Shown: positions 1 to 64,000 of the stretch, piece after piece
Layout: every line of letters begins with the position of its first letter
Position numbering within the stretch: the stretch's first letter is position 1
Source of the DNA: an uncultured Prevotellaceae bacterium
GTDB taxonomy: Bacteria; Bacteroidota; Bacteroidia; Bacteroidales; Bacteroidaceae
Reading direction: 5' to 3'
Assembly: GCA_900316315.1 (NCBI GenBank)
Contig: ONCK01000004.1
Coordinates: 62,001-126,000, forward strand
DNA length: 64,000 nt
Made by a program: the position numbers and the translations under genes
The notes under the pieces: generated by a model
Databases searched by the model: none
Seen by the model: the letters and a program-made list of their open reading frames with translations, nothing else
Told to the model about the DNA's origin: nothing

Positions 1-1
1 A

Positions 2-1027
2 CGAGAGGACGGCTATAAGCTTGTCTTTAATGTGGGCGAAAAGAAAAAAATCGGTATGCGACTTGGCGCGCGTCTTGACAATGAGGAGATTGCATCACTC
101 TTGCTGGGGATCAGATACCACTTAAATACTTCTTTGCCGCAGACGATCGGGCTTATGGCACGACTAGGCAAACGCTCCTATGGACAGGCGCGCTATACAC
201 TCGGAGCTGATCGGAAAAAGAATGCGAGTATCTACTACAGATTCGAGTACAACGATATCAATGCCTATGAGCATGGTAACCGAGCCTACAATGTAGTCTA
301 CACGCTCAACAAGGTGGCACTCCTCTTCCAAAATGAAATGATACGGAATCTGAGAATGAGACTTGGATACGACTACTCATATTATACATTTCGTGATGTC
401 CTAAGTAGCAAAGCTATTTTGCGTGGTGTAAGATCTACTCAATCTTTTAATGCCATGGCACGTATAGATTACGACTCTTATGATAAGATGCCTTTCCCCA
501 ATTGTGGCAGCCACTTTATGGTGGACTATGGACTTCATAGTGACCGTTTCCTTATTCATTCCGGCAGTCACAGACCCTTTCATACGTTGGAGTACTATCT
601 CCAACGTGTCATTCCGCTGGCAAGTGAGCGTCTGCGTCTGATACCTACAGTTTCTGGACGACACATTTTTGGCAAAAACTATTGGTATGTTTTGTCCAAT
701 GTACTTGGCGGCCCCGATCCAGGTCACTATATGAGTGCACAGTTGCCTTTTCCCGGTATCGGTAATATGGAAATCGTTGAGCCAAACAATATCAATGTTT
801 CCGCTCGGATCCGTGAGCGGATAGGACAGAAGTACTACGTATGGGCAGGCACTGCAATCGGCATGTTGAGCGATGAGGCCTACTCTATATTGCGCGGCCG
901 CTATCTGTGGGGACTCACGTTAGGAGCCGGTATGAACAGCTTCTTAGGGCCCCTCAAGATAATGGGAGGCTATTCGACGCAAACCAAGAAGATCAATTTC
1001 TATATTGACTTTGGCTGGAATTTCTAG
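2..1027 (+). CDS. Patatin-like phospholipase family protein, C-terminal beta-barrel part (5' end outside window)
   Basis: The reading frame is open from the first bases of the window, so the N-terminal part is missing. What remains (about 341 codons) is rich in alternating aromatic and hydrophobic strands and ends in DFGWNF, an outer-membrane barrel ending with a terminal aromatic residue. In the Bacteroidetes this type of barrel follows a patatin lipase domain and a POTRA-like segment in one long polypeptide (RssA/PlpD-like). The lipase domain itself is not visible, so the name rests on resemblance of the barrel; an Omp85/BamA-like surface antigen without lipase is the alternative. The frame stops at 1025-1027. 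Confidence 0.6.
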   Translation, partial: REDGYKLVFNVGEKKKIGMRLGARLDNEEIASLLLGIRYHLNTSLPQTIGLMARLGKRSYGQARYTLGADRKKNASIYYRFEYNDINAYEHGNRAYNVVYTLNKVALLFQNEMIRNLRMRLGYDYSYYTFRDVLSSKAILRGVRSTQSFNAMARIDYDSYDKMPFPNCGSHFMVDYGLHSDRFLIHSGSHRPFHTLEYYLQRVIPLASERLRLIPTVSGRHIFGKNYWYVLSNVLGGPDPGHYMSAQLPFPGIGNMEIVEPNNINVSARIRERIGQKYYVWAGTAIGMLSDEAYSILRGRYLWGLTLGAGMNSFLGPLKIMGGYSTQTKKINFYIDFGWNF

Positions 1028-1558
1028 TTGCTTATTCCTATACCTGCAAACCGTATAGCGGGATAATATCTTCCTGCTATGAGAGAAATGCTTCTTGCCA
1101 ACAGAATCATTTCTCGTACAGATTGTCTGGATAGAGTAAATTTATGTTTGCAGCCCCTTGTGGTATGTCGCTTTCTACATAAGACGCAGTGGAATAACGG
1201 AAATATTACAGCGGGAGGAAGAGCTATCGTTATATTTCTGAAGAAATAGATGTACATAAGAGGGCGAGTGACTGCCCTGTACTACCCCCAGGGGCCTCGG
1301 AGCAGTGCCCAAGAATATTGCTGATGGGGCCAATTGGCGAGAAAATACTCTGTAATAAGAAAATTTCTCCAAGAGACGCCGGATATTCAGTTTTTATTGT
1401 TATTTTTGTCATGTCGCGTATTAATTGCATGCTGTTATACCACGAGAATTAGGGAAAATCCGACATAGAAAGATCCTGAGCAACTTGTTGCTGATCAAAG
1501 ACTCGTAAAAGGAGCCAATGCATTAGGTTGCGGAATTAAGATTAGATAGATTAATAAT
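1028..1558. other. Intergenic region, no gene recognised
   Basis: About 530 bp between the barrel protein and the small lipoprotein. Only short frames without a ribosome site or recognisable product occur on either strand. No structured RNA or repeat was recognised. Confidence 0.5.
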
Positions 1559-1990
1559 ATGAAGCGTTTTTTGTTCCCAATAACTCTTTTGGCATCTCTA
1601 CTGATGCTGACACTGACGCTTGACTCTTGCGATGACGATGACCAACGGCATATCCGTAGCAGATTGGTGGGCGAATGGATATCACAAGACGATCCCAATG
1701 ATATCTTTATTCTCGACTTCTATGATGATGGAACGGGGTCACGTGAAGAACGTATTTACGAGAGCAGTTTATCCGACAACTACAATTCATATCATGAGAG
1801 CTTCGACTGGGATGCCGACCGCCGATACATTTATGTCTCGTATTACTCAGATCTGGCACAGGACAGTTGGCCATACTACTTCAGTGGAAATTATCTCTAT
1901 ATTGACGGGATACCTTTTAATTACAATATCGGATGGTCCAAACGGTATGATCGAAGGGCTTTTAAGCCGATTGAGATGAACAATAATTGA
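1559..1990 (+). CDS. Small lipoprotein, lipocalin-like
   Basis: A 143-residue protein with a lipoprotein signal peptide: basic start MKRF, hydrophobic stretch, then LTLDSC with the lipidated cysteine near residue 24, followed by acidic residues DDDD. The mature part begins with a LVGEWIS segment and a run of beta-prone residues with many tyrosines and tryptophans, as in small lipocalin-like lipoproteins of Bacteroidetes. The acidic residues straight after the cysteine resemble the lipoprotein export signal that sends proteins to the cell surface in this phylum (inference). It stands alone and is followed by a strong terminator. Function unknown. Confidence 0.7.
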   Translation: MKRFLFPITLLASLLMLTLTLDSCDDDDQRHIRSRLVGEWISQDDPNDIFILDFYDDGTGSREERIYESSLSDNYNSYHESFDWDADRRYIYVSYYSDLAQDSWPYYFSGNYLYIDGIPFNYNIGWSKRYDRRAFKPIEMNNN

Positions 1991-2017
1991 CGTTGGTCAT
2001 TTCATCAACTGATAAAG

Positions 2018-2068
2018 GAGATACCAAGTCGAGCAGCAATAGCTGAGGCTTGGTATCTCTTGTTTTTA
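2018..2068 (+). terminator. Rho-independent terminator after the lipoprotein gene
   Basis: An 11-bp perfect stem (GAGATACCAAG pairing with CTTGGTATCTC) with a 20-nt loop, followed by TTGTTTTT. It lies 28 bp after the stop codon at 1990. Confidence 0.8.
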
Positions 2069-2176
2069 TAGTAGGAAAAGTAGATGTTAAGGAAGAGATG
2101 TCTCTTTTGAGAAGGCGACCGCTTCCGTTTTGATGGAGCGATGAAGATGTCTTGCAGCCCACCAAAGAGTGCTTTT

Positions 2177-4168
2177 TCACTCCTGGATAGGAATTACTCG
2201 ACTTACACTCTGTGGTAACCAGACTGCCATCTTGCTCTTGTCTCGGTTAGCCCAGGCGTAGTAGGGGATGAGCGTCAGACAGGCAGCGCTTGTCTCGACA
2301 AGTCCCTCACTGCTATAGTTCAGGAGCTGGGCGTCAGCCTCCAGTTGATCGATACCGCCGAGCTTGTCGCTTAAATGGTCAATCTTCCATAGGGGATGGC
2401 GTGGCAAGAGTAGCGCGTTGAAGTCCATAACATTGTCTACGCTCTCAGCACAATAGACGATAGGCCCTCTCTCATATGCTGCGAGACCAGCATCCTCGGC
2501 TACGCGCGTGTTGGCCATGACTTTGCGCACAGGCATGTCAAAGTGGATGCGCACTTGGTCGCCTGATTTCCATTTGCGGCTTATGGCAAAGTATCCCTTG
2601 TCAAGACTAGAGAGTACGGGCTTGCCGTTGACACAGATTGTGTATTGGGGATGGAGGCCATCTGCATAGGCGTAAAGATCGCTTGGTACGGGTTTGTCCT
2701 GCATCCATCCCGGAATACGTATCTTTAGGGAAAATGTGCCGATCCGATTACGGCCTATTGTAAGGAGTACATCGCCGTCCCAGGGATAGCGGGTCTGCTG
2801 TGTGAGGCTGAGAGAACGGCCTGCAACGGAGAGGTCGGCCTTGTTGTCCATAAAGAGGTTGATATATACGTCGCGGCCTCTGACAGCATAGATATAGCCG
2901 GGTAGTGAGGGGATAAAACGGCAGATGTTGCTCGGACAGCAAGCCGTACCAAACCATTGGCTACGGGTATACGTCCCGTCAGCCGCCAGTGGATTGGGGT
3001 AGAAGAAGTGATCTCCGCTCAAAGAAACGCCTGCTAGGAGTCCGTTGTAGAGCGTGCGCTCCAAGACATCGATGTATTTGCTCTCTCCGTGGAGGAGAAA
3101 GAGTCGCTGATTGAGAAATGTGAGGGCAATGGAGGCACATGTCTCATTGTAGGCTGAGGCATTGGGGAGATAGTAGGGCGCTCCGAATGCCTCACCACTG
3201 CGCATACTGCCGATACCTCCGTTGAGATACAGACGGTGGCTCACGATATCTTGCCAGATTGTGTCAATGGCGTTGATATACGCCTGCTGGCCGGTAAGTG
3301 CTCCGACATCTGCAATGCCACAATAGAGATAACAGGCACGTACAGCGTGTCCTTCTGCTGCATACTGCTCAGTAATAGGCTTGTCAGACTGATTGTATTG
3401 ACTGCGAACGCTGGTCTTGCCGCGCATATCAATAAAAAATTGGGCCTCGTTCAGATATTTTACATTACCGGTCGCGAGATAGAGCTTGCAGAGCGCCAGT
3501 TCTATCTCCTCATGACCTGGTACTATATGAAGTCCATCGGGGCCGATTGCCTTACAGATGCAGTCAGCAGCCTTGATGGCAACATCCAGGAGCTTGCGTT
3601 TGCCTGTCGCATGCCAGTAGGCTATGCTGGCTTCGATGAGATGTCCCATATTGTAGAGCTCATGGCTCTGGCCGTGGCTTTCTACATAGGTCCAGCGACT
3701 GGGTCCTGCAGATTTGTCAGTCTGCTGCTTGGGATTCATCGTGCGAAATGTGTAGATATAGCCGTCAGGTTCCTGTGCGCCGGCGATGAGGTCTATGATG
3801 CTGTCTGTGATGTGCTCGAGCTGTCGGTCCTTGTGAACTTGGAGAGAGTAGGCAGCACCCTCGATAATCTTGTAGACATCACTGTCGTCATAACGTAAGC
3901 CTTTGGGATGGATAGTGTCGCTGGGGTGAGCAGCCTGCCAGAAATGATATATACGTCCAGTAGCCTCGCTCTGATGATAAGCTATGGGTATGGTCACTTT
4001 GCGGTTGGTCTCGAGCCGCGGAGACCAGAATCCTCCATCAATATGTACCGCCGTGAAGGGCACAGGGGTGAAGGGATAGTTGTGAATCGGCCTTGTTGTG
4101 GGGCGTGCGTATGTGGCCTGACCGGCACAGAGAATGATACTTATCAGGATGAGGCTGATGCTTCTCAT
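2177..4168 (-). CDS. Secreted glycoside hydrolase family 127, beta-L-arabinofuranosidase-like
   Basis: A 663-residue protein with a signal peptide (residues 1-21, ending TYA) and the GH127 alpha/alpha-barrel. In HypBA1, the family prototype, the zinc site is made by one glutamate and three cysteines, one of which is the nucleophile. The equivalents are all present: Glu342 and Cys344 in NETCAS and the pair Cys410-Cys411 in TACCPSN. The product should remove beta-L-arabinofuranosyl groups from plant glycans or hydroxyproline-linked arabinosides in the periplasm. No SusC/SusD pair or other glycosidase lies beside it, so the true substrate is uncertain. The length matches the family. A TATCTTTG promoter element lies upstream on the minus strand. 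Confidence 0.88.
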   Translation of the reverse strand: MRSISLILISIILCAGQATYARPTTRPIHNYPFTPVPFTAVHIDGGFWSPRLETNRKVTIPIAYHQSEATGRIYHFWQAAHPSDTIHPKGLRYDDSDVYKIIEGAAYSLQVHKDRQLEHITDSIIDLIAGAQEPDGYIYTFRTMNPKQQTDKSAGPSRWTYVESHGQSHELYNMGHLIEASIAYWHATGKRKLLDVAIKAADCICKAIGPDGLHIVPGHEEIELALCKLYLATGNVKYLNEAQFFIDMRGKTSVRSQYNQSDKPITEQYAAEGHAVRACYLYCGIADVGALTGQQAYINAIDTIWQDIVSHRLYLNGGIGSMRSGEAFGAPYYLPNASAYNETCASIALTFLNQRLFLLHGESKYIDVLERTLYNGLLAGVSLSGDHFFYPNPLAADGTYTRSQWFGTACCPSNICRFIPSLPGYIYAVRGRDVYINLFMDNKADLSVAGRSLSLTQQTRYPWDGDVLLTIGRNRIGTFSLKIRIPGWMQDKPVPSDLYAYADGLHPQYTICVNGKPVLSSLDKGYFAISRKWKSGDQVRIHFDMPVRKVMANTRVAEDAGLAAYERGPIVYCAESVDNVMDFNALLLPRHPLWKIDHLSDKLGGIDQLEADAQLLNYSSEGLVETSAACLTLIPYYAWANRDKSKMAVWLPQSVSRVIPIQE

Positions 4169-4206
4169 TGCAGTATACTGTTTTGAAATGTTGAATCTTG
4201 CACTTG

Positions 4207-4214
4207 CAAAGATA
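4207..4214 (-). promoter_or_regulatory. Bacteroidetes -7 element before the GH127 gene
   Basis: CAAAGATA on the plus strand reads TATCTTTG on the minus strand, 39 bp before the GH127 start. It matches the TAnnTTTG consensus of the primary sigma factor in this phylum. Confidence 0.6.
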
Positions 4215-4409
4215 GTCGAAAAATGATAGAATCCCTTAAACTACCACGGGTTTATGATTTCGGAAGGTGTAGGCGTCAGCTTGGGCCCATACATTATATG
4301 TAAGCGTACGGGACGGCATATAATGTTTTGCGCATGAGAGGGAGGATGTCGGCCTTGCCACACTCTGATATAGAGGGCTCAAAGGCTATACTGCGTATAT
4401 CAAAACGGC

Positions 4410-4452
4410 AACCGGAGACCTCTCTCCCTTGTCGGGTAGATGGCCTCCGGTT
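4410..4452 (-). terminator. Terminator of the secG operon
   Basis: Inverted repeat AACCGGAG/CTCCGGTT with a 27-nt loop. Read on the minus strand it is followed by GCCGTTTTG, a short T run. It lies 37 bp past the secG stop. Confidence 0.55.
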
Positions 4453-4489
4453 ACTATGGCCTTGCAGATACTTGTTTCAGACTGGGAAT

Positions 4490-4888
4490 TTAGTTGGCTG
4501 CAGGTGTCTCGGCACCCTGTGCTGGAGCTTGTGCGCCCTGTGTGGCTGCGGCTCCTTGAGCGGGCTGTGCCTGCTGTGCAGCGCTCGGAACTTGTCCGGC
4601 ATTGTTGACCGGCATTGTGGGAAGATTGGCTCCTTGCTGCATGACTACAGATGCCTGGTCTGAGGCAGAAGGCAGAGCGTAGGATGCTGCTACACTCAAG
4701 ATGGCGATAGCGATGGCCAGTCCCCATGTAGTCTTTTCAATCAAGTCTGTGGTGCGGCGTACGCCCATGATGGAGTTAGAAGCAGCAAACCCAGAAGCGA
4801 GACCACCGCCTTTGGACTCCTGAATGAGCACGATAAGGGTCATCAGTATGGCGGCAATTACAATCAAAACGATGAGTACGTTGTACAT
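4490..4888 (-). CDS. secG: Preprotein translocase subunit SecG
   Basis: A 132-residue inner-membrane protein. Residues 1-25 form the first membrane helix, followed by the SecG signature (QESKGGGLASGF), a cytoplasmic loop with RRTTDLIEKTTW, and a second helix ending near SVAASYALP. It is the non-essential partner of SecYE that helps SecA-driven export. The C-terminal tail (about residues 90-132) is very rich in Ala, Gln and Pro and is typical of Bacteroidetes SecG. Only 4 bp separate it from the TPR-like gene upstream, so it is the last gene of the operon that starts with the sigma-54 activator. Confidence 0.93.
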   Translation of the reverse strand: MYNVLIVLIVIAAILMTLIVLIQESKGGGLASGFAASNSIMGVRRTTDLIEKTTWGLAIAIAILSVAASYALPSASDQASVVMQQGANLPTMPVNNAGQVPSAAQQAQPAQGAAATQGAQAPAQGAETPAAN

Positions 4889-4892
4889 ATAT

Positions 4893-5618
4893 TTATTGTC
4901 TTTTATTGTTTATCTTAATGAGCTTTTCCAAAAATCTGATTTGGTCTGCAAAGTAACTATTTTTTTTCGGATTATCAGCACTTAAGGCGCGTATAATTTC
5001 AAGGGCGCGCTCATATTTCTGCTGTTTGATATATATTTTGGCCAAAGTTTCGGTGAAATATTCTTCTTTTGGCGCATCTTCTTCGTCTGGTGTCTCATAC
5101 TCCTCCTTGTCCTGTAGCTGGAGCTTGCCGGAGAGCGTGGCCTGACGGGTGGATGGCGCTGTTGGTGGCTGCTCTGGCTGATCCTCTTGCTGCATGAGAT
5201 AGGCCATGTAGTCAGTCGTAGCGTCTATGGGCACTTTTGCCTTGGTCGTAGAGGCTTGCCTGGCTGACGGATCGGGAGTGCTCTCGAGAAAAGCGTCAAT
5301 CAGTGAGAGCGTCCTATCCTGTTGTTCCTCATTGCCTGCCTGCGAGGGCTGAGCCGCAGCCTCTTGATCGGGTGTAGGATGGATCTCGTAATTGTGGCCT
5401 TCTGCCATGTTAAAGAGAACACTGCGATCACCTACCATGATGGCAGACCGGCGCAGTTCTTGCTGATAGAGAGGATCGTGCAGCTGGTAGAGATTTTGCA
5501 GCAGCAGTAGACGTGCCGTCTGGTAGTAGGGATAACGCTCTACCAATCGACGTAATACGCCGACTGAATTGCTGTCCAGTAGCTCGGGATGTCTGATATA
5601 TTCTGCTGCTTTTGCCAT
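4893..5618 (-). CDS. TPR-like protein of unknown function
   Basis: About 241 residues from the chosen start MAKAAEYIRHP; an upstream ATG at 5666 would overlap lptE, so the later start is preferred. The N-terminal half has helical pairs (LLDSNSVGVLRRLVERYPYYQTARLLLLQNL), the middle is a disordered Gln/Pro/Thr-rich linker, and the C-terminus holds a single TPR-like motif (FTETLAKIYIKQQKYERALEI). It is soluble, with no signal peptide. Genes like this stand between lptE and secG in other Bacteroidetes. Role unknown, possibly envelope assembly from context. Confidence 0.75.
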   Translation of the reverse strand: MAKAAEYIRHPELLDSNSVGVLRRLVERYPYYQTARLLLLQNLYQLHDPLYQQELRRSAIMVGDRSVLFNMAEGHNYEIHPTPDQEAAAQPSQAGNEEQQDRTLSLIDAFLESTPDPSARQASTTKAKVPIDATTDYMAYLMQQEDQPEQPPTAPSTRQATLSGKLQLQDKEEYETPDEEDAPKEEYFTETLAKIYIKQQKYERALEIIRALSADNPKKNSYFADQIRFLEKLIKINNKRQ

Positions 5619-5643
5619 GGGAAATATTATGTCGGAACCGGCG

Positions 5644-6165
5644 TCACCAGTTGGCGACAGTGGCATTATATATCTGGTCTACGAGGTCATCGATCATCTG
5701 AGTGACCAGCTCCTCCTGCACGGTCGTGAGCTGCTGAGTGCTCTCGTAGTCTGCTGTGGCGGTAAATCGCCGCTCGAAGTCATCGGAGTGCTTCTTGTTG
5801 TTGGTAAAGCGAACGTTGACACTCATCCGCAGCTGGGTCTGGGCGGCATATCCATTGGCGGAGATTCCCTTGTTGATCTGGCTATACTCCACGATCTCGC
5901 CTGCGAGCTGGAGGTCGCCGCCGCGGTTGACCTGCTTGAGTTTAGTATGGTTGGCGTATTCGTCCTGAAGCGCGTTGTTAAACATAGCGTGCATGGGCAT
6001 CCATACATAGGCTGAGCGGATGGGGAAGTCGGCAAACTGGATTGTCTTGATCTCATCGTAATTGATGGAGGCACCATTGAACTTGTATCCCTGAAAGGTA
6101 CATCCTGAGAGCAGAAGTACCAGACTGATCATTATCAGACGACAAAGTCTAGTTGTCGAGCCCAT
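5644..6165 (-). CDS. lptE: LPS assembly lipoprotein LptE
   Basis: A 173-residue lipoprotein: signal peptide with lipobox LLSGC (Cys22), then GYKFNGASINYDEIKTIQ, the opening beta strand typical of the Bacteroidetes LptE family, and a C-terminal helix (VTQMIDDLVDQIYN). LptE plugs the LptD barrel in the outer membrane and helps deliver lipopolysaccharide to the surface. Its start overlaps the end of the sigma-54 activator gene by 17 bp, showing translational coupling. Sequence identity to E. coli LptE is low as a rule for this phylum, so the call rests on size, lipobox, strand pattern and the conserved neighbourhood. Confidence 0.82.
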   Translation of the reverse strand: MGSTTRLCRLIMISLVLLLSGCTFQGYKFNGASINYDEIKTIQFADFPIRSAYVWMPMHAMFNNALQDEYANHTKLKQVNRGGDLQLAGEIVEYSQINKGISANGYAAQTQLRMSVNVRFTNNKKHSDDFERRFTATADYESTQQLTTVQEELVTQMIDDLVDQIYNATVANW

Positions 6166-7336
6166 AGTCTTTGATTTTGCGGTAGAGAGTACGTTCGGAG
6201 AGTCCGAGATCGGCGGCAGTGGCCTTGCGTATGCCCTTGTTGCGCTCGAGGGCGCGGCGGATAGATTCCTTCTCGATATCCTTCATAGAAAGCCCGTCCT
6301 GCAACTCTTCGATATATTCGTCCTTAGGATGGGTATTGGAGATATCATCAATCTGGTTGGTAGGAGACATGGTGACATGGGGGACTCCAAGTTCCTTGAT
6401 CTGTTCCGACTGTTGCTCTACTTTGCGTGTGAGCTCGGTCATGTCGCGACGCAGGTCAAAGAGGATATGGTAGAGTATCTCGCGTTCGCTCTCGTAGTTG
6501 TGACTCTGATTGTCATGGCCAACGACGGTGAGCTGGTTGCTCTGATTGTCCCTGGGGATGTAGTTGTCGAGTATCTCGGGGGTGATTTCGCGCTCTTTGG
6601 AAGTCACGGACATATTTTCTGTCACGTTTTTGAGCTGTCTCACATTGCCCGGCCAGGAGTAGGCCATGAGACGCTGTTTGGCCGGTTCGGTGAGGTGGAG
6701 AGGCGGCATATTGTACTTCTCGCTCATCTCGAGGGCAAATTTGCGGAAGAGCATGACCACATCTTCACCGCGCTCTCTGAGTGGCGGTATGTGGACGGGT
6801 ATGGTATTGAGACGGTAGTAAAGGTCTTCGCGGAAGCGGCCTTCGCTGATAGCCTTGGGGATATTGACATTGGTGGCGGCGACGATGCGCACGTTGGTCT
6901 TACGCACTTCACTCGAGCCCACACGGATATATTCTCCGGTCTCGAGAACGCGCAGGAGCCTGGCTTGGGTAGAAAGCGGGAGCTCGCCTACCTCGTCGAG
7001 AAAGAGGGTCCCGCCGTTGGCTACGCCAAAATAGCCTTCGCGCTCGTTGACAGCGCCGGTGAAGGCGCCGCGCTCATGGCCAAATAGCTCAGAATCAATG
7101 GTTCCCTCCGGAATGCTGCCACAGTTGACGGCAAAATATTTCTTTCCTTTGCGCTGACTATTGTCATGGATGATGCGTGGAAATATCTCTTTACCGACAC
7201 CATTTTCACCCGTGATGAGCACGCTGAGATCTGTAGGCGCTACTTGCAGGGCGACGTCAAGGGCGCGATTGAGTCCGTCGGCATTGCCGATTATCTGGTA
7301 CCTTTGTTTGATCTTCTGTAAGTCGGATTCGTTCAT
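6149..7336 (-). CDS. Sigma-54 interaction domain transcriptional activator without receiver domain
   Basis: The start MNESDLQ at 7336 gives 395 residues. A longer open frame to 7687 exists but has no domain and crosses the promoter. The AAA+ domain has Walker A (GENGVGKE, residues 43-50), the sigma-54 contact loop GAFTGA (90-95), Walker B (TLFLDEVGEL) and an arginine-finger region. A linker with a predicted coiled coil (LTRKVEQQSEQIKEL) leads to a C-terminal Fis-type helix-turn-helix (RKATAADLGLSERTLYRKI). No N-terminal receiver or other sensor is present. It heads an operon with lptE, a TPR-like gene and secG. Its target promoters are unknown. Confidence 0.88.
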   Translation of the reverse strand: MNESDLQKIKQRYQIIGNADGLNRALDVALQVAPTDLSVLITGENGVGKEIFPRIIHDNSQRKGKKYFAVNCGSIPEGTIDSELFGHERGAFTGAVNEREGYFGVANGGTLFLDEVGELPLSTQARLLRVLETGEYIRVGSSEVRKTNVRIVAATNVNIPKAISEGRFREDLYYRLNTIPVHIPPLRERGEDVVMLFRKFALEMSEKYNMPPLHLTEPAKQRLMAYSWPGNVRQLKNVTENMSVTSKEREITPEILDNYIPRDNQSNQLTVVGHDNQSHNYESEREILYHILFDLRRDMTELTRKVEQQSEQIKELGVPHVTMSPTNQIDDISNTHPKDEYIEELQDGLSMKDIEKESIRRALERNKGIRKATAADLGLSERTLYRKIKDYGLDN

Positions 7337-7376
7337 GCTATATTGATTGCTTTTTCCGGCAGTCCATTTTAATTTA

Positions 7377-7384
7377 CAAAGATA
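7377..7384 (-). promoter_or_regulatory. -7 element of the sigma-54 activator/lptE/secG operon
   Basis: TATCTTTG on the minus strand, 40 bp upstream of the ATG at 7336. Its position supports that start over the longer frame. Confidence 0.6.
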
Positions 7385-8221
7385 CAAATAAAAATTGGTC
7401 GCCGCGGCATCAGAATCTGTAAAAATTGCTTCCGACTTTACCGGATAGGGAGCCAGCGAGGAGAAAAGAGGCGTAAGACACTCGTTGCAAGACGCTATGC
7501 AGCAGTCTCCTGTGCTATGTCGGGCATAAGCGAGCCGTCTGTCCAGCGCAGGAGAGAAGGTGGATAAATCTGACACGGGAACAAGCTGGCAAAGATAGGG
7601 GTGGACGGGGCCTAAGATGGGGTTAAAGTGACTTCTACCGGGTGAGAAGAATATGGCGAACTTATCTGCGGAAGACAATCGAACCACTGGCAGATACGCT
7701 GTTACCCGGCAAGAAGCAGGCTTGCGGAACGCTCACTAGCCAATGGGAGGGGCATGGGGACATGCATACCACTTGCTGCTAGATCGTGCGATTTATATTG
7801 GGCAGGGGTGGAGGGAGGAAGACGGAGATTGGCTTTTTGCGTACGCCTCTGTCAGAGAGGCTTTTGGCAAGGTCGGAACAGCTTAATTGGACCGGCCGAA
7901 AGTCAGTGGCGGTGCGAGACCTTCATCTTCGCTAGCCGGAGGTCAGTCCACTGCTATCCTCTGCTCTTGTCGCCGATAGGTGGGCGTGTGTCTGTATCGG
8001 GCACTCTCTGATGGGCAAGACCATGTGGAGGGTGGCAGACAAAGCCCCGAGCGCCTTTTCGCCGTCTCTCTCTTCCATCGTAGGCCTCTCCACCGCTTTA
8101 GTGAAGACCTTTCCCAGTCATAGCGTAAGCCTTTCCACGAGGTCCAAGCCTGTCTGTACGAACGCTTGTTCTCACCCTACTCTACAGAAACGGATGAAAA
8201 TTTCAAAATCCTCGGTTTAGG
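7385..8221. other. Intergenic region, no gene recognised
   Basis: Short frames only. Around 8083-8140 there are three related CCTYTCC segments spaced 22-23 bp apart, which might be a decayed tandem repeat. A dispersed element follows from 8222. Confidence 0.45.
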
Positions 8222-8468
8222 TATGAGTATAAAAGAAAGGAAATCTGCCCAAAAGTCTCCGTAACTCGCTGAGATCCACCGAATTACAACTAAAATCTGA
8301 TGCTTTTGTAACCGACTGGCTATCAGACGATAACAACTCGCCTTCTAGTTTGACCTACATCGGACCTATTTTAAAATAAGTCCGACCTTGTTATGCAAAT
8401 ACGGTATCTTGTGATAACAACATCGGCACTTGTACGGGCAGTATCCCGAATTTATTATATAAAAAATG
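8222..8468 (+). repeat. Dispersed element copy A (short form)
   Basis: One of four related intergenic elements in this window. It shares with the others the segment AACTCGCCTTCTAG, a 26-nt palindrome at 8360-8385 (TCGGAC paired with GTCCGA around TTTTAAAA), the segment GACCTTGTTATGCAAA, an ATCGGCACTTGTA segment and an end of TTATATAAAAAA. Compared with the 288-292-bp copies at 33.4, 41.0 and 52.4 kb it is about 40 bp shorter on its left. No coding potential. Likely a miniature mobile element or a repeated structured RNA. Confidence 0.75.
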
Positions 8469-8732
8469 ATGGGCCTTCGTACGCTTGGAGAGTATTATTA
8501 CGAGAGGGCGGTTGCACCAGACGAGGTCTTCTTCTCATAGAATGCTTTCAAAGCATACCGTCAAGAAGACCGCACGGCTGGATATGACCGAGCTGCTTGA
8601 TGAAACTGCTGAGACTGGACGAGAGGGTTCGACATCAGGGCTACTGCATCCAGAGGGCATGACGATAGTTGCCCAGCCCTCCTGTGACAATTGTCCTCCG
8701 GATCGCGTAGCGCAGTCACTCGGAAGATTTGG

Positions 8733-11327
8733 CTAGAAGGTCATACGCATCATGAAGCGTATGCCCCATTTCTTGGCCTTGTAGTTATCCAGATAGTTCA
8801 TGCGGCGGACGAACTGGATATGCAAGATTTTGAAGATATTGTGGACACCTGCTACAAGTTCCCAATAGGGCCTCTTCTCATCCATCACATAGCTAGAGTA
8901 CTGATAAGATCCATCACTTTGGAAATGGCCGGGGAAGTAGTAGAGTGACGGGTCGCCGGGATGCTTGAAGGGATTGTTTTTGTCTGTCAATTGTCCCCAT
9001 AGCATATTGACACCGAGGTACTCGCGCCACTTTAGCTTGCGAAGGAGAGGTATGCGGTTGAATATGACGCCATTGAGATCCCAAGAAGCCATGAGTGAAG
9101 CGTAGCGGTCGTTGAGAAACTCCATGTTGTTGACCATATTAAACATATTGTCTTCTCGGATAAAGGAGAGGTTGGCGGCCGGCATGATTAGCAGGGGAAA
9201 GGGCACTTTGTTCCATTGGGCTCCGGCATTGAGCTTGACATCTATCTTGCCCGCAGCAGTGATCCAGAAGCGCTTATAGATAGACGCTTCGGTGAGATTG
9301 TATTTGTGTTGTCCGCCGAGGAAGCCGTCAAATCCGACAGTGTGAAACAGAGAGTAGATGGGGCTGTCCTTGTTAATGGTAATGCGCCGCTGCTTGGTGT
9401 TGACGTATTTGGCATGTGGCTGGAAGAAGAATCCAAAGCGTAGCTCGCTCGTATTCAAGTATTTGACATGATTTCCAGCCTCAGTGGTGGGCATACTGGC
9501 ATCGCTGAGACGCTGATAGAAGTATTTGGCTGTCGGTTCGTCTCGCTCGCGACGGAACTCGGTCTCAAATCTTAGACCGTTGGTGAGTTCGCGCTCATAC
9601 TTGATCCTCAGACGCTGGAAGTACATCATCTGGTCGACCTTGCTCCACTTAAAGCTGGTGAAGACATTGTCCTTGTCGGTCGGCATAAACTTGTCGGAGG
9701 GCGACATCACATCAGTCTGATAAGAGAAGGTGAGATTGTGAACAGGAAATTCGCGGGGCAAGTAGTCCTTTTCATTAAATGAGTAAGTGACTTCGCCGAG
9801 GCCTTTCCAGCGATTGTCCTTAAATCCGTAGGCGCCATAGCCCTTAAAGAAGAGATGCTTGTTGAGGTTGGCGGTAGTCTGGGCGCTGAAGCGAAGGCGT
9901 AGACCATCGACAAAGTTTTGCGAGATCATAGTATTGACTGGCCCGATATCGACCTTGCTGGGCTTCTCGGGATTGGTGCTCGTTTCGACGAAATTTTCGA
10001 TGAAGGCCTTGGCTACCCATAGGAAAGCCTTGAAATGCTTCATGTTTTGCATCTCAGTAATCATCTGTCCTATCTTGTCCTCGCTGCTACTGAGTTTGAC
10101 AGGACGCTTCTCTTGCCAGAAGGCTTGGTCGCGCATCATCGCCTTGGGATCGGTGTACTGAGGACCAAGAAATTTGAAGTCTTTCTTGGGTATATCGGAG
10201 GTACTGTAGTCACTATAGTAAGTGCTTCTTTCTACTTGAAATTTGGTCAGGAAGCTGGCGAGTTTCAGCTGTACAATCATCTTGTCGCTTGCCAGCAGCT
10301 GTTCTCCGCTGGGTAATGTGATAAACTCTTGGTCGACTTTGAGATCCTCCACGTAGTTGACATCGGATCTGCGCGGTATATTGAGCAGGACCTTTCGGAT
10401 GCGGTAGGTCGTGTCGGCCATAACATACAGGCTGCCGGTAAATCCAAAATCCTGGGGATTGGCTGGTGAGAAGTCTACCTGTATGCAGCGATCATTGCCG
10501 ACCATAAGCGTGTCGGCCAGGAAGTAGTGATAAAAAGCAATGGCAAAATGGGTGGAGACCGGACTTACAAATGGGTATTGCAGAAGGCGGACATTCTCCT
10601 TGTAGATATCGACATCGGTGAAGCAGTCCTGTATGAGGGCGTTGAGGATGTCACCGGTCTGGAGCAACTGATTGACGCCCTCTTCACGCTTGCCTTCAAT
10701 GATGGTCTTTTCACTTTCGGGCTGTTTCCGGTAGACATAGCGCGAGAGCTCCTCTGTGACGGATACGGGGAGAATACGCTTGCCGGTCTCTGGACATACT
10801 TCGACGTGGTTTTTGAGAAAGGGCATATTCTTGAAGTTGGCATCGCTGTAGACTTTGTCCGTAAATTCGTTGATGGAGAGTGTTGTCTTACGATACTGCT
10901 GATAGCTGAAATAGTCGTTGAGCTTGTAGTCACTTTCCTTTTTCGCAGCGATGACCTTACGCATAAACTCGACGGCAGGATTGTTTTTGCGCGTGTATTT
11001 CCTGCGCTTAGCTGTGACGACGGCCGTTTGGAGAGTTTGTTCAGAGCTCTTGAGCTTGATATTGACTACGCGTGTCTCAGATGAGATCCTGACAGTCTGC
11101 TTCTCATAGCCGACGTAGCTGAAAGTGAGAGTTGCTCCATTGATCTTGACAATGGAATATCGGCCTTCATAATCAGAGTTGACGCCTACAGCCTTGCCAT
11201 CGTAATGAATGTTGACGTAGGGCAGGGGCTCTCCAGTCTTGATATCGGTGATTTGCCCTGTAATATTTTGCCCCCATAGTGTAAGGGAAATCAGAGTAAG
11301 GAGCAAGGCTGACAAAAAGCGTTTCAT
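8733..11327 (-). CDS. DUF5686 / carboxypeptidase-regulatory-like outer-membrane protein
   Basis: An 864-residue protein with a signal peptide (residues 1-19, LTLWGQ), an N-terminal carboxypeptidase-D regulatory-like beta sandwich (NITGQITDIKTGEPLPYVNI to about residue 100) and a long DUF5686 domain that ends in a beta barrel whose last residues are GIRFMMRMTF. This is the layout of a large Bacteroidetes family thought to sit in the outer membrane; members lack a plug domain, so it is not a TonB receptor. No SusD partner is present. Function unknown. It follows a strong hairpin that ends the inositol synthase gene upstream. Confidence 0.85.
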   Translation of the reverse strand: MKRFLSALLLTLISLTLWGQNITGQITDIKTGEPLPYVNIHYDGKAVGVNSDYEGRYSIVKINGATLTFSYVGYEKQTVRISSETRVVNIKLKSSEQTLQTAVVTAKRRKYTRKNNPAVEFMRKVIAAKKESDYKLNDYFSYQQYRKTTLSINEFTDKVYSDANFKNMPFLKNHVEVCPETGKRILPVSVTEELSRYVYRKQPESEKTIIEGKREEGVNQLLQTGDILNALIQDCFTDVDIYKENVRLLQYPFVSPVSTHFAIAFYHYFLADTLMVGNDRCIQVDFSPANPQDFGFTGSLYVMADTTYRIRKVLLNIPRRSDVNYVEDLKVDQEFITLPSGEQLLASDKMIVQLKLASFLTKFQVERSTYYSDYSTSDIPKKDFKFLGPQYTDPKAMMRDQAFWQEKRPVKLSSSEDKIGQMITEMQNMKHFKAFLWVAKAFIENFVETSTNPEKPSKVDIGPVNTMISQNFVDGLRLRFSAQTTANLNKHLFFKGYGAYGFKDNRWKGLGEVTYSFNEKDYLPREFPVHNLTFSYQTDVMSPSDKFMPTDKDNVFTSFKWSKVDQMMYFQRLRIKYERELTNGLRFETEFRRERDEPTAKYFYQRLSDASMPTTEAGNHVKYLNTSELRFGFFFQPHAKYVNTKQRRITINKDSPIYSLFHTVGFDGFLGGQHKYNLTEASIYKRFWITAAGKIDVKLNAGAQWNKVPFPLLIMPAANLSFIREDNMFNMVNNMEFLNDRYASLMASWDLNGVIFNRIPLLRKLKWREYLGVNMLWGQLTDKNNPFKHPGDPSLYYFPGHFQSDGSYQYSSYVMDEKRPYWELVAGVHNIFKILHIQFVRRMNYLDNYKAKKWGIRFMMRMTF

Positions 11328-11368
11328 TTGTGGAGCGTGTCGTATGAATATATGTGTGTCTTTATCTC

Positions 11369-11413
11369 AAAAAGACCTCCCATCGCCTTTTGGAGGCGAT
11401 GCGAAGTCTTTTT
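11369..11413 (-). terminator. Terminator between the inositol synthase and DUF5686 genes
   Basis: Nested inverted repeat: outer AAAAAGAC/GTCTTTTT and inner CATCGCC/GGCGATG. It has T runs on both strands and could work both ways. It lies 99 bp downstream of the minus-strand inositol synthase stop. Confidence 0.8.
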
Positions 11414-11511
11414 ATACACTTTATGAGAAAAGAGGACTACTACATCCCAGAGACACATAGGCGTCGGTTAAGGGTGGACGTGGCTTAGTGTCTCTCAGGA
11501 TAAATAGTTTC

Positions 11512-12825
11512 CTAGTCAATCTCCTCGTCGGCTTCATAGCCTCCGAGAGTACGGATCTCATTCTTGTACATGATGTACTGCTGGAAGAGATCGTGTACAG
11601 GCTCTTCACCCTTGGTGTAATCGTGCATAGGGCTCTTGAGGAAGAAGCTCAGCCAGCGCTGTGTGCCTACGAGGCCTGCACGATGAGCGAGGTCTATATT
11701 GAGAGCCAGGTCGAGTACAAGCGGGGCTGCCAATATGGAGTCACGGCAGAGGAAGTCTACCTTGATTTGCATGCCGTAGTCCTTGCCCATCCAGCCAAAG
11801 ATATCAAGATTGTCCCAACCCTCTTTGTTATCGTTGCGGGGTGGATAGTAGTTGATGCGTACTTTGTGGAAGATATCTCCATAGAGATCGGCGTTGTCCT
11901 CCTTTCGGAGTATCGTGTTGATGACACCGAGCTTGCTGACTTCCTTGGTGTGGAAGTTTTCAGGTGCATCGAGCACTTCGCCGTCGCGGTTGCCGAGAAT
12001 ATTGGTAGAGAACCATCCCATCAGACCCAGCTGACGAGTGCGGAGCATAGGAGCGAGGACAGTCTTCATCAGGGTCTGGCCTGTCTTAAAGTCTTTGCCG
12101 GCAATGGGGAGCTTATTCTTCTCAGCCATTTCCCAGAAAGCGGGGATGTCGACGCAGAGATTGGGGGCGCCCATGACGAAGGGAGCGTCCTCGGCCAGTG
12201 CTGCATAAGCGTAGCACATAGAGGGAGAGATATTCTCGCGATCGTCTGCCTTCATAGCTGCTTCGAGATCAGCCAGATTGTCGTGTGTCTTGGGATTGTA
12301 GGCGATGAACTTCTCTGTGCTGGCGGCCCAAACGACGACGATACGGTCTACGCCATTCTCCTTCTTGAAGTTCTGGATATCCTTACGGAGCTCCTGTACA
12401 TACTCCCAGCGGGTAGCCTGTGGCTTTACGTTGGAGCCATTAAGCTTGCTGACATACTCGTGGTCAAATACGGCCTTCATCGGCTTGATAGCCTGCAATT
12501 CGTCCTTGACTGGCTCAATGTGTTTGGGCTTAAGCACTTCGGCGTGGATGGCGCTCTCATAGGCTGTATCAGGGAAGATATCCCATGCTCCAAATACGAG
12601 ATCCTTGAGATCAGGCATAGAGACGATCTCTCCCACCTTCTTATACTGCTTGTCTTTACCGCGTCCTACACGGATCTTAGCCAACTGAGTGATAGAACCT
12701 CCGGCTAAGCCGTTGCCTTTGCGAATCATCATTGTACCAGCGATAAATGTGGTACTGACGGCACCCAGACCTACGAGCAAGACTCCCAATTTACCGTCTG
12801 CAGGTGCTACTTTAGGATTGTTCAT
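11512..12825 (-). CDS. ino1: Inositol-3-phosphate synthase
   Basis: A 437-residue cytosolic enzyme that turns glucose 6-phosphate into 1L-myo-inositol 1-phosphate using NAD. The NAD-binding loop is visible near the start (LGVLLVGLGAVSTTF), followed by LAKIRVGRGKDKQ, a central VVWAASTEKF segment and the active-site region GKDFKTGQTLMKT. In gut and oral Bacteroidetes the product feeds inositol lipids, including phosphoinositol dihydroceramides. The other genes of that pathway (phosphatidylinositol-phosphate synthase and its phosphatase) are not beside it here. A minus-strand TAGCTTTG element about 55 bp upstream is a plausible promoter. Confidence 0.93.
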   Translation of the reverse strand: MNNPKVAPADGKLGVLLVGLGAVSTTFIAGTMMIRKGNGLAGGSITQLAKIRVGRGKDKQYKKVGEIVSMPDLKDLVFGAWDIFPDTAYESAIHAEVLKPKHIEPVKDELQAIKPMKAVFDHEYVSKLNGSNVKPQATRWEYVQELRKDIQNFKKENGVDRIVVVWAASTEKFIAYNPKTHDNLADLEAAMKADDRENISPSMCYAYAALAEDAPFVMGAPNLCVDIPAFWEMAEKNKLPIAGKDFKTGQTLMKTVLAPMLRTRQLGLMGWFSTNILGNRDGEVLDAPENFHTKEVSKLGVINTILRKEDNADLYGDIFHKVRINYYPPRNDNKEGWDNLDIFGWMGKDYGMQIKVDFLCRDSILAAPLVLDLALNIDLAHRAGLVGTQRWLSFFLKSPMHDYTKGEEPVHDLFQQYIMYKNEIRTLGGYEADEEID

Positions 12826-13263
12826 GTCAATAAATAGGTTATTTGTGTTTGAGATGTTGTTATGATTATTATGGCAAAGCTACAAAATTATTTGACTTAA
12901 AGAACCTCGATCCCGCCAATTTTTTATAAAATGGCTAAATAGGATGCATTAGAAGTCATATAAACAATTTATATAGCTGATTAGAACTTTTTTACTGCGA
13001 TAAATGTTTCCACGTTTGTTGAAATTAGATAGACAAAAATTATTCTTTGCGGATACTACCGTAGAACCATTATGGATAAAAGGATAACAGTGCTCTGATA
13101 CCGTTGTTTGCTTTTGTCTTTACAATGCCTGATTTTGCGTGTACTGACACAAGACTGGTAATAACATGGCCAATACAAAATGCCAGGACAAAACGAGGAG
13201 GAAATATCCTACTGCGTCTCTTGGCGTCGGTAAGTAGACTCCGTGCGCAATAGGGCGCGAGAT
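12826..13263. other. Intergenic region, promoter of inositol synthase only
   Basis: 438 bp. The part next to the inositol synthase holds a TAGCTTTG promoter element on the minus strand. Nothing further is recognised; the stretch is more AT-rich than the genes around it. Confidence 0.5.
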
Positions 13264-14055
13264 CTATTTTGATTTGGATTCCTGGGAGAAATCAATGACG
13301 GCGTCCAGTGACTCGTCAGCCCGAGCTGTCGTATCGGCAGACGACTGATCATCTCGACTGTCGCGATTGCTCACTGCCTGAGCTGGATTATCTTGTGTAT
13401 CCGTCGGATGCTCACCGGGAGATTCTACTGCGGGACTGTCAAGCTGCATCGTGTTGTCGGTATTACTGGCTTGCTCGGAGACTTTGGCTGCGTCTTGTGC
13501 TGCTTTACGCTTTTTTGCGTCCTGATAAATTGTCTGGAGTACCTTGCGGAAGCGTACGGCATAAAACAGCTCGCAAAGTCCATAGACGATGGCCGAGTAG
13601 CCGAAGATGATGACTACGGCCTCGGCAAGAGACTGCTGCTTGACGATGATGAGGATGCCGACAGCGCAGAGTAGGACAGGGATGACATAGTAAGCTACCC
13701 CTACAGGCGTGTAGCGACGGAAGTGGATGATATTGGCAATAGAGGCTATGCCGGCGAGCAGGAGGGCTGCTGCCAGTACATAGTTGAGTGCCTTAAGGAA
13801 GATGCTGGGCATAAGGATGAGCAGCAGGCCAAGTACGATGCTGCCTATGCCGATGATCGGCAGTAGCTGGCGGGTAGAGTCATTGCGTGAGTAGGTGCGG
13901 AAGTAGGAGGCGAGACTTACCAGGCCCGGTATCAGAAAGAGTATACCTATGGCTTGGACAAGCCATGTCGAAATGTCATGTGGGAAGGCCACCATCAGTC
14001 CACCGACGAGCAGGAAACTGAGGGCGCGAAATACTACGGATTGTACGGCTTTCAT
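13264..14055 (-). CDS. DUF308/HdeD-like inner-membrane protein
   Basis: A 263-residue protein with about six membrane helices in residues 1-165, arranged in hairpins (for example FLLVGGLMVAFP, AIGILFLIPGLVSLASYF, SIVLGLLLILMP), as in the HdeD/DUF308 family. After the last helix comes a basic stretch (QTIYQDAKKRKAAQDAA) and a long hydrophilic tail rich in Asp, Ser, Thr and Gln that is probably disordered. HdeD is linked to acid resistance in E. coli, but that role cannot be carried over. No operon partner. Confidence 0.75.
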   Translation of the reverse strand: MKAVQSVVFRALSFLLVGGLMVAFPHDISTWLVQAIGILFLIPGLVSLASYFRTYSRNDSTRQLLPIIGIGSIVLGLLLILMPSIFLKALNYVLAAALLLAGIASIANIIHFRRYTPVGVAYYVIPVLLCAVGILIIVKQQSLAEAVVIIFGYSAIVYGLCELFYAVRFRKVLQTIYQDAKKRKAAQDAAKVSEQASNTDNTMQLDSPAVESPGEHPTDTQDNPAQAVSNRDSRDDQSSADTTARADESLDAVIDFSQESKSK

Positions 14056-14239
14056 TGGTCTGTGAAATTGCTTGATAAGACTTTTAATCTGACAACGCAG
14101 GGAATGGGCGCTGCCTAGTGATGCTTATAGTCTCCGATAAGAGAACTAGCATTTTGCGAAATTACGGATATTTTTTGAATATCGGAGCAAAAATCCGTAA
14201 TTTTGTGTCATGGTAATGCAGGGCACAGGTATTATAAAG

Positions 14240-14809
14240 ATGGTAAAGCTCTATTTGACACGTCATGGAGAGACCCTTGAAAATGCTGCGGGCGTTTTGC
14301 AAGGACAGACACCGGGACATCTGAGCGCGTTGGGCCGACAGCAGGCGGAGAAGTTGCGCGATAGCTTGTCGGGTATGCATTTTGATGCTCTTGTGGTGAG
14401 CGATCTAAAGCGCGCAATAGATACTGCCGAGATTCTCAATCAGGCCTTACATCTACCAATGACGCTCTGTCCTTTGCTGAGGGAACGCGATTGGGGAGAA
14501 TTTACGGGCATGCATGTGACGGAGATACGTGTTGCGCCCGAGGACTTCCCGCCCAGCATTGAAAACCCCGAACAATTGCAGCGTCGTGCGCGCCGTTTCC
14601 TGGATTATTTGAATACTCATTTTGACGGACAGACCGTTATCGCTGTCGGACACGGCTATTTTAACCGTTGTGTTGTGGCAGAGGCCGAGGGTAAAGCCGT
14701 CCATGACGTTCCCCGTTGGGGGAATACGGAACTGCGTATGATCGAAGTATCTCCTGGGCAAGCTGCCCGTACTGGTCAGACGCGCGATGACGAGGTAAGT
14801 GCAGACTGA
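14240..14809 (+). CDS. Histidine phosphatase family protein (phosphoglycerate-mutase-like)
   Basis: From the start MVKLYLTRHGET (14240) the protein has 189 residues; a longer frame from 14210 lacks homology. The RHG motif with the phosphate-accepting histidine is in LTRHGETLEN, the acidic catalytic residue lies in RERDWGEFTG, and the second histidine in VIAVGHGYFN. This set fits small broad-specificity phosphatases such as the CobC/GpmB group. No cobalamin or glycolytic genes are adjacent, so the substrate is open. Confidence 0.85.
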   Translation: MVKLYLTRHGETLENAAGVLQGQTPGHLSALGRQQAEKLRDSLSGMHFDALVVSDLKRAIDTAEILNQALHLPMTLCPLLRERDWGEFTGMHVTEIRVAPEDFPPSIENPEQLQRRARRFLDYLNTHFDGQTVIAVGHGYFNRCVVAEAEGKAVHDVPRWGNTELRMIEVSPGQAARTGQTRDDEVSAD

Positions 14810-15065
14810 TATATTTTTATGTCGCCCTCTGTAGGGGAGGATTTGTGCGGCAAATGTTCTACTATCCGGTGCTCTACCAGTCTCGGAGACTAGTGCTTGA
14901 TGAACCCTTGACTTTTGCCAAGTTAGGTCTTACAGGTACTCATCTGTATGGACTTTTGTCGTAGCTCTGACTAATCTAAAATGTACAGCAATGCCGTACT
15001 CTGTACTTGGAGAAAGGCAGTCTCCAAATGCTTCTTGTGCCGCTGTGCCCCGAGATGTTAGGAAT

Positions 15066-18000
15066 CTATTCCGGCGCCTGGGTAGAGATTTGGGTGAGGA
15101 CGTTGAACGCTTCGTCTACTGTGGGCACTTCGGTGAGCGTCATGCGCAGGTGGTCACCGGGAGTAGAGATGCTCCCGCGCATGATATTGCGCTTGATGTA
15201 AGCCAGAGAGCGACCGAAAGTGGTGCTCTGGTAGAATGCTGAGCGGCTTTGGGAGACGTAGTAGAGTAGCATGCGCTTGCCTTTGAGGATGATGCGCTCT
15301 ATGCCAAGGCTCCTGCCCAGACGGCGCAGACGATTGACTTGTAGCAGCGCTTGGCTCTCTGGGGGCAGGGGGCCAAAGCGGTCTATGAGCTGGCTCCTGA
15401 AGTCCCCGAGCTGGCTGTCTGAGGCAATATTGTCAAGCTGGCGGTAAAGTTCCATGCGTTCGGCAGAGGTGGGGATATAGCTCTCGGGAAAATAGAGCGG
15501 CAGGTCGGTCTCCAGGGTGCAGTCGCTGACGTAGGCTTCGCCTCCGAGGCCGTTGGTGATCTTGGTATCCTGACTGTAGATGTCGCTGAACTCGTCATTT
15601 TTAAGCTCTGTGACAGCTTGTGATAAGATCTTCTGATAAGTCTCGTAGCCGAGGTCGGCGATGAAGCCGCTCTGTTCGGCGCCGAGGAGATTGCCGGCAC
15701 CTCTGATGTCGAGGTCCTGCATGGCAATCTGCAGTCCGCTGCCCAAGTCGCTAAAATTCTCCACGGCTTCGAGGCGCCGGCGTGCCTCAGCCGTCATACT
15801 GGCGTAAGGCGGCGCGAGGAGGTAACAGAAGGCCTTGCGATTGCTTCGGCCTACGCGTCCCCTCATCTGGTGAAGGTCGCTGAGTCCATAGCGCTGGGCA
15901 TCAACGATGATGATGGTGTTGGCGCTGGGGATGTCGATGCCATTCTCTATGATTGTGGTGGAGATGAGTACGTCGTAGTCGTGATTGATGAAGTCAAAGA
16001 TGGTCTTCTCCAATTTGTCAGGCGGCATTTGTCCGTGGCCGATGGCGACACGGCAGTTGGAGACGTACTTGTGGACCATTTGCTCCAGAGAAGGAAGCTC
16101 TGCGATGCGATTGCACACGATAAAGACCTGTCCGTCCCGGCTCATCTCGTAGCCGATGGCATCGGCGATGACCTCGTGACCGAAGGTGTGTATCTCCGTA
16201 TGTATGGGTAGCCGGCCGCCGGGCGGGGTGCGCAGTACGCTGAGGTCTCTGGCCCCCATGAGGCTAAACTGCAGGGTGCGCGGTATCGGAGTAGCGCTCA
16301 TGGCAAGAGTGTCGATATTGACGCGTAGCTTGCGTAGACGCTCCTTGGTGGCTACGCCAAACTTCTGTTCCTCATCGATAATGAGCAGACCGAGGTCGTG
16401 GAAGTGAATGGTCTTGCCAAGCAATTTCTGAGTCCCGATGACGATGTCTATCTTGCCGCTTGCGAGGCCTTCGCGTATTTCCTTGACTTTGGCGGGAGAC
16501 TGGGCGCGCGTGAGATAAGCGACGGTGACAGGCATGTCTTTGAGTCGCTCGGTAAAGGTCTTGTAGTGCTGATAAGCCAGTACGGTAGTCGGTACGAGCA
16601 GGGCGACTTGCTTGCTGTCGGCTGCAGCCTTAAAGGCGGCCCTGACCGCTATCTCGGTCTTGCCAAATCCGACGTCGCCGCATATGAGTCTGTCCATGGG
16701 CCTCTCGCTCTCCATGTCGCGCTTGACCTCCTGCGTGACAATTTGCTGGTCCGGTGTGTCCTCGTAGGGGAAACTGGCCTCGAGCTCGTGCTGCATGTAG
16801 GTGTCTGGACTGAAGCGGAATCCCTTCTCCTTACGGCGCTGGGCATAGAGGCGGATGAGGTCGCGCGCGATATCCTTGATATGCTTCTTGGTCCGGTCTT
16901 TGAGACGTTCCCATGCACCTGTGCCGAGACGGCTCAGTTGGGGCTCTTCTCCATCGCGGCCCTTGTACTTGCTGACTTTGTGAAGGGAGTGGATGGAGAC
17001 ATAAGCGATGCCTCCGCCTTGATAGGAGAGCTTCATGACCTCTCGCTCGTGGCCACCTTCGTTGATTCTGACGAGGCCCTCGAAGCGGCCTATGCCTAAG
17101 TCGATATGCACGACGTAGTCGCCGGGCTCTATCTCTCGTAGCTCCTTGAGCGTAAGCGATGTCTTGCCACCGCGTGCCCGTTCGCTGCGGAGACTGTAGC
17201 GGTGGAAACGGTCGAATATCTGGTGGTCGGTGAAGCAGCATACTTTAAGCTGATCATCGATGAAGCCTTCGTGAAGGGTCCCCTCGATATCGTGTAGAGG
17301 AATGGGCTGAGCGTCTGGGTCTTGACTTTGCAAAATCTCGCGGAGGCGATCCTGCTGCGTGTGGTCTTCGGCCAATATATATATGGTATAGCCTTGGCTG
17401 ACGTAGGATTGGAGGTTGTCGGCGAGCATCTCCATATTTTTATGAAAGAGAGGCTGCTGATGCTGGGAAAAAGTAATCTTAGCCAGCGACTTAGCCTTAT
17501 CCGGAATCTTGTCTGTGGTTTCGCCGATTATGACCTGGCGGTATTTGCTGACACAAGCTTCCCAGTCCTGGCCGTCATAAAGCAGTGCATGGGCATCCAC
17601 GCTCTCTGCGTCAGCATTCTCAATCCTGGCCGCTTCGACAAATCCGTCTTGGTAAGTCTGTTTCACTTTGCCGATGACGAGGTCGGGGTGCTTCATGACG
17701 AGCACGGCATGCTCGGGGATGTATTGCCATATAGGGACCATGTTGTCGCTTTGCTGCGCTACGTTGCAGGCGATGACGGCTTGCTGGCAGCGCTCCTGTG
17801 AGAGCTGGCTCTCTACGTCAAACGTGCGGATGCTGTCTATCTCGTTGCCAAAGAAGTCCACACGCAGTGGATATTCCAGGGCGTAGCTGAAGATGTCGAT
17901 GATGCTGCCGCGGACGCTAAACTGTCCCGGCTCGTATACGTAGTCCTCCCGCTCAAAGCCGATGTCCAGCAAGCGGGCTTGCAAGTCGTCCATACTCAGC

Positions 18001-18455
18001 TGCTGCCCGACGGAGAGGGTAAAGGTATCGCTGTCGACCACTTTGGGCGGGGTCACTTTGACGGCCAGTGCCTCGGGGTAAGTGATGACGTATAGGGTAG
18101 AGAATGAGTCTTGGGTGATGAGGCGGCTGAGCACTTCGGTGCGCAGGATGGCGCTTGCCTCGTCGCGGTGGCCGTATTTGACGGCTCGCTTGTATCCGCT
18201 GGGTAGGTAGAGCACGCGTCTCTCGTCTAGCAGGGTGCTGAGATCGCTGTAAAAATAGCCTGCCTGGTCTTCATCGTCTAGTATGATGAGGTAGAGGCCG
18301 CCTTTGCCAGCTGCTGTAGCCAGAGCCATCGGAGCGCCCGACCCTTGGAGTCCCTGGAGAGTGATGTGCCGATCGCTAGGGTCAGCAAGCAGACGCAACA
18401 AGGCTTTGCAGGAAGCGGTTCCTGCAAAGTGCTGAGTAAGGTTAGCAAAATTCAT
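15066..18455 (-). CDS. mfd: Transcription-repair coupling factor Mfd
   Basis: A 1129-residue DNA translocase that removes stalled RNA polymerase and recruits UvrA. In order: UvrB-like N-terminal domains with UvrA contacts, a CarD/CdnL-type RNA-polymerase-interaction domain (EPGDYVVHIDLGIGRFEGL), helicase motif I (CGDVGFGKTE), the Walker B box DEEQ (LLIIDEEQKFG), motif III (MSATPIPRTL), motif VI region (HQMRGRVGRSNRKAF) and the C-terminal TRCF domain. The length is normal for the family. The promoter -7 element lies only five bases before the ATG, so its mRNA should have almost no leader. Confidence 0.97.
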   Translation of the reverse strand: MNFANLTQHFAGTASCKALLRLLADPSDRHITLQGLQGSGAPMALATAAGKGGLYLIILDDEDQAGYFYSDLSTLLDERRVLYLPSGYKRAVKYGHRDEASAILRTEVLSRLITQDSFSTLYVITYPEALAVKVTPPKVVDSDTFTLSVGQQLSMDDLQARLLDIGFEREDYVYEPGQFSVRGSIIDIFSYALEYPLRVDFFGNEIDSIRTFDVESQLSQERCQQAVIACNVAQQSDNMVPIWQYIPEHAVLVMKHPDLVIGKVKQTYQDGFVEAARIENADAESVDAHALLYDGQDWEACVSKYRQVIIGETTDKIPDKAKSLAKITFSQHQQPLFHKNMEMLADNLQSYVSQGYTIYILAEDHTQQDRLREILQSQDPDAQPIPLHDIEGTLHEGFIDDQLKVCCFTDHQIFDRFHRYSLRSERARGGKTSLTLKELREIEPGDYVVHIDLGIGRFEGLVRINEGGHEREVMKLSYQGGGIAYVSIHSLHKVSKYKGRDGEEPQLSRLGTGAWERLKDRTKKHIKDIARDLIRLYAQRRKEKGFRFSPDTYMQHELEASFPYEDTPDQQIVTQEVKRDMESERPMDRLICGDVGFGKTEIAVRAAFKAAADSKQVALLVPTTVLAYQHYKTFTERLKDMPVTVAYLTRAQSPAKVKEIREGLASGKIDIVIGTQKLLGKTIHFHDLGLLIIDEEQKFGVATKERLRKLRVNIDTLAMSATPIPRTLQFSLMGARDLSVLRTPPGGRLPIHTEIHTFGHEVIADAIGYEMSRDGQVFIVCNRIAELPSLEQMVHKYVSNCRVAIGHGQMPPDKLEKTIFDFINHDYDVLISTTIIENGIDIPSANTIIIVDAQRYGLSDLHQMRGRVGRSNRKAFCYLLAPPYASMTAEARRRLEAVENFSDLGSGLQIAMQDLDIRGAGNLLGAEQSGFIADLGYETYQKILSQAVTELKNDEFSDIYSQDTKITNGLGGEAYVSDCTLETDLPLYFPESYIPTSAERMELYRQLDNIASDSQLGDFRSQLIDRFGPLPPESQALLQVNRLRRLGRSLGIERIILKGKRMLLYYVSQSRSAFYQSTTFGRSLAYIKRNIMRGSISTPGDHLRMTLTEVPTVDEAFNVLTQISTQAPE

Positions 18456-18459
18456 ACTG

Positions 18460-18467
18460 CAAAGTTA
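18460..18467 (-). promoter_or_regulatory. -7 element of mfd, leaving a near-leaderless mRNA
   Basis: TAACTTTG on the minus strand ends five bases before the mfd ATG at 18455. If transcription begins a few bases after the element, as usual, translation must start at or next to the 5' end of the message. Confidence 0.6.
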
Positions 18468-18773
18468 CGGCCTTTGCCCGAAATACAGACTCATCTTTGG
18501 ACAAAATCAAGGTCTGCCAGACAAAAGACGACATTGCTCTCGAGATGATATCGCCTTTATGAGGTGCGACAGTGAATATGACTCTGCAGTGGTCTGACAA
18601 TCAGATTGTAAGTCACGTTAATAGTAAGGGATAATAAAACGGGAATGGGCATATCAGATGGCAATTTGTAAAAGAAGGGCCTTTTAGAGGGGCAATGTCT
18701 TCCGGACAGACAACTTTCGTGAATTCTCTTGTCATCTAGGCGTCAAGTGGTAGGCTGACAACTTCTCTCCAAG
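18468..18773. other. Intergenic region, nothing recognised
   Basis: About 300 bp between the SGNH hydrolase stop and the mfd promoter. No frame, RNA or hairpin with a T run was recognised. Confidence 0.4.
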
Positions 18774-19616
18774 CTAGAAGCAAGGCAGAGAGAGAAGCCT
18801 ATAGACGAGCGTGCGCGCGATGCGCTCGTGGCCGGTGTCACTCGGGTGCAACTGGTCGGTCTTGGCGTCGTGGAAGTACTGTAGCGCCTGCTTATGTAGC
18901 GGGTAGAGGCCGCTGTCAGCAAAGAGGTCGATGACAGGCACGGCCCACACATCACCGGCCTCCTTGACGGCCTCCACATAGGCGGAGATGTATTCGCCGC
19001 AGTCGTTGGTGTAGCTTTCGTCAGGCTGGAGATTGTTGCGGCCAAACTCGGCAAATCCGCGATGAATTGGGGTGAGCAGCACAATCTGTTTGGTGGGGTA
19101 GGCGCGCTTGAGCGTGTCGAGGGCGATATTGATACGCCCCTTGCAGGTGTTCGGGTCAAGGGAGAGGGTGCGCTGCATGCGTACGACGCGCTGACGGGGC
19201 AGGCCTTGTGAGGCCTCTACAATGGCGCGGTGCTCGTCATACCAATGGCCGATGGGTATGCCGGCGTTGAAGTCATTGGTACCGACCATGATGACGATTG
19301 CGTCGACGTCTTGCCCGTGCTCAGCCTGGAGACGGTGCAGCTGGGCCGGAATGTCGCTCCACTGATTGCCGCTGATGCCGTATACATAGGGCGTGATGCC
19401 CAGCCACTGCTGGAGATAGTGCCAGTACTTGAGATGGCTGCCCTTGTTGTTGGGATCAGTGATGGAGTCACCTAGCCAAGCCACGCGTTTGTCGGCCCAG
19501 GGGTGAATCTGATGCAGGACTTTAAGCTGAGTGTTCCAATTGTCGGGTGCCTTGGAACTGACGGGCACAGCCATCAGCAGGCCCAGAAGGGTAGCAAGGA
19601 AGATATTGCGGTACAT
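18774..19616 (-). CDS. Secreted SGNH/GDSL hydrolase
   Basis: A 280-residue protein with a signal peptide (residues 1-21, MAVPVSS). The SGNH family blocks are visible: block I with the nucleophile serine (VAWLGDSITD), block II glycine (VYGISGNQW), block III asparagine (IVIMVGTNDF) and block V Asp-x-x-His (DQLHPSDTGHERIA). It should be a periplasmic or surface esterase acting on an acetylated sugar or lipid; the exact substrate cannot be read from the sequence. It is transcribed away from mntP, with both promoters in a shared 90-bp gap. Confidence 0.87.
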   Translation of the reverse strand: MYRNIFLATLLGLLMAVPVSSKAPDNWNTQLKVLHQIHPWADKRVAWLGDSITDPNNKGSHLKYWHYLQQWLGITPYVYGISGNQWSDIPAQLHRLQAEHGQDVDAIVIMVGTNDFNAGIPIGHWYDEHRAIVEASQGLPRQRVVRMQRTLSLDPNTCKGRINIALDTLKRAYPTKQIVLLTPIHRGFAEFGRNNLQPDESYTNDCGEYISAYVEAVKEAGDVWAVPVIDLFADSGLYPLHKQALQYFHDAKTDQLHPSDTGHERIARTLVYRLLSLPCF

Positions 19617-19656
19617 GATAATGAATGTAGTAGTGGTTTATATAGTGCTTATAAGG

Positions 19657-19685
19657 CAAAGTTAGCAGGATTTTTCGTAATTTTG
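19657..19685. promoter_or_regulatory. Divergent promoters for the SGNH hydrolase and mntP
   Basis: Minus-strand TAACTTTG at 19657-19664 faces the SGNH gene and plus-strand TAATTTTG at 19678-19685 faces mntP. The two elements are only 13 bp apart, so the promoters must overlap and may compete. Confidence 0.55.
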
Positions 19686-19706
19686 CCACTCTTTGAGTGA
19701 TTTATT

Positions 19707-20273
19707 ATGATGAGCCTGTTTGACTTAATCTCCCTCTCGTTGGCTTTGGGAATGGACTGTCTAACCGTTTCCATTGCTTGTGGTGTAATCATGGTACGGA
19801 TAGAGGGACGGACAGTGCTGAGGATGGCCGTACTCTTCGGATTTTTTCAGGCGATGATGCCCTTTCTCGGGTGGCTTGCCTCTCGCCTTTTCAATCGGTA
19901 TATAGAGCATTTCGCCCATTGGGTGGCTTTCGGCTGCCTCGTTCTGATAGGGTGTAAGATGATACATGATGCATTTGAGGAGCACACTGAGCATCATCTC
20001 GATCCGCGGCGACTGCATGTACAGCTCATCCTCGCTGTCGCCACGAGCATTGACGCTCTGGCAGTAGGCGTGTCGCTGGATTGTCTAGGCTATCATGACT
20101 GGGGAGACCTCGCCATGCCGTTAACGATTATAGGCGTAGGCTCGCTCCTGCTGAGTTTGCTGGGTAGCTGGCTGGGCGTACGCTTTGGCTCTATCGTATC
20201 CCAAAGGCTGAGACCCGAGCTCCTTGGCGGTATTATCCTTGTCCTCATCGGCATCAAGGTCCTTCTCGCTTGA
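19707..20273 (+). CDS. mntP: Manganese efflux pump MntP
   Basis: A 188-residue inner-membrane protein with six helices in two repeats. The conserved acidic motifs of the family are there: LGMDCLTVSIACG in the first helix and ATSIDALAVGVSL in the fourth. It exports excess Mn(II). The mntP riboswitch of Proteobacteria (yybP-ykoY) is not seen: the leader is only about 20 nt after the TAATTTTG element. Two ATG codons stand in tandem at 19707 and 19710. Confidence 0.93.
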   Translation: MMSLFDLISLSLALGMDCLTVSIACGVIMVRIEGRTVLRMAVLFGFFQAMMPFLGWLASRLFNRYIEHFAHWVAFGCLVLIGCKMIHDAFEEHTEHHLDPRRLHVQLILAVATSIDALAVGVSLDCLGYHDWGDLAMPLTIIGVGSLLLSLLGSWLGVRFGSIVSQRLRPELLGGIILVLIGIKVLLA

Positions 20274-20368
20274 TTGCCGTTGTCGTTGTTCCTCAGACCT
20301 TTGCCTGATACATCACTGTTGAATTATGGCACGAGAGAAAGAGCGCGCTAAAAAAATATGTTAATGTC

Positions 20369-20399
20369 TTGTCTGTACGCGAAAGTTGCGCTAACTTTG
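20369..20399 (+). promoter_or_regulatory. Promoter of the polyprenol glycosyltransferase gene
   Basis: TTG at 20369-20371, 20 bp spacing, TAACTTTG at 20392-20399. Transcription starting about 20405 rules out the upstream in-frame starts of the gene and supports the ATG at 20424. Confidence 0.65.
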
Positions 20400-20423
20400 T
20401 ACAAAAGTAAATTCTTTGCCCCC

Positions 20424-21173
20424 ATGATGCAGCAAGTGCCCAATATTGTTATCATTCCTACTTACAACGAGAAGGAGAATATCAACAACATTATCCATGC
20501 CATCTTTGATCTGGAGAAGCCCTTTGATATCCTCGTTATCGATGATCATTCGCCCGATGGTACAGCCCAGATTGTTAAGGGCCTGATGGAGGAAGCACCT
20601 TTCAAGGACCATCTCTTTATCATTGAACGTCAAGGCAAACTCGGGCTCGGTACGGCCTATATCACGGGCTTTAAGTGGGCTCTGGAACGACAACAGTATC
20701 AATATATTTTTGAGATGGATGCAGATTTTAGTCATGCCCCGGCTGATCTGCCCCGTTTGCTTGCAGCCTGCGAGGATGAGGGTAATGATATGTCCATCGG
20801 CTCACGCTATATCACGGGCGTTAATGTCGTCAATTGGCCGATGGGACGTGTCATGATGAGCTACTTCGCGTCCAAGTATGTGCGCTTCGTCACGGGCATC
20901 CCCATCCATGATACGACGGCGGGATTTGTCTGCTATACACGTCGCGTGCTCGAGTCCATTGACCTGAACGCCATCCGCTTCAAAGGCTATGCTTTCCAGA
21001 TAGAGATGAAGTATACAGCCTATAAGCTGGGATTTAAGATCAAGGAAGTGCCGGTCATCTTCATCAATCGTCGTCTCGGCACGAGTAAGATGAGTGGTGG
21101 CATCTTTGGAGAGGCTGTGCTTGGCGTCATCCAGTTGCGACTGTCGCGCCACCTTGCTGTCAAAAGGAAATAG
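20424..21173 (+). CDS. Polyprenol monophosphomannose synthase-like glycosyltransferase (GT2)
   Basis: 249 residues from MMQQVPNIVIIPTYNEKEN. The GT-A fold signs are clear: nucleotide-binding VIDDHSPDGT, the metal-binding DxD (FEMDADFSH) and the GSRYITGVNVVNWP acceptor segment typical of dolichol-phosphate-mannose-synthase homologues. No C-terminal membrane helices are present, so it is the short soluble or peripheral form. It transfers mannose (or another hexose) from GDP to a polyprenyl phosphate for glycan assembly. Next on the same strand is the MetH-like gene. Confidence 0.88.
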   Translation: MMQQVPNIVIIPTYNEKENINNIIHAIFDLEKPFDILVIDDHSPDGTAQIVKGLMEEAPFKDHLFIIERQGKLGLGTAYITGFKWALERQQYQYIFEMDADFSHAPADLPRLLAACEDEGNDMSIGSRYITGVNVVNWPMGRVMMSYFASKYVRFVTGIPIHDTTAGFVCYTRRVLESIDLNAIRFKGYAFQIEMKYTAYKLGFKIKEVPVIFINRRLGTSKMSGGIFGEAVLGVIQLRLSRHLAVKRK

Positions 21174-21256
21174 GTTGCCGACAGCGCCACAAGCACCTTG
21201 GCGATGTGGCCGACAGCCTCTGTGCCGGATAAAAGAACATCTAATTTATCACCATT

Positions 21257-22171
21257 TTGGCCGCAGCTCAAACTTTAACTTACGCTATTGGGGAAGTATC
21301 ACCCTATATCAATTGGCAGTATTTCTTTCATGCATGGCAGTTTCCCTCAGGTATTGCGGCCGATGTCATCGGCGACCAGTCCCAGGACACTGCTTGTTCA
21401 TGCGGATGCGCCCACCCACATCCCCCAGCTCAGGTCGAAGAGGGGCGTCGGCTGTATCATGATGCTCAGTCTCTGCTTCAGACACTGGACGAAAAGCAGT
21501 ATGTGACGCGTTGCCGCTATCAGATCTGTGAAGCCAATGCCAGTGGCGATGACATTATCATTTACCGGGACAATCAGTCTCAGGTGAACTTTCCTTGTCT
21601 GCGCCAGCAGCATGACATATCGCCCGACAGACCCAATCTCTGTATCTCCGACTTTATCCGCCCTGTGGGCCAGGGGCAACGAGATAAGCTCGGAGTCTTT
21701 GCCGCATCGGTAGACGGGCGCATAGAGCAACTCTATCCTGATGACCCCTATCTCCATATGTTGGCAGAGACGCTTGGCGACCGCCTCGCTGAGGCGACTG
21801 CAGACCTCGCCCACCAGCAGATACGTCGCCATTACTGGGGCTATGCACCCGATGAACATCTGACCGTAGCAGACCTCCATGCCTCGCGCTATCAAGGGAT
21901 ACGGCCGGCGGTCGGCTACTCCTCTCTCCCTGACGTCAGTCTCAATCATATCCTCGATCGTATCATTGACTTCTCTGCCATTGGCATCCGCGTCTTGGAA
22001 AGTGGCATGATGATTCCTCATGGGTCAGTAAGCGGCCTTATGATATCTCATCCGCGTGCACAGTATTTCATCCTCGGTCCTATCGGTGACGACCAGCTCG
22101 CCGACTACGCCCGTCGCCGCGGCCTGCCCGTCGAGGTCCTCCGCAAATACCTCAGTCAAAATCTTGCATGA
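21257..22171 (+). CDS. Stand-alone methionine synthase (MetH) reactivation domain protein
   Basis: 304 residues from a TTG start; no ATG is available before the conserved N-terminus. The fold matches the C-terminal activation domain of B12-dependent methionine synthase: SPYINWQYFFHAW near the start, the YWGYAPDEHL segment, the SAM-binding GIRPAVGYSSLPD, and ASVSG/SHP equivalents (GSVSGLMISHPRAQYF) followed by IGDDQLADYARRRGLP. The homocysteine, folate and cobalamin domains are absent, so this should reactivate oxidised cobalamin on a MetH encoded elsewhere. Odd: an insertion near residues 45-60 carries CSCGCAHPHPP, not expected in the family. Confidence 0.8.
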   Translation: MAAAQTLTYAIGEVSPYINWQYFFHAWQFPSGIAADVIGDQSQDTACSCGCAHPHPPAQVEEGRRLYHDAQSLLQTLDEKQYVTRCRYQICEANASGDDIIIYRDNQSQVNFPCLRQQHDISPDRPNLCISDFIRPVGQGQRDKLGVFAASVDGRIEQLYPDDPYLHMLAETLGDRLAEATADLAHQQIRRHYWGYAPDEHLTVADLHASRYQGIRPAVGYSSLPDVSLNHILDRIIDFSAIGIRVLESGMMIPHGSVSGLMISHPRAQYFILGPIGDDQLADYARRRGLPVEVLRKYLSQNLA

Positions 22172-22244
22172 CCGACGCTTGGGAGATTCGAACGAAAATA
22201 TCCCTCTAGCCAACTCCGATACCTATACATATTATTAAAATAAA

Positions 22245-23471
22245 ATGCTTTTACGCTTGCTCGTTATATTTCTATTGTTTCTCGTTATCCCCGCAGTCAT
22301 CCTCTGGTGGCGGTTCAGGTCCGTCCTGTCCACGCCCAAGCGGAGGATACTCTTCTTCCTCCCTAATGCCGTCCTCATCATCGCAGCCGTACTGTTGAGC
22401 CTCTTTGAGACCTATTCGCCTGCCAATGCCCGCCTTACCGGCATCTTTCTAGTCGTCTTTATTGCATTCTCTCTGGTCGAGGTACTGTGTGCCCTGCTCT
22501 GCCTCATCGGCCTGTTGCTCAAGCGTATTCCCCATATGCTCCGCCTGTTTACTGCGCTTGGCTTTGTAGCTGCCGCTGCGGTCGTCTGTATCGTCGCTTA
22601 CGGATACTTCTGGGGCATGGACCGTCTCACCGTTACCTATACCGATATCACCCATCCCGATGTGCCGTGCGGTTTTGAAGGCTACCGCATCGTCTTCTTC
22701 TCCGATTTACATCTGGGCACTTATGGGCGCGACCCCCACATGCCCCTCAAGGTCATCCGGACCATAGAGGCTCAGCGCCCCGATATCATTCTCTTTGGCG
22801 GGGACCTCGTCAATTATCATACCAATGAGATTATCCCCTTCCTCTCGGAGCTCCGCCAGCTTCACGCGCCCGACGGCGTCTATGCCGTCATGGGCAATCA
22901 TGACTACCAGCTCCATCGCGAGTGGGAGAGTGGCGATGCCCGATCCGCCAGCGTCTTGCGCCTCCAGCAGTTGCTAAGGGGCGTCGGCTGGAAAATGCTG
23001 CTCAATGACCACCGCCTGCTTACCCATCGCGGCGACACCATCGCCCTGATTGGCGTGGAGAATGATGGCCTTCCCCCATTTCCCCAGCTCGGAGACCTGC
23101 CCAAGGCACAAAAGGGCCTGCCTGATACCCTGTCCAACGGGCGCCCCCTCTTCCGCATACTGCTCACTCACGACCCGACCCATTGGCGTCGCAAGGTCTT
23201 GCCCGATACCCCCATCCAGCTCACGCTCTCCGGCCACACCCATGCCTCCCAGTTGCAGATAGGCCCTTATAGCCCCTCGCAGTGTTTCTTCCGCGAGTGG
23301 GGCGGTCTCTATGCCTACACCCCCAGCGGGTCCTCTGCCGCGCGGTCAGCCCACCGCTACCTTTGGGTCAGCAAGGGCATCGGCGGCGCCATGGTTCCCT
23401 TCCGCTTCGGCGCTTGGCCGGAGATCAATGTCATCACCCTTCATTCATCCACTATTACGTCACAGCCATGA
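22245..23471 (+). CDS. Membrane-anchored metallophosphoesterase
   Basis: A 408-residue protein with four membrane helices in residues 1-135 and a calcineurin-like phosphoesterase domain after them. All metal-binding blocks are present: FFSDLHLGT, GGDLVNY, MGNHDYQ, LLTHDP and SGHTHASQLQIG. It is of the YkuE/YaeI type that removes phosphate from lipid A or phospholipid headgroups in some bacteria; the true substrate is unknown. Its stop codon overlaps the start of the acyltransferase gene (ATGA), suggesting translational coupling and a lipid-related role. Confidence 0.88.
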   Translation: MLLRLLVIFLLFLVIPAVILWWRFRSVLSTPKRRILFFLPNAVLIIAAVLLSLFETYSPANARLTGIFLVVFIAFSLVEVLCALLCLIGLLLKRIPHMLRLFTALGFVAAAAVVCIVAYGYFWGMDRLTVTYTDITHPDVPCGFEGYRIVFFSDLHLGTYGRDPHMPLKVIRTIEAQRPDIILFGGDLVNYHTNEIIPFLSELRQLHAPDGVYAVMGNHDYQLHREWESGDARSASVLRLQQLLRGVGWKMLLNDHRLLTHRGDTIALIGVENDGLPPFPQLGDLPKAQKGLPDTLSNGRPLFRILLTHDPTHWRRKVLPDTPIQLTLSGHTHASQLQIGPYSPSQCFFREWGGLYAYTPSGSSAARSAHRYLWVSKGIGGAMVPFRFGAWPEINVITLHSSTITSQP

Positions 23472-24202
23472 AATGGATTTATCGTCTCTATCAGCTCGTC
23501 ATCGCCCTTCCCTTGTTGCTCATCGCTACCCTGCTTACCAGTATCGTCACCATCGTAGGCTGTATGGCCGGTGGAGGTAAGTGGTGGGGGTATTATCCCT
23601 CCGTAGTCTGGTCCAAGCTCGTATGCCGTCTGCTCCTGCTGCCCATCCATGTAGAAGGATGCGAATTTATTAAGCGCGGTCAATCCTATGTCTTTGTTGC
23701 CAATCATCAAGGCGCCATGGATATCTTTTTGATGTTTGGTTATCTTGGCCATCAATTTCGCTGGATGATGAAGCGTAGCCTTGTCTCTATTCCGTTTGTT
23801 GGCTATGCGTGCAGACGTGCTCACCATATATTTGTTGACCATCGGAGTCCCAGCGCGACAGCTGAGACTATTCGTGCGGCGCGGTTTGTGCTCGAGCAAG
23901 GGATGTCGCTTGCCGTCTTTCCGGAAGGTACACGTACCCGCACTGGCCGTATAGGCAAATTTCATCGCGGGGCCTTCCTGCTTGCAGACGAGCTTCAGAT
24001 ACCTATAGTTCCGGTCACTATCGATGGTAGCTACGAAGTCTTGCCTCGTACACACGATATAGACTTTGTACATCGCCATCCCCTGCGCCTCATCATTCAC
24101 CAGCCCATAGAGCCAGAAGGGCAGGGTAGGGAGGATATCAATCAGCGCACCCAGCAGGCCTACGATATTATTCGTCAAAGTCTGCCGGAGCGATATCGAT
24201 AA
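23468..24202 (+). CDS. plsC: 1-acyl-sn-glycerol-3-phosphate acyltransferase
   Basis: 244 residues from MKWIYRLYQ; the longer open frame upstream is a shadow of the phosphoesterase gene. Residues 5-40 are an N-terminal membrane anchor. The acyltransferase motifs are the H-x4-D pair (NHQGAMDIF) and the glycerol-phosphate-binding FPEGTRTRTG, with a later PVTIDGS block. It makes phosphatidic acid from lysophosphatidic acid and acyl donor at the inner membrane. It overlaps the preceding gene by 4 bp. Confidence 0.92.
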   Translation: MKWIYRLYQLVIALPLLLIATLLTSIVTIVGCMAGGGKWWGYYPSVVWSKLVCRLLLLPIHVEGCEFIKRGQSYVFVANHQGAMDIFLMFGYLGHQFRWMMKRSLVSIPFVGYACRRAHHIFVDHRSPSATAETIRAARFVLEQGMSLAVFPEGTRTRTGRIGKFHRGAFLLADELQIPIVPVTIDGSYEVLPRTHDIDFVHRHPLRLIIHQPIEPEGQGREDINQRTQQAYDIIRQSLPERYR

Positions 24203-24409
24203 CTTCTTTAGCTTGCTGCAGATGACTTAGAGCGCTTTCGCTATGGCATCGAGATTGGGATATAGGAGGCTGACGGAGATCTTGCCAGTCAACACTTTTT
24301 AGAGAGGTCTTATCTTGTAGGACTGCAGATGCTACAACTACTATGTACAAGCTGTGAGAGTTGTTGTGAATAGATTTCGAAAGACTACCTTTGTACAGTC
24401 ATAGACACC

Positions 24410-24679
24410 TCGCTGACGCATCACGGTAGTAAGCTGTGTGTTGGCCTGCTGCACGGCATTGTAGCTTGCCGTTAGCCCTGCCATCGTGTCACGCAAACCA
24501 TTTATGGCACTCGAAGCGTTTTGCAAAGCCGCAACCATCTGGGTTACCGTAATCATCTTCTCCAGGAACTTGGCGGCATTGAGATTGTCGCGCAGTTCCT
24601 TTGCCGATGTTGAGGCGGTAACTAACTGCTCTTTGCCGTCAATGAGCAACTTAATGTTAAACTTTATTTCTTTTGCCAT
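24410..24679 (-). pseudogene. Phage tail tape-measure protein, N-terminal 90 codons
   Basis: MAKEIKFNIKLLIDGKEQL is a typical start of tape-measure proteins in Bacteroidetes phages, followed by helical Ala/Asn/Gln-rich sequence and ending QLTTVMRQR, a stretch that in intact proteins continues into a long coiled coil. Here the frame runs straight into the CRISPR repeat at 24409. The gene is therefore only a fragment of a protein usually many hundreds of residues long. Confidence 0.75.
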
Positions 24680-24719
24680 ATTTTCAGCGTATGAGTAACT
24701 AAGTAATCAATATTTCTTG

Positions 24720-24727
24720 TATCTTTG
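24720..24727 (+). promoter_or_regulatory. -7 element for the small membrane gene inside the phage segment
   Basis: TATCTTTG on the plus strand, 25 bp before the ATG at 24753. It points against the flanking phage tail genes. Confidence 0.5.
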
Positions 24728-24752
24728 TGGTGTAAGCCAATGGGTTAGAAGT

Positions 24753-24980
24753 ATGAGACAAAACAGAAACATATCGGCAAAAAGGCAAGCCAAAGAAAGA
24801 AAACTTTGGCGAAACATCACTATTGTCTCTTTCGCTGCTGTTGTCGTTTCGTTGCTGTTCCTTGGTTGCGTTGCCTTTTTGGCTAGTATTCTGTTCATGG
24901 GCGTGGCTTATGGGCAATATGATTTACGCAAACCATATAAGGATGGTGGGTATACACCTTGGTACTACGGCGCACTTTAG
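24753..24980 (+). CDS. Small basic membrane protein, phage moron-like
   Basis: 75 residues from MRQNRNISAKRQAKERK: a very basic N-terminus, one long or two short membrane helices (about residues 19-52, including VVVSLLFLGCVAFLASILF) and a polar tail ending PWYYGAL. It is opposite in strand to the phage tail genes on both sides and has its own promoter element, the arrangement of a phage moron. Its stop codon overlaps the stop region of the converging tail gene. No family recognised; superinfection exclusion is a guess from size, membrane location and position. Confidence 0.5.
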   Translation: MRQNRNISAKRQAKERKLWRNITIVSFAAVVVSLLFLGCVAFLASILFMGVAYGQYDLRKPYKDGGYTPWYYGAL

Positions 24981-25284
24981 CCGTTTCCCACTTTTCCCAA
25001 CACTTCCTCAAAACGCATTAACGCATCTTCCTTAGATACTGCCGGGGCTGCTTTCGTATGCTCCGGCTTTTTCTTATCCCATGGAAAGGGCAGAAGTTCG
25101 TGGGGCGTTAGCCTTTTCTTTGCATACGGCTGTATGGTTATTGCCGCGAGCATACGCATACGTTCCCAACTGTCTTGATACTGCGCCGTCCGCTCCTCGC
25201 TGTACGCCTTGTATATGTGGCTGAACTCCTCGGGCGTGAGGGCGCAAAAATCATTGTAGGGCAAACCGATGTTGCCAACGGCTA
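24977..25284 (-). pseudogene. Phage tail assembly protein, truncated at its N-terminus
   Basis: An open frame of about 101 codons begins at the edge of the right CRISPR repeat with VGNIGLPYNDFCALTPEEF and continues with YKAYSEERTAQYQDSWERM, the pattern of a small protein encoded just before the tape-measure gene in Bacteroidetes phages, probably a tail assembly chaperone. The normal start is missing; the frame is opened by the repeat junction, not by an ATG. Confidence 0.65.
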
Positions 25285-25410
25285 GTTGTGAATTGCTTTA
25301 GAATTATTACCTTTGTACAGTCATAGACACCTGTAACATTTTTGATGAGAACGGCGTCTTGCAATCTTGCTTTGCAGACAAAGCAGAAAGGTTGCTGGAG
25401 GGGGAATTGG

Positions 25411-25459
25411 CTAAAAGGAATGCCGCACGAATTTCTCAAGGAGAAAGCGTGCGGCATTC
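25411..25459 (-). terminator. Terminator of glnA
   Basis: Perfect 12-bp stem (GAATGCCGCACG/CGTGCGGCATTC) with an 18-nt loop. On the minus strand it is followed by CTTTTAG. It lies 41 bp past the glnA stop and separates glnA from the CRISPR-like region. Confidence 0.85.
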
Positions 25460-25499
25460 TATGTTGATTAATTAATCCTTCGAACAGGATTGACGACGT

Positions 25500-27689
25500 C
25501 TATCGGATGAAGAGGAGCTCGCGGTACTTAGGCAGCGTCCACATCTCGTCTTCGACGATGAGTTCCAGCTTGTCGATATGGTAACGGATACTGTCGAGGT
25601 AAGGCATGACGGTGTCGTGGTAGAGCACGGCCTTCTGACGCTGGTCTTCGACCTTGTTGGCTACCTTGCGGGCATCGACCATCTTCTGCACATTCTCGAT
25701 GATGAAGCTGGTGTGCTTGGAGATCTTCTTGATGATATTGATATTGTCAACATTGAGCTTGGCAGCCTCGTCGGCGGGGAAGGTGGTTGAGATCTTGTGC
25801 ACATTGTCGATGAGGGTGCTCTGGTAGCGGGTGGCGACGGGGATGATGTGGTTAAGCGCGAGATCTCCGAAGACGCGGGCCTCAATCTGAATCTTTTTGG
25901 TGAAGGTTTCCCACTTGATGTCGTTGCGGGCGATGAGCTCATTCTTCTTGAGCACATGCATGGACTCAAACATCTTGATGCTCTCAGGCTTGAGGTAATT
26001 GTCAAAGATGACAGGGCAAGAGGTCTCGCAGTCGAGTCCGCGCTTCTGGGCTTCCTGCTTCCACTCCTCGCTGTATCCGTTGCCCTCGAAGTGGATGGGC
26101 TTGCATGTCTTGATATCCTGACGGAGAATGGTGAGGATAGCGGCATTCTTGTCGGTGCCCTTGCTGATGAGCTCGTCAACGCGTGTCTTGAAGTCGGTGA
26201 GGGCTTCGGCTACGGCTGTATTGAGCACGAGCATGGCGGCTGCGGGGTTAGCCTGTGAACCGACGGCGCGGAACTCGAAGCGGTTGCCGGTGAAGGCGAA
26301 GGGACTCGTACGGTTGCGGTCGGTGGTATCAATGCGCAGGTCGGGGATTTGAGGGATGTCGAGGGACATCTTGGTCTTGCCCTTGAGAGAGGCAAACTCG
26401 CCGGCGTCGGACTTCTCTATCTCGTCGAGGACCTTGCTGACCTGTGCGCCGAGGAAGGAGGAGATGATGGCTGGCGGTGCCTCATTGGCGCCGAGACGAT
26501 GCTGGTTGCTGGCGGTGATGATGGATGCTTTGAGCAGGCCGTTGTGGCGATATACGCCCATGAGGGTCTCCACGATGAAGGTGATGAAGCGCAGGTCGGC
26601 GTTCTCGTCCTTGCCGGGTGCGTGGAGCAGGATACCGGTATCGGTAGAGAGGGACCAGTTGCAGTGCTTGCCGCTACCGTTGATGCCCTTGAAGGGCTTC
26701 TCATGGAGGAGGCAGCGGAAGCCGTGCTTGCGGGCTACCTTGCGCATGAGGGACATGAGGAGCATATTGTGGTCGACAGCGAGGCTGCACTCCTCAAAGA
26801 TAGGAGCGATTTCAAACTGGTTGGGGGCGACCTCATTGTGGCGGGTCTTGCAGGGAATGCCGAGCTCGAGGGCCTGGATCTCGAGGTCCTTCATAAAGGC
26901 TGCGACACGGGTGGGGATGGCACCGAAGTAGTGGTCTTCCATCTGCTGGTTTTTGGCGGAGTCGTGGCCCATGAGGGTACGGCCGGTCAGCAGGAGGTCA
27001 GGACGGGCGGCGTAGAGACCTTCGTCGACGAGGAAGTACTCTTGTTCCCAGCCCAGGTTGGCATGGACCTTCTTGACGTCGGGATTGAAGTACTGGCAGA
27101 CGGCGGTTGCGGCCTTGTCAACGGCAGCAATGGCTTTCTTAAGAGGTGCCTTGTAGTCGAGGGCTTCACCGGTATAAGAAATGAAGATGGTCGGAATCAT
27201 CAGCGTGTCGTCGACGATGAAGACGGGACTTGCAGGGTCCCAGGCTGAGTAACCACGGGCTTCAAAGGTGGAACGAATGCCGCCGCTGGGGAAAGAGGAG
27301 GCGTCGGGCTCTTGCTGTACGAGCTCCTTGCCGCTGAATTCTTCAATCATGCCGCCCTTTCCGTCGTGCTCGACAAAGGCATCGTGCTTTTCTGCAGTGC
27401 CTTCGGTAAGAGGCTGGAACCAGTGGGTACAGTGGGTAACACCCATCTCGATGGCCCACTTCTTCATGCCGGCTGCGACCTGATCGGCCACGCTGAGCTC
27501 AAGCGGAGCTCCATTGTCTATGACATCACGCAACTTATTGTATACATCCAACGGGAGGTACTTAAACATCTTCTCCCTGTTAAATACATACTTGGCGAAG
27601 TATTCACTTGGCCTTCCCTTGGGTGCTTCCACCTCGAGCGCTTTCTTCTTGAAAGCTTCTTCGACAACGATAAATCTTAAGTTTGCCAT
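25500..27689 (-). CDS. glnA: Glutamine synthetase type III (GlnN-like)
   Basis: A 729-residue cytosolic enzyme that makes glutamine from glutamate, ammonia and ATP. The length and the N-terminal extension (FAKYVFNREKMFKYL) mark the type III group common in Bacteroidetes. Catalytic blocks include WEQEYFLVD, CKTRHNEVAPNQFEIAP, the loop GINGSGKHCNWSLS, and TDRNRTSPFAFTGNRFE with the substrate-binding arginines. The adenylylation tyrosine site of type I enzymes is absent as expected. It follows dapL by 69 bp on the same strand, so it may share transcripts with the lysine genes. Confidence 0.96.
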   Translation of the reverse strand: MANLRFIVVEEAFKKKALEVEAPKGRPSEYFAKYVFNREKMFKYLPLDVYNKLRDVIDNGAPLELSVADQVAAGMKKWAIEMGVTHCTHWFQPLTEGTAEKHDAFVEHDGKGGMIEEFSGKELVQQEPDASSFPSGGIRSTFEARGYSAWDPASPVFIVDDTLMIPTIFISYTGEALDYKAPLKKAIAAVDKAATAVCQYFNPDVKKVHANLGWEQEYFLVDEGLYAARPDLLLTGRTLMGHDSAKNQQMEDHYFGAIPTRVAAFMKDLEIQALELGIPCKTRHNEVAPNQFEIAPIFEECSLAVDHNMLLMSLMRKVARKHGFRCLLHEKPFKGINGSGKHCNWSLSTDTGILLHAPGKDENADLRFITFIVETLMGVYRHNGLLKASIITASNQHRLGANEAPPAIISSFLGAQVSKVLDEIEKSDAGEFASLKGKTKMSLDIPQIPDLRIDTTDRNRTSPFAFTGNRFEFRAVGSQANPAAAMLVLNTAVAEALTDFKTRVDELISKGTDKNAAILTILRQDIKTCKPIHFEGNGYSEEWKQEAQKRGLDCETSCPVIFDNYLKPESIKMFESMHVLKKNELIARNDIKWETFTKKIQIEARVFGDLALNHIIPVATRYQSTLIDNVHKISTTFPADEAAKLNVDNINIIKKISKHTSFIIENVQKMVDARKVANKVEDQRQKAVLYHDTVMPYLDSIRYHIDKLELIVEDEMWTLPKYRELLFIR

Positions 27690-27758
27690 ATGTTATAAAT
27701 TTGTTCTTGCGACTCCTCTCCTTAGTGCGGAAAGATCATAAATGGTGATCTCCACGAA

Positions 27759-28982
27759 TCAGAGTCTGATTATTCTCTTCATTGCTTCCTCGCAGTCTTG
27801 GCGCTTGCCAAAGGCTGTGAGTCGGATATAGCCTTCACCACTCGGCCCGAAGCCGACACCGGGCGTGCTGACGAGGTGAGCCTGGTGGAGAAGGGTCTCA
27901 AAGAATTGCCAACTACCCACGCCATCGGGCGTCTTGAGCCAGATGTAAGGGGCATCGTGCCCACCGTAGGTGGTAAATCCGGCCTTGGCAAGTGTCTGCA
28001 GCATGAGCCGGGCGTTGGTCATGTAGTACTGGATGGTCTCTTGTATCTGAGCACGTCCCTCGGGGGTATAGGTGGCTGCTGCACCGCGCTGGGTAATGTA
28101 GCTTGTACCATTGTACTTGGTGCTCTGGCGGCGCGTCCACAGCTGGTTGAGGCTGACGGGCTGGCCATCGGAATAGGCCTTGAGGGCCTTGGGGACAATC
28201 GTATAGCCGCAACGGGTGCCGGTGAAGCCGGCAGTCTTGGAGTAGCTGTGAAACTCGATGGCGCACTCCTTGGCTCCCTCTATCTCGTAGATGGAGTGGG
28301 GTATCTCTGGATCCTGTATATAGGCCTCATAGGCGGCATCGTACATGATGAGGCTTCCCCAGCGGCGGGCGTAGTCGACCCATTGCTGCAGTTGCTGACG
28401 GGAGATGACAGTACCTGTAGGATTGTTGGGGTAGCAGAGGTAGATGATGTCGACCTTATGGTCGGGAATCTCAGGGGTGAAGTCATTGGCGGCTGTACAG
28501 GGCATGTAGGTGATGCGGTTCCACAGGCCTTGGGGAGTGAGCGCGCCGGCGCGTCCGCTCATGACATTGGAGTCGATGTAGACGGGATAGATGGGGTCAG
28601 TGACGCCGACGGTGCTGTCGCTACTGAGTATGTCGCCAATATTTCCGGTGTCGCTCTTGGCGCCGTCGCTGACAAAGACTTCGTCAATGTCCATCTCAAT
28701 GCCGCGCGGACGGAAGTCTCCGTCGACGATGGCCTGCCGCAGAAACTCGTATCCCTGCTCGGGACCATAGCCGCGGAAGGTCTCCTCGTGCCCCATCTCC
28801 TCAACGGCCTTGTGCATGGCTTGTATGACGGCTGGAGCCAGGGGCTGTGTGACGTCACCGATGCCGAGACTGATGATGTGTGCTTCTGGATGACTGGTCT
28901 GGAAGGCTTTTACCTTGTCGGCGATGTCGCGAAAGAGGTAGTTGCGCTGTAGCTTGAGAAAATTATCGTTGGCTTGTGTCAT
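27759..28982 (-). CDS. dapL: LL-diaminopimelate aminotransferase
   Basis: A 407-residue fold-type I PLP enzyme that converts tetrahydrodipicolinate directly to LL-diaminopimelate, bypassing the succinylase or acetylase steps. Features: [14 protein letters not shown] near the N-terminus, the NPTGT motif ([11 protein letters not shown]), YDAAYEAYI with the cofactor tyrosine and aspartate, and the PLP lysine in [16 protein letters not shown]. The product is the substrate of DapF encoded just upstream (62 bp away), forming a two-step lysine and cell-wall pathway unit. Confidence 0.96.
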
Positions 28983-29044
28983 GAATGTTTGTGCGTGTCT
29001 TGAGTGATAGTCTATTATTAATGTATAGGACTTTGGATAGGCGC

Positions 29045-29890
29045 TTATGGAATGGATATTTGTCCGTCGAATACGGTCTCTGCCGGCCCGGTGAGGTATA
29101 TATGGTGGTCAGCCTGGGACCACTCAACATGTAGCGTGCCTCCGTCCATCTGGATGTCTGCCTGGTGGTCTGTGATGCCGCGTAGCGTGGCGGCTACGAC
29201 GGTGGCACAAGCCCCCGTGCCGCATGCCTGTGTGATGCCAGACCCGCGCTCCCATACGCGTGTGCGCAATTGATAGGGGGTCAAGGGCTGGACGAACTCG
29301 ATATTGCAGCCTTCGGGGAAGAGCGGGTGACGCTCCAATGCACTGCCTTCTTGGGTCAAGTCCACCTCCTGGATGTCTTTTACCGGAATGACGAAGTGCG
29401 GATTGCCCATGGATACGAAAGTACCCTCGTAGTGATGGCCGTTGAGATCGATGCTGATGGGCGCTCCCTCAGCTGTGCTCTTGGTGCACTGGGCAGGCAT
29501 CTCAAGCTGCGGCTGTCCCATGTCGACTGTGGCGCTATCCACAAGTCCATCGGCGCTGAGGTGCAGGTGGACGGTCTTGACACCTGAGAGCGTCTCGATG
29601 CTGACGTCTTGCTGATGGGTCATCTGATGGTCGTAGACATACTTGCCGACGCAACGTATGCCGTTGCCACACATGCGCCCCTCGGAGCCGTCGCTATTGT
29701 ACATATGCATGAAAAAGTCAGCCTTGTCTGACTTGCCGATGCAGATGAGACCGTCGCTGCCGATGCCTGTATGGGACTTGCTCCAGCAGACCGCCAATTG
29801 CTCAGGGTGAGGCAGTGACTCACGTGTCGTGTCTACGTAGATATAGTCGTTGCCCGCACCATGCATTTTGGTAAATCGGATTGTCTTCAT
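29045..29890 (-). CDS. dapF: Diaminopimelate epimerase
   Basis: 281 residues from [17 protein letters not shown]; nine extra codons upstream are unlikely to be translated. It interconverts LL- and meso-diaminopimelate with two cysteines acting as acid and base: the first in [10 protein letters not shown], the second in [11 protein letters not shown]. First gene of the dapF-dapL pair and possibly glnA. A TATCTTTG element lies 25 bp before the start. Confidence 0.96.
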
Positions 29891-29914
29891 GTAGTGTGTT
29901 GTATTTTCGTATCG

Positions 29915-29922
29915 CAAAGATA
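29915..29922 (-). promoter_or_regulatory. -7 element of dapF
   Basis: TATCTTTG on the minus strand, 25 bp upstream of the dapF ATG. It supports the shorter dapF start. Confidence 0.6.
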
Positions 29923-30207
29923 CATAGAAACATGCAAATCCTAATACATTTTGGTAAGAAAAAGTTCAAAAATTAAGATTTACGCCGTTTTATTATCCAA
30001 AATTGTATAGAATTGAATTGTAAACTTATCAAAATGATACTTTTTGGCCATCTTAAGGCTCTCTTTTGCGCTTGAGCGTCTGTGAAACGGGCATTTCTGT
30101 GTCTTATATCGGCTATTTGTCTGCTTTTCAGCGATAATCGGCGTGCGAAGGCCCGCTTGTTCAGTCGTGTATGGCGATTTCAGTCGTCTGTGGCATTTGT
30201 ATTGAGA

Positions 30208-31137
30208 TTATGGCAAGACATCTGTGCCAGCATGGGCTGCGGCGCTGTCGGGCGCATCAAAGCGGCGGAGCAGAGGGCTGTAGGCGTCGATGCGCCGGTC
30301 GCGGAGATAGGGCCACCAGCGCCTCACTTGTTCGCTGTGGGCGAGGTCCAGGTCGACGAGAATCTCTGCCTCCTCGGCCTCTGAGGCTTGGGCGAGCATC
30401 TCTCCCTGTGGGCCGCAGACGAAACTGCTTCCCCAGAAGGTGATGCCCTCGGGGGCGCAGCCTGGGATGACTTCGCGGCCGACGCGGTTGACAGAGATGA
30501 CAGGCAAGCCATTGGCTATGGCATGTCCGCGCTGGATGGTCATCCACGCGCTACGCTGGCGCTGTTGCTCATCAGCCGTGTCGTGGGCGTCGTATCCAAT
30601 GGCCGTCGGATAGATGAGTACTTCGGCTCCGCGCAGGGTCATGATGCGGGCTGCTTCAGGAAACCATTGGTCCCAGCACACGAGCACACCGAGTCTTCCC
30701 ACGCTTGTGTGAATGGGCGCAAAGCCGAGGTCGCCTGGCGTGAAGTAAAACTTCTCATAATATCCTGGATCGTCGGGAATGTGCATCTTGCGGTAGCAGC
30801 CGGCGATATGGCCGTCTGTGTCAAAGACGACTGCCGTATTGTGGTAGAGGCCGGCCGTGCGTCGCTCAAAGAGGGAAGTTACCAGCACGATGCCCAGCTG
30901 CTTGGCCACTTGTGAGTAGTAGTCCGTCGTAGGGCCGGGGATGGGCGTCGCGAGGTCAAACTGGTGGACGTCTTCCTGCTGGCAAAAGTAGAGAGACTCG
31001 TGGAGTTCTTGTAAGACGATGAGTTGGGCGCCTTGTTGGGCAAGGTGCTGTATCTTGAGGGTGAGGCGCTTGCGATTGTCCTCGGAGGAGGCTGAGTTGT
31101 GCTGCTGGATGAGTCCTACTTGGAGCTGATGTGACAT
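30208..31137 (-). CDS. aguB: N-carbamoylputrescine amidase
   Basis: A 309-residue carbon-nitrogen hydrolase that frees putrescine from N-carbamoylputrescine with loss of CO2 and ammonia. The nitrilase triad is complete: Glu in VLQELHESLYF, Lys in CYRKMHIPDDPG and Cys in GVLVCWDQWFPE. The IPDDPGYYEKFYFTPGD and PTAIGYD segments match the AguB group. It is the third gene of an operon after agmatine deiminase and a metallo-hydrolase, 26 bp behind the latter. Confidence 0.94.
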   Translation of the reverse strand: MSHQLQVGLIQQHNSASSEDNRKRLTLKIQHLAQQGAQLIVLQELHESLYFCQQEDVHQFDLATPIPGPTTDYYSQVAKQLGIVLVTSLFERRTAGLYHNTAVVFDTDGHIAGCYRKMHIPDDPGYYEKFYFTPGDLGFAPIHTSVGRLGVLVCWDQWFPEAARIMTLRGAEVLIYPTAIGYDAHDTADEQQRQRSAWMTIQRGHAIANGLPVISVNRVGREVIPGCAPEGITFWGSSFVCGPQGEMLAQASEAEEAEILVDLDLAHSEQVRRWWPYLRDRRIDAYSPLLRRFDAPDSAAAHAGTDVLP

Positions 31138-31163
31138 GTGGATGAGAGTTTATTGATTAGGGA

Positions 31164-32018
31164 TTATGGCTTGTATAAAATGATGGTATGGGGCTTGACT
31201 TGGCTGTCGTGCGTGGCCAGGCTCTCGACGCAGCGGCTGTCGAGGCTCTGTTCGTGTATCCGGGCGAGTGAAGTGCGTTGCTGCTGCGTGTTGAGGGCGA
31301 TGCCTGAGGTGATCATCTCTTGCCAGGACTTGGTGACATAGCCTCCGTCGGCGTAGAGCAGGATGTAGCGACCGTCGGCAGCTGTGAGCTTGAGGGCGCA
31401 GAGCCCTTCGCTGTGCCCCGGCAGATGTATGAGCATGACGGATCCGTCTCCGTAGAGGTCGAAGCCATGCTTGAAGGGTCCCTCTGCGATATTCCACTGG
31501 AAAGTCCGGATCTTGGTGTCTTCCCACCAGCGCTTGCAGAAGCGGATACGGCTGGTAAGTCCGCCGTGGCGGGTCCCCTGCTTTTCGGCGTCGGAGACGA
31601 GGATATGTTTGGCATCGGCTACGAGCTTGAGACCGTTGGCATGGTCGCAGTCGAGGTGGCTGAGCAGGACGTAGTCCAAGTCCTGTGTCTTGATGCCGAG
31701 TGATAGCAACTGCTCATCGACGGCCTCTCCCGCCGCCAGCCGGGCCTGATTGATGCAGGAGAGTAATCTGAAGCCCAAACTGCGGATCTGGGCGTGCTTG
31801 TCATAGACACCATGGGGCAAAATGTCGCGGTGCCACCCTGTGTCAAAGAGGATATAGCCCCGCGGATGCTCGATGAGGTAGCAGTAGACGGGAAACCACA
31901 TCCACCGGCTCTTGGGGGACGTCAGCCCGGAAGCCTTGAGGATAGAGCAATGGTCACCTCCAAAGGGCAGGTAAGGGGAGACATGGACATCGCCGGTGTG
32001 TAGGACGTGAACTTTCAA
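31164..32018 (-). CDS. Metallo-beta-lactamase fold hydrolase, AHL-lactonase-like
   Basis: 284 residues, no signal peptide. The metal-binding motif is LLSHLDCDHANG (HxDxDH, the second position being Asp as in many members of the N-acyl-homoserine lactonase group), with further ligands in IHLPGHSEG and LYADGGYVTK. The family hydrolyses lactones or other esters. It lies between agmatine deiminase and N-carbamoylputrescine amidase with gaps of 15 and 26 bp, so it is almost surely co-transcribed with polyamine synthesis. Its substrate is unknown; quorum-sensing lactones are not made by this group as far as is known. Confidence 0.82.
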   Translation of the reverse strand: MKVHVLHTGDVHVSPYLPFGGDHCSILKASGLTSPKSRWMWFPVYCYLIEHPRGYILFDTGWHRDILPHGVYDKHAQIRSLGFRLLSCINQARLAAGEAVDEQLLSLGIKTQDLDYVLLSHLDCDHANGLKLVADAKHILVSDAEKQGTRHGGLTSRIRFCKRWWEDTKIRTFQWNIAEGPFKHGFDLYGDGSVMLIHLPGHSEGLCALKLTAADGRYILLYADGGYVTKSWQEMITSGIALNTQQQRTSLARIHEQSLDSRCVESLATHDSQVKPHTIILYKP

Positions 32019-32033
32019 GCTTGATGTGATTTA

Positions 32034-33182
32034 TTATAGTTGACGCGTATGCTGTACTACACCCTGTGGAAACTGCATCGTGGCGCAGTGGATGCTGCCA
32101 TGCTGAGAGATGAGGATGCGGCTGTCGATATCGATGATACTGAGCTTGGGGAAGAGGCGCTGCATGGCGTCGTGTGCCTGCTTGTCCTTGTCTGGCTGGG
32201 CATAGGTGGGGAGTAGAATCTTGTGATTGAGGATGAGGAAGTTGGCGTAGGTAGCTGGCAGACGCTCACCCGTCGTCTCGTCGTAGACGGGATCGGGCAG
32301 GGGCAGCGGAACAAGGCGATAGGGCTTGTCTTCAAGGGTACGAAATGCTTGCAATTCGGTTTCCAGAGCCTTAAGCTGCTCATAGTGGGAGTCGCGGGAG
32401 TCTGAGCAGCTGACATAGGCGATGGTATCGCCTGGGCACAGGCGGGCCAGAGTGTCGATATGGCCGTCGGTGTCGTCGCCCTCGAGCTGGCCGTGGTGGA
32501 GCCATAGGATACGGCGGCATTGGAGCAGGTGGCAAAGGCGTTCCTCGATGGCCGGCTGATTGAGTGCGGGGTTACGATTGGGCGAGAGCAGGCATGAGGC
32601 GGTCGTAAGCAGGGTGCCTCGTCCGTCACTCTCGATTGAACCGCCCTCCAGCACCATGTCGAGACAGTCTGTGTAGTGGCCGCGTAGGATACCCGAGGCG
32701 TAGACGTGGCGATTGATGGCATTGTCGAGCGAGGAAGGAAACTTGTTACCCCATCCATTGAACTGGAAATCAAGCAGCTGTGCTCCTTCTTGGGACAATA
32801 CGGTGATAAATCCATGGTCCCGCGCCCAGGTGTCATTGGTTGGGCACTCGATGAGCTGTATCCGGTCATTGCAGCGGCGAGGCAGCTTCTCCTGAAGCAG
32901 TCGTCTCAATGCGTCAGGCTCAGGCGTGACGATGAGCAGTGTCTCGTCGGTGCTGATCTCGTAGGCCAGGCGCAGGTAGCAGTCGGTCACCTCCCTGAGT
33001 CGCGGCTTCCAGTCGGTGCCGGCATGAGGCCACGTGAGCTGTACGCCGCTCTGGGGAAACCACTCGGCGGGCAGACACGAAGCTCTCATCTCGGTTGTGT
33101 CCGGGGGCTGAGCGTCGCCTTGCAGATGGAGCAGGGCGAGGTCTCCGACGTCAGAGGTCGGCAGTTTGGCAAAAAGTCCCAT
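32034..33182 (-). CDS. aguA: Agmatine deiminase
   Basis: A 382-residue guanidino-group-modifying enzyme that turns agmatine into N-carbamoylputrescine and ammonia. Conserved blocks include PAEWFPQSGVQLTWPH, NDTWARDHGFITV, EGGSIESDGRG, LEGDDTDGHIDTLARL and the C-terminal catalytic cysteine in GSIHCATMQFPQG. The start at 33182 is favoured because a promoter -7 element lies 24 bp upstream, but Met32 (33089), which begins the conserved part, cannot be excluded. First gene of the putrescine operon. Confidence 0.95.
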   Translation of the reverse strand: MGLFAKLPTSDVGDLALLHLQGDAQPPDTTEMRASCLPAEWFPQSGVQLTWPHAGTDWKPRLREVTDCYLRLAYEISTDETLLIVTPEPDALRRLLQEKLPRRCNDRIQLIECPTNDTWARDHGFITVLSQEGAQLLDFQFNGWGNKFPSSLDNAINRHVYASGILRGHYTDCLDMVLEGGSIESDGRGTLLTTASCLLSPNRNPALNQPAIEERLCHLLQCRRILWLHHGQLEGDDTDGHIDTLARLCPGDTIAYVSCSDSRDSHYEQLKALETELQAFRTLEDKPYRLVPLPLPDPVYDETTGERLPATYANFLILNHKILLPTYAQPDKDKQAHDAMQRLFPKLSIIDIDSRILISQHGSIHCATMQFPQGVVQHTRQL

Positions 33183-33205
33183 ACCTATATATATAATATG
33201 TGCGA

Positions 33206-33213
33206 CAAAGATA
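33206..33213 (-). promoter_or_regulatory. -7 element of the agmatine operon
   Basis: TATCTTTG on the minus strand, 24 bp before the ATG at 33182. Confidence 0.6.
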
Positions 33214-33370
33214 CGATTTTTTCCCGTTTCGTCTCACTCGTATGGCAGATATTGGAGCAGAGGAGCAGGCTATTTCGGGAGAAGAAGGATGACGGCACTC
33301 TGTCTCCAGACAAGAGAATAGACACGTGGGGCGCCGCCTGAGCCATCTTGAAACTCGTCATGAAGAAAAG

Positions 33371-33658
33371 AAATTTTATATAAATAATTTCTGCTGCTGC
33401 CCGTACAAGTGCCGATGTTGTTATCACAAGATACCGTATTTGCATAACAAGGTCGGACTTATTTTAAAATAAGTCTGATGTAGTTTAAACTAGAAGGCGA
33501 GTTATTATCGTCTGAAAGTCAGCTAGTTATGAAAAGCTTTGATATTGAGTGTAATCATATAGTAATCAACGAGTTGTGATGCCTTTGTGGCACCCTTTGC
33601 TGCCTTTTGTGACGAAGAGCAGAACGACCTTTGAAATCAAAAAGTTTTATATATAAAT
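33371..33658 (-). repeat. Dispersed element copy B
   Basis: About 288 bp in reverse orientation. Its palindrome at 33453-33478 is nearly perfect over 26 nt (TCGGACTTATTTT followed by AAAATAAGTCTGA). Bounded by TTTTATATAAAT on one side and TTTATATATAAA on the other. Of the four copies it is closest to copy A: the stretch from the palindrome to TTGTACGGGCAG is identical over about 60 bp. Between the agmatine operon and the secreted protein gene. Confidence 0.78.
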
Positions 33659-33875
33659 CTTCTTCCATAATTTGAACAGATTTCGTCAGCTTACAAGAGA
33701 ATCTCAAGGGAAGTATGCCGAAGAGAGCCGGACAAATGAGACTCGCGGATAAGGTAGGGAGAACTTGCCGAGGGATATGGATAGGGTAGGGCGGACTTGA
33801 GGATGTGTCAGGCACTGCGGTGGCAATCGCAGCTGCCGTCGTGGCCAGCCGACTTGGAAGGTGGAGAGGGTGTTG

Positions 33876-34841
33876 TCAGAAGCGCATACGGAAGATTCGC
33901 TTGCCGTTGGTCGAGGTCATGATGTGGCCTCGGTAGACAAAGCACCCCTCGGGCTCGGCGTCAAATCCGAGATTGGCGATATTGGTATTGAGCAGTAGCT
34001 TCTGACGTTTGAGGTCTACGACATAGAGATTGACCGGGCGCTTGATCTTGGCTTTGCCTGGCGCTCCTTGGAAAAAGTAGAGCCGGTTTCCCTTGATGCA
34101 TCCGCCTTGGGAGAGCATGGCATGAGTGTGGAGAGGGAAGCGGCTGATCTCGTCGCTGTCGTTGAGGTATACCTCGGTCCGCAGCTGTCCCTGAGCGTCG
34201 CGCAGGGAAGGCAGGGGGTAGCGTACGATGTGAGTCATGTCGTAGTCTGGCGCGAGCTTGTGAGTGTTGCGGCAATAGGCGACGAACTGCTTGTGCTTCA
34301 AGTCAATGGCTACGTTTGGAGTGCCCATGGTGTTGGAGTCGGTGAGCGCAGGGAAGTAGACGGTCTGTATCTCTTCTGCCGTGAAGCTTTTGATTTGTCC
34401 CTTGTCGCCATACGACGGCTGGATACGCAGGGCGACGCAGAAGGCGCGGCCGTCCTTGGGTCTGTTGCGTTGAGAGATGTATAGCAGGGGAAAGGCGTCG
34501 TCCTTGGCGTAGCGCTCTGGACCAAAATTGCTCTGATTGCAGTGGTAGAGATCGCCGCCTACAATCCCCTGAGGGGTGAGCGTCTCCTCGTGAGCTTTCA
34601 GTTTGAGCGTATAGATCTGCTTGCGCTCCTTGAGGTCGTAGAGGGTGATGTAGGCCAGCTTCTTGCCAACAAGGAAGAGGTAGTGGCCGTAGACGGCAGA
34701 GCTCTGGTGACCGCGTATGTTGGAGGCATAGACGTCAAAGCCTCTCAGCCGGATATCGGCACGTGCGGATCGGGGGACTAGGAGCGAGAACATCAGGAGG
34801 GAGAGCAGTAAGAGGGTGCGTGATCGTTTCATCAGGTTCAT
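33876..34841 (-). CDS. Secreted protein of unknown function, beta-propeller-like
   Basis: 321 residues with a signal peptide (about residues 1-28, ending SARA). The mature protein contains several repeated blade-like segments of the form hydrophobic strand, turn, strand (GHYLFLVGKKLAYITLYDL, GNRLYFFQGAPGKAKIKR, NLYVVDLKRQKLLLNT), suggesting a small beta-propeller. No catalytic motif was recognised. It stands alone; its promoter region faces the Nif3-like gene. Confidence 0.7.
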   Translation of the reverse strand: MNLMKRSRTLLLLSLLMFSLLVPRSARADIRLRGFDVYASNIRGHQSSAVYGHYLFLVGKKLAYITLYDLKERKQIYTLKLKAHEETLTPQGIVGGDLYHCNQSNFGPERYAKDDAFPLLYISQRNRPKDGRAFCVALRIQPSYGDKGQIKSFTAEEIQTVYFPALTDSNTMGTPNVAIDLKHKQFVAYCRNTHKLAPDYDMTHIVRYPLPSLRDAQGQLRTEVYLNDSDEISRFPLHTHAMLSQGGCIKGNRLYFFQGAPGKAKIKRPVNLYVVDLKRQKLLLNTNIANLGFDAEPEGCFVYRGHIMTSTNGKRIFRMRF

Positions 34842-34935
34842 GTTTTGACTGCAAATATAAGAAAAAGAAGATGCTTTTGCAGATTTTTAGAGCGCTTTTT
34901 GGAGTCTAAAGCGCCATTTTTCCATTGATAATGCG

Positions 34936-34943
34936 TAACTTTG
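34936..34943 (+). promoter_or_regulatory. -7 element of the Nif3-like gene
   Basis: TAACTTTG, 25 bp before the GTG at 34969. The next gene is 15 bp behind the Nif3-like stop and probably uses the same promoter. Confidence 0.55.
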
Positions 34944-34968
34944 CAGTCGTAAAATCAAATCTTTGGGT

Positions 34969-35745
34969 GTGAAGATTAAGGAAGTCATTGCGACCCTTGA
35001 GTATTTCGCGCCTCTGCCCCTGCAGGAGAGCTATGACAACGCCGGCCTGCAAGTGGGACTGACAGAGACGGAAGTTTCAGGGGTCTTGTTGTGTCTAGAC
35101 GTCACGGAAGACGTGCTCAAAGAGGCTGTGCACAGCGGTTGCAATCTCGTGGTGAGCCATCATCCGCTGCTCTTTCATGCGCTCAAGCATCTTACGGAAG
35201 ACACGCTCCCGGAACGCTGCGCCCGCTACGCGGTCATGCACGACCTCACTATCTACTCTGCGCATACCAATCTCGATAACTGCGAAGGTGGGGTCAACTA
35301 CGAGATAGCCCGACGCATGGACCTGCATGATCTAGCTCTGCTCCAGCCCCATGCAGACGGCGGCGGAAGCGGCGTTGTGGGGACTTTACCCGCGGAGATG
35401 TCGGCTGAGGACTTCTTGCACCAGTTGAAGCGGACCTTTGAGGTGGAGTGTCTTACCGCCAATGCCCTTCTCGACCGGCCCATCAGCAAGGTCGCCCTTT
35501 GTGGTGGCGCCGGCAGCTTCCTGCTCGACGAAGCGCTGAGTCAAGGCTGCGATGCTTTTGTCACAGGTGAGATGCACTACCATGAGTACTTTGGCCTCGA
35601 GCACCGGATACAGATAGCCGTGATGGGACATTACCAGAGCGAGCATTACACCAAGCATCTGCTTGCGGAAATCATCAGACACGACTGGCCCGAGGTTAAA
35701 CTCGTAGAGACTACAATCAATACTAATCCGATCAGATACATTTAA
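34969..35745 (+). CDS. Nif3-like dinuclear metal centre protein (DUF34)
   Basis: 258 residues from a GTG start (MKIKEVIATLEYFAP); a TTG two codons earlier is also possible. The metal ligands are in LVVSHHPLLFH, YSAHTNLDN and GHYQSEHYTKH. This is the compact form without the CutA-like insert found in many Bacteroidetes and Gram-positive members. The family forms toroidal hexamers; it has been linked to folate-related enzyme or damage-control roles but no firm activity is known. It is followed after 15 bp by the zinc-ribbon gene, a conserved pair. Confidence 0.88.
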   Translation: MKIKEVIATLEYFAPLPLQESYDNAGLQVGLTETEVSGVLLCLDVTEDVLKEAVHSGCNLVVSHHPLLFHALKHLTEDTLPERCARYAVMHDLTIYSAHTNLDNCEGGVNYEIARRMDLHDLALLQPHADGGGSGVVGTLPAEMSAEDFLHQLKRTFEVECLTANALLDRPISKVALCGGAGSFLLDEALSQGCDAFVTGEMHYHEYFGLEHRIQIAVMGHYQSEHYTKHLLAEIIRHDWPEVKLVETTINTNPIRYI

Positions 35746-35760
35746 TTAATAATATACAGC

Positions 35761-36603
35761 ATGGCAACAAAACAAACGACCCCCACGGAGATGACCGTGG
35801 AAGAGAAGCTTAAGACGCTCTATGACTTGCAGAAAGTACTCTCTCGCATAGACGAGATACGCACTATTCGAGGAGAACTGCCTCTGGAGGTACAGGATCT
35901 TTCCGATGCCATAGAAGGCCTCTCCCTGCGTATCTCTAAGTACAGAGAGGAAATGAGCCAGATCAATACATCCATCGCCAAGTGGAAGGCAGAGCGCGCC
36001 CAGGCTCAAACTGTCATCGAACGCGCACAGGCTAATCTCGACAACGTGGCCAATAGCCGCGAGTATGACAGCCTGTCCAAGGAGATAGAGTATCAGCAAC
36101 TCGAGATTCAGCTCCGCGACAAGCGTATAAATGAAGGACAGGCCCACTACACTCATCTCGAGGAGGAAGTAGACCAGTTTGTGACAGAGCGCGAGGAGCG
36201 CGAGCGCGATCTTGACCAAAAGAAGCAGGAACTGGACGATATCATCTCAGAGAATAAGGCTGAGGAAGACCGTCTGCGCGAGCAGGCCAAGGTACTTGAG
36301 GAGAAGATTGAGCCCCGTCTGCTCATGGCCTTCAAGCGTATACGTAAGAATACCCACAATGGACTGGGCATCGTCACGGTAGAGCGTGACGCCTGTGGAG
36401 GCTGCTTTGCCAAGATACCGCCCCAGCGCCAGCTGGATGTGCTGATGCACAAGAAGATCATCGTTTGCGAGTACTGCGGCCGCATCCTCATCGACCCAGA
36501 ACTGGCTGGTATAGAGCAGCCTAAGCCTCAGGTCGAAGAAAAGAAGAAGACGCGGAAGCGCGCTACGTCCCGCACCGTCAAAAAGACGACTGAGGCTAAA
36601 TAG
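35761..36603 (+). CDS. Coiled-coil protein with C4 zinc ribbon
   Basis: 280 residues. Residues 10-200 are almost entirely a charged coiled coil. A zinc ribbon follows (ERDACGGCFAKIPP and VCEYCGRIL, four cysteines), then a basic Lys/Arg/Thr-rich tail (KKKTRKRATSRTVKKT). This is the DUF164/CdsZ-type family that is often paired with the Nif3-like protein. The tail suggests nucleic-acid contact. Function not established in Bacteroidetes. Confidence 0.85.
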   Translation: MATKQTTPTEMTVEEKLKTLYDLQKVLSRIDEIRTIRGELPLEVQDLSDAIEGLSLRISKYREEMSQINTSIAKWKAERAQAQTVIERAQANLDNVANSREYDSLSKEIEYQQLEIQLRDKRINEGQAHYTHLEEEVDQFVTEREERERDLDQKKQELDDIISENKAEEDRLREQAKVLEEKIEPRLLMAFKRIRKNTHNGLGIVTVERDACGGCFAKIPPQRQLDVLMHKKIIVCEYCGRILIDPELAGIEQPKPQVEEKKKTRKRATSRTVKKTTEAK

Positions 36604-36626
36604 ATCAGCTTTAGCGATATATACAG

Positions 36627-36668
36627 TGTCCGCTCCCTTGGAGTCACATGACTTTGAGGGAGCGGACA
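36627..36668 (+). terminator. Hairpin after the zinc-ribbon gene
   Basis: Perfect 12-bp stem (TGTCCGCTCCCT/AGGGAGCGGACA), 18-nt loop, 23 bp past the stop codon. There is no T run, so it may be a processing or stabilising hairpin rather than a classical terminator. Confidence 0.55.
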
Positions 36669-37232
36669 TGTCGTATCTGGAATTCTCAGGAGGATAATCA
36701 AGAGGCGTAAGGACGCTCTTGCAAATTTGCGGAATCGTCGAGGACAAGACAATAGCCCTTGGTAGACGGATAAAAGGGCAATATGACTTTGTCGGGTCGG
36801 TTTCTGACGGGAAAAGAGAAATCTAGGAACATATATATAATAATGTAGACAGCGTTTTCTGCGCCCCTGCTACTATTTGGCTGGCTACAATAAGGAAAAT
36901 GTTTGATGCAAGGATAGTCCAGCGAAGACTCGCTGTATGCTCGACGCGGGTGAACGCTTGATTTGCTTGGTACTGGATAATGAGGAAGTGGCCGGCTTAT
37001 CATTGGGAGGGGCTGTATAAAGCTCTTTAGCTGAGCAAACTGGATATCGAAGGAAGGCAAGATCATATTGTCAAGATAGGCGTCTCGTCGGTGTTGATCT
37101 TGACTGGCTATGAGTCTGTCAAGAACATCAGACAGATGGATGCGACAGATGTTTCCTGTGCGATGAGTAGGCATCTTTGGGACCCGCAAACGCTTAAAAG
37201 AAGCTCCGAAGGTGATGCTTTGCTGAGCGAAC
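36669..37232. other. Intergenic region, no gene recognised
   Basis: About 560 bp between converging genes. Short frames on both strands without homology or ribosome sites. Confidence 0.45.
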
Positions 37233-38060
37233 TCAAACGGAAAGGGTATGGCGCCGCGCAGAGGGCAGGCAAGTGATGTAAGGACGCCGGTGGCGACAGT
37301 CTTGGACTTGATTGAGATCTATAGTGGCGCGAAGCAGAGCGGGCTGATCTGAGGCTCTCGCAACAACTTGCCCATCGGGGTCGATGACAAGCGACTGGCC
37401 AGCAAACAGGACGTCTCCTTCACGCCCTACTCGATTGCAGAAGGCGATAAAAACATTGTTTTGGAAAGCTTGTACGCGCATTTCCCACTCATACATCTCA
37501 AGCGGTTCTGTCTGGAGATTGGCTGTAGGCACAAGGATAAGCTGGGCGCCCTGCAAGGCGCAGGATCGGATGCTCTCCGGGAGATGCCTGTCAAAGCAGA
37601 TGACGATGCCGACTCGTCCCCAAGGCGTGTCGTAGACACGAAATCCCTCCTTGGAAGGGGTATAGTAGTCGGTCTCCCAAAACTGAGGCAATCCCATTAC
37701 GTGTACCATCATGTTGCGGCCGACCAAACGTCCCTCTGCGCTGATAAGCAGCGAGGTGTCGTAGGGCTTGTCCCCCTGTAGCATATATACATTGGGCGAG
37801 ATCCAAAGGTGATGCTGCTGGGTAGCGCTAATCAGGCGGTTGATATGCCAATCCTCGGCATCCAGCAGATAGTCTTCGGCAGTGTGGCCATAGTGGGAGC
37901 TCAACTCGTCTCTGTGGTAGAGGGGGAAGAAAGGGGTAAGCTGGATTTCGGGAAAGAGAAGGAGGTCGGCGTCCTCGGCTTGGGCAATGTAGCGGAGCGA
38001 GGTGTCGAGATTGGTATCCATATCCGGAGACATGGACATTTGGGCGAGGGCTATCTGCAT
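37233..38060 (-). CDS. Nitrilase-superfamily protein lacking the usual catalytic lysine
   Basis: 275 residues in the carbon-nitrogen hydrolase fold. The catalytic glutamate is in LLFPEIQLTPF and the cysteine in IVICFDRHLPESIR, and the WEMRVQAFQNNVF segment has the second glutamate. At the site where the family has its lysine (normally YRK-x-H) this protein reads GRNMMVHVMG, with methionine in place of lysine. The rest of the fold looks intact and of normal length, so it is either an altered enzyme or a binding protein. No pathway neighbours give a substrate. Confidence 0.78.
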   Translation of the reverse strand: MQIALAQMSMSPDMDTNLDTSLRYIAQAEDADLLLFPEIQLTPFFPLYHRDELSSHYGHTAEDYLLDAEDWHINRLISATQQHHLWISPNVYMLQGDKPYDTSLLISAEGRLVGRNMMVHVMGLPQFWETDYYTPSKEGFRVYDTPWGRVGIVICFDRHLPESIRSCALQGAQLILVPTANLQTEPLEMYEWEMRVQAFQNNVFIAFCNRVGREGDVLFAGQSLVIDPDGQVVARASDQPALLRATIDLNQVQDCRHRRPYITCLPSARRHTLSV

Positions 38061-38186
38061 GGGAAAGGAAAGTGAAAAATATGGATATGCTGTTTGGCGT
38101 AAGCGCTGTCTGATTTGCGAACTTGTCGGGGGACTGGCGAGCCGGAGACAGTACGGGATGCATCGTTTGCCGGCTCGATGTAGACG

Positions 38187-38639
38187 CTATAGGAGTTGAT
38201 CATAAGCGGGGATTTCAGGAAGGAAGCGAGCCGTCTGGCGTCCGTGATCGATGTGGAGGCAATAGTGGGCAATGCCGTTGCTGACCGTGAGATAAGGAGC
38301 ATGGACTACAGTATTGTAGACTCTAATCTGATCAAATACGTGCTGGGTAATCTCAACCGAAGGCGCCTTGTACTCTATCACCATACGAGGGGTCATATCG
38401 TGGGCAAAGAGCAGACTGTCGCAACGGAGTCGTTGGTGATTGACGGAAAGCGTGATCTCGTTGCCCAGAAGCGCTGTGGGATAACCCTTGTCGTGGATAA
38501 GGTAGTGGATGAAGTGTTGGCGTACCCATTCCTCAGGAGTCAGGGCTACATATCGGCGGCGCAAAGGATCGAAGATTTGCTTCGCTCCGTTGACAAGGCG
38601 AATATTTGTCTCAAATGAGGGTAGGTTTAAGGTCAACAT
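38187..38639 (-). CDS. Small HsdR N-terminal-like (HSDR_N_2) protein
   Basis: 150 residues matching only the endonuclease-like N-terminal domain of type I restriction subunits: VRQHFIHYLIHDKGYP, then a PD-(D/E)xK-like core (RLRCDSLLFAHDMTPRMVIEYKAPS, with D and ExK placed as in the active site) and a helix with QIRVYNTVV. The helicase part and HsdM/HsdS are absent. Orphans of this type are common in Bacteroidetes and often lie next to holA, as here. Probably a housekeeping nuclease or DNA-binding protein, not a restriction system. Confidence 0.82.
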   Translation of the reverse strand: MLTLNLPSFETNIRLVNGAKQIFDPLRRRYVALTPEEWVRQHFIHYLIHDKGYPTALLGNEITLSVNHQRLRCDSLLFAHDMTPRMVIEYKAPSVEITQHVFDQIRVYNTVVHAPYLTVSNGIAHYCLHIDHGRQTARFLPEIPAYDQLL

Positions 38640-38643
38640 TTGC

Positions 38644-38651
38644 TATATTTG
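38644..38651 (+). promoter_or_regulatory. -7 element of the AMP nucleosidase gene
   Basis: TATATTTG, 41 bp before the ATG at 38693. It overlaps the start region of the divergent HsdR-N gene, whose ATG is at 38639. Confidence 0.55.
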
Positions 38652-38692
38652 CACTTAAAAGTGGCTTTGTTAGACGCAAAAATAACAAATTT

Positions 38693-39469
38693 ATGAAGAC
38701 AAAGCAAGAGATAGCTTGCAATTGGCTCGAGAGATATACTAGGCAGAAGCTGGAAGATTTCAGCAAGTACATCTTGCTGACCAACTTCAACAATTATATT
38801 GATCTATTCTGTGATGAGTGTGACATTGCCCGTGTTGGCTACGACAGCAATATGCGTATAGCCAACGGCAAGGGTATTACGATGATCAACTTTGGTATGG
38901 GCAGCCCCAATGCGGCTCTTATCATGGATCTGCTGAGTGCCATCAAGCCCAAGGCGTGTCTATTTCTGGGCAAATGCGGAGCTCTGCCGGAGAAGGTGCA
39001 CGTAGGCGACTTCATCCTCCCGCTGGCAGCTGTCAGGGGTGAAGGTACGAGCAACGACTACTTCCCCGCCGAAGTGCCGAGTCTGCCTGCTTTTATCCTG
39101 GAGCGTGCTGTCTCGACGGTTCTCCGAAATCATCATCTGGATTATTGGACGGGTAGTGTCTACACGACCAACCGCAGACTTTGGGAACATGATGCGCAGT
39201 TTAAGAACTACCTCTTGCGGACACGCGCCATGGCTGTGGATATGGAGAGTGCTACGCTGTTTAGCGTAGGATTTTACAATCACATACCCGTCGGCGCCCT
39301 CTTGCTTGTGAGCGACAATCCGATGATGCCCGATGGCGTAAAGACGATACAGAGTGACAACCTTGTGACGCAAGAATTCGCCCAACGCCATGTGGAGATG
39401 GGCATCTTGGCTCTGCAAGAGATCATCAACGATTCTGAGACGGTGAGACATATCAAGTTTGAATTCTGA
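38693..39469 (+). CDS. amn: AMP nucleosidase
   Basis: 258 residues from MKTKQEIACNW; an upstream frame extension is not conserved and lies before the promoter element. It is the short Bacteroidetes form: a nucleoside-phosphorylase fold with KGITMINFGMGSPNAALIM, FLGKCGALPE, and the purine/ribose site AVDMESATLFSVGF. It splits AMP to adenine and ribose 5-phosphate, adjusting adenylate pools. The next gene, holA, follows after 9 bp. Confidence 0.9.
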   Translation: MKTKQEIACNWLERYTRQKLEDFSKYILLTNFNNYIDLFCDECDIARVGYDSNMRIANGKGITMINFGMGSPNAALIMDLLSAIKPKACLFLGKCGALPEKVHVGDFILPLAAVRGEGTSNDYFPAEVPSLPAFILERAVSTVLRNHHLDYWTGSVYTTNRRLWEHDAQFKNYLLRTRAMAVDMESATLFSVGFYNHIPVGALLLVSDNPMMPDGVKTIQSDNLVTQEFAQRHVEMGILALQEIINDSETVRHIKFEF

Positions 39470-39478
39470 TTTTCATCT

Positions 39479-40501
39479 ATGGCGACACAAAACGTGCAGT
39501 CCTTTGAGCAGATTATGCGGGATATCAAGTCCGGTCACCTCAAGCCGGCCTATCTGCTGATGGGTGTGGAGAATTACTATATTGACCGAATAGCGGAGGC
39601 TGTAGTCGAAGCCGCGTTGCGCCCGGATGAGCGGGATTTTGGACTCAATACCTTTTATGGTGGCGACGCCAGCGTCAGCGATATTATCAATACGGCTCAG
39701 AGTTTCCCGATGGGGACAGAGCGGAGCGTGGTCCTGGTCAAGGAAGCTCAGTCCCTTAAAGGAATTGAAAACCTTGTCAACTATTTGCAACGCCCTCAGC
39801 CATCCACCGTATTGCTTCTCATCTATAAGAATGGGGCCGCTGACCGTCGTAAGAAATACGTGACCCTTATCAGTTCCATAGGCGTAGTCTATGAAGCCAA
39901 GAAGGTCGCCGATCGCGAGTTGCCGGCCCTAATCAGAGCGTATGCCAAGCAGAAAGGTTTTGCTATGGATGAAAAGTCGATTAGCCTTATTGCCGACTCT
40001 ATTGGGCCGGACTTGATACGCCTCTTCGGAGAGATGGACAAACTCTTCATCTCAATGCCGCAAGGGCAGCGCGCCGTTACTCCCGAACTGGTCGAACGCA
40101 ATATAGGTATAAGTAAGGATTTTAATTTTTTTGAGTTGCAAAATGCACTCGTAAATCGTGATGTGCACAAGGCCTTTCAGATAGCGAAGTATTTTGATCA
40201 GAATCCGAAGGCAAATCCCATACAGGTGGTTTTGCCGCAACTCTTCCGCTACTTCTCCTCCCTAATGATTGCCCACTATTCGCCCGACCGCTCAAGTCTG
40301 GGGCTGGCCAACGTCCTCGGACAACAAGAGTGGATGGTGCGCCGCAACATCCTCCCGGCAATGCGAAGCTACTCGGCGCGAAAAGTGCTCGAAATACTGG
40401 ACCAAATAAGGTTTGCCGACGAGCAGTCCAAGGGTATGGGAGGAGTAAAACTGTCGAGCGGCGACATCCTGAAACAACTCTTGTCCTTTATCCTCGGCTA
40501 G
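39479..40501 (+). CDS. holA: DNA polymerase III subunit delta
   Basis: 340 residues. Typical delta features: HLKPAYLLMGVENYYIDRIAEAV at the N-terminus, then RSVVLVKEAQSLKGIENLVNYL, a helical collar domain and LKQLLSFI at the end. It opens the beta clamp in the clamp-loader complex. It sits 9 bp behind amn and both probably share one transcript that ends at the hairpin at 40576. Confidence 0.93.
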   Translation: MATQNVQSFEQIMRDIKSGHLKPAYLLMGVENYYIDRIAEAVVEAALRPDERDFGLNTFYGGDASVSDIINTAQSFPMGTERSVVLVKEAQSLKGIENLVNYLQRPQPSTVLLLIYKNGAADRRKKYVTLISSIGVVYEAKKVADRELPALIRAYAKQKGFAMDEKSISLIADSIGPDLIRLFGEMDKLFISMPQGQRAVTPELVERNIGISKDFNFFELQNALVNRDVHKAFQIAKYFDQNPKANPIQVVLPQLFRYFSSLMIAHYSPDRSSLGLANVLGQQEWMVRRNILPAMRSYSARKVLEILDQIRFADEQSKGMGGVKLSSGDILKQLLSFILG

Positions 40502-40575
40502 AGGGCGCCCGTCCCCCGTTAGACAGATTTTATACGCGTCCAGAAGGCCCATCAGTTTTCGTACAGAAGCGCTTC

Positions 40576-40598
40576 AAAACCCGGCAACGCGGGTTTTT
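40576..40598 (+). terminator. Terminator of the amn-holA unit
   Basis: Stem AAAACCCG/CGGGTTTT with a 6-nt loop, merging with a T run, 75 bp past the holA stop. Confidence 0.8.
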
Positions 40599-41013
40599 AC
40601 ACACTTGGACGGGCTATTAGACTTCAGCCAGAAGTGACTTTTTCCCCGGTAAAGCAAGCTTAGTTCGGCTTAGTAGAAAAATCAGCCGTGAACAAAACCA
40701 GCCTCACGGTCCGCTGAATGTCGACCAGAAGTTCCTCCTTTGCTCCATTGCCAGTCTGTAAACATACGCCATTACTGACACGCTCAGAGCGGCCCATTTG
40801 GCAACAGGCGACGGATGGAGCCTCAATCACATTCCCCTTTGCTCAATGACTTGTCCCTGTAATCTCTGTCGTTCTCCATCGCTGTACGATGATTTCTCCC
40901 TCTGCTATTCAACTATCCCCGAAAGTCTTTTAGCACTTCAACCGAAGTCATTCCTAAAAGCTTAGCTTATCTGCATAGACAGTCAAACTAATCACGAGCC
41001 AACTGGAGAATAA

Positions 41014-41301
41014 TATTTTATATAAAAAGTTGAACCGAAATTCTCAGTTTATATTCAAATACATAAAGGTGAAAATTTAATTGAAATACTGCTACAACTC
41101 ACTGAAAGCCGGCAAATTGCAATCAATATTTGACTGCTATTTAACAGACTGGCTATCAGGTGATAATAACTCGCCTTCTAGCTTAAGCTACATCGGACTT
41201 AGCTTAAACTACATCCGACCTTGTAGTGCGAACAAGGCAACTGAGATAAACAATATCGGCACTTCTATGAGACGATAATTTGATTTTATTATATAAAAAA
41301 G
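41014..41301 (+). repeat. Dispersed element copy C
   Basis: 288 bp, from TTTTATATAAAAAGT on the left to TTATTATATAAAAAAGT on the right, the two ends being similar in direct orientation. The palindrome region is 41193-41218, with more substitutions than in copies A and B. It shares AACTCGCCTTCTAG and ATCGGCACTT with the others. Confidence 0.78.
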
Positions 41302-41728
41302 TAATGGGCTGTCTAAGACAACGTCAGGCTGCTGTACACTTTGAGGATTTTCCAGAGAAAGGGACAGCATACAGACGACATTGTTTCCAGATTGGAATTT
41401 TTCAAACGAAAACTGTCAAGGCGGCAGCACGACAAACAAAGGCTGGGTGGCTTAACAAAGTAGGCGAGTGTGAGCAGAAGTTGTTTTGGCCTCATGTCTG
41501 CTGCCTTCTGGGAGTTACCGATAGACCTTTCTCGCTGTCTGTAAAATAACAGTTTTCGTATGCCGTGACACGTCCTCTACGTTCAAACTGAAATGCGTTC
41601 GAGTTAATCTGAAAGACGCTATGTATACTAAGAGTCCAGATCATCCGAATAGCAAAACGGTATGCTCGTTTCCACGGATATCTACAGAGTCCTTACTACT
41701 CTTAATATTGATCGACGAATCTCAGTCA

Positions 41729-41911
41729 GCAGTAACTTCTGTTCCGACGAAGACAACTTAAAGCTTCTCAGGCAGGCTTTAGGTATCAGTCAGAAATGTT
41801 TCCTATTCTAGCAATGCAAACTTTTATTCTTCAAGGAGACTTTCAGACTATTGCAGAGACAATCTCAGTCCTGGCGATGCAAGTTTTCTCTTCCTCAAGC
41901 AGATGTCAGAC
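41729..41911. repeat. Degenerate tandem repeat, 63-bp (3 x 21) period
   Basis: The blocks at 41809-41848 and 41872-41911 are clearly related (GCAATGCAAACTTT against GCGATGCAAGTTTT; both end TCAGAC) and lie 63 bp apart. A third, more decayed block begins 63 bp before the first. Inside, AACTT-like words recur every 21 bp (41734, 41755). No reading frame is maintained. Confidence 0.55.
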
Positions 41912-43674
41912 CTCGACCTGAAGCGATTTTGTGCTAATATACTTATGGACTCCTCAGTGACTACCTTCCAGTTGGGTGATATGTAGAAAACCCATCCCAA
42001 AAGTATCTAAAAACAGATTGTGCTTTAACAGAATGGATACCGATTAGCATCTGTACGGATCCGTCAACCTCATTGCATATAGGTCGCTTCCTCTTTTATC
42101 TCTGCTACGAACTTTTATTACTGTGCTTTTTATGGCACTAAATCGGAATGCTATTTTTTCAACTTCGCATGGCTAAGTGCTAATTCGCTGGTTTTTCAGG
42201 AAACTAAGGCGGAACTTAGATTTATCAATTTTGAGTGGCGGATTGCGAAGGAAGAGTTTCAGAGATTCAATACCGAGGGCACTTTTCTCTGTCTTATCCT
42301 ATGAAATGCCAAATTAGTTTTTTTTTGAGGACAAAAGCGAATGCTAAATTTTGTGCCTCGTTTGTGAAAACACATATTGTGTTGTATGGGGGATTTCCGT
42401 GAAAAGAAAGAGACCTTAATTTGTTTACCGTTTCCCTTTCTGACATTGTAAGTCGTTTTTAGCCTATAAAGGCGATGATGAAAGAGAGAGTCGTTTCGCG
42501 GTAATCTGTTTGTGTGAATCTGCCCAGCTCTATCTGACACACATGCAGGTAAATTTTCTGTGGAGAGATATCAGCTTCGAATTTTAGTTAGGTTGAGATT
42601 TTGTACTATCTGTTTAGGGCTTGTGGAAAATCTGAACATAGATGTCTTTTGGCAGAAGGGTCGGATGATGGCTAAAGAATAGGTACACGAAAGTAAGTCC
42701 CCAGAAAAAACATTGGGGAATATTTTTTATTTTGGCTCAATTTGAAAAATATAAGTCTGACTTGTTGGAGACCCTTGCTCGGAAATCCGTGATATCTGAG
42801 CAGTCTTCTTGAGACGAAATCAAGTGCTGTCTGACTAGAGTAGGGGGCGAAAGGACAAGGATAGAATTGCGATGAGACACTTATGGATTTGTGAGAAATA
42901 AATCAGCGAGGAGTAATTTTTAATCGGCAATTTTAGAAGGTAGTTTTTGGTAGGAGAGGTACCCATTTTCAAGTTTCAATTTGCACAGATTTGAGTTAGA
43001 TGATCGAAATTTTGTTACACAAAAAAATAGACTTTTTTGCTTTGTAATTAAGCTGTTATGAGGGAAGTTGAGTGCTTGAAAATCGAGTAAAAAAAAGTGA
43101 CTGAGACTCTGTAAACAAAGTTGGATTTTTCTCGACATTTGGCCTTAAATTTTCCGAAAAGTGCGCATTTGTAAGTTTTTTGCATTCACATTTAGCGGGT
43201 TTTAATTTTGAAAGTTCATAATGAGTTCAAGATTCAATCAAGATGCACGAGGATAGTTAATACAGAATTGAAGATTGTAAAACTTTAGTTTGTGAATTTC
43301 GAAAATGTGATTTCGAAAATTAAAGCTCAGTATTCAATTTCTTATTACTGATGTTACGATGACGTATATCACTTAAAATCAAAATAATATACCTATTTTA
43401 CAACATAAAACTTTAATGGTAAATAAATATATATTCAAATGGGGTTTAGTTGGCGTAGTTTGATTGTGTTTTTGTGAATATAACATATTTAATAATCTGT
43501 ATTTTATTATTTCTTGTTAGAGAAAAAATAAAGAGATGTTAGATAGGGAATATTAGAAACTAGATCTGTAATTCACAAAACAAGATTTTAGAATTTAAAG
43601 TTCAAAACTTAAAACTTGAAAATTTCGATTTGAAAAAATATAGATTTGTGATACTTCAAATGAAAACTTTGTTT

Positions 43675-43682
43675 TAACTTTG
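43675..43682 (+). promoter_or_regulatory. -7 element of the XRE regulator gene
   Basis: TAACTTTG, 47 bp before the ATG at 43730, at the edge of the AT-rich desert. Confidence 0.5.
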
Positions 43683-43729
43683 CAAAGTCAAGAAAAATCG
43701 ACATTTTGCCGCTTAAATTCACACTTGGT

Positions 43730-44305
43730 ATGGAAATCAAAGATAGAATCAAGCAACTTATGGAGTCGATGAACATGTCGCAAAAAGATTTTGCTCGATT
43801 GCTCAACATGTCATCAGGATCTTTGTCCAATATATTTTTAGGTAGAAATCGTCCGACCAATAATCATACGATGGCTATCCATAAAGCATTCCCTAATGTC
43901 AATATTAATTGGCTGCTTTTTGGTGAAGGTCAGATGTACGACCAGTGTCCTTCTTCTTCGGCTGGAAATGCTCCCTCTCTGTTTGAAGAAGGTGACAATG
44001 TGACGGGAGGTGAAGTAGACGAGATGGCTTCCGGCTTACAGCAGACGCCTACCAATTTGCAACAGGTGGCTTCTGGTTCACAGCAGACGTCATCTAGTTT
44101 TCCGCCAGTTTCTACTAGTTCGCTAGCCGCGGGGACAGGTACGGATCGTCCTCTGCCTTTTACCCTTTCAGCTGCACCGCAGGGCGTACGGACCTCCACA
44201 CCTCGTCCGGCTAAGGCCGAGTATGTTAGGCGCCAAGTAAAGGAGATACGCGTATTTTACGATGATGGGACCTATGAGTCCTTTGTCCCTTCAGAAAAGG
44301 GGTGA
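43730..44305 (+). CDS. XRE-type DNA-binding protein with low-complexity linker
   Basis: 191 residues from MEIKDRIKQLMESMNMSQ; the TTG eight codons earlier is less likely. Residues 1-70 are a Cro/CI helix-turn-helix (SQKDFARLLNMSSGSLSNIF) ending in INWLLFGEGQMYDQ, as in Bacteroidetes XRE proteins. The middle is a Ser/Thr/Gln-rich linker with short repeats (LQQTPTNLQQVASGSQQTSS), and the C-terminus returns to order (RRQVKEIRVFYDDGTYESF). The gene is an island in a 5.7-kb gene-poor stretch. Target unknown. Confidence 0.82.
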   Translation: MEIKDRIKQLMESMNMSQKDFARLLNMSSGSLSNIFLGRNRPTNNHTMAIHKAFPNVNINWLLFGEGQMYDQCPSSSAGNAPSLFEEGDNVTGGEVDEMASGLQQTPTNLQQVASGSQQTSSSFPPVSTSSLAAGTGTDRPLPFTLSAAPQGVRTSTPRPAKAEYVRRQVKEIRVFYDDGTYESFVPSEKG

Positions 44306-45114
44306 TGGTCGCCTGTTATGTAGAGATAGACTAATTCTGAACCCTTATAATTCGAGACGTCGGTGGAATATCGCAGAGATATTTCATCGGTGTTTTTAAA
44401 GTTCTGAAGAGCACACATTTTTATTTCGGAAAGTACCACATTTTCGTCACAGATGTTGACTAGCTCGCAGGGCTATATTCTCCCATGTTTCTTCTAAAGG
44501 TCGTTCCACGGCCAGTAGAATTCGTTCAACGGCCAGTAATTCGTTTCTTGGCTAAAGTCATTCCTTGGCCTCTAATGAGCCTTCCTTGGCCCTGTAAGGT
44601 TGTTGCTTCGTCAGTAAAGGTCATTGCTTGGCTCACAAATGACGTTACCTATATCGCGGGCTCCTGAAATCGGTAGAAATACAGGAAAATTGGTTCCTTC
44701 TCTGTGGCTCATGGACTTGAGCCTACTTATTCTAGGCGCGTAGAATGAGGCTTATCTTAGCACTTGCTTCACATTAGCTATGACTCGCCTATCAAGATGT
44801 ACGGCCCTTTTAAAAGGTAGTTGGACAGAGGTAAAAGCCAATTTTTTGTCGGATAGCAATAAATCTATTACCCAGCTCTAGAGCAGCTATACGCTAACGT
44901 GATCGCTTTTCCGTGGAAGCGTATGCTTTGTGGTAAAGGCTGAATAATCATTTAGGACCAGCTCCCGAAAATGGAATCAGTCCTAATTTCTCAACTACCC
45001 AAAAAGTATTATCGGGCGACAACAAAAAATCTTGCCATAATTCGCTTGAGAAAATGGGCTGTTGGTAAATCTATGACTTTTATCGGCACTATTTCAATAA
45101 ATGTGTCTGAAGAG
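44306..45114. other. Intergenic region with a tandem repeat
   Basis: About 800 bp. It holds the 21-bp array at 44495-44650; apart from that no gene or RNA is recognised. Confidence 0.5.
44495..44650. repeat. Degenerate 21-bp tandem array
   Basis: Seven to eight related units around the core TTCCTTGGCCAGTAAAGGTC. Core starts fall at 44504, 44525, 44545, 44561, 44582, 44603 and 44624, so spacing is 21, 20, 16, 21, 21 and 21 bp. A short frame over it gives seven-residue repeats but has no support as a gene. Confidence 0.7.
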
Positions 45115-45318
45115 TCAGAAAGAGACGCTGTACTGTATGATTTCTTTAGCATACTTTTCCATTCAGACAGCACGCGGAGCCGTCTGGCGTATATTCTACG
45201 AGCCCGACATCTTCCAGCTTCAGAGTTGTAATTCCATCTTCCTTGACGAAGCAGGGTGCGCCGATATCGCCAAATTCCTTAATGTGATTAAATACAAAAT
45301 AGTGCTGCGTGAATGAAT
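45115..45318 (-). pseudogene. Decayed partial duplicate of the glutaredoxin gene
   Basis: The stretch matches the C-terminal half of the intact gene at 45379-45675 and its downstream flank, shifted by about 226-228 bp: both share CCGTCTGGCGTATATTCTAC, CATCTTCCTTGAC and AAGCAGGGT. The N-terminal half with CPYC is missing and the remaining frame carries changes. A tandem duplication followed by decay explains it. Confidence 0.75.
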
Positions 45319-45378
45319 ACAAGATTCTAATAAAGCGTATGGAGGGTCAGAAAGAGGCTCTGGGTCGTGAATGTCCCT

Positions 45379-45675
45379 TTAGCAGCCTTTCCCATCCAGG
45401 CTGCATGCAGGACCGTCTGGCGTATATTCTACGAGCCCCACATCTTCTGGCTTTAGGGTTACGGTTCCATCTTCCTTGACAAAGCAGGGTATGCCAATGT
45501 CGCCAGATTCCTTAGCGTGATTGAATACAGGATTAGTGTCGCGCAAATGAATGAAAGCTGACATGTTACGCACATGCTGGCCGATGTCTATTATCTCAAA
45601 TCGGGGATTCCCCTTCACCTGCTGCTCTATATAGTCACAATAGGGGCAGGTCTTCAGTCCATAGATTTTTATCAT
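45379..45675 (-). CDS. Glutaredoxin-like protein
   Basis: 98 residues from MIKIYGLKTCPYCDYIEQQV. The redox motif CPYC is at residues 10-13, and the thioredoxin-fold cis-proline lies in GDIGIPCFVKEDGTV. It should reduce disulfides or mixed disulfides in the cytosol. The C-terminus ends GPACSLDGKGC, with two extra cysteines. A TATCTTTG element lies 22 bp upstream. A decayed copy of its 3' half lies just downstream. Confidence 0.85.
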   Translation of the reverse strand: MIKIYGLKTCPYCDYIEQQVKGNPRFEIIDIGQHVRNMSAFIHLRDTNPVFNHAKESGDIGIPCFVKEDGTVTLKPEDVGLVEYTPDGPACSLDGKGC

Positions 45676-45696
45676 TTTAATTGAGTAATGCGGTTG

Positions 45697-45704
45697 CAAA
45701 GATA
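45697..45704 (-). promoter_or_regulatory. -7 element of the glutaredoxin gene
   Basis: TATCTTTG on the minus strand, 22 bp upstream of the ATG at 45675. Confidence 0.6.
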
Positions 45705-46086
45705 CACAAGTGTTGGCAGAATTGCAAGATTTGTCGATTCATCTGAGCCCCATGACTCTTCGCCTCTCCTGTCTGCTCAGTGTGTCATGTCATGCTTTGC
45801 GATGTATAGGCGCTGAAATCCTGCGATGGTTGCTGAGACTTCTTATATTACCCCATGGTAAAATTGTGCGAATAATGGCGTTGTGAGGCGAATGTGAAAA
45901 GATGTGCTCTCGCGGATGTGCGTTCTGCCTAAGCCAAAGGAAGATTTCCTTTTAGGCCGACTGCGAATACATGTGTCTTTTTAAGTAAAATATAGGACGA
46001 TTCTCGTATGCGAAAGTAAATTCTATTTTGAAAGCATAAGGAGATGGCCTGATTTACTCCGAAGTCGCGGATTTTAGATGAAAACA
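45705..46086. other. Intergenic region, nothing recognised
   Basis: About 380 bp between the divergent glutaredoxin and metY promoters. No gene, RNA or repeat recognised. Confidence 0.4.
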
Positions 46087-46118
46087 TTTGTGTAACATGG
46101 AAAACAACACTAATTTTG
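46087..46118 (+). promoter_or_regulatory. Consensus promoter of metY
   Basis: TTTG at 46087-46090, 20 bp spacing, TAATTTTG at 46111-46118: a full match to the Bacteroidetes -33/-7 consensus. The predicted leader is about 125 nt, long for this window. Confidence 0.7.
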
Positions 46119-46247
46119 CATCAATGCTTCTGTGTGCTGGCGGCAGAAAAGTGCGTGCACATGTTCCTGCTTAAGGGGTAGTGGTGTGCATGAAGCAAAC
46201 AGAATTTTGCATGATGAAAATTTAGAAAAAAGTAATATCGGAATCAA

Positions 46248-47534
46248 ATGATGGAAAAGAAAAAAGGCCTTGGTACCATCTGCGTACAGGAGGGATGGAG
46301 GCCCAAGAACGGACAACCCAGAGTACTGCCTATTGTAGAGAGTACAACTTTTAAGTACGACAACTCGGAGGAGATGGCAGATCTCTTTGATCTCAAAAAA
46401 GACGGTTACTTCTATACCCGATTGCAAAATCCGACCAATGACGCCGTGGCGCGTAAGATTGCCGCACTCGAGGGCGGTGTCGGGGCCGTACTTACGTCAA
46501 GTGGACAGGCTGCGACCTTCTATGCGGTGTTTAATATCTGTGAAGCAGGAGACCATATTGTGGCCTCCAACGAGATTTACGGAGGAACGTACAATCTCTT
46601 CAACGTCACTTTGCGTAAGCTCGGCATCGACTGCACCTTTGTGTCGCCCAAATCCTCTGAACAGGAGATTGGTGCGGCCTTTAAGCCGAATACCAAGGTC
46701 CTCTTCGGCGAGACCATCTCCAATCCCTCTTGTGATGTGCTCGACATTGAGAAGTTTGCTCGCATCGCTCATGGTCATGGCGTGCCGCTCATCGTAGACA
46801 ATACCTTTGCGACGCCTATCAACTGTCGCCCCTTTGAGTGGGGGGCCGATATTGTCACTCACTCTACGACGAAGTATATGGACGGCCATGCTTCGCAAGT
46901 GGGTGGTGCCGTGGTCGATAGTGGTCACTTCGACTGGGAGGCTCATGCAGACAAATATCCAGGCCTGACCCAGCCGGATGAGTCGTATCATGGGATAACG
47001 TACAGCCGGCAGTTCGGTAAGATGGCCTATTGCACTAAGATTGTCTCTCAGTTGATGCGCGACCTTGGCTCCATACCTTCTCCCTTCAATTCCTTCCTGC
47101 TCAATCTCGGCCTGGAGAGTCTGCATCTCCGCATGGCTCGCCATTGCAGCAATGCTCAAGAGGTGGCTGAATACTTGCGGGAACATCCCAAGGTGGCTTG
47201 GGTCCATTATCCCGGACTGAGAGGTGATGCCAACTATGATTTAGCCCAGAAGTATTTGCCCAACGGCTCGTGTGGGGTCATGGCACTAGGCCTGAAGGGA
47301 GACAAAGACACGGCGATCAGGTTTATGGATTCACTTAAGATGATCAATATCGTCACCCATGTGGCCGATGCCCGCACCTGTGTGCTCCATCCTGCCAGTC
47401 ACACGCATCGTCAGCTCACCGATGAGCAGCTTAAGCAGGCCGGCATCGCTCCTGACCTTATCCGGCTCTCTGTAGGCATTGAGGATGTTGAGGACATCAT
47501 CTCTGATCTCCGTCAAGCCCTTGCTCAGGAGTAG
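46248..47534 (+). CDS. metY: O-acetylhomoserine sulfhydrylase (Cys/Met-metabolism PLP enzyme)
   Basis: 428 residues. The Cys/Met-metabolism fold is shown by YTRLQNPTNDAVARKIAALEGG, LTSSGQAATFY, IVDNTFATP and the PLP lysine in VTHSTTKYMDGH. The ASNEIYGGTYNLF stretch and overall length fit O-acetylhomoserine aminocarboxypropyltransferase, which makes homocysteine from O-acetylhomoserine and sulfide. Two ATG codons are in tandem at the start. Homocysteine is the substrate of the methionine synthase whose reactivation domain is encoded at 21.3 kb. Confidence 0.92.
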   Translation: MMEKKKGLGTICVQEGWRPKNGQPRVLPIVESTTFKYDNSEEMADLFDLKKDGYFYTRLQNPTNDAVARKIAALEGGVGAVLTSSGQAATFYAVFNICEAGDHIVASNEIYGGTYNLFNVTLRKLGIDCTFVSPKSSEQEIGAAFKPNTKVLFGETISNPSCDVLDIEKFARIAHGHGVPLIVDNTFATPINCRPFEWGADIVTHSTTKYMDGHASQVGGAVVDSGHFDWEAHADKYPGLTQPDESYHGITYSRQFGKMAYCTKIVSQLMRDLGSIPSPFNSFLLNLGLESLHLRMARHCSNAQEVAEYLREHPKVAWVHYPGLRGDANYDLAQKYLPNGSCGVMALGLKGDKDTAIRFMDSLKMINIVTHVADARTCVLHPASHTHRQLTDEQLKQAGIAPDLIRLSVGIEDVEDIISDLRQALAQE

Positions 47535-47553
47535 CTGATCAAGGGGAACTGAT

Positions 47554-47595
47554 TTTCGCCGCCCATTCCCATATGAGAGGGAATGGGCGGCGAAA
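47554..47595 (+). terminator. Very strong hairpin after metY
   Basis: 17-bp perfect stem (TTTCGCCGCCCATTCCC and its complement) with an 8-nt loop, 20 bp past the metY stop. No T run follows on the plus strand. Confidence 0.65.
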
Positions 47596-48122
47596 CGTAT
47601 ATGGGACGCCGCGTGGGGCTCCGTAAGCAGGCTTGTAGTCCGTCAAGAGAAGCCGTCCAGCTGTCGTAGGTGCTTCTTGCGAAAGACTTCATATCGATGG
47701 ATCCGTCTGATGGCCAGTCCTCTTCCCACGCCAGTCCTCATTCTGAACTTATTTCTCCCTGTGGCAAGGATATTAGAGATCTGTGAGCTGGCGTCGGGAA
47801 ACGGGCGCTCCTCAGTAAGACGAAGTCCCGATCCTGTACGAGGAACTAGCATGCCGGCGTCGGCATTGGGGGTAAACATGATTGAGACGGTGGTGAAAAT
47901 ATTTGATTTTATTGTATCTGTGTAGGTGGAAATCAGGTATTTTTGCTTAAATTTGCGGAATAGATAGGAGAGGTCGGTTGCGCCTAGCAGGTCTGTGTCG
48001 GAGCTGCGTCTGATAAGATATGCCAGCGCATAGGACAGCGTATGTGAGTTGGTGGATACGGTCCACGCTGGCAACTGCAAGGGACGGATCTCCGTGTATA
48101 TGTTTATTCGAAATCTATTTGT
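47596..48122. other. Intergenic region upstream of the phosphatase genes
   Basis: About 530 bp. A TAAATTTG element at 47948-47955 may be the promoter of the first phosphatase. A minus-strand frame of 169 codons covers the stretch but has no recognisable domain and is not called. Confidence 0.4.
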
Positions 48123-48872
48123 ATGATGAAAATGAGCAGTTTGTATTGTCATCTCGGCAGTGCCTTGATGCTCGCAGCCGCTAGCTTACCCGTCTGTGCG
48201 GAAGACATTCTCTCCAAAAATCAGATGACTCAGGCCGCCCAGTTCTTGCCGGCGCCACCAGATACATCGGACTTGCGTTTCCAGAGTGATTTGGCTCAAT
48301 ATCATTGGGGCAAATCGATGAGGCAGACCCCGCGGGGCGAGAGAGCGATCAAGGATGCCAATTTTGATATTCGCTTTGTCTTCAAGGGCTTCAGCGGGGC
48401 TGTGGGTACAGAGCTTACCCCTGAGACGACGCCCAAGCTCTGTCGCCTGATGACTAAGTATTGCAAAATAGCCAGTTACGCCGCTCGTCGTGCTAAAAAT
48501 GAGTATGGACGCAAACGCCCCTACGTGCTCTTTGACGAGCCCACCAGTGTACGCAAGGAGGAAGCCTACTATTACCCCACGGGTTCGTATCCCTCAGGTC
48601 ATGCTACGGCAGGATGGGTAATCGGGCTGCTCTTGTCCGAGATATGTCCTGAGCGTCAGGACACCATCATGAGTTATGCTTGGCAGTTCGGTCAGAGCCG
48701 TGTCATCGTAGGCTACCACTTCCAGAGCGATGTTGATGCCGGCCGTTTTGTAGCCAGCAGCTGTGTGGCCCGCTTCCATGCTGATGCCACCTTTTGCAAG
48801 GAGATGGCGGATGCCAAGGCCGAGGTGCGTCACCGGCTCGAGACATGCCAGAAGACGAAGCCAGCTCAATAG
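48123..48872 (+). CDS. Class A non-specific acid phosphatase, copy 1
   Basis: 249 residues with a signal peptide (cleavage near VCAED). The class A signature is complete: KNEYGRKRP (K-x6-RP), YPSGHATAGW, and SRVIVGYHFQSDVDAGR with the nucleophile histidine and final aspartate. It should hydrolyse organic phosphate esters in the periplasm or at the surface (PhoN type, PAP2 superfamily). First of three tandem homologues on the same strand, 110 bp before the second. Confidence 0.92.
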   Translation: MMKMSSLYCHLGSALMLAAASLPVCAEDILSKNQMTQAAQFLPAPPDTSDLRFQSDLAQYHWGKSMRQTPRGERAIKDANFDIRFVFKGFSGAVGTELTPETTPKLCRLMTKYCKIASYAARRAKNEYGRKRPYVLFDEPTSVRKEEAYYYPTGSYPSGHATAGWVIGLLLSEICPERQDTIMSYAWQFGQSRVIVGYHFQSDVDAGRFVASSCVARFHADATFCKEMADAKAEVRHRLETCQKTKPAQ

Positions 48873-48982
48873 TGGCGCTAAGATTAAACTAGAAGACCAG
48901 GGGACAAAAAGCGCCCCCTCTGAACGCCAAGATTTACCGGCATTACACATAGAAATACAATAATAAATCAACAAATAATTTT

Positions 48983-49699
48983 ATGAATCATACTTCTACC
49001 TTACTTTTTTTGGCTATGGCGCTGTCTATAGGGGGACAGGAAGCAAGGGGAGACTCCTTTCTGACGCGTGATGACATGCCCAATGCCGTCAACTATCTTC
49101 CAGTCTACCCCTATACTGACGATACACGCTACCTTGACGACTGGGTGCAATACAGCTGGGGCAAGACAGTTCGCAACACTACTCGTGGCCAGCAAGCTGT
49201 GGCCGACGCTATCTACTCAGTGTCCAGCATCTCCAAGGGCTTCAACGCTGCCTTTGGCATGACGATTTCAAGTAGCAATACTCCTGAGTTGTACAAGCTG
49301 CTGACCAAGGCGTTGGGGGACTGTTCCAATGGCACTTATGTGGCAAAAAATTACTATATGCGTAAACGTCCATTTGACTATTATGGCGAATCTTCAGCCA
49401 CGCCCAATGATGAAGCCAGTTTGCGCAAAAATGGCTCCTATCCTTCGGGACATACTACTGCGGGATGGACCTTTGCCCTCCTTTTAGCAGAAATCAATCC
49501 TGCCAGACAGGACACAATTCTCTCTCGCGGTTACCAGTATGGTCAAAGCCGAGTCATCGTTGGCGTACATTATCAGAGTGATGTCACTGCCGGCCGCCTT
49601 GTGGCCAGCGCTGTGGTAGCAAGGCTTCATGCCGATGCCGCCTTTATGGAGCAACTCAAGAAAGCTAAGGCAGAGTTTGCAGCCAAATCTGGAATGTAA
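48983..49699 (+). CDS. Class A non-specific acid phosphatase, copy 2
   Basis: 238 residues, signal peptide ending near QEARGDSF. The signature is complete: KNYYMRKRP, YPSGHTTAGW and SRVIVGVHYQSDVTAGR. The mature N-terminus (DSFLTRDDMPNAVNYLP) is much closer to copy 3 than to copy 1, so the second duplication was more recent. Separated from copy 3 by only 34 bp. Confidence 0.92.
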   Translation: MNHTSTLLFLAMALSIGGQEARGDSFLTRDDMPNAVNYLPVYPYTDDTRYLDDWVQYSWGKTVRNTTRGQQAVADAIYSVSSISKGFNAAFGMTISSSNTPELYKLLTKALGDCSNGTYVAKNYYMRKRPFDYYGESSATPNDEASLRKNGSYPSGHTTAGWTFALLLAEINPARQDTILSRGYQYGQSRVIVGVHYQSDVTAGRLVASAVVARLHADAAFMEQLKKAKAEFAAKSGM

Positions 49700-49733
49700 G
49701 TTAATGTGTCCAATCTACAAAACAGACTATCAA

Positions 49734-50567
49734 ATGAAAAAGATAACCTTTATTCTATTTGCAATCGGCCTTGTGTATTGTTCTGGGGCACAAGCCGACT
49801 CCTTTCTCACGGCTGACGACATGCCCAATGCGGTCAACTATCTGCCGGCTCCACCCGATACTGCCAGCCAGCGGTTTACCAGCGATTGGCTGAGTTTTAC
49901 CATGGTGCGTCAGCTGCGCAGTGGCGAGCGGGGCACCCAGGTGCGCAACGACGGTACTCTGAATGCCGTTTACCTCGGTCGCGTCTTTACTGGGGCGATG
50001 GGAACATCTATTACCCGTCGTACGACCCCCGAACTTTACACCTTGCTTCAGAAGCTCATCACCGACTGTCAGCAGGCTACCCAGTCCATACAATCCAAAT
50101 ACAGACGCAAGCCGCCCTTTGAGCAGTTTAAGGTCAACTCCATGTTTCCCGATCAGCAGAAAGCTTTGTCTGCAAAGGGCTCCTATGCCTCGGACTATGC
50201 CGCTGTCGGCTGGGCAACAGCCCTTATCCTCGCAGAGATCAATGTTGACCGCCAGGATACCATCCTCCACAGAGGCTATGAGTATGGTGAGAGCCGCGTC
50301 ATCGCAGGCGTAAGCTATGAGAGCGATGTCGATGCCGGTCGTGTGATTGGTACGGGTGTTGTGGCTCGTCTCCACGCTGACGACGCCTTTATGGAGCAGC
50401 TTCAGAAGGCCAAAGACGAGTTTGCCACCGTGACGGGGATAACTCCTGTCAGGGCTTATCGTCCCTCTCTGTCAGACGGGACAATCTATGACTTGCAGGG
50501 TCGGCGTGTGAACGAAACTCATCAGGGAGAAATTTACATCAACAATGGTGTCAAGATAAGAAAATAA
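49734..50567 (+). CDS. Class A acid phosphatase homologue with lost active site and T9SS-like tail, copy 3
   Basis: 277 residues from MKKITFILFAIGLVYCS (signal peptide); the longer frame overlaps copy 2 and is not used. It aligns along the whole phosphatase domain, but every catalytic block is changed: RKPP in place of KRP, YASDYAAVGW in place of YPSGH-x-TAGW, and SRVIAGVSYESD with serine where the nucleophile histidine should be. After the domain comes an extra C-terminal segment (YDLQGRRVNETHQGEIYIN, ending VKIRK) of the kind used as a type IX secretion sorting tail. The frame is intact, so it is likely a secreted pseudoenzyme. Confidence 0.87.
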   Translation: MKKITFILFAIGLVYCSGAQADSFLTADDMPNAVNYLPAPPDTASQRFTSDWLSFTMVRQLRSGERGTQVRNDGTLNAVYLGRVFTGAMGTSITRRTTPELYTLLQKLITDCQQATQSIQSKYRRKPPFEQFKVNSMFPDQQKALSAKGSYASDYAAVGWATALILAEINVDRQDTILHRGYEYGESRVIAGVSYESDVDAGRVIGTGVVARLHADDAFMEQLQKAKDEFATVTGITPVRAYRPSLSDGTIYDLQGRRVNETHQGEIYINNGVKIRK

Positions 50568-50581
50568 GCCCAAATATTATA

Positions 50582-51715
50582 ATGTGGGAATATCAACAAC
50601 CAGTACGTATCCTTTTCGGACCAGGCACCCTGAGTCAATTGGGAGATGAAATCAAGTCGATGGGTGGCCGTCGCGGACTCCTTGTGACGTCTCCGGGATT
50701 TGTACGCCGTGGCTTGGCTAAGCAAATTGTCAATCAATCGTCAGGGCTGCTCATAGATATATTCAGTCATGTGTCGCCCAATCCGACGGTAGACGACTGT
50801 GATGCTTGTTGTCAAGTGTTACGGCGTCAGAAGTGTGACTTTGTAGTTGCCGTCGGGGGAGGCAGCGTCATGGACTGTGCCAAGGCGGCTGCCACCCTGA
50901 GTCTCCAGTCTGAGTCCTCGACAGCCTATGTGGGGACGGGTAAGGCTTTGCCGCAGGGTCATCTGCCGCTGATTGCCGTGCCCACCACAGCCGGTACGGG
51001 CAGCGAGATTACCTGTGTGGCTGTGCTGTCTGACCATCGGCGTGGCGTCAAGGCCTCCTTTAGCGGCGACGGGCTCTATCCACGTCTCGCTATCGTAGAT
51101 CCAGAGCTCACTTATACGGTACCGCCTTATCTTACGGCTTGCACGGGATTTGACGTCATCTGCCATGCGACCGAAGCCTATTGGAGCCTGCACCATCAGC
51201 CCGTTTGCGATACTCTGGCAGTGCATGCCATGAAGCTCGCACTTGGCCATTTGCTTGAGGCCTTTGATCGTCCTGATGACCATGAGGCGCGTCAGGCTAT
51301 GGCGGAGGCTTCTGTGACCGCAGGCCTGGCCTTTACTTTGCCTAAGACTTCGGCTCCTCATGCCTGCTCGTATCCTCTGACCAATATGCTTGGCATTCCC
51401 CACGGCGAGGCCTGTATCCTGACCATGCCGCTCTTCATCCGCTACAATGTCGATGGCGGCTGTCGACGTGTGGACGACTTCGCTCGGCAGTGTGGTCTCA
51501 CCGACGGATATGCTTTGGCACAATATATCGAGGTCATGCGGCAGCATACGGGTCTGAGGTCGGACCTCCGAGACTTACATCTCTCAGTGGAGCAGGTTGA
51601 CCAGTTGATTGCCGCCAGCCATCATCCAAATCTGCGCAACAATCCTGTACCCGTTACAGATCGGTTCCTCCACCAGATGTACTATCATCTGGCAAGATTT
51701 GACGCTGCAAGCTAA
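50582..51715 (+). CDS. Iron-containing alcohol dehydrogenase family protein
   Basis: 377 residues. N-terminal nucleotide-binding half with FVVAVGGGSVMDCAK and PTTAGTGSEIT; C-terminal metal-binding half with FDVICHATEAY, PHACSYPLTNMLGIPHGEAC. The ligands expected for group III dehydrogenases (Asp, three His) can be placed. It starts 14 bp after the pseudophosphatase gene and may be co-transcribed with it. Members of this size in Bacteroidetes include phosphonoacetaldehyde reductases, but no phosphonate genes are nearby, so the aldehyde or alcohol substrate is open. Confidence 0.87.
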   Translation: MWEYQQPVRILFGPGTLSQLGDEIKSMGGRRGLLVTSPGFVRRGLAKQIVNQSSGLLIDIFSHVSPNPTVDDCDACCQVLRRQKCDFVVAVGGGSVMDCAKAAATLSLQSESSTAYVGTGKALPQGHLPLIAVPTTAGTGSEITCVAVLSDHRRGVKASFSGDGLYPRLAIVDPELTYTVPPYLTACTGFDVICHATEAYWSLHHQPVCDTLAVHAMKLALGHLLEAFDRPDDHEARQAMAEASVTAGLAFTLPKTSAPHACSYPLTNMLGIPHGEACILTMPLFIRYNVDGGCRRVDDFARQCGLTDGYALAQYIEVMRQHTGLRSDLRDLHLSVEQVDQLIAASHHPNLRNNPVPVTDRFLHQMYYHLARFDAAS

Positions 51716-52414
51716 GTAGGAGATTCGGGATCTATGTGCTCCGTACGTAGTGCGTGGAGGAAAGAAAGACGGAGGGCTAACTCTTATAGCCGACCGGCCT
51801 AGCAAGGCTATGACTGTCTATGACAGGGCTATTGCAGTCCTTTGGCTGACAATGCGGGAGGGCGAAACTGATGATGCTTGGCTGCTCAGTCGTCTGAGGG
51901 GTAGGGCCGAATAAGCGGCGCATGGCCGATGGACATTGCCCATCGGTCGTACGGAGAATAAGCTAATGTTCCGAGTCGTGGGAAATAATTTACAAGCAAA
52001 CGCTTGATTTTCATAGTTTTAAAGTGTAATAGAGCTTGCAGTAAGCTATTGTGATGAGGCTTCGTCTGACTATCTGGAATGGGGCAAGGGATACTGGCGT
52101 CATGCAGCGGCTTTGTCGCACATCTAAGAGGGGAACTCTCTAGTTCCGGCGGTGAATTGGCGGGGAACGCAGTCTCCATCGTCGTCCGCCGAACGTCAGC
52201 ACACAGCTCCACTGCCACTCTCATGGACACTTCTGCAGCCATATGCCCATGTCGGCCATGCTCTAATCTATCCATGAGAAGGAGGGTATAGGCGAAGTCC
52301 AGAGGACGCTCTCTAATAGTTTCTTCTTCATCGGATGACACCCTGCTGCTATCAAGCCTTTAGACTTTGCGGCAGTTCGGCGCTATCACCAAAGAATTTG
52401 CAGAAAAGAGCTGA

Positions 52415-52706
52415 ATTTTTTATATAAAAAAATTATTACTGGAATTTCCAATTCATGTCCGAATGCGTACAGATGAAAAATTGATAGAAACACCTCTGTA
52501 ACTTATTGAGAGCCAGTAAATTATAACTAGCATTTGGTCTTTTTGTAACTAATTGGATATCAAGCGATAACGACTCGCCTTCTAGTTTAAACTACATCGG
52601 ACCTGGTTTAAAATAAGTCCGACCTTGTTACGCAAACACGGCGTCTTGAATTGACAACACGGCACCTGTATGAGACAGTGTCTCAAATTTATCATATAAA
52701 AAATGA
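52415..52706 (+). repeat. Dispersed element copy D
   Basis: About 292 bp between TTTTTTATATAAAAAAA and TTATCATATAAAAAATG. The palindrome is at 52597-52622 (TCGGACC ... AAGTCCGA). It has the shared words ACTCGCCTTCTAGTTTAAAC and AAGTCCGACCTTGTTA. Confidence 0.78.
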
Positions 52707-52777
52707 ACTAGAGAAATGAGAATTTGTGTAAAGGGGATGAGCTGCACCGCTATGAAGCTGGGGACATACGCAAGCGA

Positions 52778-52987
52778 CTGCTCGTATGCTCTTGTCAACT
52801 GCTTGTCTGCTCCCGCCCCTTGTTCGCTCGCTCTCACATTCTATTAGTCTGCCCCTATCATCTGCTCGTATGCTCTCGCTACCTATTCATCCGCTCTTGC
52901 ATTCTGTTCATCCGCTTTTACTGTCAGCTCTTATGATTTCGTTGTCTACTTATACGCTCTTCAGGTCTACTTATCAGTTCTACAGAC
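52778..52987. repeat. 21-bp tandem array, ten units
   Basis: Ten head-to-tail units of exactly 21 bp starting at 52778, 52799, 52820, 52841, 52862, 52883, 52904, 52925, 52946 and 52967. The consensus is near CTGCTCGTATGCTCTTGCAT plus one base, pyrimidine-rich on the plus strand. Units are diverged, the last three most. A short frame across it repeats seven residues but has no ribosome site or recognised fold. Confidence 0.8.
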
Positions 52988-53338
52988 AATGGATTCAAGG
53001 GGCTGAGAAAAACAGACTACCGTGCGCTTCGAGCAATAACTGTAAAAGCCATCGTGCTGCGGTCAATAAGACGGGGCTACAGCAAAATTGGCGAGAACGA
53101 GCTGGAATCTTCTTAACATCTTTGCTGCTGTATTCCGAGGACATTACGATGTGGTCCTCAGCTTCTCTATAATCATCGCTTTTCGGGTGTTATGGTGGGG
53201 TCTTTTAATGCAAGATGCGACGCTTCGGCGCCTGTCTGGGAGGCGTTGCAGACGAAGATTTATTCTTTCTCCCAAATCGCTGAATGATACGCTTCTTCCA
53301 GCGATTTTTCACGCTCCTAGAACTATTGCGTCGTTCGC

Positions 53339-53381
53339 AAAAAAACAAATAGAGAGGACTCTCATCGTGAGGGTCCTCTCT
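53339..53381 (-). terminator. Terminator of glyA
   Basis: Stem AGAGAGGAC/GTCCTCTCT with further pairing inside (CTC/GAG); on the minus strand it is followed by ATTTGTTTTTTT. It lies 30 bp past the glyA stop. Confidence 0.85.
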
Positions 53382-53411
53382 GTCTATATCTCGAATAGGG
53401 ATGTCAGCAGT

Positions 53412-54692
53412 TTACCAAGCGAAGATGGGGTACTGCTTCATGGTTTCATTGACCTCGGCACGTACACTGGCAATGACCTTCTCGTCATCAGGATGGTCGA
53501 GCACGCGCTCGATAAGTCCGGCAATGAGCTCCATCATGTCTTCCTTGGCTCCGCGGGTGGTCAGGGCAGGGGTGCCCAGACGGATACCTGATGTCTGGAA
53601 GGCTGAGCGGCTGTCAAAGGGCACCATATTCTTGTTGACCGTGATATCAGCGGCTACAAGGGCGGTCTCAGCGGCCTTACCCGTGAGCTCGGGATACTTG
53701 GAACGCAGGTCGACGAGCATGCAGTGGTTGTCTGTACCTCCGCTGACGATGCTGAATCCTCGCTTTATCAGTTCTCCAGCCAGCTTGGCTGCATTTTTCT
53801 TGACCTGGAGGGCGTAGTCCTTGAAGGAGGACTGCAAGTTCTCATTAAATGCCACAGCTTTGGCTGCGATGACATGCTCAAGCGGGCCGCCCTGGATACC
53901 GGGGAAGACAGCGCTGTTGAGCAGAGAGCTCATCATACGGATTTCTCCCTTCTTGGTCTTTTTGCCCCAAGGATTCTCAAAGTCTTTGCCCATGAGGATG
54001 ATGCCGCCTCGCGGTCCGCGGAGCGTCTTATGGGTGGTGGAGGTGACGATATGGGCGTATTTGAGCGGGTTGTCCAGCAGGCCTGCGGCGATGAGTCCGG
54101 CAGGGTGAGCCATGTCAACCATGAAGATAGCGCCTACCTCATCAGCAATGGCGCGCATACGGGCATAGTCCCACTCACGGCTGTAAGCAGAACCTCCGCC
54201 AATGATCATCTTGGGCTTATGAGCGAGGGCGAGCTGCTCCATCTCATCGTAGTCGATGCGACCAGTCTCTCGCTTGATATTGTATCCAATAGGATTATAG
54301 AGGATGCCGGAGGTGTTGACCTTGGAACCATGGGAGAGATGACCGCCGTGGTCAAGATTGAGTCCCATAAAGGTATCGCCGGGGTTGAGCACGGCGAGGA
54401 AAACGGCGGCGTTGGCCTGTGCTCCGGAGTGAGGCTGCACGTTGGCATACTCGGCGCCAAATAGCCGCTTGACACGCTCGATGGCCAGCGTCTCGCTCCG
54501 GTCTACATTGATACAGCCGCCGTAATAGCGATGGCCTGGATAACCTTCAGCGTACTTGTTGGTCAGGCAACTGCCCATGGCCTGCATTACTTCATCGCTA
54601 ACGAAGTTTTCACTAGCGATAAGCTCCATGCCGCGTAATTGGCGCTGGTGCTCAGCTTCGATAATGTCGAAGATCTGTGTGTCTCTTTCCAT
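53412..54692 (-). CDS. glyA: Serine hydroxymethyltransferase
   Basis: 426 residues. PLP enzyme that moves the serine hydroxymethyl group to tetrahydrofolate, giving glycine and 5,10-methylene-THF. Markers: [19 protein letters not shown] near the start, [27 protein letters not shown], and the PLP lysine in [15 protein letters not shown]. Monocistronic, with its own promoter and terminator. Confidence 0.97.
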
Positions 54693-54771
54693 GCTCGATA
54701 AAATCTCTTCTGGTTTATAAAATATTTTTGTTGATTTGAGGGTCCTTATTCGGTATAAATCTTTTGAGCTG

Positions 54772-54795
54772 CAAAGTTACGCAAAAGAAACCAAC
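54772..54795 (-). promoter_or_regulatory. Promoter of glyA
   Basis: TAACTTTG on the minus strand at 54772-54779, with GTTGG upstream at 54791-54795. The leader would be about 75 nt. Confidence 0.5.
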
Positions 54796-55099
54796 TTTCG
54801 TATCTCTGCCGAAAGAATGTTTGAAGAGAAAGTGACACGGTTAGCTCATTCTCTTCAAGTACTTCATGCGTAGGGCTATGGGGAAAGGGGTACGCCATTG
54901 TAGGGCAGGAAAATAAGCAGAGACGGGCGCTTCCTGCACTCTTGATGTTGCGTCTGGGGCGTCGTCGCTTTTCCTTTTTGGGGGACAGGAGCCTTGCCCC
55001 ATGACATCATGACGCTACTGCTCAGATTAGGATAGGCTATGCGCTGAAGGGGAAGCGCTTTAATACTCAGAAAGAATAGGAGAATTAAGAAAAAGTTGT
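54796..55099. other. Intergenic region between glyA and the PBP1a gene
   Basis: About 300 bp between two divergent promoters. No gene or RNA recognised. Confidence 0.4.
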
Positions 55100-55107
55100 T
55101 ACCTTTG
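55100..55107 (+). promoter_or_regulatory. -7 element of the PBP1a gene
   Basis: TACCTTTG, 64 bp before the ATG at 55172. KdsB and the MORN gene downstream may be read from it. Confidence 0.5.
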
Positions 55108-55171
55108 CGATATTAAACATTGTCCGATCAAGACGGTCAAAGCACAAAAGACTCATTTATAAAAGACTGGC

Positions 55172-57493
55172 ATGCACACAAAATTGATACGATGGATGTG
55201 GGGATCGCTGTTGGCAGTGGTAGTCCTAGCTGTGATATATTTTTCAGCTATCAGTGCAGGCTGGATAGGGTATATGCCGCCGATAGAGGAGCTCGAAAAT
55301 CCTATCAGCAAGTACGCCTCGCAAGTCATCAGCTCAGACAATGTGTTGCTCGGTACTTGGTCGCTCAATGAGAACCGCCTCTTTGCCTCACGGGAGGAGA
55401 TTGCTCCAAGCCTGCTGCAGGCCTTGGTAGCAACGGAGGACAAGCGCTTTTATGAGCACTCGGGCATAGACATCAAGTCGTTGGCTCGGGCCATCGTTAA
55501 GAGAGGCATCCTCGGACACAAAGAGGCTGGTGGCGGCAGCACAATCACTCAGCAACTCGCCAAACAGCTCTATACCCAGTCACGTGCGGAAAACAGCCGC
55601 CAACGTATTGTCCAAAAGACGATAGAGTGGGTCATCGCCATCAAGCTCGAGCGTCAGTACAGTAAAGATGAAATCCTGACACTATACCTAAACTATTTTG
55701 ATTTTCTCCACCATGCGGTCGGCGTCAAGACAGCGGCCCGCGTGTACTTCAACAAGGAGGCTCGCGACCTGACGGTACCCGAGTCGGCGATGCTGGTGGG
55801 AATGTGCAAGAATCCGTCTTATTTTAATCCCGTACGAGACAGCACAGTGGCCAAGCAACGCCGCAATGTCGTGCTGGAACTGATGAAGGAGCAAGGCTAC
55901 CTGAGCGAGGAAGAATGCGTAGACTATCAGAATGCTCCTTTGGGAGTGCACTTGCAGCACGTAAGCCACAGAGATGGGCTGGCTACCTACTTCCGCGAAT
56001 ATCTGCGTCACATCATGATGGCCAAGCGGCCTGTGAGGAGCAATTATGCCTCTTGGCAGGAACAGGAATATCACGATGATTCCCTTGCCTGGGAACGCGA
56101 TCCGCTCTACGGCTGGTGCAATAAGAATAGTAAGAAGGATGGCTCGCCGTACAATATCTATACGGATGGCCTTAAAATCTATACCTCTATCGACAGCCGC
56201 ATGCAACGCTATGCCGAGCGGTCCGTCAGGGATCATCTGGAGGGCTATCTGCAGCCTCTCTTTGATAAGGAGAAGCACAAAGGGCAGTACCTCAATCCCT
56301 TCTCCAGCTCGCTCTCCCAACAGCAGATCAAGGCTATTGTCAATCGGTCGATAGAGCGCAGTGACCGCTACCGGTCTATGAGAGAGGCCGGAATGTCGGA
56401 CGAGGAAGTCAAGGCGTTCTTCAAGACACATAAAGTGGACATGACGGTCTACACGCCCTATGGCGATCGCGATACAGTGATGACGCCTCAAGACTCTATC
56501 CTCTATTATAAGACATTCTTGAGGGCCGGATTTATGGCCATGGACCCCCAAACGGGAGCCGTCAAGGCCTATGTGGGAGGCTTGGACTATACATATTTCC
56601 AGTACGACATGTGTATGATGGGCAGGAGACAGATAGGCTCTACCATAAAGCCCTATCTCTATGCCTTGGCCATGGAGAACGGATATACGCCCTGTGACTT
56701 GGCGCCTAATGTACAACGTACCTATATGGTCGCAGGCAAGCCCTGGACGCCCCGAAATGCCAACCATGCTCGCTATGGCGAGATGGTGACGCTCAAATGG
56801 GGACTCGCCAACTCCAACAACTGGATATCCGCCTATCTGATGAGTAAGCTCAATCCCAAGTCCTTGGTGTCCATCATGCGGTCTTTTGGCATCAATAGTC
56901 TGGATGTTTATCCCTCTATGTCGCTTTGCCTGGGCACGTGCGACATCTCTGTGGCAGAAATGGTTCAGGCTTATACGGCTTTTGTCAATAAGGGTATCCG
57001 AGTCTTGCCGATGCTTGTCACGCGGATTGAGAATAGTGATGGAGAGGTCGTGGCAGATTTCCATCCAAGAATGAATGAGGTCATCAGCGCTGAGAGTTCG
57101 TACAAGATGCTGGAAATGCTCATGGAGGTCGTTGACCACGGTACCGCCGGACGCTTGAGGTATAAGTATCATCTTGAGGGACAGATCGGCGGCAAGACCG
57201 GTACGACCAACAACAATAGCGACGGATGGTTCATTGGTTTTGTTCCGAGGCTCGTGGCTGGCTGCTGGGTCGGCGGCGAAGACCGCGATATCCACTTCGA
57301 CAGGATGTCAATGGGGCAGGGTGCGACCGTGGCTCTCCCTATCTGGGCAAAGTTTATGCAGAAAGTTTATGCGGACCATTCCCTCGGCTATTCTACAGAG
57401 GAACGGTTTGCTATTCCGGACAATTTCTCTCCATGTGCTACGGTGCGTTCGGATTCGCTGGAAAACGAGTCTATCAACGATGTCTTTCAGTAA
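55172..57493 (+). CDS. Class A penicillin-binding protein (PBP1a family)
   Basis: 773 residues: short cytosolic start, one membrane anchor (residues 8-30), a GT51 transglycosylase domain with VATEDKRFYEHSGID and GGSTITQQLAKQLY, and a transpeptidase domain with the serine motif STIKP (GRRQIGSTIKPYLYALAM), SNN (LANSNNWISAYL) and KTGT (IGGKTGTTNNN). It polymerises and cross-links peptidoglycan in the periplasm. It is followed by kdsB after 70 bp, then by a MORN-repeat gene and the branching enzyme. Confidence 0.95.
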   Translation: MHTKLIRWMWGSLLAVVVLAVIYFSAISAGWIGYMPPIEELENPISKYASQVISSDNVLLGTWSLNENRLFASREEIAPSLLQALVATEDKRFYEHSGIDIKSLARAIVKRGILGHKEAGGGSTITQQLAKQLYTQSRAENSRQRIVQKTIEWVIAIKLERQYSKDEILTLYLNYFDFLHHAVGVKTAARVYFNKEARDLTVPESAMLVGMCKNPSYFNPVRDSTVAKQRRNVVLELMKEQGYLSEEECVDYQNAPLGVHLQHVSHRDGLATYFREYLRHIMMAKRPVRSNYASWQEQEYHDDSLAWERDPLYGWCNKNSKKDGSPYNIYTDGLKIYTSIDSRMQRYAERSVRDHLEGYLQPLFDKEKHKGQYLNPFSSSLSQQQIKAIVNRSIERSDRYRSMREAGMSDEEVKAFFKTHKVDMTVYTPYGDRDTVMTPQDSILYYKTFLRAGFMAMDPQTGAVKAYVGGLDYTYFQYDMCMMGRRQIGSTIKPYLYALAMENGYTPCDLAPNVQRTYMVAGKPWTPRNANHARYGEMVTLKWGLANSNNWISAYLMSKLNPKSLVSIMRSFGINSLDVYPSMSLCLGTCDISVAEMVQAYTAFVNKGIRVLPMLVTRIENSDGEVVADFHPRMNEVISAESSYKMLEMLMEVVDHGTAGRLRYKYHLEGQIGGKTGTTNNNSDGWFIGFVPRLVAGCWVGGEDRDIHFDRMSMGQGATVALPIWAKFMQKVYADHSLGYSTEERFAIPDNFSPCATVRSDSLENESINDVFQ

Positions 57494-57563
57494 AAAGTAA
57501 TCAACAGACAAATAGAAATAGGACTCTCAATACAAACGAAACGTCCACAGTAAATGAGAAAAA

Positions 57564-58328
57564 ATGAATAAGTCATTCATAGCTATAATCCCAGCCCGCT
57601 ACGGGTCGACACGTTTTCCGGGCAAGCCGCTGGCTTTGCTGGGCGGTAAGCCTATCATTCAGCGGGTTTATGAGCGCGTGGCGCCATTGTTTGACGACAC
57701 ACTTGTAGCGACAGACGACCAACGCATCATAGAAGCCGTACGAGCCTTTGGCGGAAAAGCCGTCTTGACTTCTGACCGTCATCGCAGCGGCACTGACCGT
57801 TGCTGGGAAGCCTATACGAAGTGCGGTAAGCCTTATGACATTGTCGTCAATGTACAGGGGGATGAGCCCTTTATTCATCGCTCCCAGCTCGAGGCTATCA
57901 AGCGCTGCTTTGACTCTCCGCAGTCCCAGATCGCAACACTTGTTAAGCCCTTTGACAAAGGCTGCCCCTTGGAGATGCTGCAAAATCCCAATTCGCCGAA
58001 GGTTGTCATCAATGATCAGGGCTATGCGCTGTACTTCAGCCGGTCTGTCATCCCATACCTGAGGGGTAAGCAGCCGAGTGAGTGGTCTAGCTTGCAGACG
58101 TACTACAAGCATATAGGGCTCTATGCCTATACGGTTGAGACACTGCGGGAAATCACTTCGCTACCTCAGTCTCCGCTCGAGAAGGCGGAGTCGCTTGAGC
58201 AACTCAGATGGCTGCAAGCCGGTTATCGTATCAAGGTGGCCCAAACCTCCGAGGAGACGATAGGCATAGATACGCCTGATGACTTGAACCGGGCAGAGCA
58301 ATTTCTCGCTCATGAAGAAGAAATGTAG
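57564..58328 (+). CDS. kdsB: 3-deoxy-manno-octulosonate cytidylyltransferase (CMP-KDO synthetase)
   Basis: 254 residues. Activates KDO with CTP for the lipopolysaccharide core. Typical segments: IIPARYGSTRFPGKPLALL at the nucleotide site, TDDQRIIEAV, LTSDRHRSGTDR, VNVQGDEPFI and KHIGLYAYTVETL. Normal length and all motifs intact. Its place behind a peptidoglycan synthase marks this as an envelope gene group. Confidence 0.96.
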   Translation: MNKSFIAIIPARYGSTRFPGKPLALLGGKPIIQRVYERVAPLFDDTLVATDDQRIIEAVRAFGGKAVLTSDRHRSGTDRCWEAYTKCGKPYDIVVNVQGDEPFIHRSQLEAIKRCFDSPQSQIATLVKPFDKGCPLEMLQNPNSPKVVINDQGYALYFSRSVIPYLRGKQPSEWSSLQTYYKHIGLYAYTVETLREITSLPQSPLEKAESLEQLRWLQAGYRIKVAQTSEETIGIDTPDDLNRAEQFLAHEEEM

Positions 58329-58373
58329 ACAATGGGGCATGGCCTCAATTGTCCATTATATAAAAGTAGGATT

Positions 58374-59498
58374 ATGATAAGACGAAAATATTTCATTCTT
58401 GGCCTAGCGTTGATACTGCCGCTTTGGGCTTCTGCACAGAAGATGAAAATCGGCACTTACACCTTCAAAGACGGTTCTGTCTATACCGGAGATCTTGCCG
58501 GAGGTAAACCCAATGGAAAAGGCAAAACAGTTTTTTCTAATGGCGAGAGTTATGAGGGTGCCTATGTGAAGGGCAAGCGTCAAGGATATGGCGTATACAA
58601 GTTTCCTGACGGGGAAAAGTACGAGGGCGAATGGTTTCAAGACCAACAACACGGTAAGGGCACCTACTATTTTGTCAACAACAATCGCTATGAAGGCCTC
58701 TGGTATCGCGACTATCAGCAGGGACGCGGTAGAATGATTTACTACAACGGCGACATCTACGATGGCGAATGGTACATGGACAAGCGCAATGGCAAAGGCA
58801 AGTACACTTATGCCAACGGCTCCTACTACCAAGGAGAGTGGAAGGATGACAAGAAATGCGGAAAGGGAACTTTTGTCTGGGCCGACGGCTCTCAATACAA
58901 GGGCGACTGGGCCAACAATCAGCGCAACGGAAAAGGCGTCTTCACTTATACAGATGGTGATGTCTACGATGGAGACTGGGTAGACGACATACAGCAAGGT
59001 AGAGGCATCTATAAGTTTCGTAACGGCAATGTCTACGAGGGCCCTTACGTTCAAGGCGAGCGTACGGGACAAGGCATCTTTTCCTTTAGCAATGGCAACA
59101 AGTATGTGGGCACTTTCCTTAACGGTGAACAAAACGGTCAGGGTACTTACACTTGGAAAAACGGATCTCAATATGTAGGCAACTGGAAGGCCAATCAGCG
59201 CGATGGCCAGGGGAAGTACACCTGGGCCAATGGTGATGTCTATGAAGGACACTGGACCAAAGGGAAAATGGATGGCGAAGGCATCCTGAGACTTGCCAAC
59301 GGCACCAAGTTCAAAGGCACTTTCCATAATGGACTCAAGGATGGGAAGTGTATCGAAGAGGACAAAGACGGAGTGCGTTTTGAAGGCTCCTATTCCCATG
59401 GAGTTAGGCAAGGACTCTTTGTAGAAAAAGACCGTAATGGAACTGTCATACGCAGAGGCAACTATGTCGCTGGGCAGGCCGTACTCTCCAATGACTGA
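58374..59498 (+). CDS. Exported MORN-repeat protein
   Basis: 374 residues from MIRRKYFILGLALI; a longer frame from 58332 is less likely. A signal peptide ends near LWASAQ. Nearly all of the mature protein is a run of about 14 MORN repeats of roughly 23 residues, each of the form YxGxWxxxxxxGxGxxxxxxG (for example YEGEWFQDQQHGKGTY). MORN repeats form long beta sheets that bind proteins or lipids. Being exported, it may be a periplasmic or surface scaffold; genes next to it make peptidoglycan, KDO and glycogen. Function unknown. Confidence 0.85.
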   Translation: MIRRKYFILGLALILPLWASAQKMKIGTYTFKDGSVYTGDLAGGKPNGKGKTVFSNGESYEGAYVKGKRQGYGVYKFPDGEKYEGEWFQDQQHGKGTYYFVNNNRYEGLWYRDYQQGRGRMIYYNGDIYDGEWYMDKRNGKGKYTYANGSYYQGEWKDDKKCGKGTFVWADGSQYKGDWANNQRNGKGVFTYTDGDVYDGDWVDDIQQGRGIYKFRNGNVYEGPYVQGERTGQGIFSFSNGNKYVGTFLNGEQNGQGTYTWKNGSQYVGNWKANQRDGQGKYTWANGDVYEGHWTKGKMDGEGILRLANGTKFKGTFHNGLKDGKCIEEDKDGVRFEGSYSHGVRQGLFVEKDRNGTVIRRGNYVAGQAVLSND

Positions 59499-59684
59499 TC
59501 TGCTTGATCTAGACAAGGTATCGGGTCGAAGATGATTATGATGCATCAACCAAGTCACCCACTCTTGAACAGCAATGCTTAGTACGGTAAGAGCCTCCCG
59601 GGCAAGAAAGTAAATAGATTTGTATCCAGCTGAAAAATGCAGAGTCATTGTTAGCTCATTATTAAAGTATCCAATTTTATTACT

Positions 59685-61697
59685 ATGCCACTTCCTCTCA
59701 TACAAGGTGATCCTTATCTAGAGCCCTATACAGAGGCTATCGAAGGGCGCCATTCTCACTTCCTGTATCGTCTGAATCAACTTACTCAGTCCAGCGGAGA
59801 CTTGTCAACTTTTGCCGATGGATATATGTGGTACGGCCTTCATCTGCGAGGTCACGAGTGGGTGCTGCGCGAGTGGGCTCCTAACGCTACTAAGATATAC
59901 CTTGTAGGTGATCACTCTGATTGGCGGGAGTTGCCTGAATACGAGCTGCAGCGTATCAATGACCATGGGGATTGGGAGATAAAGCTTCCCAAAGCGACCC
60001 TCAGGCATCAAGGGCTTTACAAACTTAAGGTCTACTGGCCGAGTGGAGAGGGCGAGCGCATCCCGGCATGGTGTACCCGTGTAGTCCAGGATGAGCAGAC
60101 CAAGATCTTTAGCGCCCAAGTGTGGTGTCCGGCACATCCGTATTGCCTTAAAATACATGATTTTAAGCCGCATCGTTCTCCTTTGCTCATCTACGAATGC
60201 CATATCGGAATGGCGCAGGACAAGGAGGGCGTAGGCACTTACGAGGAGTTTCGTGTCAATACCCTGCCACGTATTCAGCGCGCGGGATACAATTGTATCC
60301 AGATTATGGCTATACAGGAGCATCCCTATTATGGGAGTTTCGGCTACCATGTCTCGAGTCTCTATGCTCCGTCCAGCCGTTTCGGCACCCCAGATGAGTT
60401 GCGCCATCTTGTCGATGATGCTCATCGCATGGGCATCAGCGTCATTATGGACCTTGTCCACAGCCATGCTGTAAAGAATGAGTTGGAAGGACTCGGCAAC
60501 TACTGCGGTGATCCCGGGCAGTATTTTCTCAAGGGACCGCGCCGGCACCACGAGCAGTGGGACAGCTTGTGCTGGGACTACGGCAAGGACGAAGTCGTTC
60601 ATTTCCTGCTGTCCAACTGCAAGTATTGGCTAGAGGAGTTCGGCTTTGACGGCTTCCGATTCGACGGCGTGACATCGATGATATACTACAGTCATGGCAT
60701 GGGAGAGAGCTTTACGGGATACGATGACTACTACAATGGCCATCAGGATGATGAAGCTATCTGCTATCTCACTTTGGCCAATCAACTGATCCACCAAGTG
60801 AAGCCCCAGGCCGTCACTATAGCGGAAGAAGTATCCGGCATGCCAGGACTGGCATACCCTATAGCTGGAGGCGGATACGGATTTGACTACCGCATGGCGA
60901 TGAATATCCCAGACTACTGGATACGTATGCTTAAGGAGAAGCGAGATGAGGACTGGAATCCGTTGGATATGCTCTACAATCTCACCAACCGTCGTCAGGA
61001 TGAGCTGACAGTCTCTTATGTGGAGAGTCATGATCAGGCCCTGGTGGGGGACAAGACAGTTATCTTCCGACTTGTTGATGCCTCGATGTACTGGCATTTC
61101 CGGATAGGTGACGAGGACGATGCAGCCCGCCGCGGTATAGCGCTTCACAAAATGATACGCTTACTCACACTCTCGACTATCGGCGGGGCATATCTCAATT
61201 TTATGGGCAATGAATGGGGCCACCCTGAGTGGATAGACTTTCCGCGTGAAGGCAATAGCTGGAGCTATAAGTATGCCCGTCGCCAGTGGCATCTTGTAGA
61301 CGACCCGACGCTCTGCTACCATTATCTGGGCGATTTTGACCGCAAGATGATTAGTACGATTAAGCTTGTGCCGCGTTTCCAGAGTACACGTGTCCAGAAT
61401 ATTTGGTATGATGAAGCCTGTCAGATTCTTGTCATCATGCGAGGACGGTTACTTTTCGTGTTCAATTTCAGTCCTTCTCAGAGCTTGGCCGACTACCAAT
61501 TCATCGCTCCTTCCGGTAAGTACACGCTTGTGCTTGATACTGATGATACAGCCTTTGGGGGACAGCGTCTCATTGATCCAAAAGTGGACCACTTCACTGA
61601 GTCTGACAAAAATCTTCCTGCCCATAAGGGGCATCTGTCTCTTTATATCCCTGCCAGAAGCGCGCAGGTCTATCGCCTGGAGAAGGGTGGAAAATAA
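59685..61697 (+). CDS. glgB: 1,4-alpha-glucan branching enzyme (GH13)
   Basis: 670 residues. N-terminal CBM48-like domain (EWVLREWAPNATKIYLVGD), a TIM barrel with the GH13 sites VIMDLVHSH, DGFRFDGVTSM (nucleophile Asp), TIAEEVSGMPG (acid Glu) and YVESHDQAL, then the alpha-amylase C-terminal beta domain. It forms alpha-1,6 branches in glycogen. The size and VTSMIYYSHG segment match the eukaryote-like GlgB of Bacteroidetes. A terminator follows. Confidence 0.94.
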   Translation: MPLPLIQGDPYLEPYTEAIEGRHSHFLYRLNQLTQSSGDLSTFADGYMWYGLHLRGHEWVLREWAPNATKIYLVGDHSDWRELPEYELQRINDHGDWEIKLPKATLRHQGLYKLKVYWPSGEGERIPAWCTRVVQDEQTKIFSAQVWCPAHPYCLKIHDFKPHRSPLLIYECHIGMAQDKEGVGTYEEFRVNTLPRIQRAGYNCIQIMAIQEHPYYGSFGYHVSSLYAPSSRFGTPDELRHLVDDAHRMGISVIMDLVHSHAVKNELEGLGNYCGDPGQYFLKGPRRHHEQWDSLCWDYGKDEVVHFLLSNCKYWLEEFGFDGFRFDGVTSMIYYSHGMGESFTGYDDYYNGHQDDEAICYLTLANQLIHQVKPQAVTIAEEVSGMPGLAYPIAGGGYGFDYRMAMNIPDYWIRMLKEKRDEDWNPLDMLYNLTNRRQDELTVSYVESHDQALVGDKTVIFRLVDASMYWHFRIGDEDDAARRGIALHKMIRLLTLSTIGGAYLNFMGNEWGHPEWIDFPREGNSWSYKYARRQWHLVDDPTLCYHYLGDFDRKMISTIKLVPRFQSTRVQNIWYDEACQILVIMRGRLLFVFNFSPSQSLADYQFIAPSGKYTLVLDTDDTAFGGQRLIDPKVDHFTESDKNLPAHKGHLSLYIPARSAQVYRLEKGGK

Positions 61698-61735
61698 ATA
61701 AACCGACGGAGCAATACACCGGTTTGATTATAAAG

Positions 61736-61777
61736 ATAGCAGCCGCACAGTCTTTTTTGACCACACGGCTGCTATTT
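61736..61777 (+). terminator. Terminator of glgB
   Basis: Stem ATAGCAGCCG/CGGCTGCTAT with a 20-nt loop containing TTTTTT, followed by TTCC. It lies 38 bp past the glgB stop, before converging rpoD. Confidence 0.65.
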
Positions 61778-61882
61778 CCTATTTATCTATGATGTAGAGC
61801 GCTTGACCTGCGATGAGTATTACAAGACAGCTCTTTGGGCCACTATACTTTTGAGGAACGGCCCTCTCTTTCTGCTAATGTG

Positions 61883-62740
61883 TTAGAAATACTTCTTAAG
61901 CATTGTGATATCGCGGTTCTCACGGAGTCGGCGCAGGGCGCGTTCCTTAATCTGGCGCACACGCTCGCGGGTGAGATTGAGTTTGCCGGCTACTTCCTCG
62001 GCTGTCATTTCCGGATATCCAAAGCCAAAGAGCATCTTAAGCACAGTCTGTTCCCGATCAGTCAGACAACTAAGAGCTGCATTAAGATCGCTGTCGAGCG
62101 ACTCCTGTTCCATCTTGATGTCTGTCGGGGCCTGCGTCTCGTCAGTCATGGTATCGATCATGGCAGAGGAGTCATCATTTTGCAGAGGGGCATCTACAGA
62201 AATCTTTTTGCCGCCAGTACCCAGAGCTTCGGCTATCTTGGCTTTGTCAGTGCCGAGTTCCTCGGCCAGTTCCTCGATAGACGGATGGCGCTCGTATTTT
62301 TGTTCAAAACTTGTGCGGGCCTTGCTGAGTTTACTCTGGAAACCGACCTGGTTGAGGGGCATACGTACAATGCGGCTCTGTTCGGAGATGGCCTGCAGGA
62401 TACTTTGTCTGATCCACCACACGGCATATGATATGAACTTAAATCCGCGGGTCTCATCAAACTTGTTGGCGGCTTTGATAAGGCCGAGGTTTCCCTCGTT
62501 GATAAGGTCATTGAGTGAGAGGCCTTGATTTTGATATTGCTTAGCGACGCTGACGACAAATCTGAGGTTGGCTTTGACCAGTTTGTCAAGAGCGCGCTTG
62601 TCGCCTTTGTGGATCTTTTGAGCAAGTTCTACTTCTTCATCGGTGGTAATCAGTTCCTCGCGGCCTATTTCGACGAGATATTTGTCGAGAGCGGCACTGG
62701 CGCGATTGGTGATGCTTTGTGTGATTTTAAGCTGACGCAT
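61883..62740 (-). CDS. rpoD: Primary RNA polymerase sigma factor RpoD
   Basis: 285 residues, the normal short length of the housekeeping sigma factor in this phylum. Region 1.2 at the start, region 2 ([24 protein letters not shown] then [10 protein letters not shown]), region 3 and region 4 with helix-turn-helix [18 protein letters not shown]. No region 1.1 or large insert. It recognises the TTTG/TAnnTTTG promoters seen throughout this window. Confidence 0.97.
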
Positions 62741-62878
62741 GTGTAAATATTGATAATGTGATTTTTCTGTAGTTAGAGTTACATATTAAAAATAGGGAGG
62801 GAAACTATTTCTCTGGATGGCGCCCCCTCTATAATAATGTTTTGTCTCTTAAATATTTTTTCGGAATAAAAATAGTAC

Positions 62879-62886
62879 TATATTTG
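62879..62886 (+). promoter_or_regulatory. -7 element of the AraC-family gene
   Basis: TATATTTG, 47 bp before the ATG at 62934. Confidence 0.5.
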
Positions 62887-62933
62887 CAGTATATATAATT
62901 ATGTTCGCAAAAACGGAATAAAAAAACGAGTGA

Positions 62934-63767
62934 ATGGTAAATAATTCAGTCAAAAGGGCAACTAGGACGGTTGAGGTGAGGCGCGTCTACAATCCTCTCC
63001 AGGGAGACTACAGTCTTGGTACAATCGAGCTGGATATTGTGGAACGTGGTAAGCTGCGCGTCCACTATGGGAGCGGCCAGGTGATCCTCCGCTCGGGTCA
63101 GTGGCTGCTTGCCAAGGCGGATGAGACGCTGGCGCTCAGTCGTGAGGGGGGGGGCGCCCCCCTCTCCGTGATACAGGTGCGTATGTCGGAAGCGCTGTTT
63201 CCCGACGTCCTTGTGGCTCTGCCGGAGTGTGCATCGCTGGATATCTTGCTCAAGCAGTCAGCCAGGGGCGCCTATTCTTCCGACCCAGTGCCATTGAGAG
63301 AGTTGCGCCACAGAGTGGAACAGGTACATGATGCTCACGGGCTAGGAGTCATCCGGAGTGTATGGAGACTCATGTCTCTGCTGGCAGAGACGCCCGCTTG
63401 CAGCGTGGTCTCACCGCTGCCGGATACGAGCCTTGGCAAGGTGCCTCCAGAGAGCGATATGGCGCGAGTGGTGACGTATATGAAGGCTCATCTAGCGGAG
63501 ACAGTGAGGCTCTCAGACTTGGCTCGTGTGGCTCATCTCACGTCATCTGCGTTTTGCCGCTCATTTGCCCGACAGGCTGGGCAACCTCCGATGGCCTATC
63601 TCGATACGCTGAGGCTGCGGAAGGCATGCCACTTGCTTGACTATACGGGCTTGACAGCCAAGGAAATCTCCTATCAGTGCGGTTGGCAGGACGCTTCTTT
63701 CTTCAGCCGCGTATTCAGACGCCATATCGGCATGACTCCCATCCAATATCGGCAGCGTAAGGGGTAG
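62934..63767 (+). CDS. AraC-family transcriptional regulator
   Basis: 277 residues. The N-terminal half is a small cupin-like ligand domain (LDIVERGKLRVHYGSGQVIL). The C-terminal 100 residues are the AraC double helix-turn-helix: MKAHLAETVRLSDLARVAHL, TSSAFCRSFARQAGQPPMAY, then LRLRKACHLLDYTGLTAKEI and the signature GWQDASFFSRVFRRHIGMTP. No neighbour suggests a regulon or effector. Confidence 0.9.
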   Translation: MVNNSVKRATRTVEVRRVYNPLQGDYSLGTIELDIVERGKLRVHYGSGQVILRSGQWLLAKADETLALSREGGGAPLSVIQVRMSEALFPDVLVALPECASLDILLKQSARGAYSSDPVPLRELRHRVEQVHDAHGLGVIRSVWRLMSLLAETPACSVVSPLPDTSLGKVPPESDMARVVTYMKAHLAETVRLSDLARVAHLTSSAFCRSFARQAGQPPMAYLDTLRLRKACHLLDYTGLTAKEISYQCGWQDASFFSRVFRRHIGMTPIQYRQRKG

Positions 63768-63865
63768 CGTAAGCCATGGGCCGGAGAACTCTTGATGGAG
63801 CACGGCAAAGGGACTCTTTGATACTCTTTGACATAGAGATGAAAGTGAATATGGTCAGATTGTCG

Positions 63866-63873
63866 TAATTTTG
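63866..63873 (+). promoter_or_regulatory. -7 element of the DUF2027 gene
   Basis: TAATTTTG, 18 bp before the ATG at 63892. Confidence 0.5.
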
Positions 63874-63891
63874 CAGATAAAATCAGAAGAC

Positions 63892-64000
63892 ATGAAGATA
63901 GGAGATAAAGTGAGATTTCTCAATGACGTGGGCGGCGGACGAGTCGTAGGATTTGTCGGCAAAAATCTAGTTAATGTCGAAGATGATAATGGATTTGAGG
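63892..64000 (+). CDS. DUF2027 (MutS2/Smr-like) protein, N-terminal start only
   Basis: The window ends after about 36 codons. MKIGDKVRFLNDVGGGRVVG is the characteristic opening of Bacteroidetes DUF2027 proteins, which usually end in an Smr domain. The rest is outside the window, so nothing can be said about that part. Confidence 0.7.
   Translation, partial: MKIGDKVRFLNDVGGGRVVGFVGKNLVNVEDDNGFE

Follow-up and report, generated by a model that had tools for sequence, protein, structure and literature searches.

It is commonly held that the length of CRISPR spacers is set by a ruler residing in Cas1-Cas2. How, then, did 875 bp of phage DNA come to lie between two CRISPR-like repeats in the 64,000-nt stretch of bacterial DNA analysed here (the window), and can this DNA be called a spacer? 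The first-pass annotation had described two 47-nt direct repeats enclosing 875 bp and sharing their 5' part and 3' half, and both statements were confirmed. A direct-repeat search of the window returned a single pair (24363-24410 and 25285-25332, 88% identity over 48 nt), with a start-to-start distance of 922. Taken as 47-nt units, the two copies (R1 and R2, Table 1) are identical at 41 of 47 positions: they agree in the first 9 nt (GTTGTGAAT) and from TACCTTTG through ACACC, their longest common exact stretch is 25 nt, and all six mismatches are confined to 14 positions in the middle. R1 is degenerate in this middle part and retains the promoter boxes TTGTGAA and TACCTTTG.

Table 1. Features of the repeat-bounded locus and of the genes beside it (positions in the window)
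Feature	Position	Strand	Remark
Acyltransferase (PF01553), flanking host gene	23282..24202	+	convergent with glutamine synthetase
R1, type II-C-like CRISPR repeat, leader-distal	24363..24409	+	direct-repeat search
Giant spacer, contiguous phage DNA	24410..25284	.	collinear with IMG/VR phage contigs up to both borders
Putative original spacer S1, first 30 nt of giant	24410..24439	+	proposed from the 30-nt spacers of relatives
Start of tape-measure gene, 90 codons, severed by R1	24410..24679	-	P0001
Single-span membrane ORF, 75 aa, intact, phage accessory gene	24753..24980	+	
Gene just upstream of tape measure in phages, start missing, severed by R2	24977..25284	-	P0002
Putative original spacer S2, last 30 nt of giant	25255..25284	+	proposed from array anatomy
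R2, CRISPR repeat, leader-proximal side	25285..25331	+	nearer II-C consensus than R1
Glutamine synthetase type III, flanking host gene	25500..27689	-	

Judged by the arrays of related genomes, the 47-nt unit does belong to the type II-C CRISPR repeats. A pattern made from its 3' half found close copies with an unvarying period of 78 in the genome G271, where ten 48-nt repeats and nine 30-nt spacers form an array adjoined by cas9 (1499 aa), cas1 and cas2, with an anti-repeat next to cas9. The leader-distal repeat of this array has degenerated in its middle just where R1 has, and both boxes, TTGTGAA and TAnnTTTG, are preserved in it, as is the 3' half. A looser 47-nt pattern had matches in 42 of the 151 family genomes, mostly in regular arrays with a period of 76-77. 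The ordinary spacers extracted from the relatives (n=279) are about 30 nt long, and on this ground we conclude that a Cas1-Cas2 ruler does exist in these systems. The proposal that the repeats follow the Bacteroidetes type II-C plan was thus borne out by close copies standing in regular arrays, in G271 beside cas9-cas1-cas2, and the interpretation of the locus as a CRISPR spacer is supported by arrays of the G271 type together with the contiguous phage insert. Other searches with the repeat were less productive: no exact match to the 3' half turned up in viral and genome collections, a plasmid search found nothing, and a gapped repeat pattern matched only the G271 record itself. The spacers of G271, G063 and G081, compared with phages, yielded no usable protospacers, hence no PAM could be derived.

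The window array resembles the type II-C arrays of Bacteroidales with 47-48-nt repeats (cas9-cas1-cas2) in the plan of the repeat, in the sequence of both halves, in the promoter-like boxes within the repeat, in the degenerate leader-distal repeat and in the phage origin of the insert. It differs from them in that they contain spacers of about 30 nt, whereas the window array has one 875-bp spacer and no cognate cas genes or tracrRNA were found in its genome. Compared with what is expected of a II-C array, its repeat family forms regular arrays and its spacer comes from a mobile element, but the uniform spacer length of about 30 nt is absent, the sole spacer being 875 bp long.

It is very unlikely that the two copies are not CRISPR repeats at all, but promoter-like or mobile-element repeats placed around a gene cassette. 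They do resemble Bacteroidetes promoters (TTG, ~20 nt, TAnnTTTG), solitary copies are present in some genomes, and a similar, non-CRISPR pair occurs in G144, 1918 bp apart, before an AAA_14/DUF4143 gene. However, the window repeat stops at exactly 47 nt and matches the array repeats beside cas1/cas2 (G271, G063) in its 3' half too, and the insert contains no transposase or integrase and has its terminal genes severed at the borders.

In the source genome (2.45 Mb, 31 contigs, 99% complete) there are no further copies of R1/R2. The only Cas9 found there by a RuvC_III search is on contig C14 and serves an unrelated 36-nt repeat; a cognate cas9-cas1-cas2 locus was neither found in the genome nor adjacent to the window array, which has host genes at its sides. 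Probing the genome for a tracrRNA anti-repeat with a 15-nt probe gave nothing above the control level. The first-pass annotation had suggested looking in the genome for additional repeat copies with a cas9-cas1-cas2 locus; this search found just the two copies and no cognate locus, although such genes with close repeats are present in G271. The window array is an orphan, i.e. leftover, type II-C mini-array. It shares with virus-borne mini-arrays or solitary repeat units the arrangement of one spacer between two repeats, one of them often incomplete, but those sit in viruses, whereas this one lies between bacterial genes and its source phages are repeat-free near the borders. In relatives within the genus the acyltransferase gene does not adjoin the glutamine synthetase gene, therefore the genus offers no usable empty site. 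Of the giant spacer only the S2 end (last 30 nt) is directly followed by a repeat, consequently only these 30 nt could guide a Cas9. Neither a Cas9 nor a tracrRNA to go with the array was found, which makes the giant, as an immune memory, a fossil; expression of its membrane gene, and from the promoter within R1, could still occur. The C14 locus itself (L008, 8119-14201) is a type II system with cas9 (1203 aa), cas1, cas2, 18 perfect 36-nt repeats and spacers of 29-30 nt, none of which has a match in the giant or in the phage loci compared.

The insert is one contiguous piece of phage DNA, with both joins exactly at the repeat-spacer borders. Its contents are those described earlier: a tape-measure start of 90 codons, a small membrane gene and a headless tail gene. 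P0001 has 75% amino acid identity to the 1082-aa tape-measure frame of the phage contig L052, whose 77% match to the insert begins at base 2 beside R1. P0002 has 88% amino acid identity to L050 (IMG/VR contig 3300021256_000182) and matches phrog_16333 (E=1.7e-15); in nucleotide sequence L050 is 92% identical over the 309 bases adjoining R2, and the match stops at the repeat. In the phages the frames run on beyond both cuts, into the remainder of the 1082-aa tape measure and into extra upstream residues of the P0002 gene, which agrees with the earlier statement that both phage genes are cut exactly at the repeats. The proposed comparison of the 875 bp with phages thus produced collinear matches up to both borders, and the gene order is that of Bacteroides phages F1 and F4. 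In relatives an ORF with a similar C-terminal end occupies the position of the membrane ORF. The three ORFs include no recombinase (transposase and integrase were sought), and there are no terminal inverted repeats at the borders of the insert. A distant counterpart exists in the source genome itself: a phage-like region on contig C29 (L009, about 6700-11000) contains relatives of both captured tail genes (~47% amino acid identity) and two tape-measure-like starts in tandem.

A phage contig misjoined by the assembler between two repeats of one array could in principle give the same picture, and it must be noted that the genome is a draft of 31 contigs and that the repeats have a 25-nt exact stretch in common. 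For such a misjoin the phage contig would have to contain a copy of the repeat, but the matching phages (L050, L052) have no CRISPR repeat near either border, and a like architecture is present in independent assemblies from other genera. We regard an assembly artefact as highly improbable.

The first-pass annotation knew of no described array with such a spacer. Our literature search for gene-sized spacers did not find a published case either, but the window is not unique. What is new here is that giant spacers are recurrent: the 151-genome family sample contains three further phage-derived ones, of 906 bp (G047), 1537 bp (G063) and about 2624 bp (G012), so that, besides the window's own species, three or more species of the family have them. 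Since the reading in full covered part of the arrays in the 42 matching genomes, the resulting frequency of about one genome in ten, drawn from a small sample, is a minimum.

The most complete example is G063, in which the leader-distal repeat is followed by 1537 bp and then by 22 regular repeats with 21 ordinary spacers; cas2 and cas1 are adjacent to the array and a Cas9 frame of 1418 aa is on the same contig. The two repeats flanking the giant are identical at 47 of 47 positions. A single IMG/VR phage contig (L157) matches the giant collinearly up to both borders at 80-82% identity, and, as in the window, contiguous phage DNA is severed exactly at both repeats, here in a gene for a sigma factor, of which 81 of 167 codons are left, and in a second gene, of which 87 of 206 remain. 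Its interior contains a complete HicA toxin gene with a partner ORF, which by position and sequence appears HicB-like, with no Pfam call. In G012, which belongs to the genus of the window, about 2624 bp lie between one degenerate and one ordinary repeat. Of this giant 89% matches Bacteroides phage Versailles at ~69%, reaching the border; it starts mid-gene in the phage ADP-ribosyltransferase, about 0.9 kb of which is missing, also contains genes for an ADP-ribosylglycohydrolase and phrog_19606, and has at its R2-side end a 244-bp DUF2400 fragment absent from the matching phage. The locus (L132) is on a short contig with Nextera adapter-like sequence at both ends (CTGTCTCTTATACACATCT, AAGAGACAG). 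The 906 bp of G047 contain, as in G012, a gene of the ADP-ribosyltransferase family (here its headless end) and a phrog_19606 gene, while the opposite border bears a cut fragment; compared with phage DNA they gave no match, and the assignment of this giant as phage-derived rests on its protein families. No Cas9 was found in the G047 genome, and the giant pair (L027, 2900-4460) is ~100 bp from an array with a Cas12a-like repeat (CTACAAAAGTAGAAATTAAT). The G012 and G047 giants, from different genera, thus hold the same phage neighbourhood (ADP-ribosyltransferase and phrog_19606 genes), which may be chance or may reflect retention of useful genes. A 238-bp spacer with exact repeat borders in G049, listed apart from the phage-derived giants, is probably comparable to them. 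Counted from the leader-distal end, the giant is 1/22 in G063 and 2/10 in G049, the remaining arrays being too short to tell, and the repeat preceding it is degenerate in G012 and G049.

Two mechanisms had been offered for the window spacer, uptake of a very long fragment and recombination of two spacers with their phage. We favour the latter, with a confidence slightly above even: the array would once have held two spacers of one phage, and a double crossover with a relative of that phage would have made the giant. According to this model the ancestral array would have been R1-TCGCTGACGCATCACGGTAGTAAGCTGTGT-repeat-TGTAGGGCAAACCGATGTTGCCAACGGCTA-R2, its two ordinary 30-nt spacers sharing one orientation and stemming from sites about 800 bp apart in one phage. 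Both would then have recombined with a relative of this phage during infection, whereby the repeat between S1 and S2 would have been replaced by the phage DNA lying between the two protospacers. The giants of other species could have arisen by the same process. Since the borders are exact on both sides, spacer insertion is the probable maker of both ends, and phage and repeat lack any homology that could account for the joins. The model also agrees with the collinearity of the insert with the phage gene order, with the relatives' ordinary spacers staying at about 30 nt, and with the difference between R1 and R2 (6 of 47) in the presence of intact phage ORFs, whereas one direct insertion would duplicate one repeat. 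There is a precedent as well: according to PMC8616872, which cites Varble et al. 2019, recombination between a spacer and its phage target moves CRISPR loci by transduction. There, as in the model, homology between spacer and protospacer serves as the crossover site; the difference is that the phage carries CRISPR loci off, whereas in the window phage DNA would have stayed in the array.

Several observations weigh against the two-spacer recombination model or fail to support it. An ancestral S1-repeat-S2 array was not found in the comparison of one genome per species. Homologies of 30 nt are close to the lower limit for recombination. Inside S1 the flank reads GTTGGCCTGC, outside S2 it reads TGCCCAGAAT in the phage L050, and the two have no motif in common; the flanks of the G063 giant share a partial one. 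The divergence of R1 may merely reflect the age of a terminal repeat, as in G271. Nor does recombination alone predict the leader-distal siting seen in both informative arrays, though giants could persist there because recombination between repeats, by which arrays are trimmed, would work poorly on the degenerate ones. Prophage insertion by a single crossover, followed by deletion, was excluded: in the giants, the 30 nt at one end do not recur at the other.

In the other mechanism, which we rank second and consider rather unlikely, the II-C Cas1-Cas2 would insert a long untrimmed phage fragment in one step, with duplication of the repeat, in the manner of a casposase. Casposase, a Cas1 homologue, inserts kilobase DNA with duplication of a repeat-sized target, and to this extent the window insert is like a casposon; unlike casposons it has no casposon genes or terminal inverted repeats and is plain phage DNA. 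Direct acquisition would explain the exact borders on both sides, the recurrence of giants (875, 906, 1537 and about 2624 bp, plus 238 bp) among arrays of 30-nt spacers, and the G063 array, whose giant has identical flanking repeats and stands leader-distal, i.e. oldest, as expected of a founding insertion. It is less easily reconciled with the 279 spacers of about 30 nt in relatives and the lack of exact-border lengths between 30 and 238, with R1 and R2 not being copies of one repeat, with the degenerate repeat before the giant in G012 and G049, or with the absence of a published case from our literature search. Its extension, that the II-C machinery of Bacteroidales occasionally inserts kilobase phage fragments casposase-like, and that arrays in this way capture whole, possibly phage-protective genes (membrane protein, HicA, ADP-ribosylglycohydrolase), appears to us unlikely. 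Of the two mechanisms recombination is thus preferred, on account of spacer length, the non-identity of R1 and R2 and the precedent, but it is not proven.

Irrespective of its origin, the giant might have been kept for a function: RNA from the R1 promoter could be antisense to the tape-measure and upstream messages, or the membrane protein could block superinfection. Both severed genes do run antisense to R1, there is an intact membrane ORF of 75 aa, and intact accessory genes are present in the other giants (HicA in G063, ADP-ribosylglycohydrolase and phrog_19606 in G012, phrog_19606 in G047). Intact genes, however, may mean just recent capture, and the G012 giant is decaying, as indicated by the gap in its ADP-ribosyltransferase gene. 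Retention for function seems to us quite unlikely.

Gene-sized spacers with exact borders in several genera imply that either phages rewrite arrays via old spacers or the adaptation machinery inserts very long DNA. Whole pieces of phage genomes can thus enter the immune memory of bacteria, and one of the giants (G063) stands in a complete cas9-cas1-cas2 locus. Either mechanism bears on the ageing and decay of arrays, and either would be a path for phage cargo genes into chromosomes. Array finders requiring short spacers would overlook such loci.

Three other loci were rejected or set aside as giant spacers. The G144 pair belongs to a longer dispersed repeat (L111, 4870-6900), which exceeds 110 bp, flanks the AAA_14/DUF4143 gene and is II-C-repeat-like in its first 31 nt; it may mislead CRISPR finders. 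In G058 and G116 the extra DNA is within a repeat, not between repeats: the leader-distal repeat is split by a small membrane-protein gene in G058 (L110, 1501-2028), and by a 70-bp element, twice, in G116 (L097, 1207-1500).

Follow-up and report, generated by a model that had tools for sequence, protein, structure and literature searches.

Organization of the locus

Three adjoining genes of the window (the whole 64,000-nucleotide stretch of DNA analyzed here) encode phosphatase-like proteins that are referred to below as copies 1, 2 and 3 (Table 1). The open reading frame of copy 3 starts with the ATG at 49734, ends with the stop codon at 50565-50567 and encodes 277 amino acids that comprise a signal peptide, probably cut after AQA, a phosphatase domain and a 43-residue tail. 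The signature used to define a class A catalyst, KX6RP-X12-54-PSGH-X31-54-SRX5HX3D, is complete in copies 1 and 2, as the original prediction had it: in an alignment of the trio, K..RP, PSGH and SR..H..D are found in both, the residues of copy 2 being K122, R129, PSGH at 154-157, SR at 189-190, H196 and D200. Copy 3, which is 47% identical to copy 2, has an incomplete signature (Q120, P127, ASDY and S194) and reads Q..PP / ASDY / SR..S..D. Among the 44 alignment columns that are at least 95% conserved in active relatives, it deviates in 6 of the 11 that belong to the signature and in only 2 of the 33 others, and because of this disparity its changes lie beyond chance.

The coordinates, the frame and the alignment thus agree on an intact, secreted phosphatase-like frame with a degraded active site, as predicted, with some corrections. 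The statement that all parts of the signature are gone holds for K, R, the P, G and H of PSGH and the nucleophile, but not for P128, S153, S187, R188 and D198; since S153, SR and D are kept, the loss of every part is an overstatement. Similarly, the first motif is altered, but the change consists of K to Q plus R to P and is not simply a conversion of KRP to RKPP.

Table 1. Coordinates of the three phosphatase-like genes and of the features of copy 3 within the window
Feature	Coordinates	Strand	Description or basis
Copy 1, secreted class A acid phosphatase, full signature	48123..48872	+	Distant paralog; alignment and tree
Copy 2, secreted class A acid phosphatase, full signature, no tail	48983..49699	+	Constant neighbor of copy 3
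Copy 3, class A acid phosphatase-like pseudoenzyme	49734..50567	+	277 aa, intact frame
Copy 3 signal peptide, MKKITFILFAIGLVYCSGAQA	49734..49796	+	By eye; hydrophobic helix in model
Copy 3 class A acid phosphatase fold, residues 24-235	49803..50438	+	Family models and predicted structure
K to Q (Q120), residue 1 of KX6RP	50091..50093	+	Alignment
R to P (P127) in KX6RP	50112..50114	+	Alignment
PSGH to ASDY (residues 152-155)	50187..50198	+	General-acid His gone, phosphate loop now acidic
Nucleophile H to S (S194) in SRX5HX3D	50313..50315	+	Alignment
Short C-terminal tail, GITPVRAYRPSLSDGTIYDLQGRRVNETHQGEIYINNGVKIRK, residues 235-277	50436..50564	+	Junction of T234 and G235 fits the PorU consensus

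Fold of copy 3 and comparison with class A enzymes

Against the Pfam PAP2 model, copies 1 and 2 score 55 and 60 bits and copy 3 scores 20 bits, under the cut-off, while the full-length PhoC model NF045654 finds copy 3 with E=1.3e-58 and 198 of 430 bits, under the equivalog cut-off. The AlphaFold2 model of copy 3 has a core with pLDDT above 95 and a tail with pLDDT of 49-67, and the model of copy 2 reaches 93.5 overall. Superposition of the copy 3 model on solved class A enzymes (PhoN, the E. blattae phosphatase) gives Z of about 28-30 over about 210 residues, and its best structural matches are all class A enzymes, so that copy 3 is predicted to adopt the class A acid phosphatase fold. With PhoN, PhoC, the E. 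blattae NSAP 1D2T and M2-32 (9HTZ), it has in common this fold over residues 25-236 (rmsd 2.0-2.4 A), 31-44% sequence identity, a signal peptide and the SR...D of the third motif; unlike them, it is devoid of the K, the R, the P-G-H of PSGH and the nucleophile His and carries a C-terminal sorting tail. Class A relatives have a homodimeric core with a separate active site in each subunit (PMC12356135), and because each subunit carries its own site, a mixed dimer with one live site would be plausible.

Distribution, gene neighborhood and phylogeny

Orthologs of copy 3 were searched for in 19 genomes of the genus; the named records behind the relatives are rumen or omasum MAGs of Bacteroidales/Prevotellaceae. 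Five of the 19 genomes (the source genome, G001, G006, G013 and G014) carry a full ortholog, and a sixth, G010, has only a fragment located at a contig end and adjoining glyA. Copy 2 lies directly upstream of every whole copy 3 frame, with a gap of 14-68 bp. The neighboring genes, named from their translations, are arranged in three relatives in the order XRE regulator, copy 2, copy 3, glyA, PBP. The source genome keeps the XRE/glyA frame, into which further genes are inserted, namely copy 1 and those for glutaredoxin, a PLP enzyme of Cys/Met metabolism and an iron-type alcohol dehydrogenase; the extra genes between XRE and glyA (window 44300-48100 and 50582-51715) are missing from that spot in the three relatives, and the spot is prone to insertions. 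In G006 (locus L039), the pair is flanked by RelA/SpoT-like and metallophosphoesterase-like genes, and the XRE, glyA and PBP neighbors are absent. As the L039 pair sits among quite other genes, copies 2 and 3 have moved, or stayed together, as one unit.

Phylogenetic analysis places the copy 3 sequences in one clade (98%) and the copy 2 sequences in another (82), with an identical species split in the two, and in every species of the genus with the pair copy 2 is tail-less and copy 3 is tailed. Copy 1, by comparison, occupies the locus only in the source genome among the genomes of the genus compared. The tandem triplet described originally is therefore real as far as the adjacency of three genes goes, but it is composed of an old pair, copies 2 and 3, and a distant copy 1 restricted to the source genome. 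Because the pair persists in G006 without its usual neighbors, copy 2 plus copy 3 is the unit, copy 1 is a late or distant addition, and the triplet is accidental to the source genome. A further tailed class A phosphatase in a relative of the same genus (L015/L141, G018:C46:4871-5704) is intact save for one in-frame TAG, which may reflect a MAG error, decay or recoding.

Selection and the pattern of residue loss

Pairwise codon models yield an omega of about 0.05 for copy 3, with likelihood ratios of 157-228 against omega=1; the comparisons between G001, G013 and G014 give values of 0.05-0.07 and ratios above 200. As dS between the copy 3 species is 3 or more, the omega values are rough, and the source genome-G006 comparison along with some copy 2 pairs was left out because of saturated dS; despite this roughness, neutrality of copy 3 is excluded. 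For the same species, dN is higher in copy 3 than in copy 2 by a factor of about 1.7 to 2. The frames are intact in five species of the genus plus the fragment; the frameshifts or stop codons that had been named, for sister strains, as evidence against the original prediction are absent from these other species of the genus, and together with the omega of about 0.05 this bears out the view of a pseudoenzyme kept by selection. Neutral decay was rejected on the basis of the same codon models.

The residues that were lost differ between lineages. At the positions of the lysine, the arginine, the phosphate loop and the nucleophile, copy 3 has Q, P, ASDY and S in the source genome; K, P, ASAH and H in G006; K, R, VSEY and D in G001; and K, R, VSEH and N in G013 and G014. 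In the G010 fragment, SR has become SP and the His is kept. The five full sequences have in common only the loss of the P and G of PSGH; D or E occupies the position of the phosphate-loop glycine in four of the five, and Q131 is the sole residue outside the tail that is fixed in copy 3 yet missing from active relatives. Conservation of the altered residues, which had been proposed as the mark of a new function, is not what is seen, the loop and the nucleophile position (S, H, D or N) varying by species, and a conserved new active site was rejected on these grounds. What appears to be conserved is the absence of catalysis, with no new motif, because each lineage lost different catalytic residues; the pattern of loss is that of relaxed catalysis plus a retained fold. 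The proposed role in substrate binding is also disfavored, because an acidic residue replaces the loop glycine in most orthologs and the phosphate-contacting K, R and H were lost piecemeal.

In M2-32, alanine at H174 (the acid), R207, H213 (the nucleophile) or D217 removes >99% of the activity while the fold is kept (PMC12356135). A residue equivalent to one of these has been lost in every whole lineage except G006, whose copy 3 still has K, SR, D and the two His and, judging from these residues, might retain some activity. By homology with the alanine mutants of M2-32, copy 3 is probably catalytically inactive. With conserved catalytic residues missing from an intact and selected frame, it is a pseudoenzyme, and a non-catalytic protein maintained by selection is the reading of these data that we hold with high confidence.

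The C-terminal tail and type IX secretion

The predicted tail of type IX secretion type is real, comprising residues 235-277 of copy 3, and is lacking in copies 1 and 2. A profile of the tail matches 17 places in the source genome (G000), copy 3 included, of which 12 end exactly at the stop codon and the remainder 2-14 residues from it; about 15 other proteins of this genome end in a tail like that of copy 3. The tail of the 17 places follows the pattern YDLQGRRV...GIYIxNGKKVFVK and also ends proteins in most relatives. The standard models TIGR04183 and PF18962 gave no match to six tails at E up to 10, nor to the whole copy 3 protein at E up to 1. Because these family scans found nothing, the tail was judged by its position, its cleavage site and its co-occurrence with SprA. 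PorU cleaves between T, E, D or N and G, A or S (PMC10202324), and the tail junctions of the six copy 3 sequences (T-G, D-G, T-G, T-G, T-G and N-G) all fit this consensus. The type IX components SprA, PorU and GldN/PorN are found over the cut-off in the source genome. Among 121 genomes, each at least 90% complete, 86 have both the tail and SprA, 2 the tail only, 5 SprA only and 28 neither (p=4e-20, a value inflated by kinship); in genus g9, the sole SprA-positive genome among those listed is the one with tails. In three genomes of genus g3 (G172, G133 and G146), SprA is present and the short tail is absent, which suggests that this genus uses another kind of type IX signal.

We take the tail to be a short type IX signal outside the type A model, and copy 3 is very probably exported by this route. 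It resembles cargo with the type A CTD (TIGR04183, PF18962) in being strictly C-terminal and in the YDLxGRxV...GIYIxNGxK pattern, the PorU-type T-G junction and the co-occurrence with SprA, but it is only about 43 residues long and neither family model matches it. Because the short tail escapes both models, cargo counts made with TIGR04183 and PF18962 will come out too low, and the fact that it is missed by standard models suggests that current type IX cargo lists are incomplete.

Active and degenerate domains in the wider family

In total, 141 class A domains were read, from the family plus the named genomes. Many single-domain class A phosphatases of other genera are both catalytically intact and tailed, so that tail and inactivation are uncoupled family-wide; the tail as a mark of inactivity was rejected for this reason. 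Two-domain class A fusions also occur in other genera, and in 13 of 24 one domain has lost an essential K, R, H, R or H; seven of these fusions are also tailed. Both domains are degraded in none of the 24, against about 1.8 expected, a difference not significant alone. The N and C domains of the fusions fall into distinct clades that include neither copy 2 nor copy 3, and parsimony on the tree requires six changes in the state of the nucleophile or of the essential set. Because of these six changes and the separate fusion clades, site loss in one member of a pair has occurred independently on several occasions. The tree rejects the fusions as orthologs of the pair of copies 2 and 3, and since their domains fall in separate clades, the argument drawn from them is one of analogy, not of orthology.

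The two-domain proteins L133, L143, L145, L147 and others resemble copies 2 and 3 in combining one intact and one degenerate domain, some of them with the same tail, but differ in being one polypeptide with separate N and C clades. A similar combination of active and inactive copies of one fold is known from the tandem domains of receptor PTPs and from MTMR2/MTMR13, active/pseudophosphatase pairs that work jointly, fused or as two chains (PMC10211241). These are eukaryotic and of unrelated fold and chemistry, whereas copies 2 and 3 are bacterial, secreted and His-based, and their partnership is a presumptive one.

Copy 3 as a proposed non-catalytic partner of copy 2

The reading favored here, with a probability of about 0.45, is that copy 3 is exported by type IX secretion and serves copy 2 as a non-catalytic partner, probably in a heterodimer. 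Its inactivity and selection are well supported, and the broader proposition that it acts with copy 2 has, in our estimate, an even chance. Copy 2 is singled out as the partner because it lies directly upstream of every whole copy 3 and shows the same species split, and the pairing is favored because fused active and degenerate domains recur in other genera. On the evidence of sequence, copy 3 has lost catalytic residues in a frame that is intact and under purifying selection, is inherited jointly with copy 2 and has a tail linked to type IX secretion; a heterodimer, in which copy 3 is exported or co-exported and anchors copy 2 at the surface or tunes it, may be what these features serve. The two proteins, products of adjacent genes, would pass through Sec and fold in the periplasm, where copy 3, unable to form the phosphohistidine intermediate, would keep the fold and presumably the dimer face of class A homodimers and hence pair with copy 2. 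Its tail would then lead to the type IX translocon, with PorU cutting between T234 and G235, followed by release or anchoring, and copy 3 would place, stabilize or tune copy 2 at the surface, itself cleaving no phosphate. The suggestion of another role for copy 3 is accordingly retained as far as a selected, intact and tailed protein with a likely role alongside its sister is concerned; substrate binding is disfavored, and a new conserved site is not borne out.

Other readings were weighed against this partnership. Copy 3 could be a free-standing type IX surface protein (an adhesin, binder or decoy) on an old scaffold, with its position due to tandem duplication and with no link to copy 2. The sister clades of copies 2 and 3 are what local duplication predicts, the two proteins may have different destinations, since only copy 3 ever carries the tail, and the higher rate at which copy 3 evolves, which would also suit a looser role on its own, speaks against partnership. 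We nevertheless consider such independence rather unlikely, given that the pair is intact in L039 despite a wholly different neighborhood, that the pairing of active and degenerate copies recurs in fused proteins and that Q131, alone fixed outside the tail, offers no obvious new binding surface. It is improbable that copy 3 is a secretion chaperone or an inhibitor that silences periplasmic copy 2 until export, in the manner of a pro-domain on a separate chain: this would draw on the same adjacency and pairing, and inhibitory pro-domains are known in type IX proteases (PMC10202324), but there is no known reason for silencing a periplasmic acid phosphatase, and active tailed phosphatases elsewhere manage without such help.

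That copy 3 is still a catalyst, with a mechanism or substrate shifted to, for example, S153, R188, D198 and the new acidic residues, is given a slim chance. The strong purifying selection over the whole domain, the D or E that four of five orthologs have in place of the loop glycine and the two histidines of G006 would suit it; the altered residues, however, are not conserved, down to S, H, D or N at the nucleophile position, and in M2-32 >99% of the activity is lost when alanine replaces the Arg, the Asp or one of the two His. Scarcely credible is a slowly decaying pseudogene, for which the loss of catalytic residues and a dN above that of copy 2 might be cited: it is strongly contradicted by intact frames in five species at dS of 3 or more with omega of about 0.05, and the concentration of changes in the signature (6 of 11 against 2 of 33 columns) and the retention of the tail and its cleavage site also argue against it.

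Broader significance

Pseudophosphatases are well studied in eukaryotes. Among the open-access papers searched, no description of a pseudophosphatase among the class A bacterial acid phosphatases was found. A multi-species case with repeated losses of one site provides a natural series for asking under what conditions one site of a homodimeric enzyme becomes dispensable. If a tailed dead copy does bring an active one to the surface, type IX secretion exports a chain without a signal of its own, and if copy 3 carries copy 2, lists of type IX cargo would be drawn up differently. A more general proposition, which we regard as doubtful, is that secreted phosphatases of Bacteroidales have repeatedly been built as obligate dimers of an active and an inactive partner, encoded by neighboring genes or as fusions, and that here the dead subunit alone has the type IX address and ferries or anchors its tail-less sister.

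Other architectures in the family

Four of the proteins read (L128 222-2315, L136 230-2299, L148 1344-3446 and L129 1294-3438) are about 690-714 aa long and have, in addition to two class A domains, an extra C-terminal part of about 230 aa. One- and two-domain class A genes lie side by side in other genera (L119 5124-6638 and 1473-2942, L117 1171-3551), and in clusters of this kind many domains that are intact in other respects have NR for SR in the third motif.
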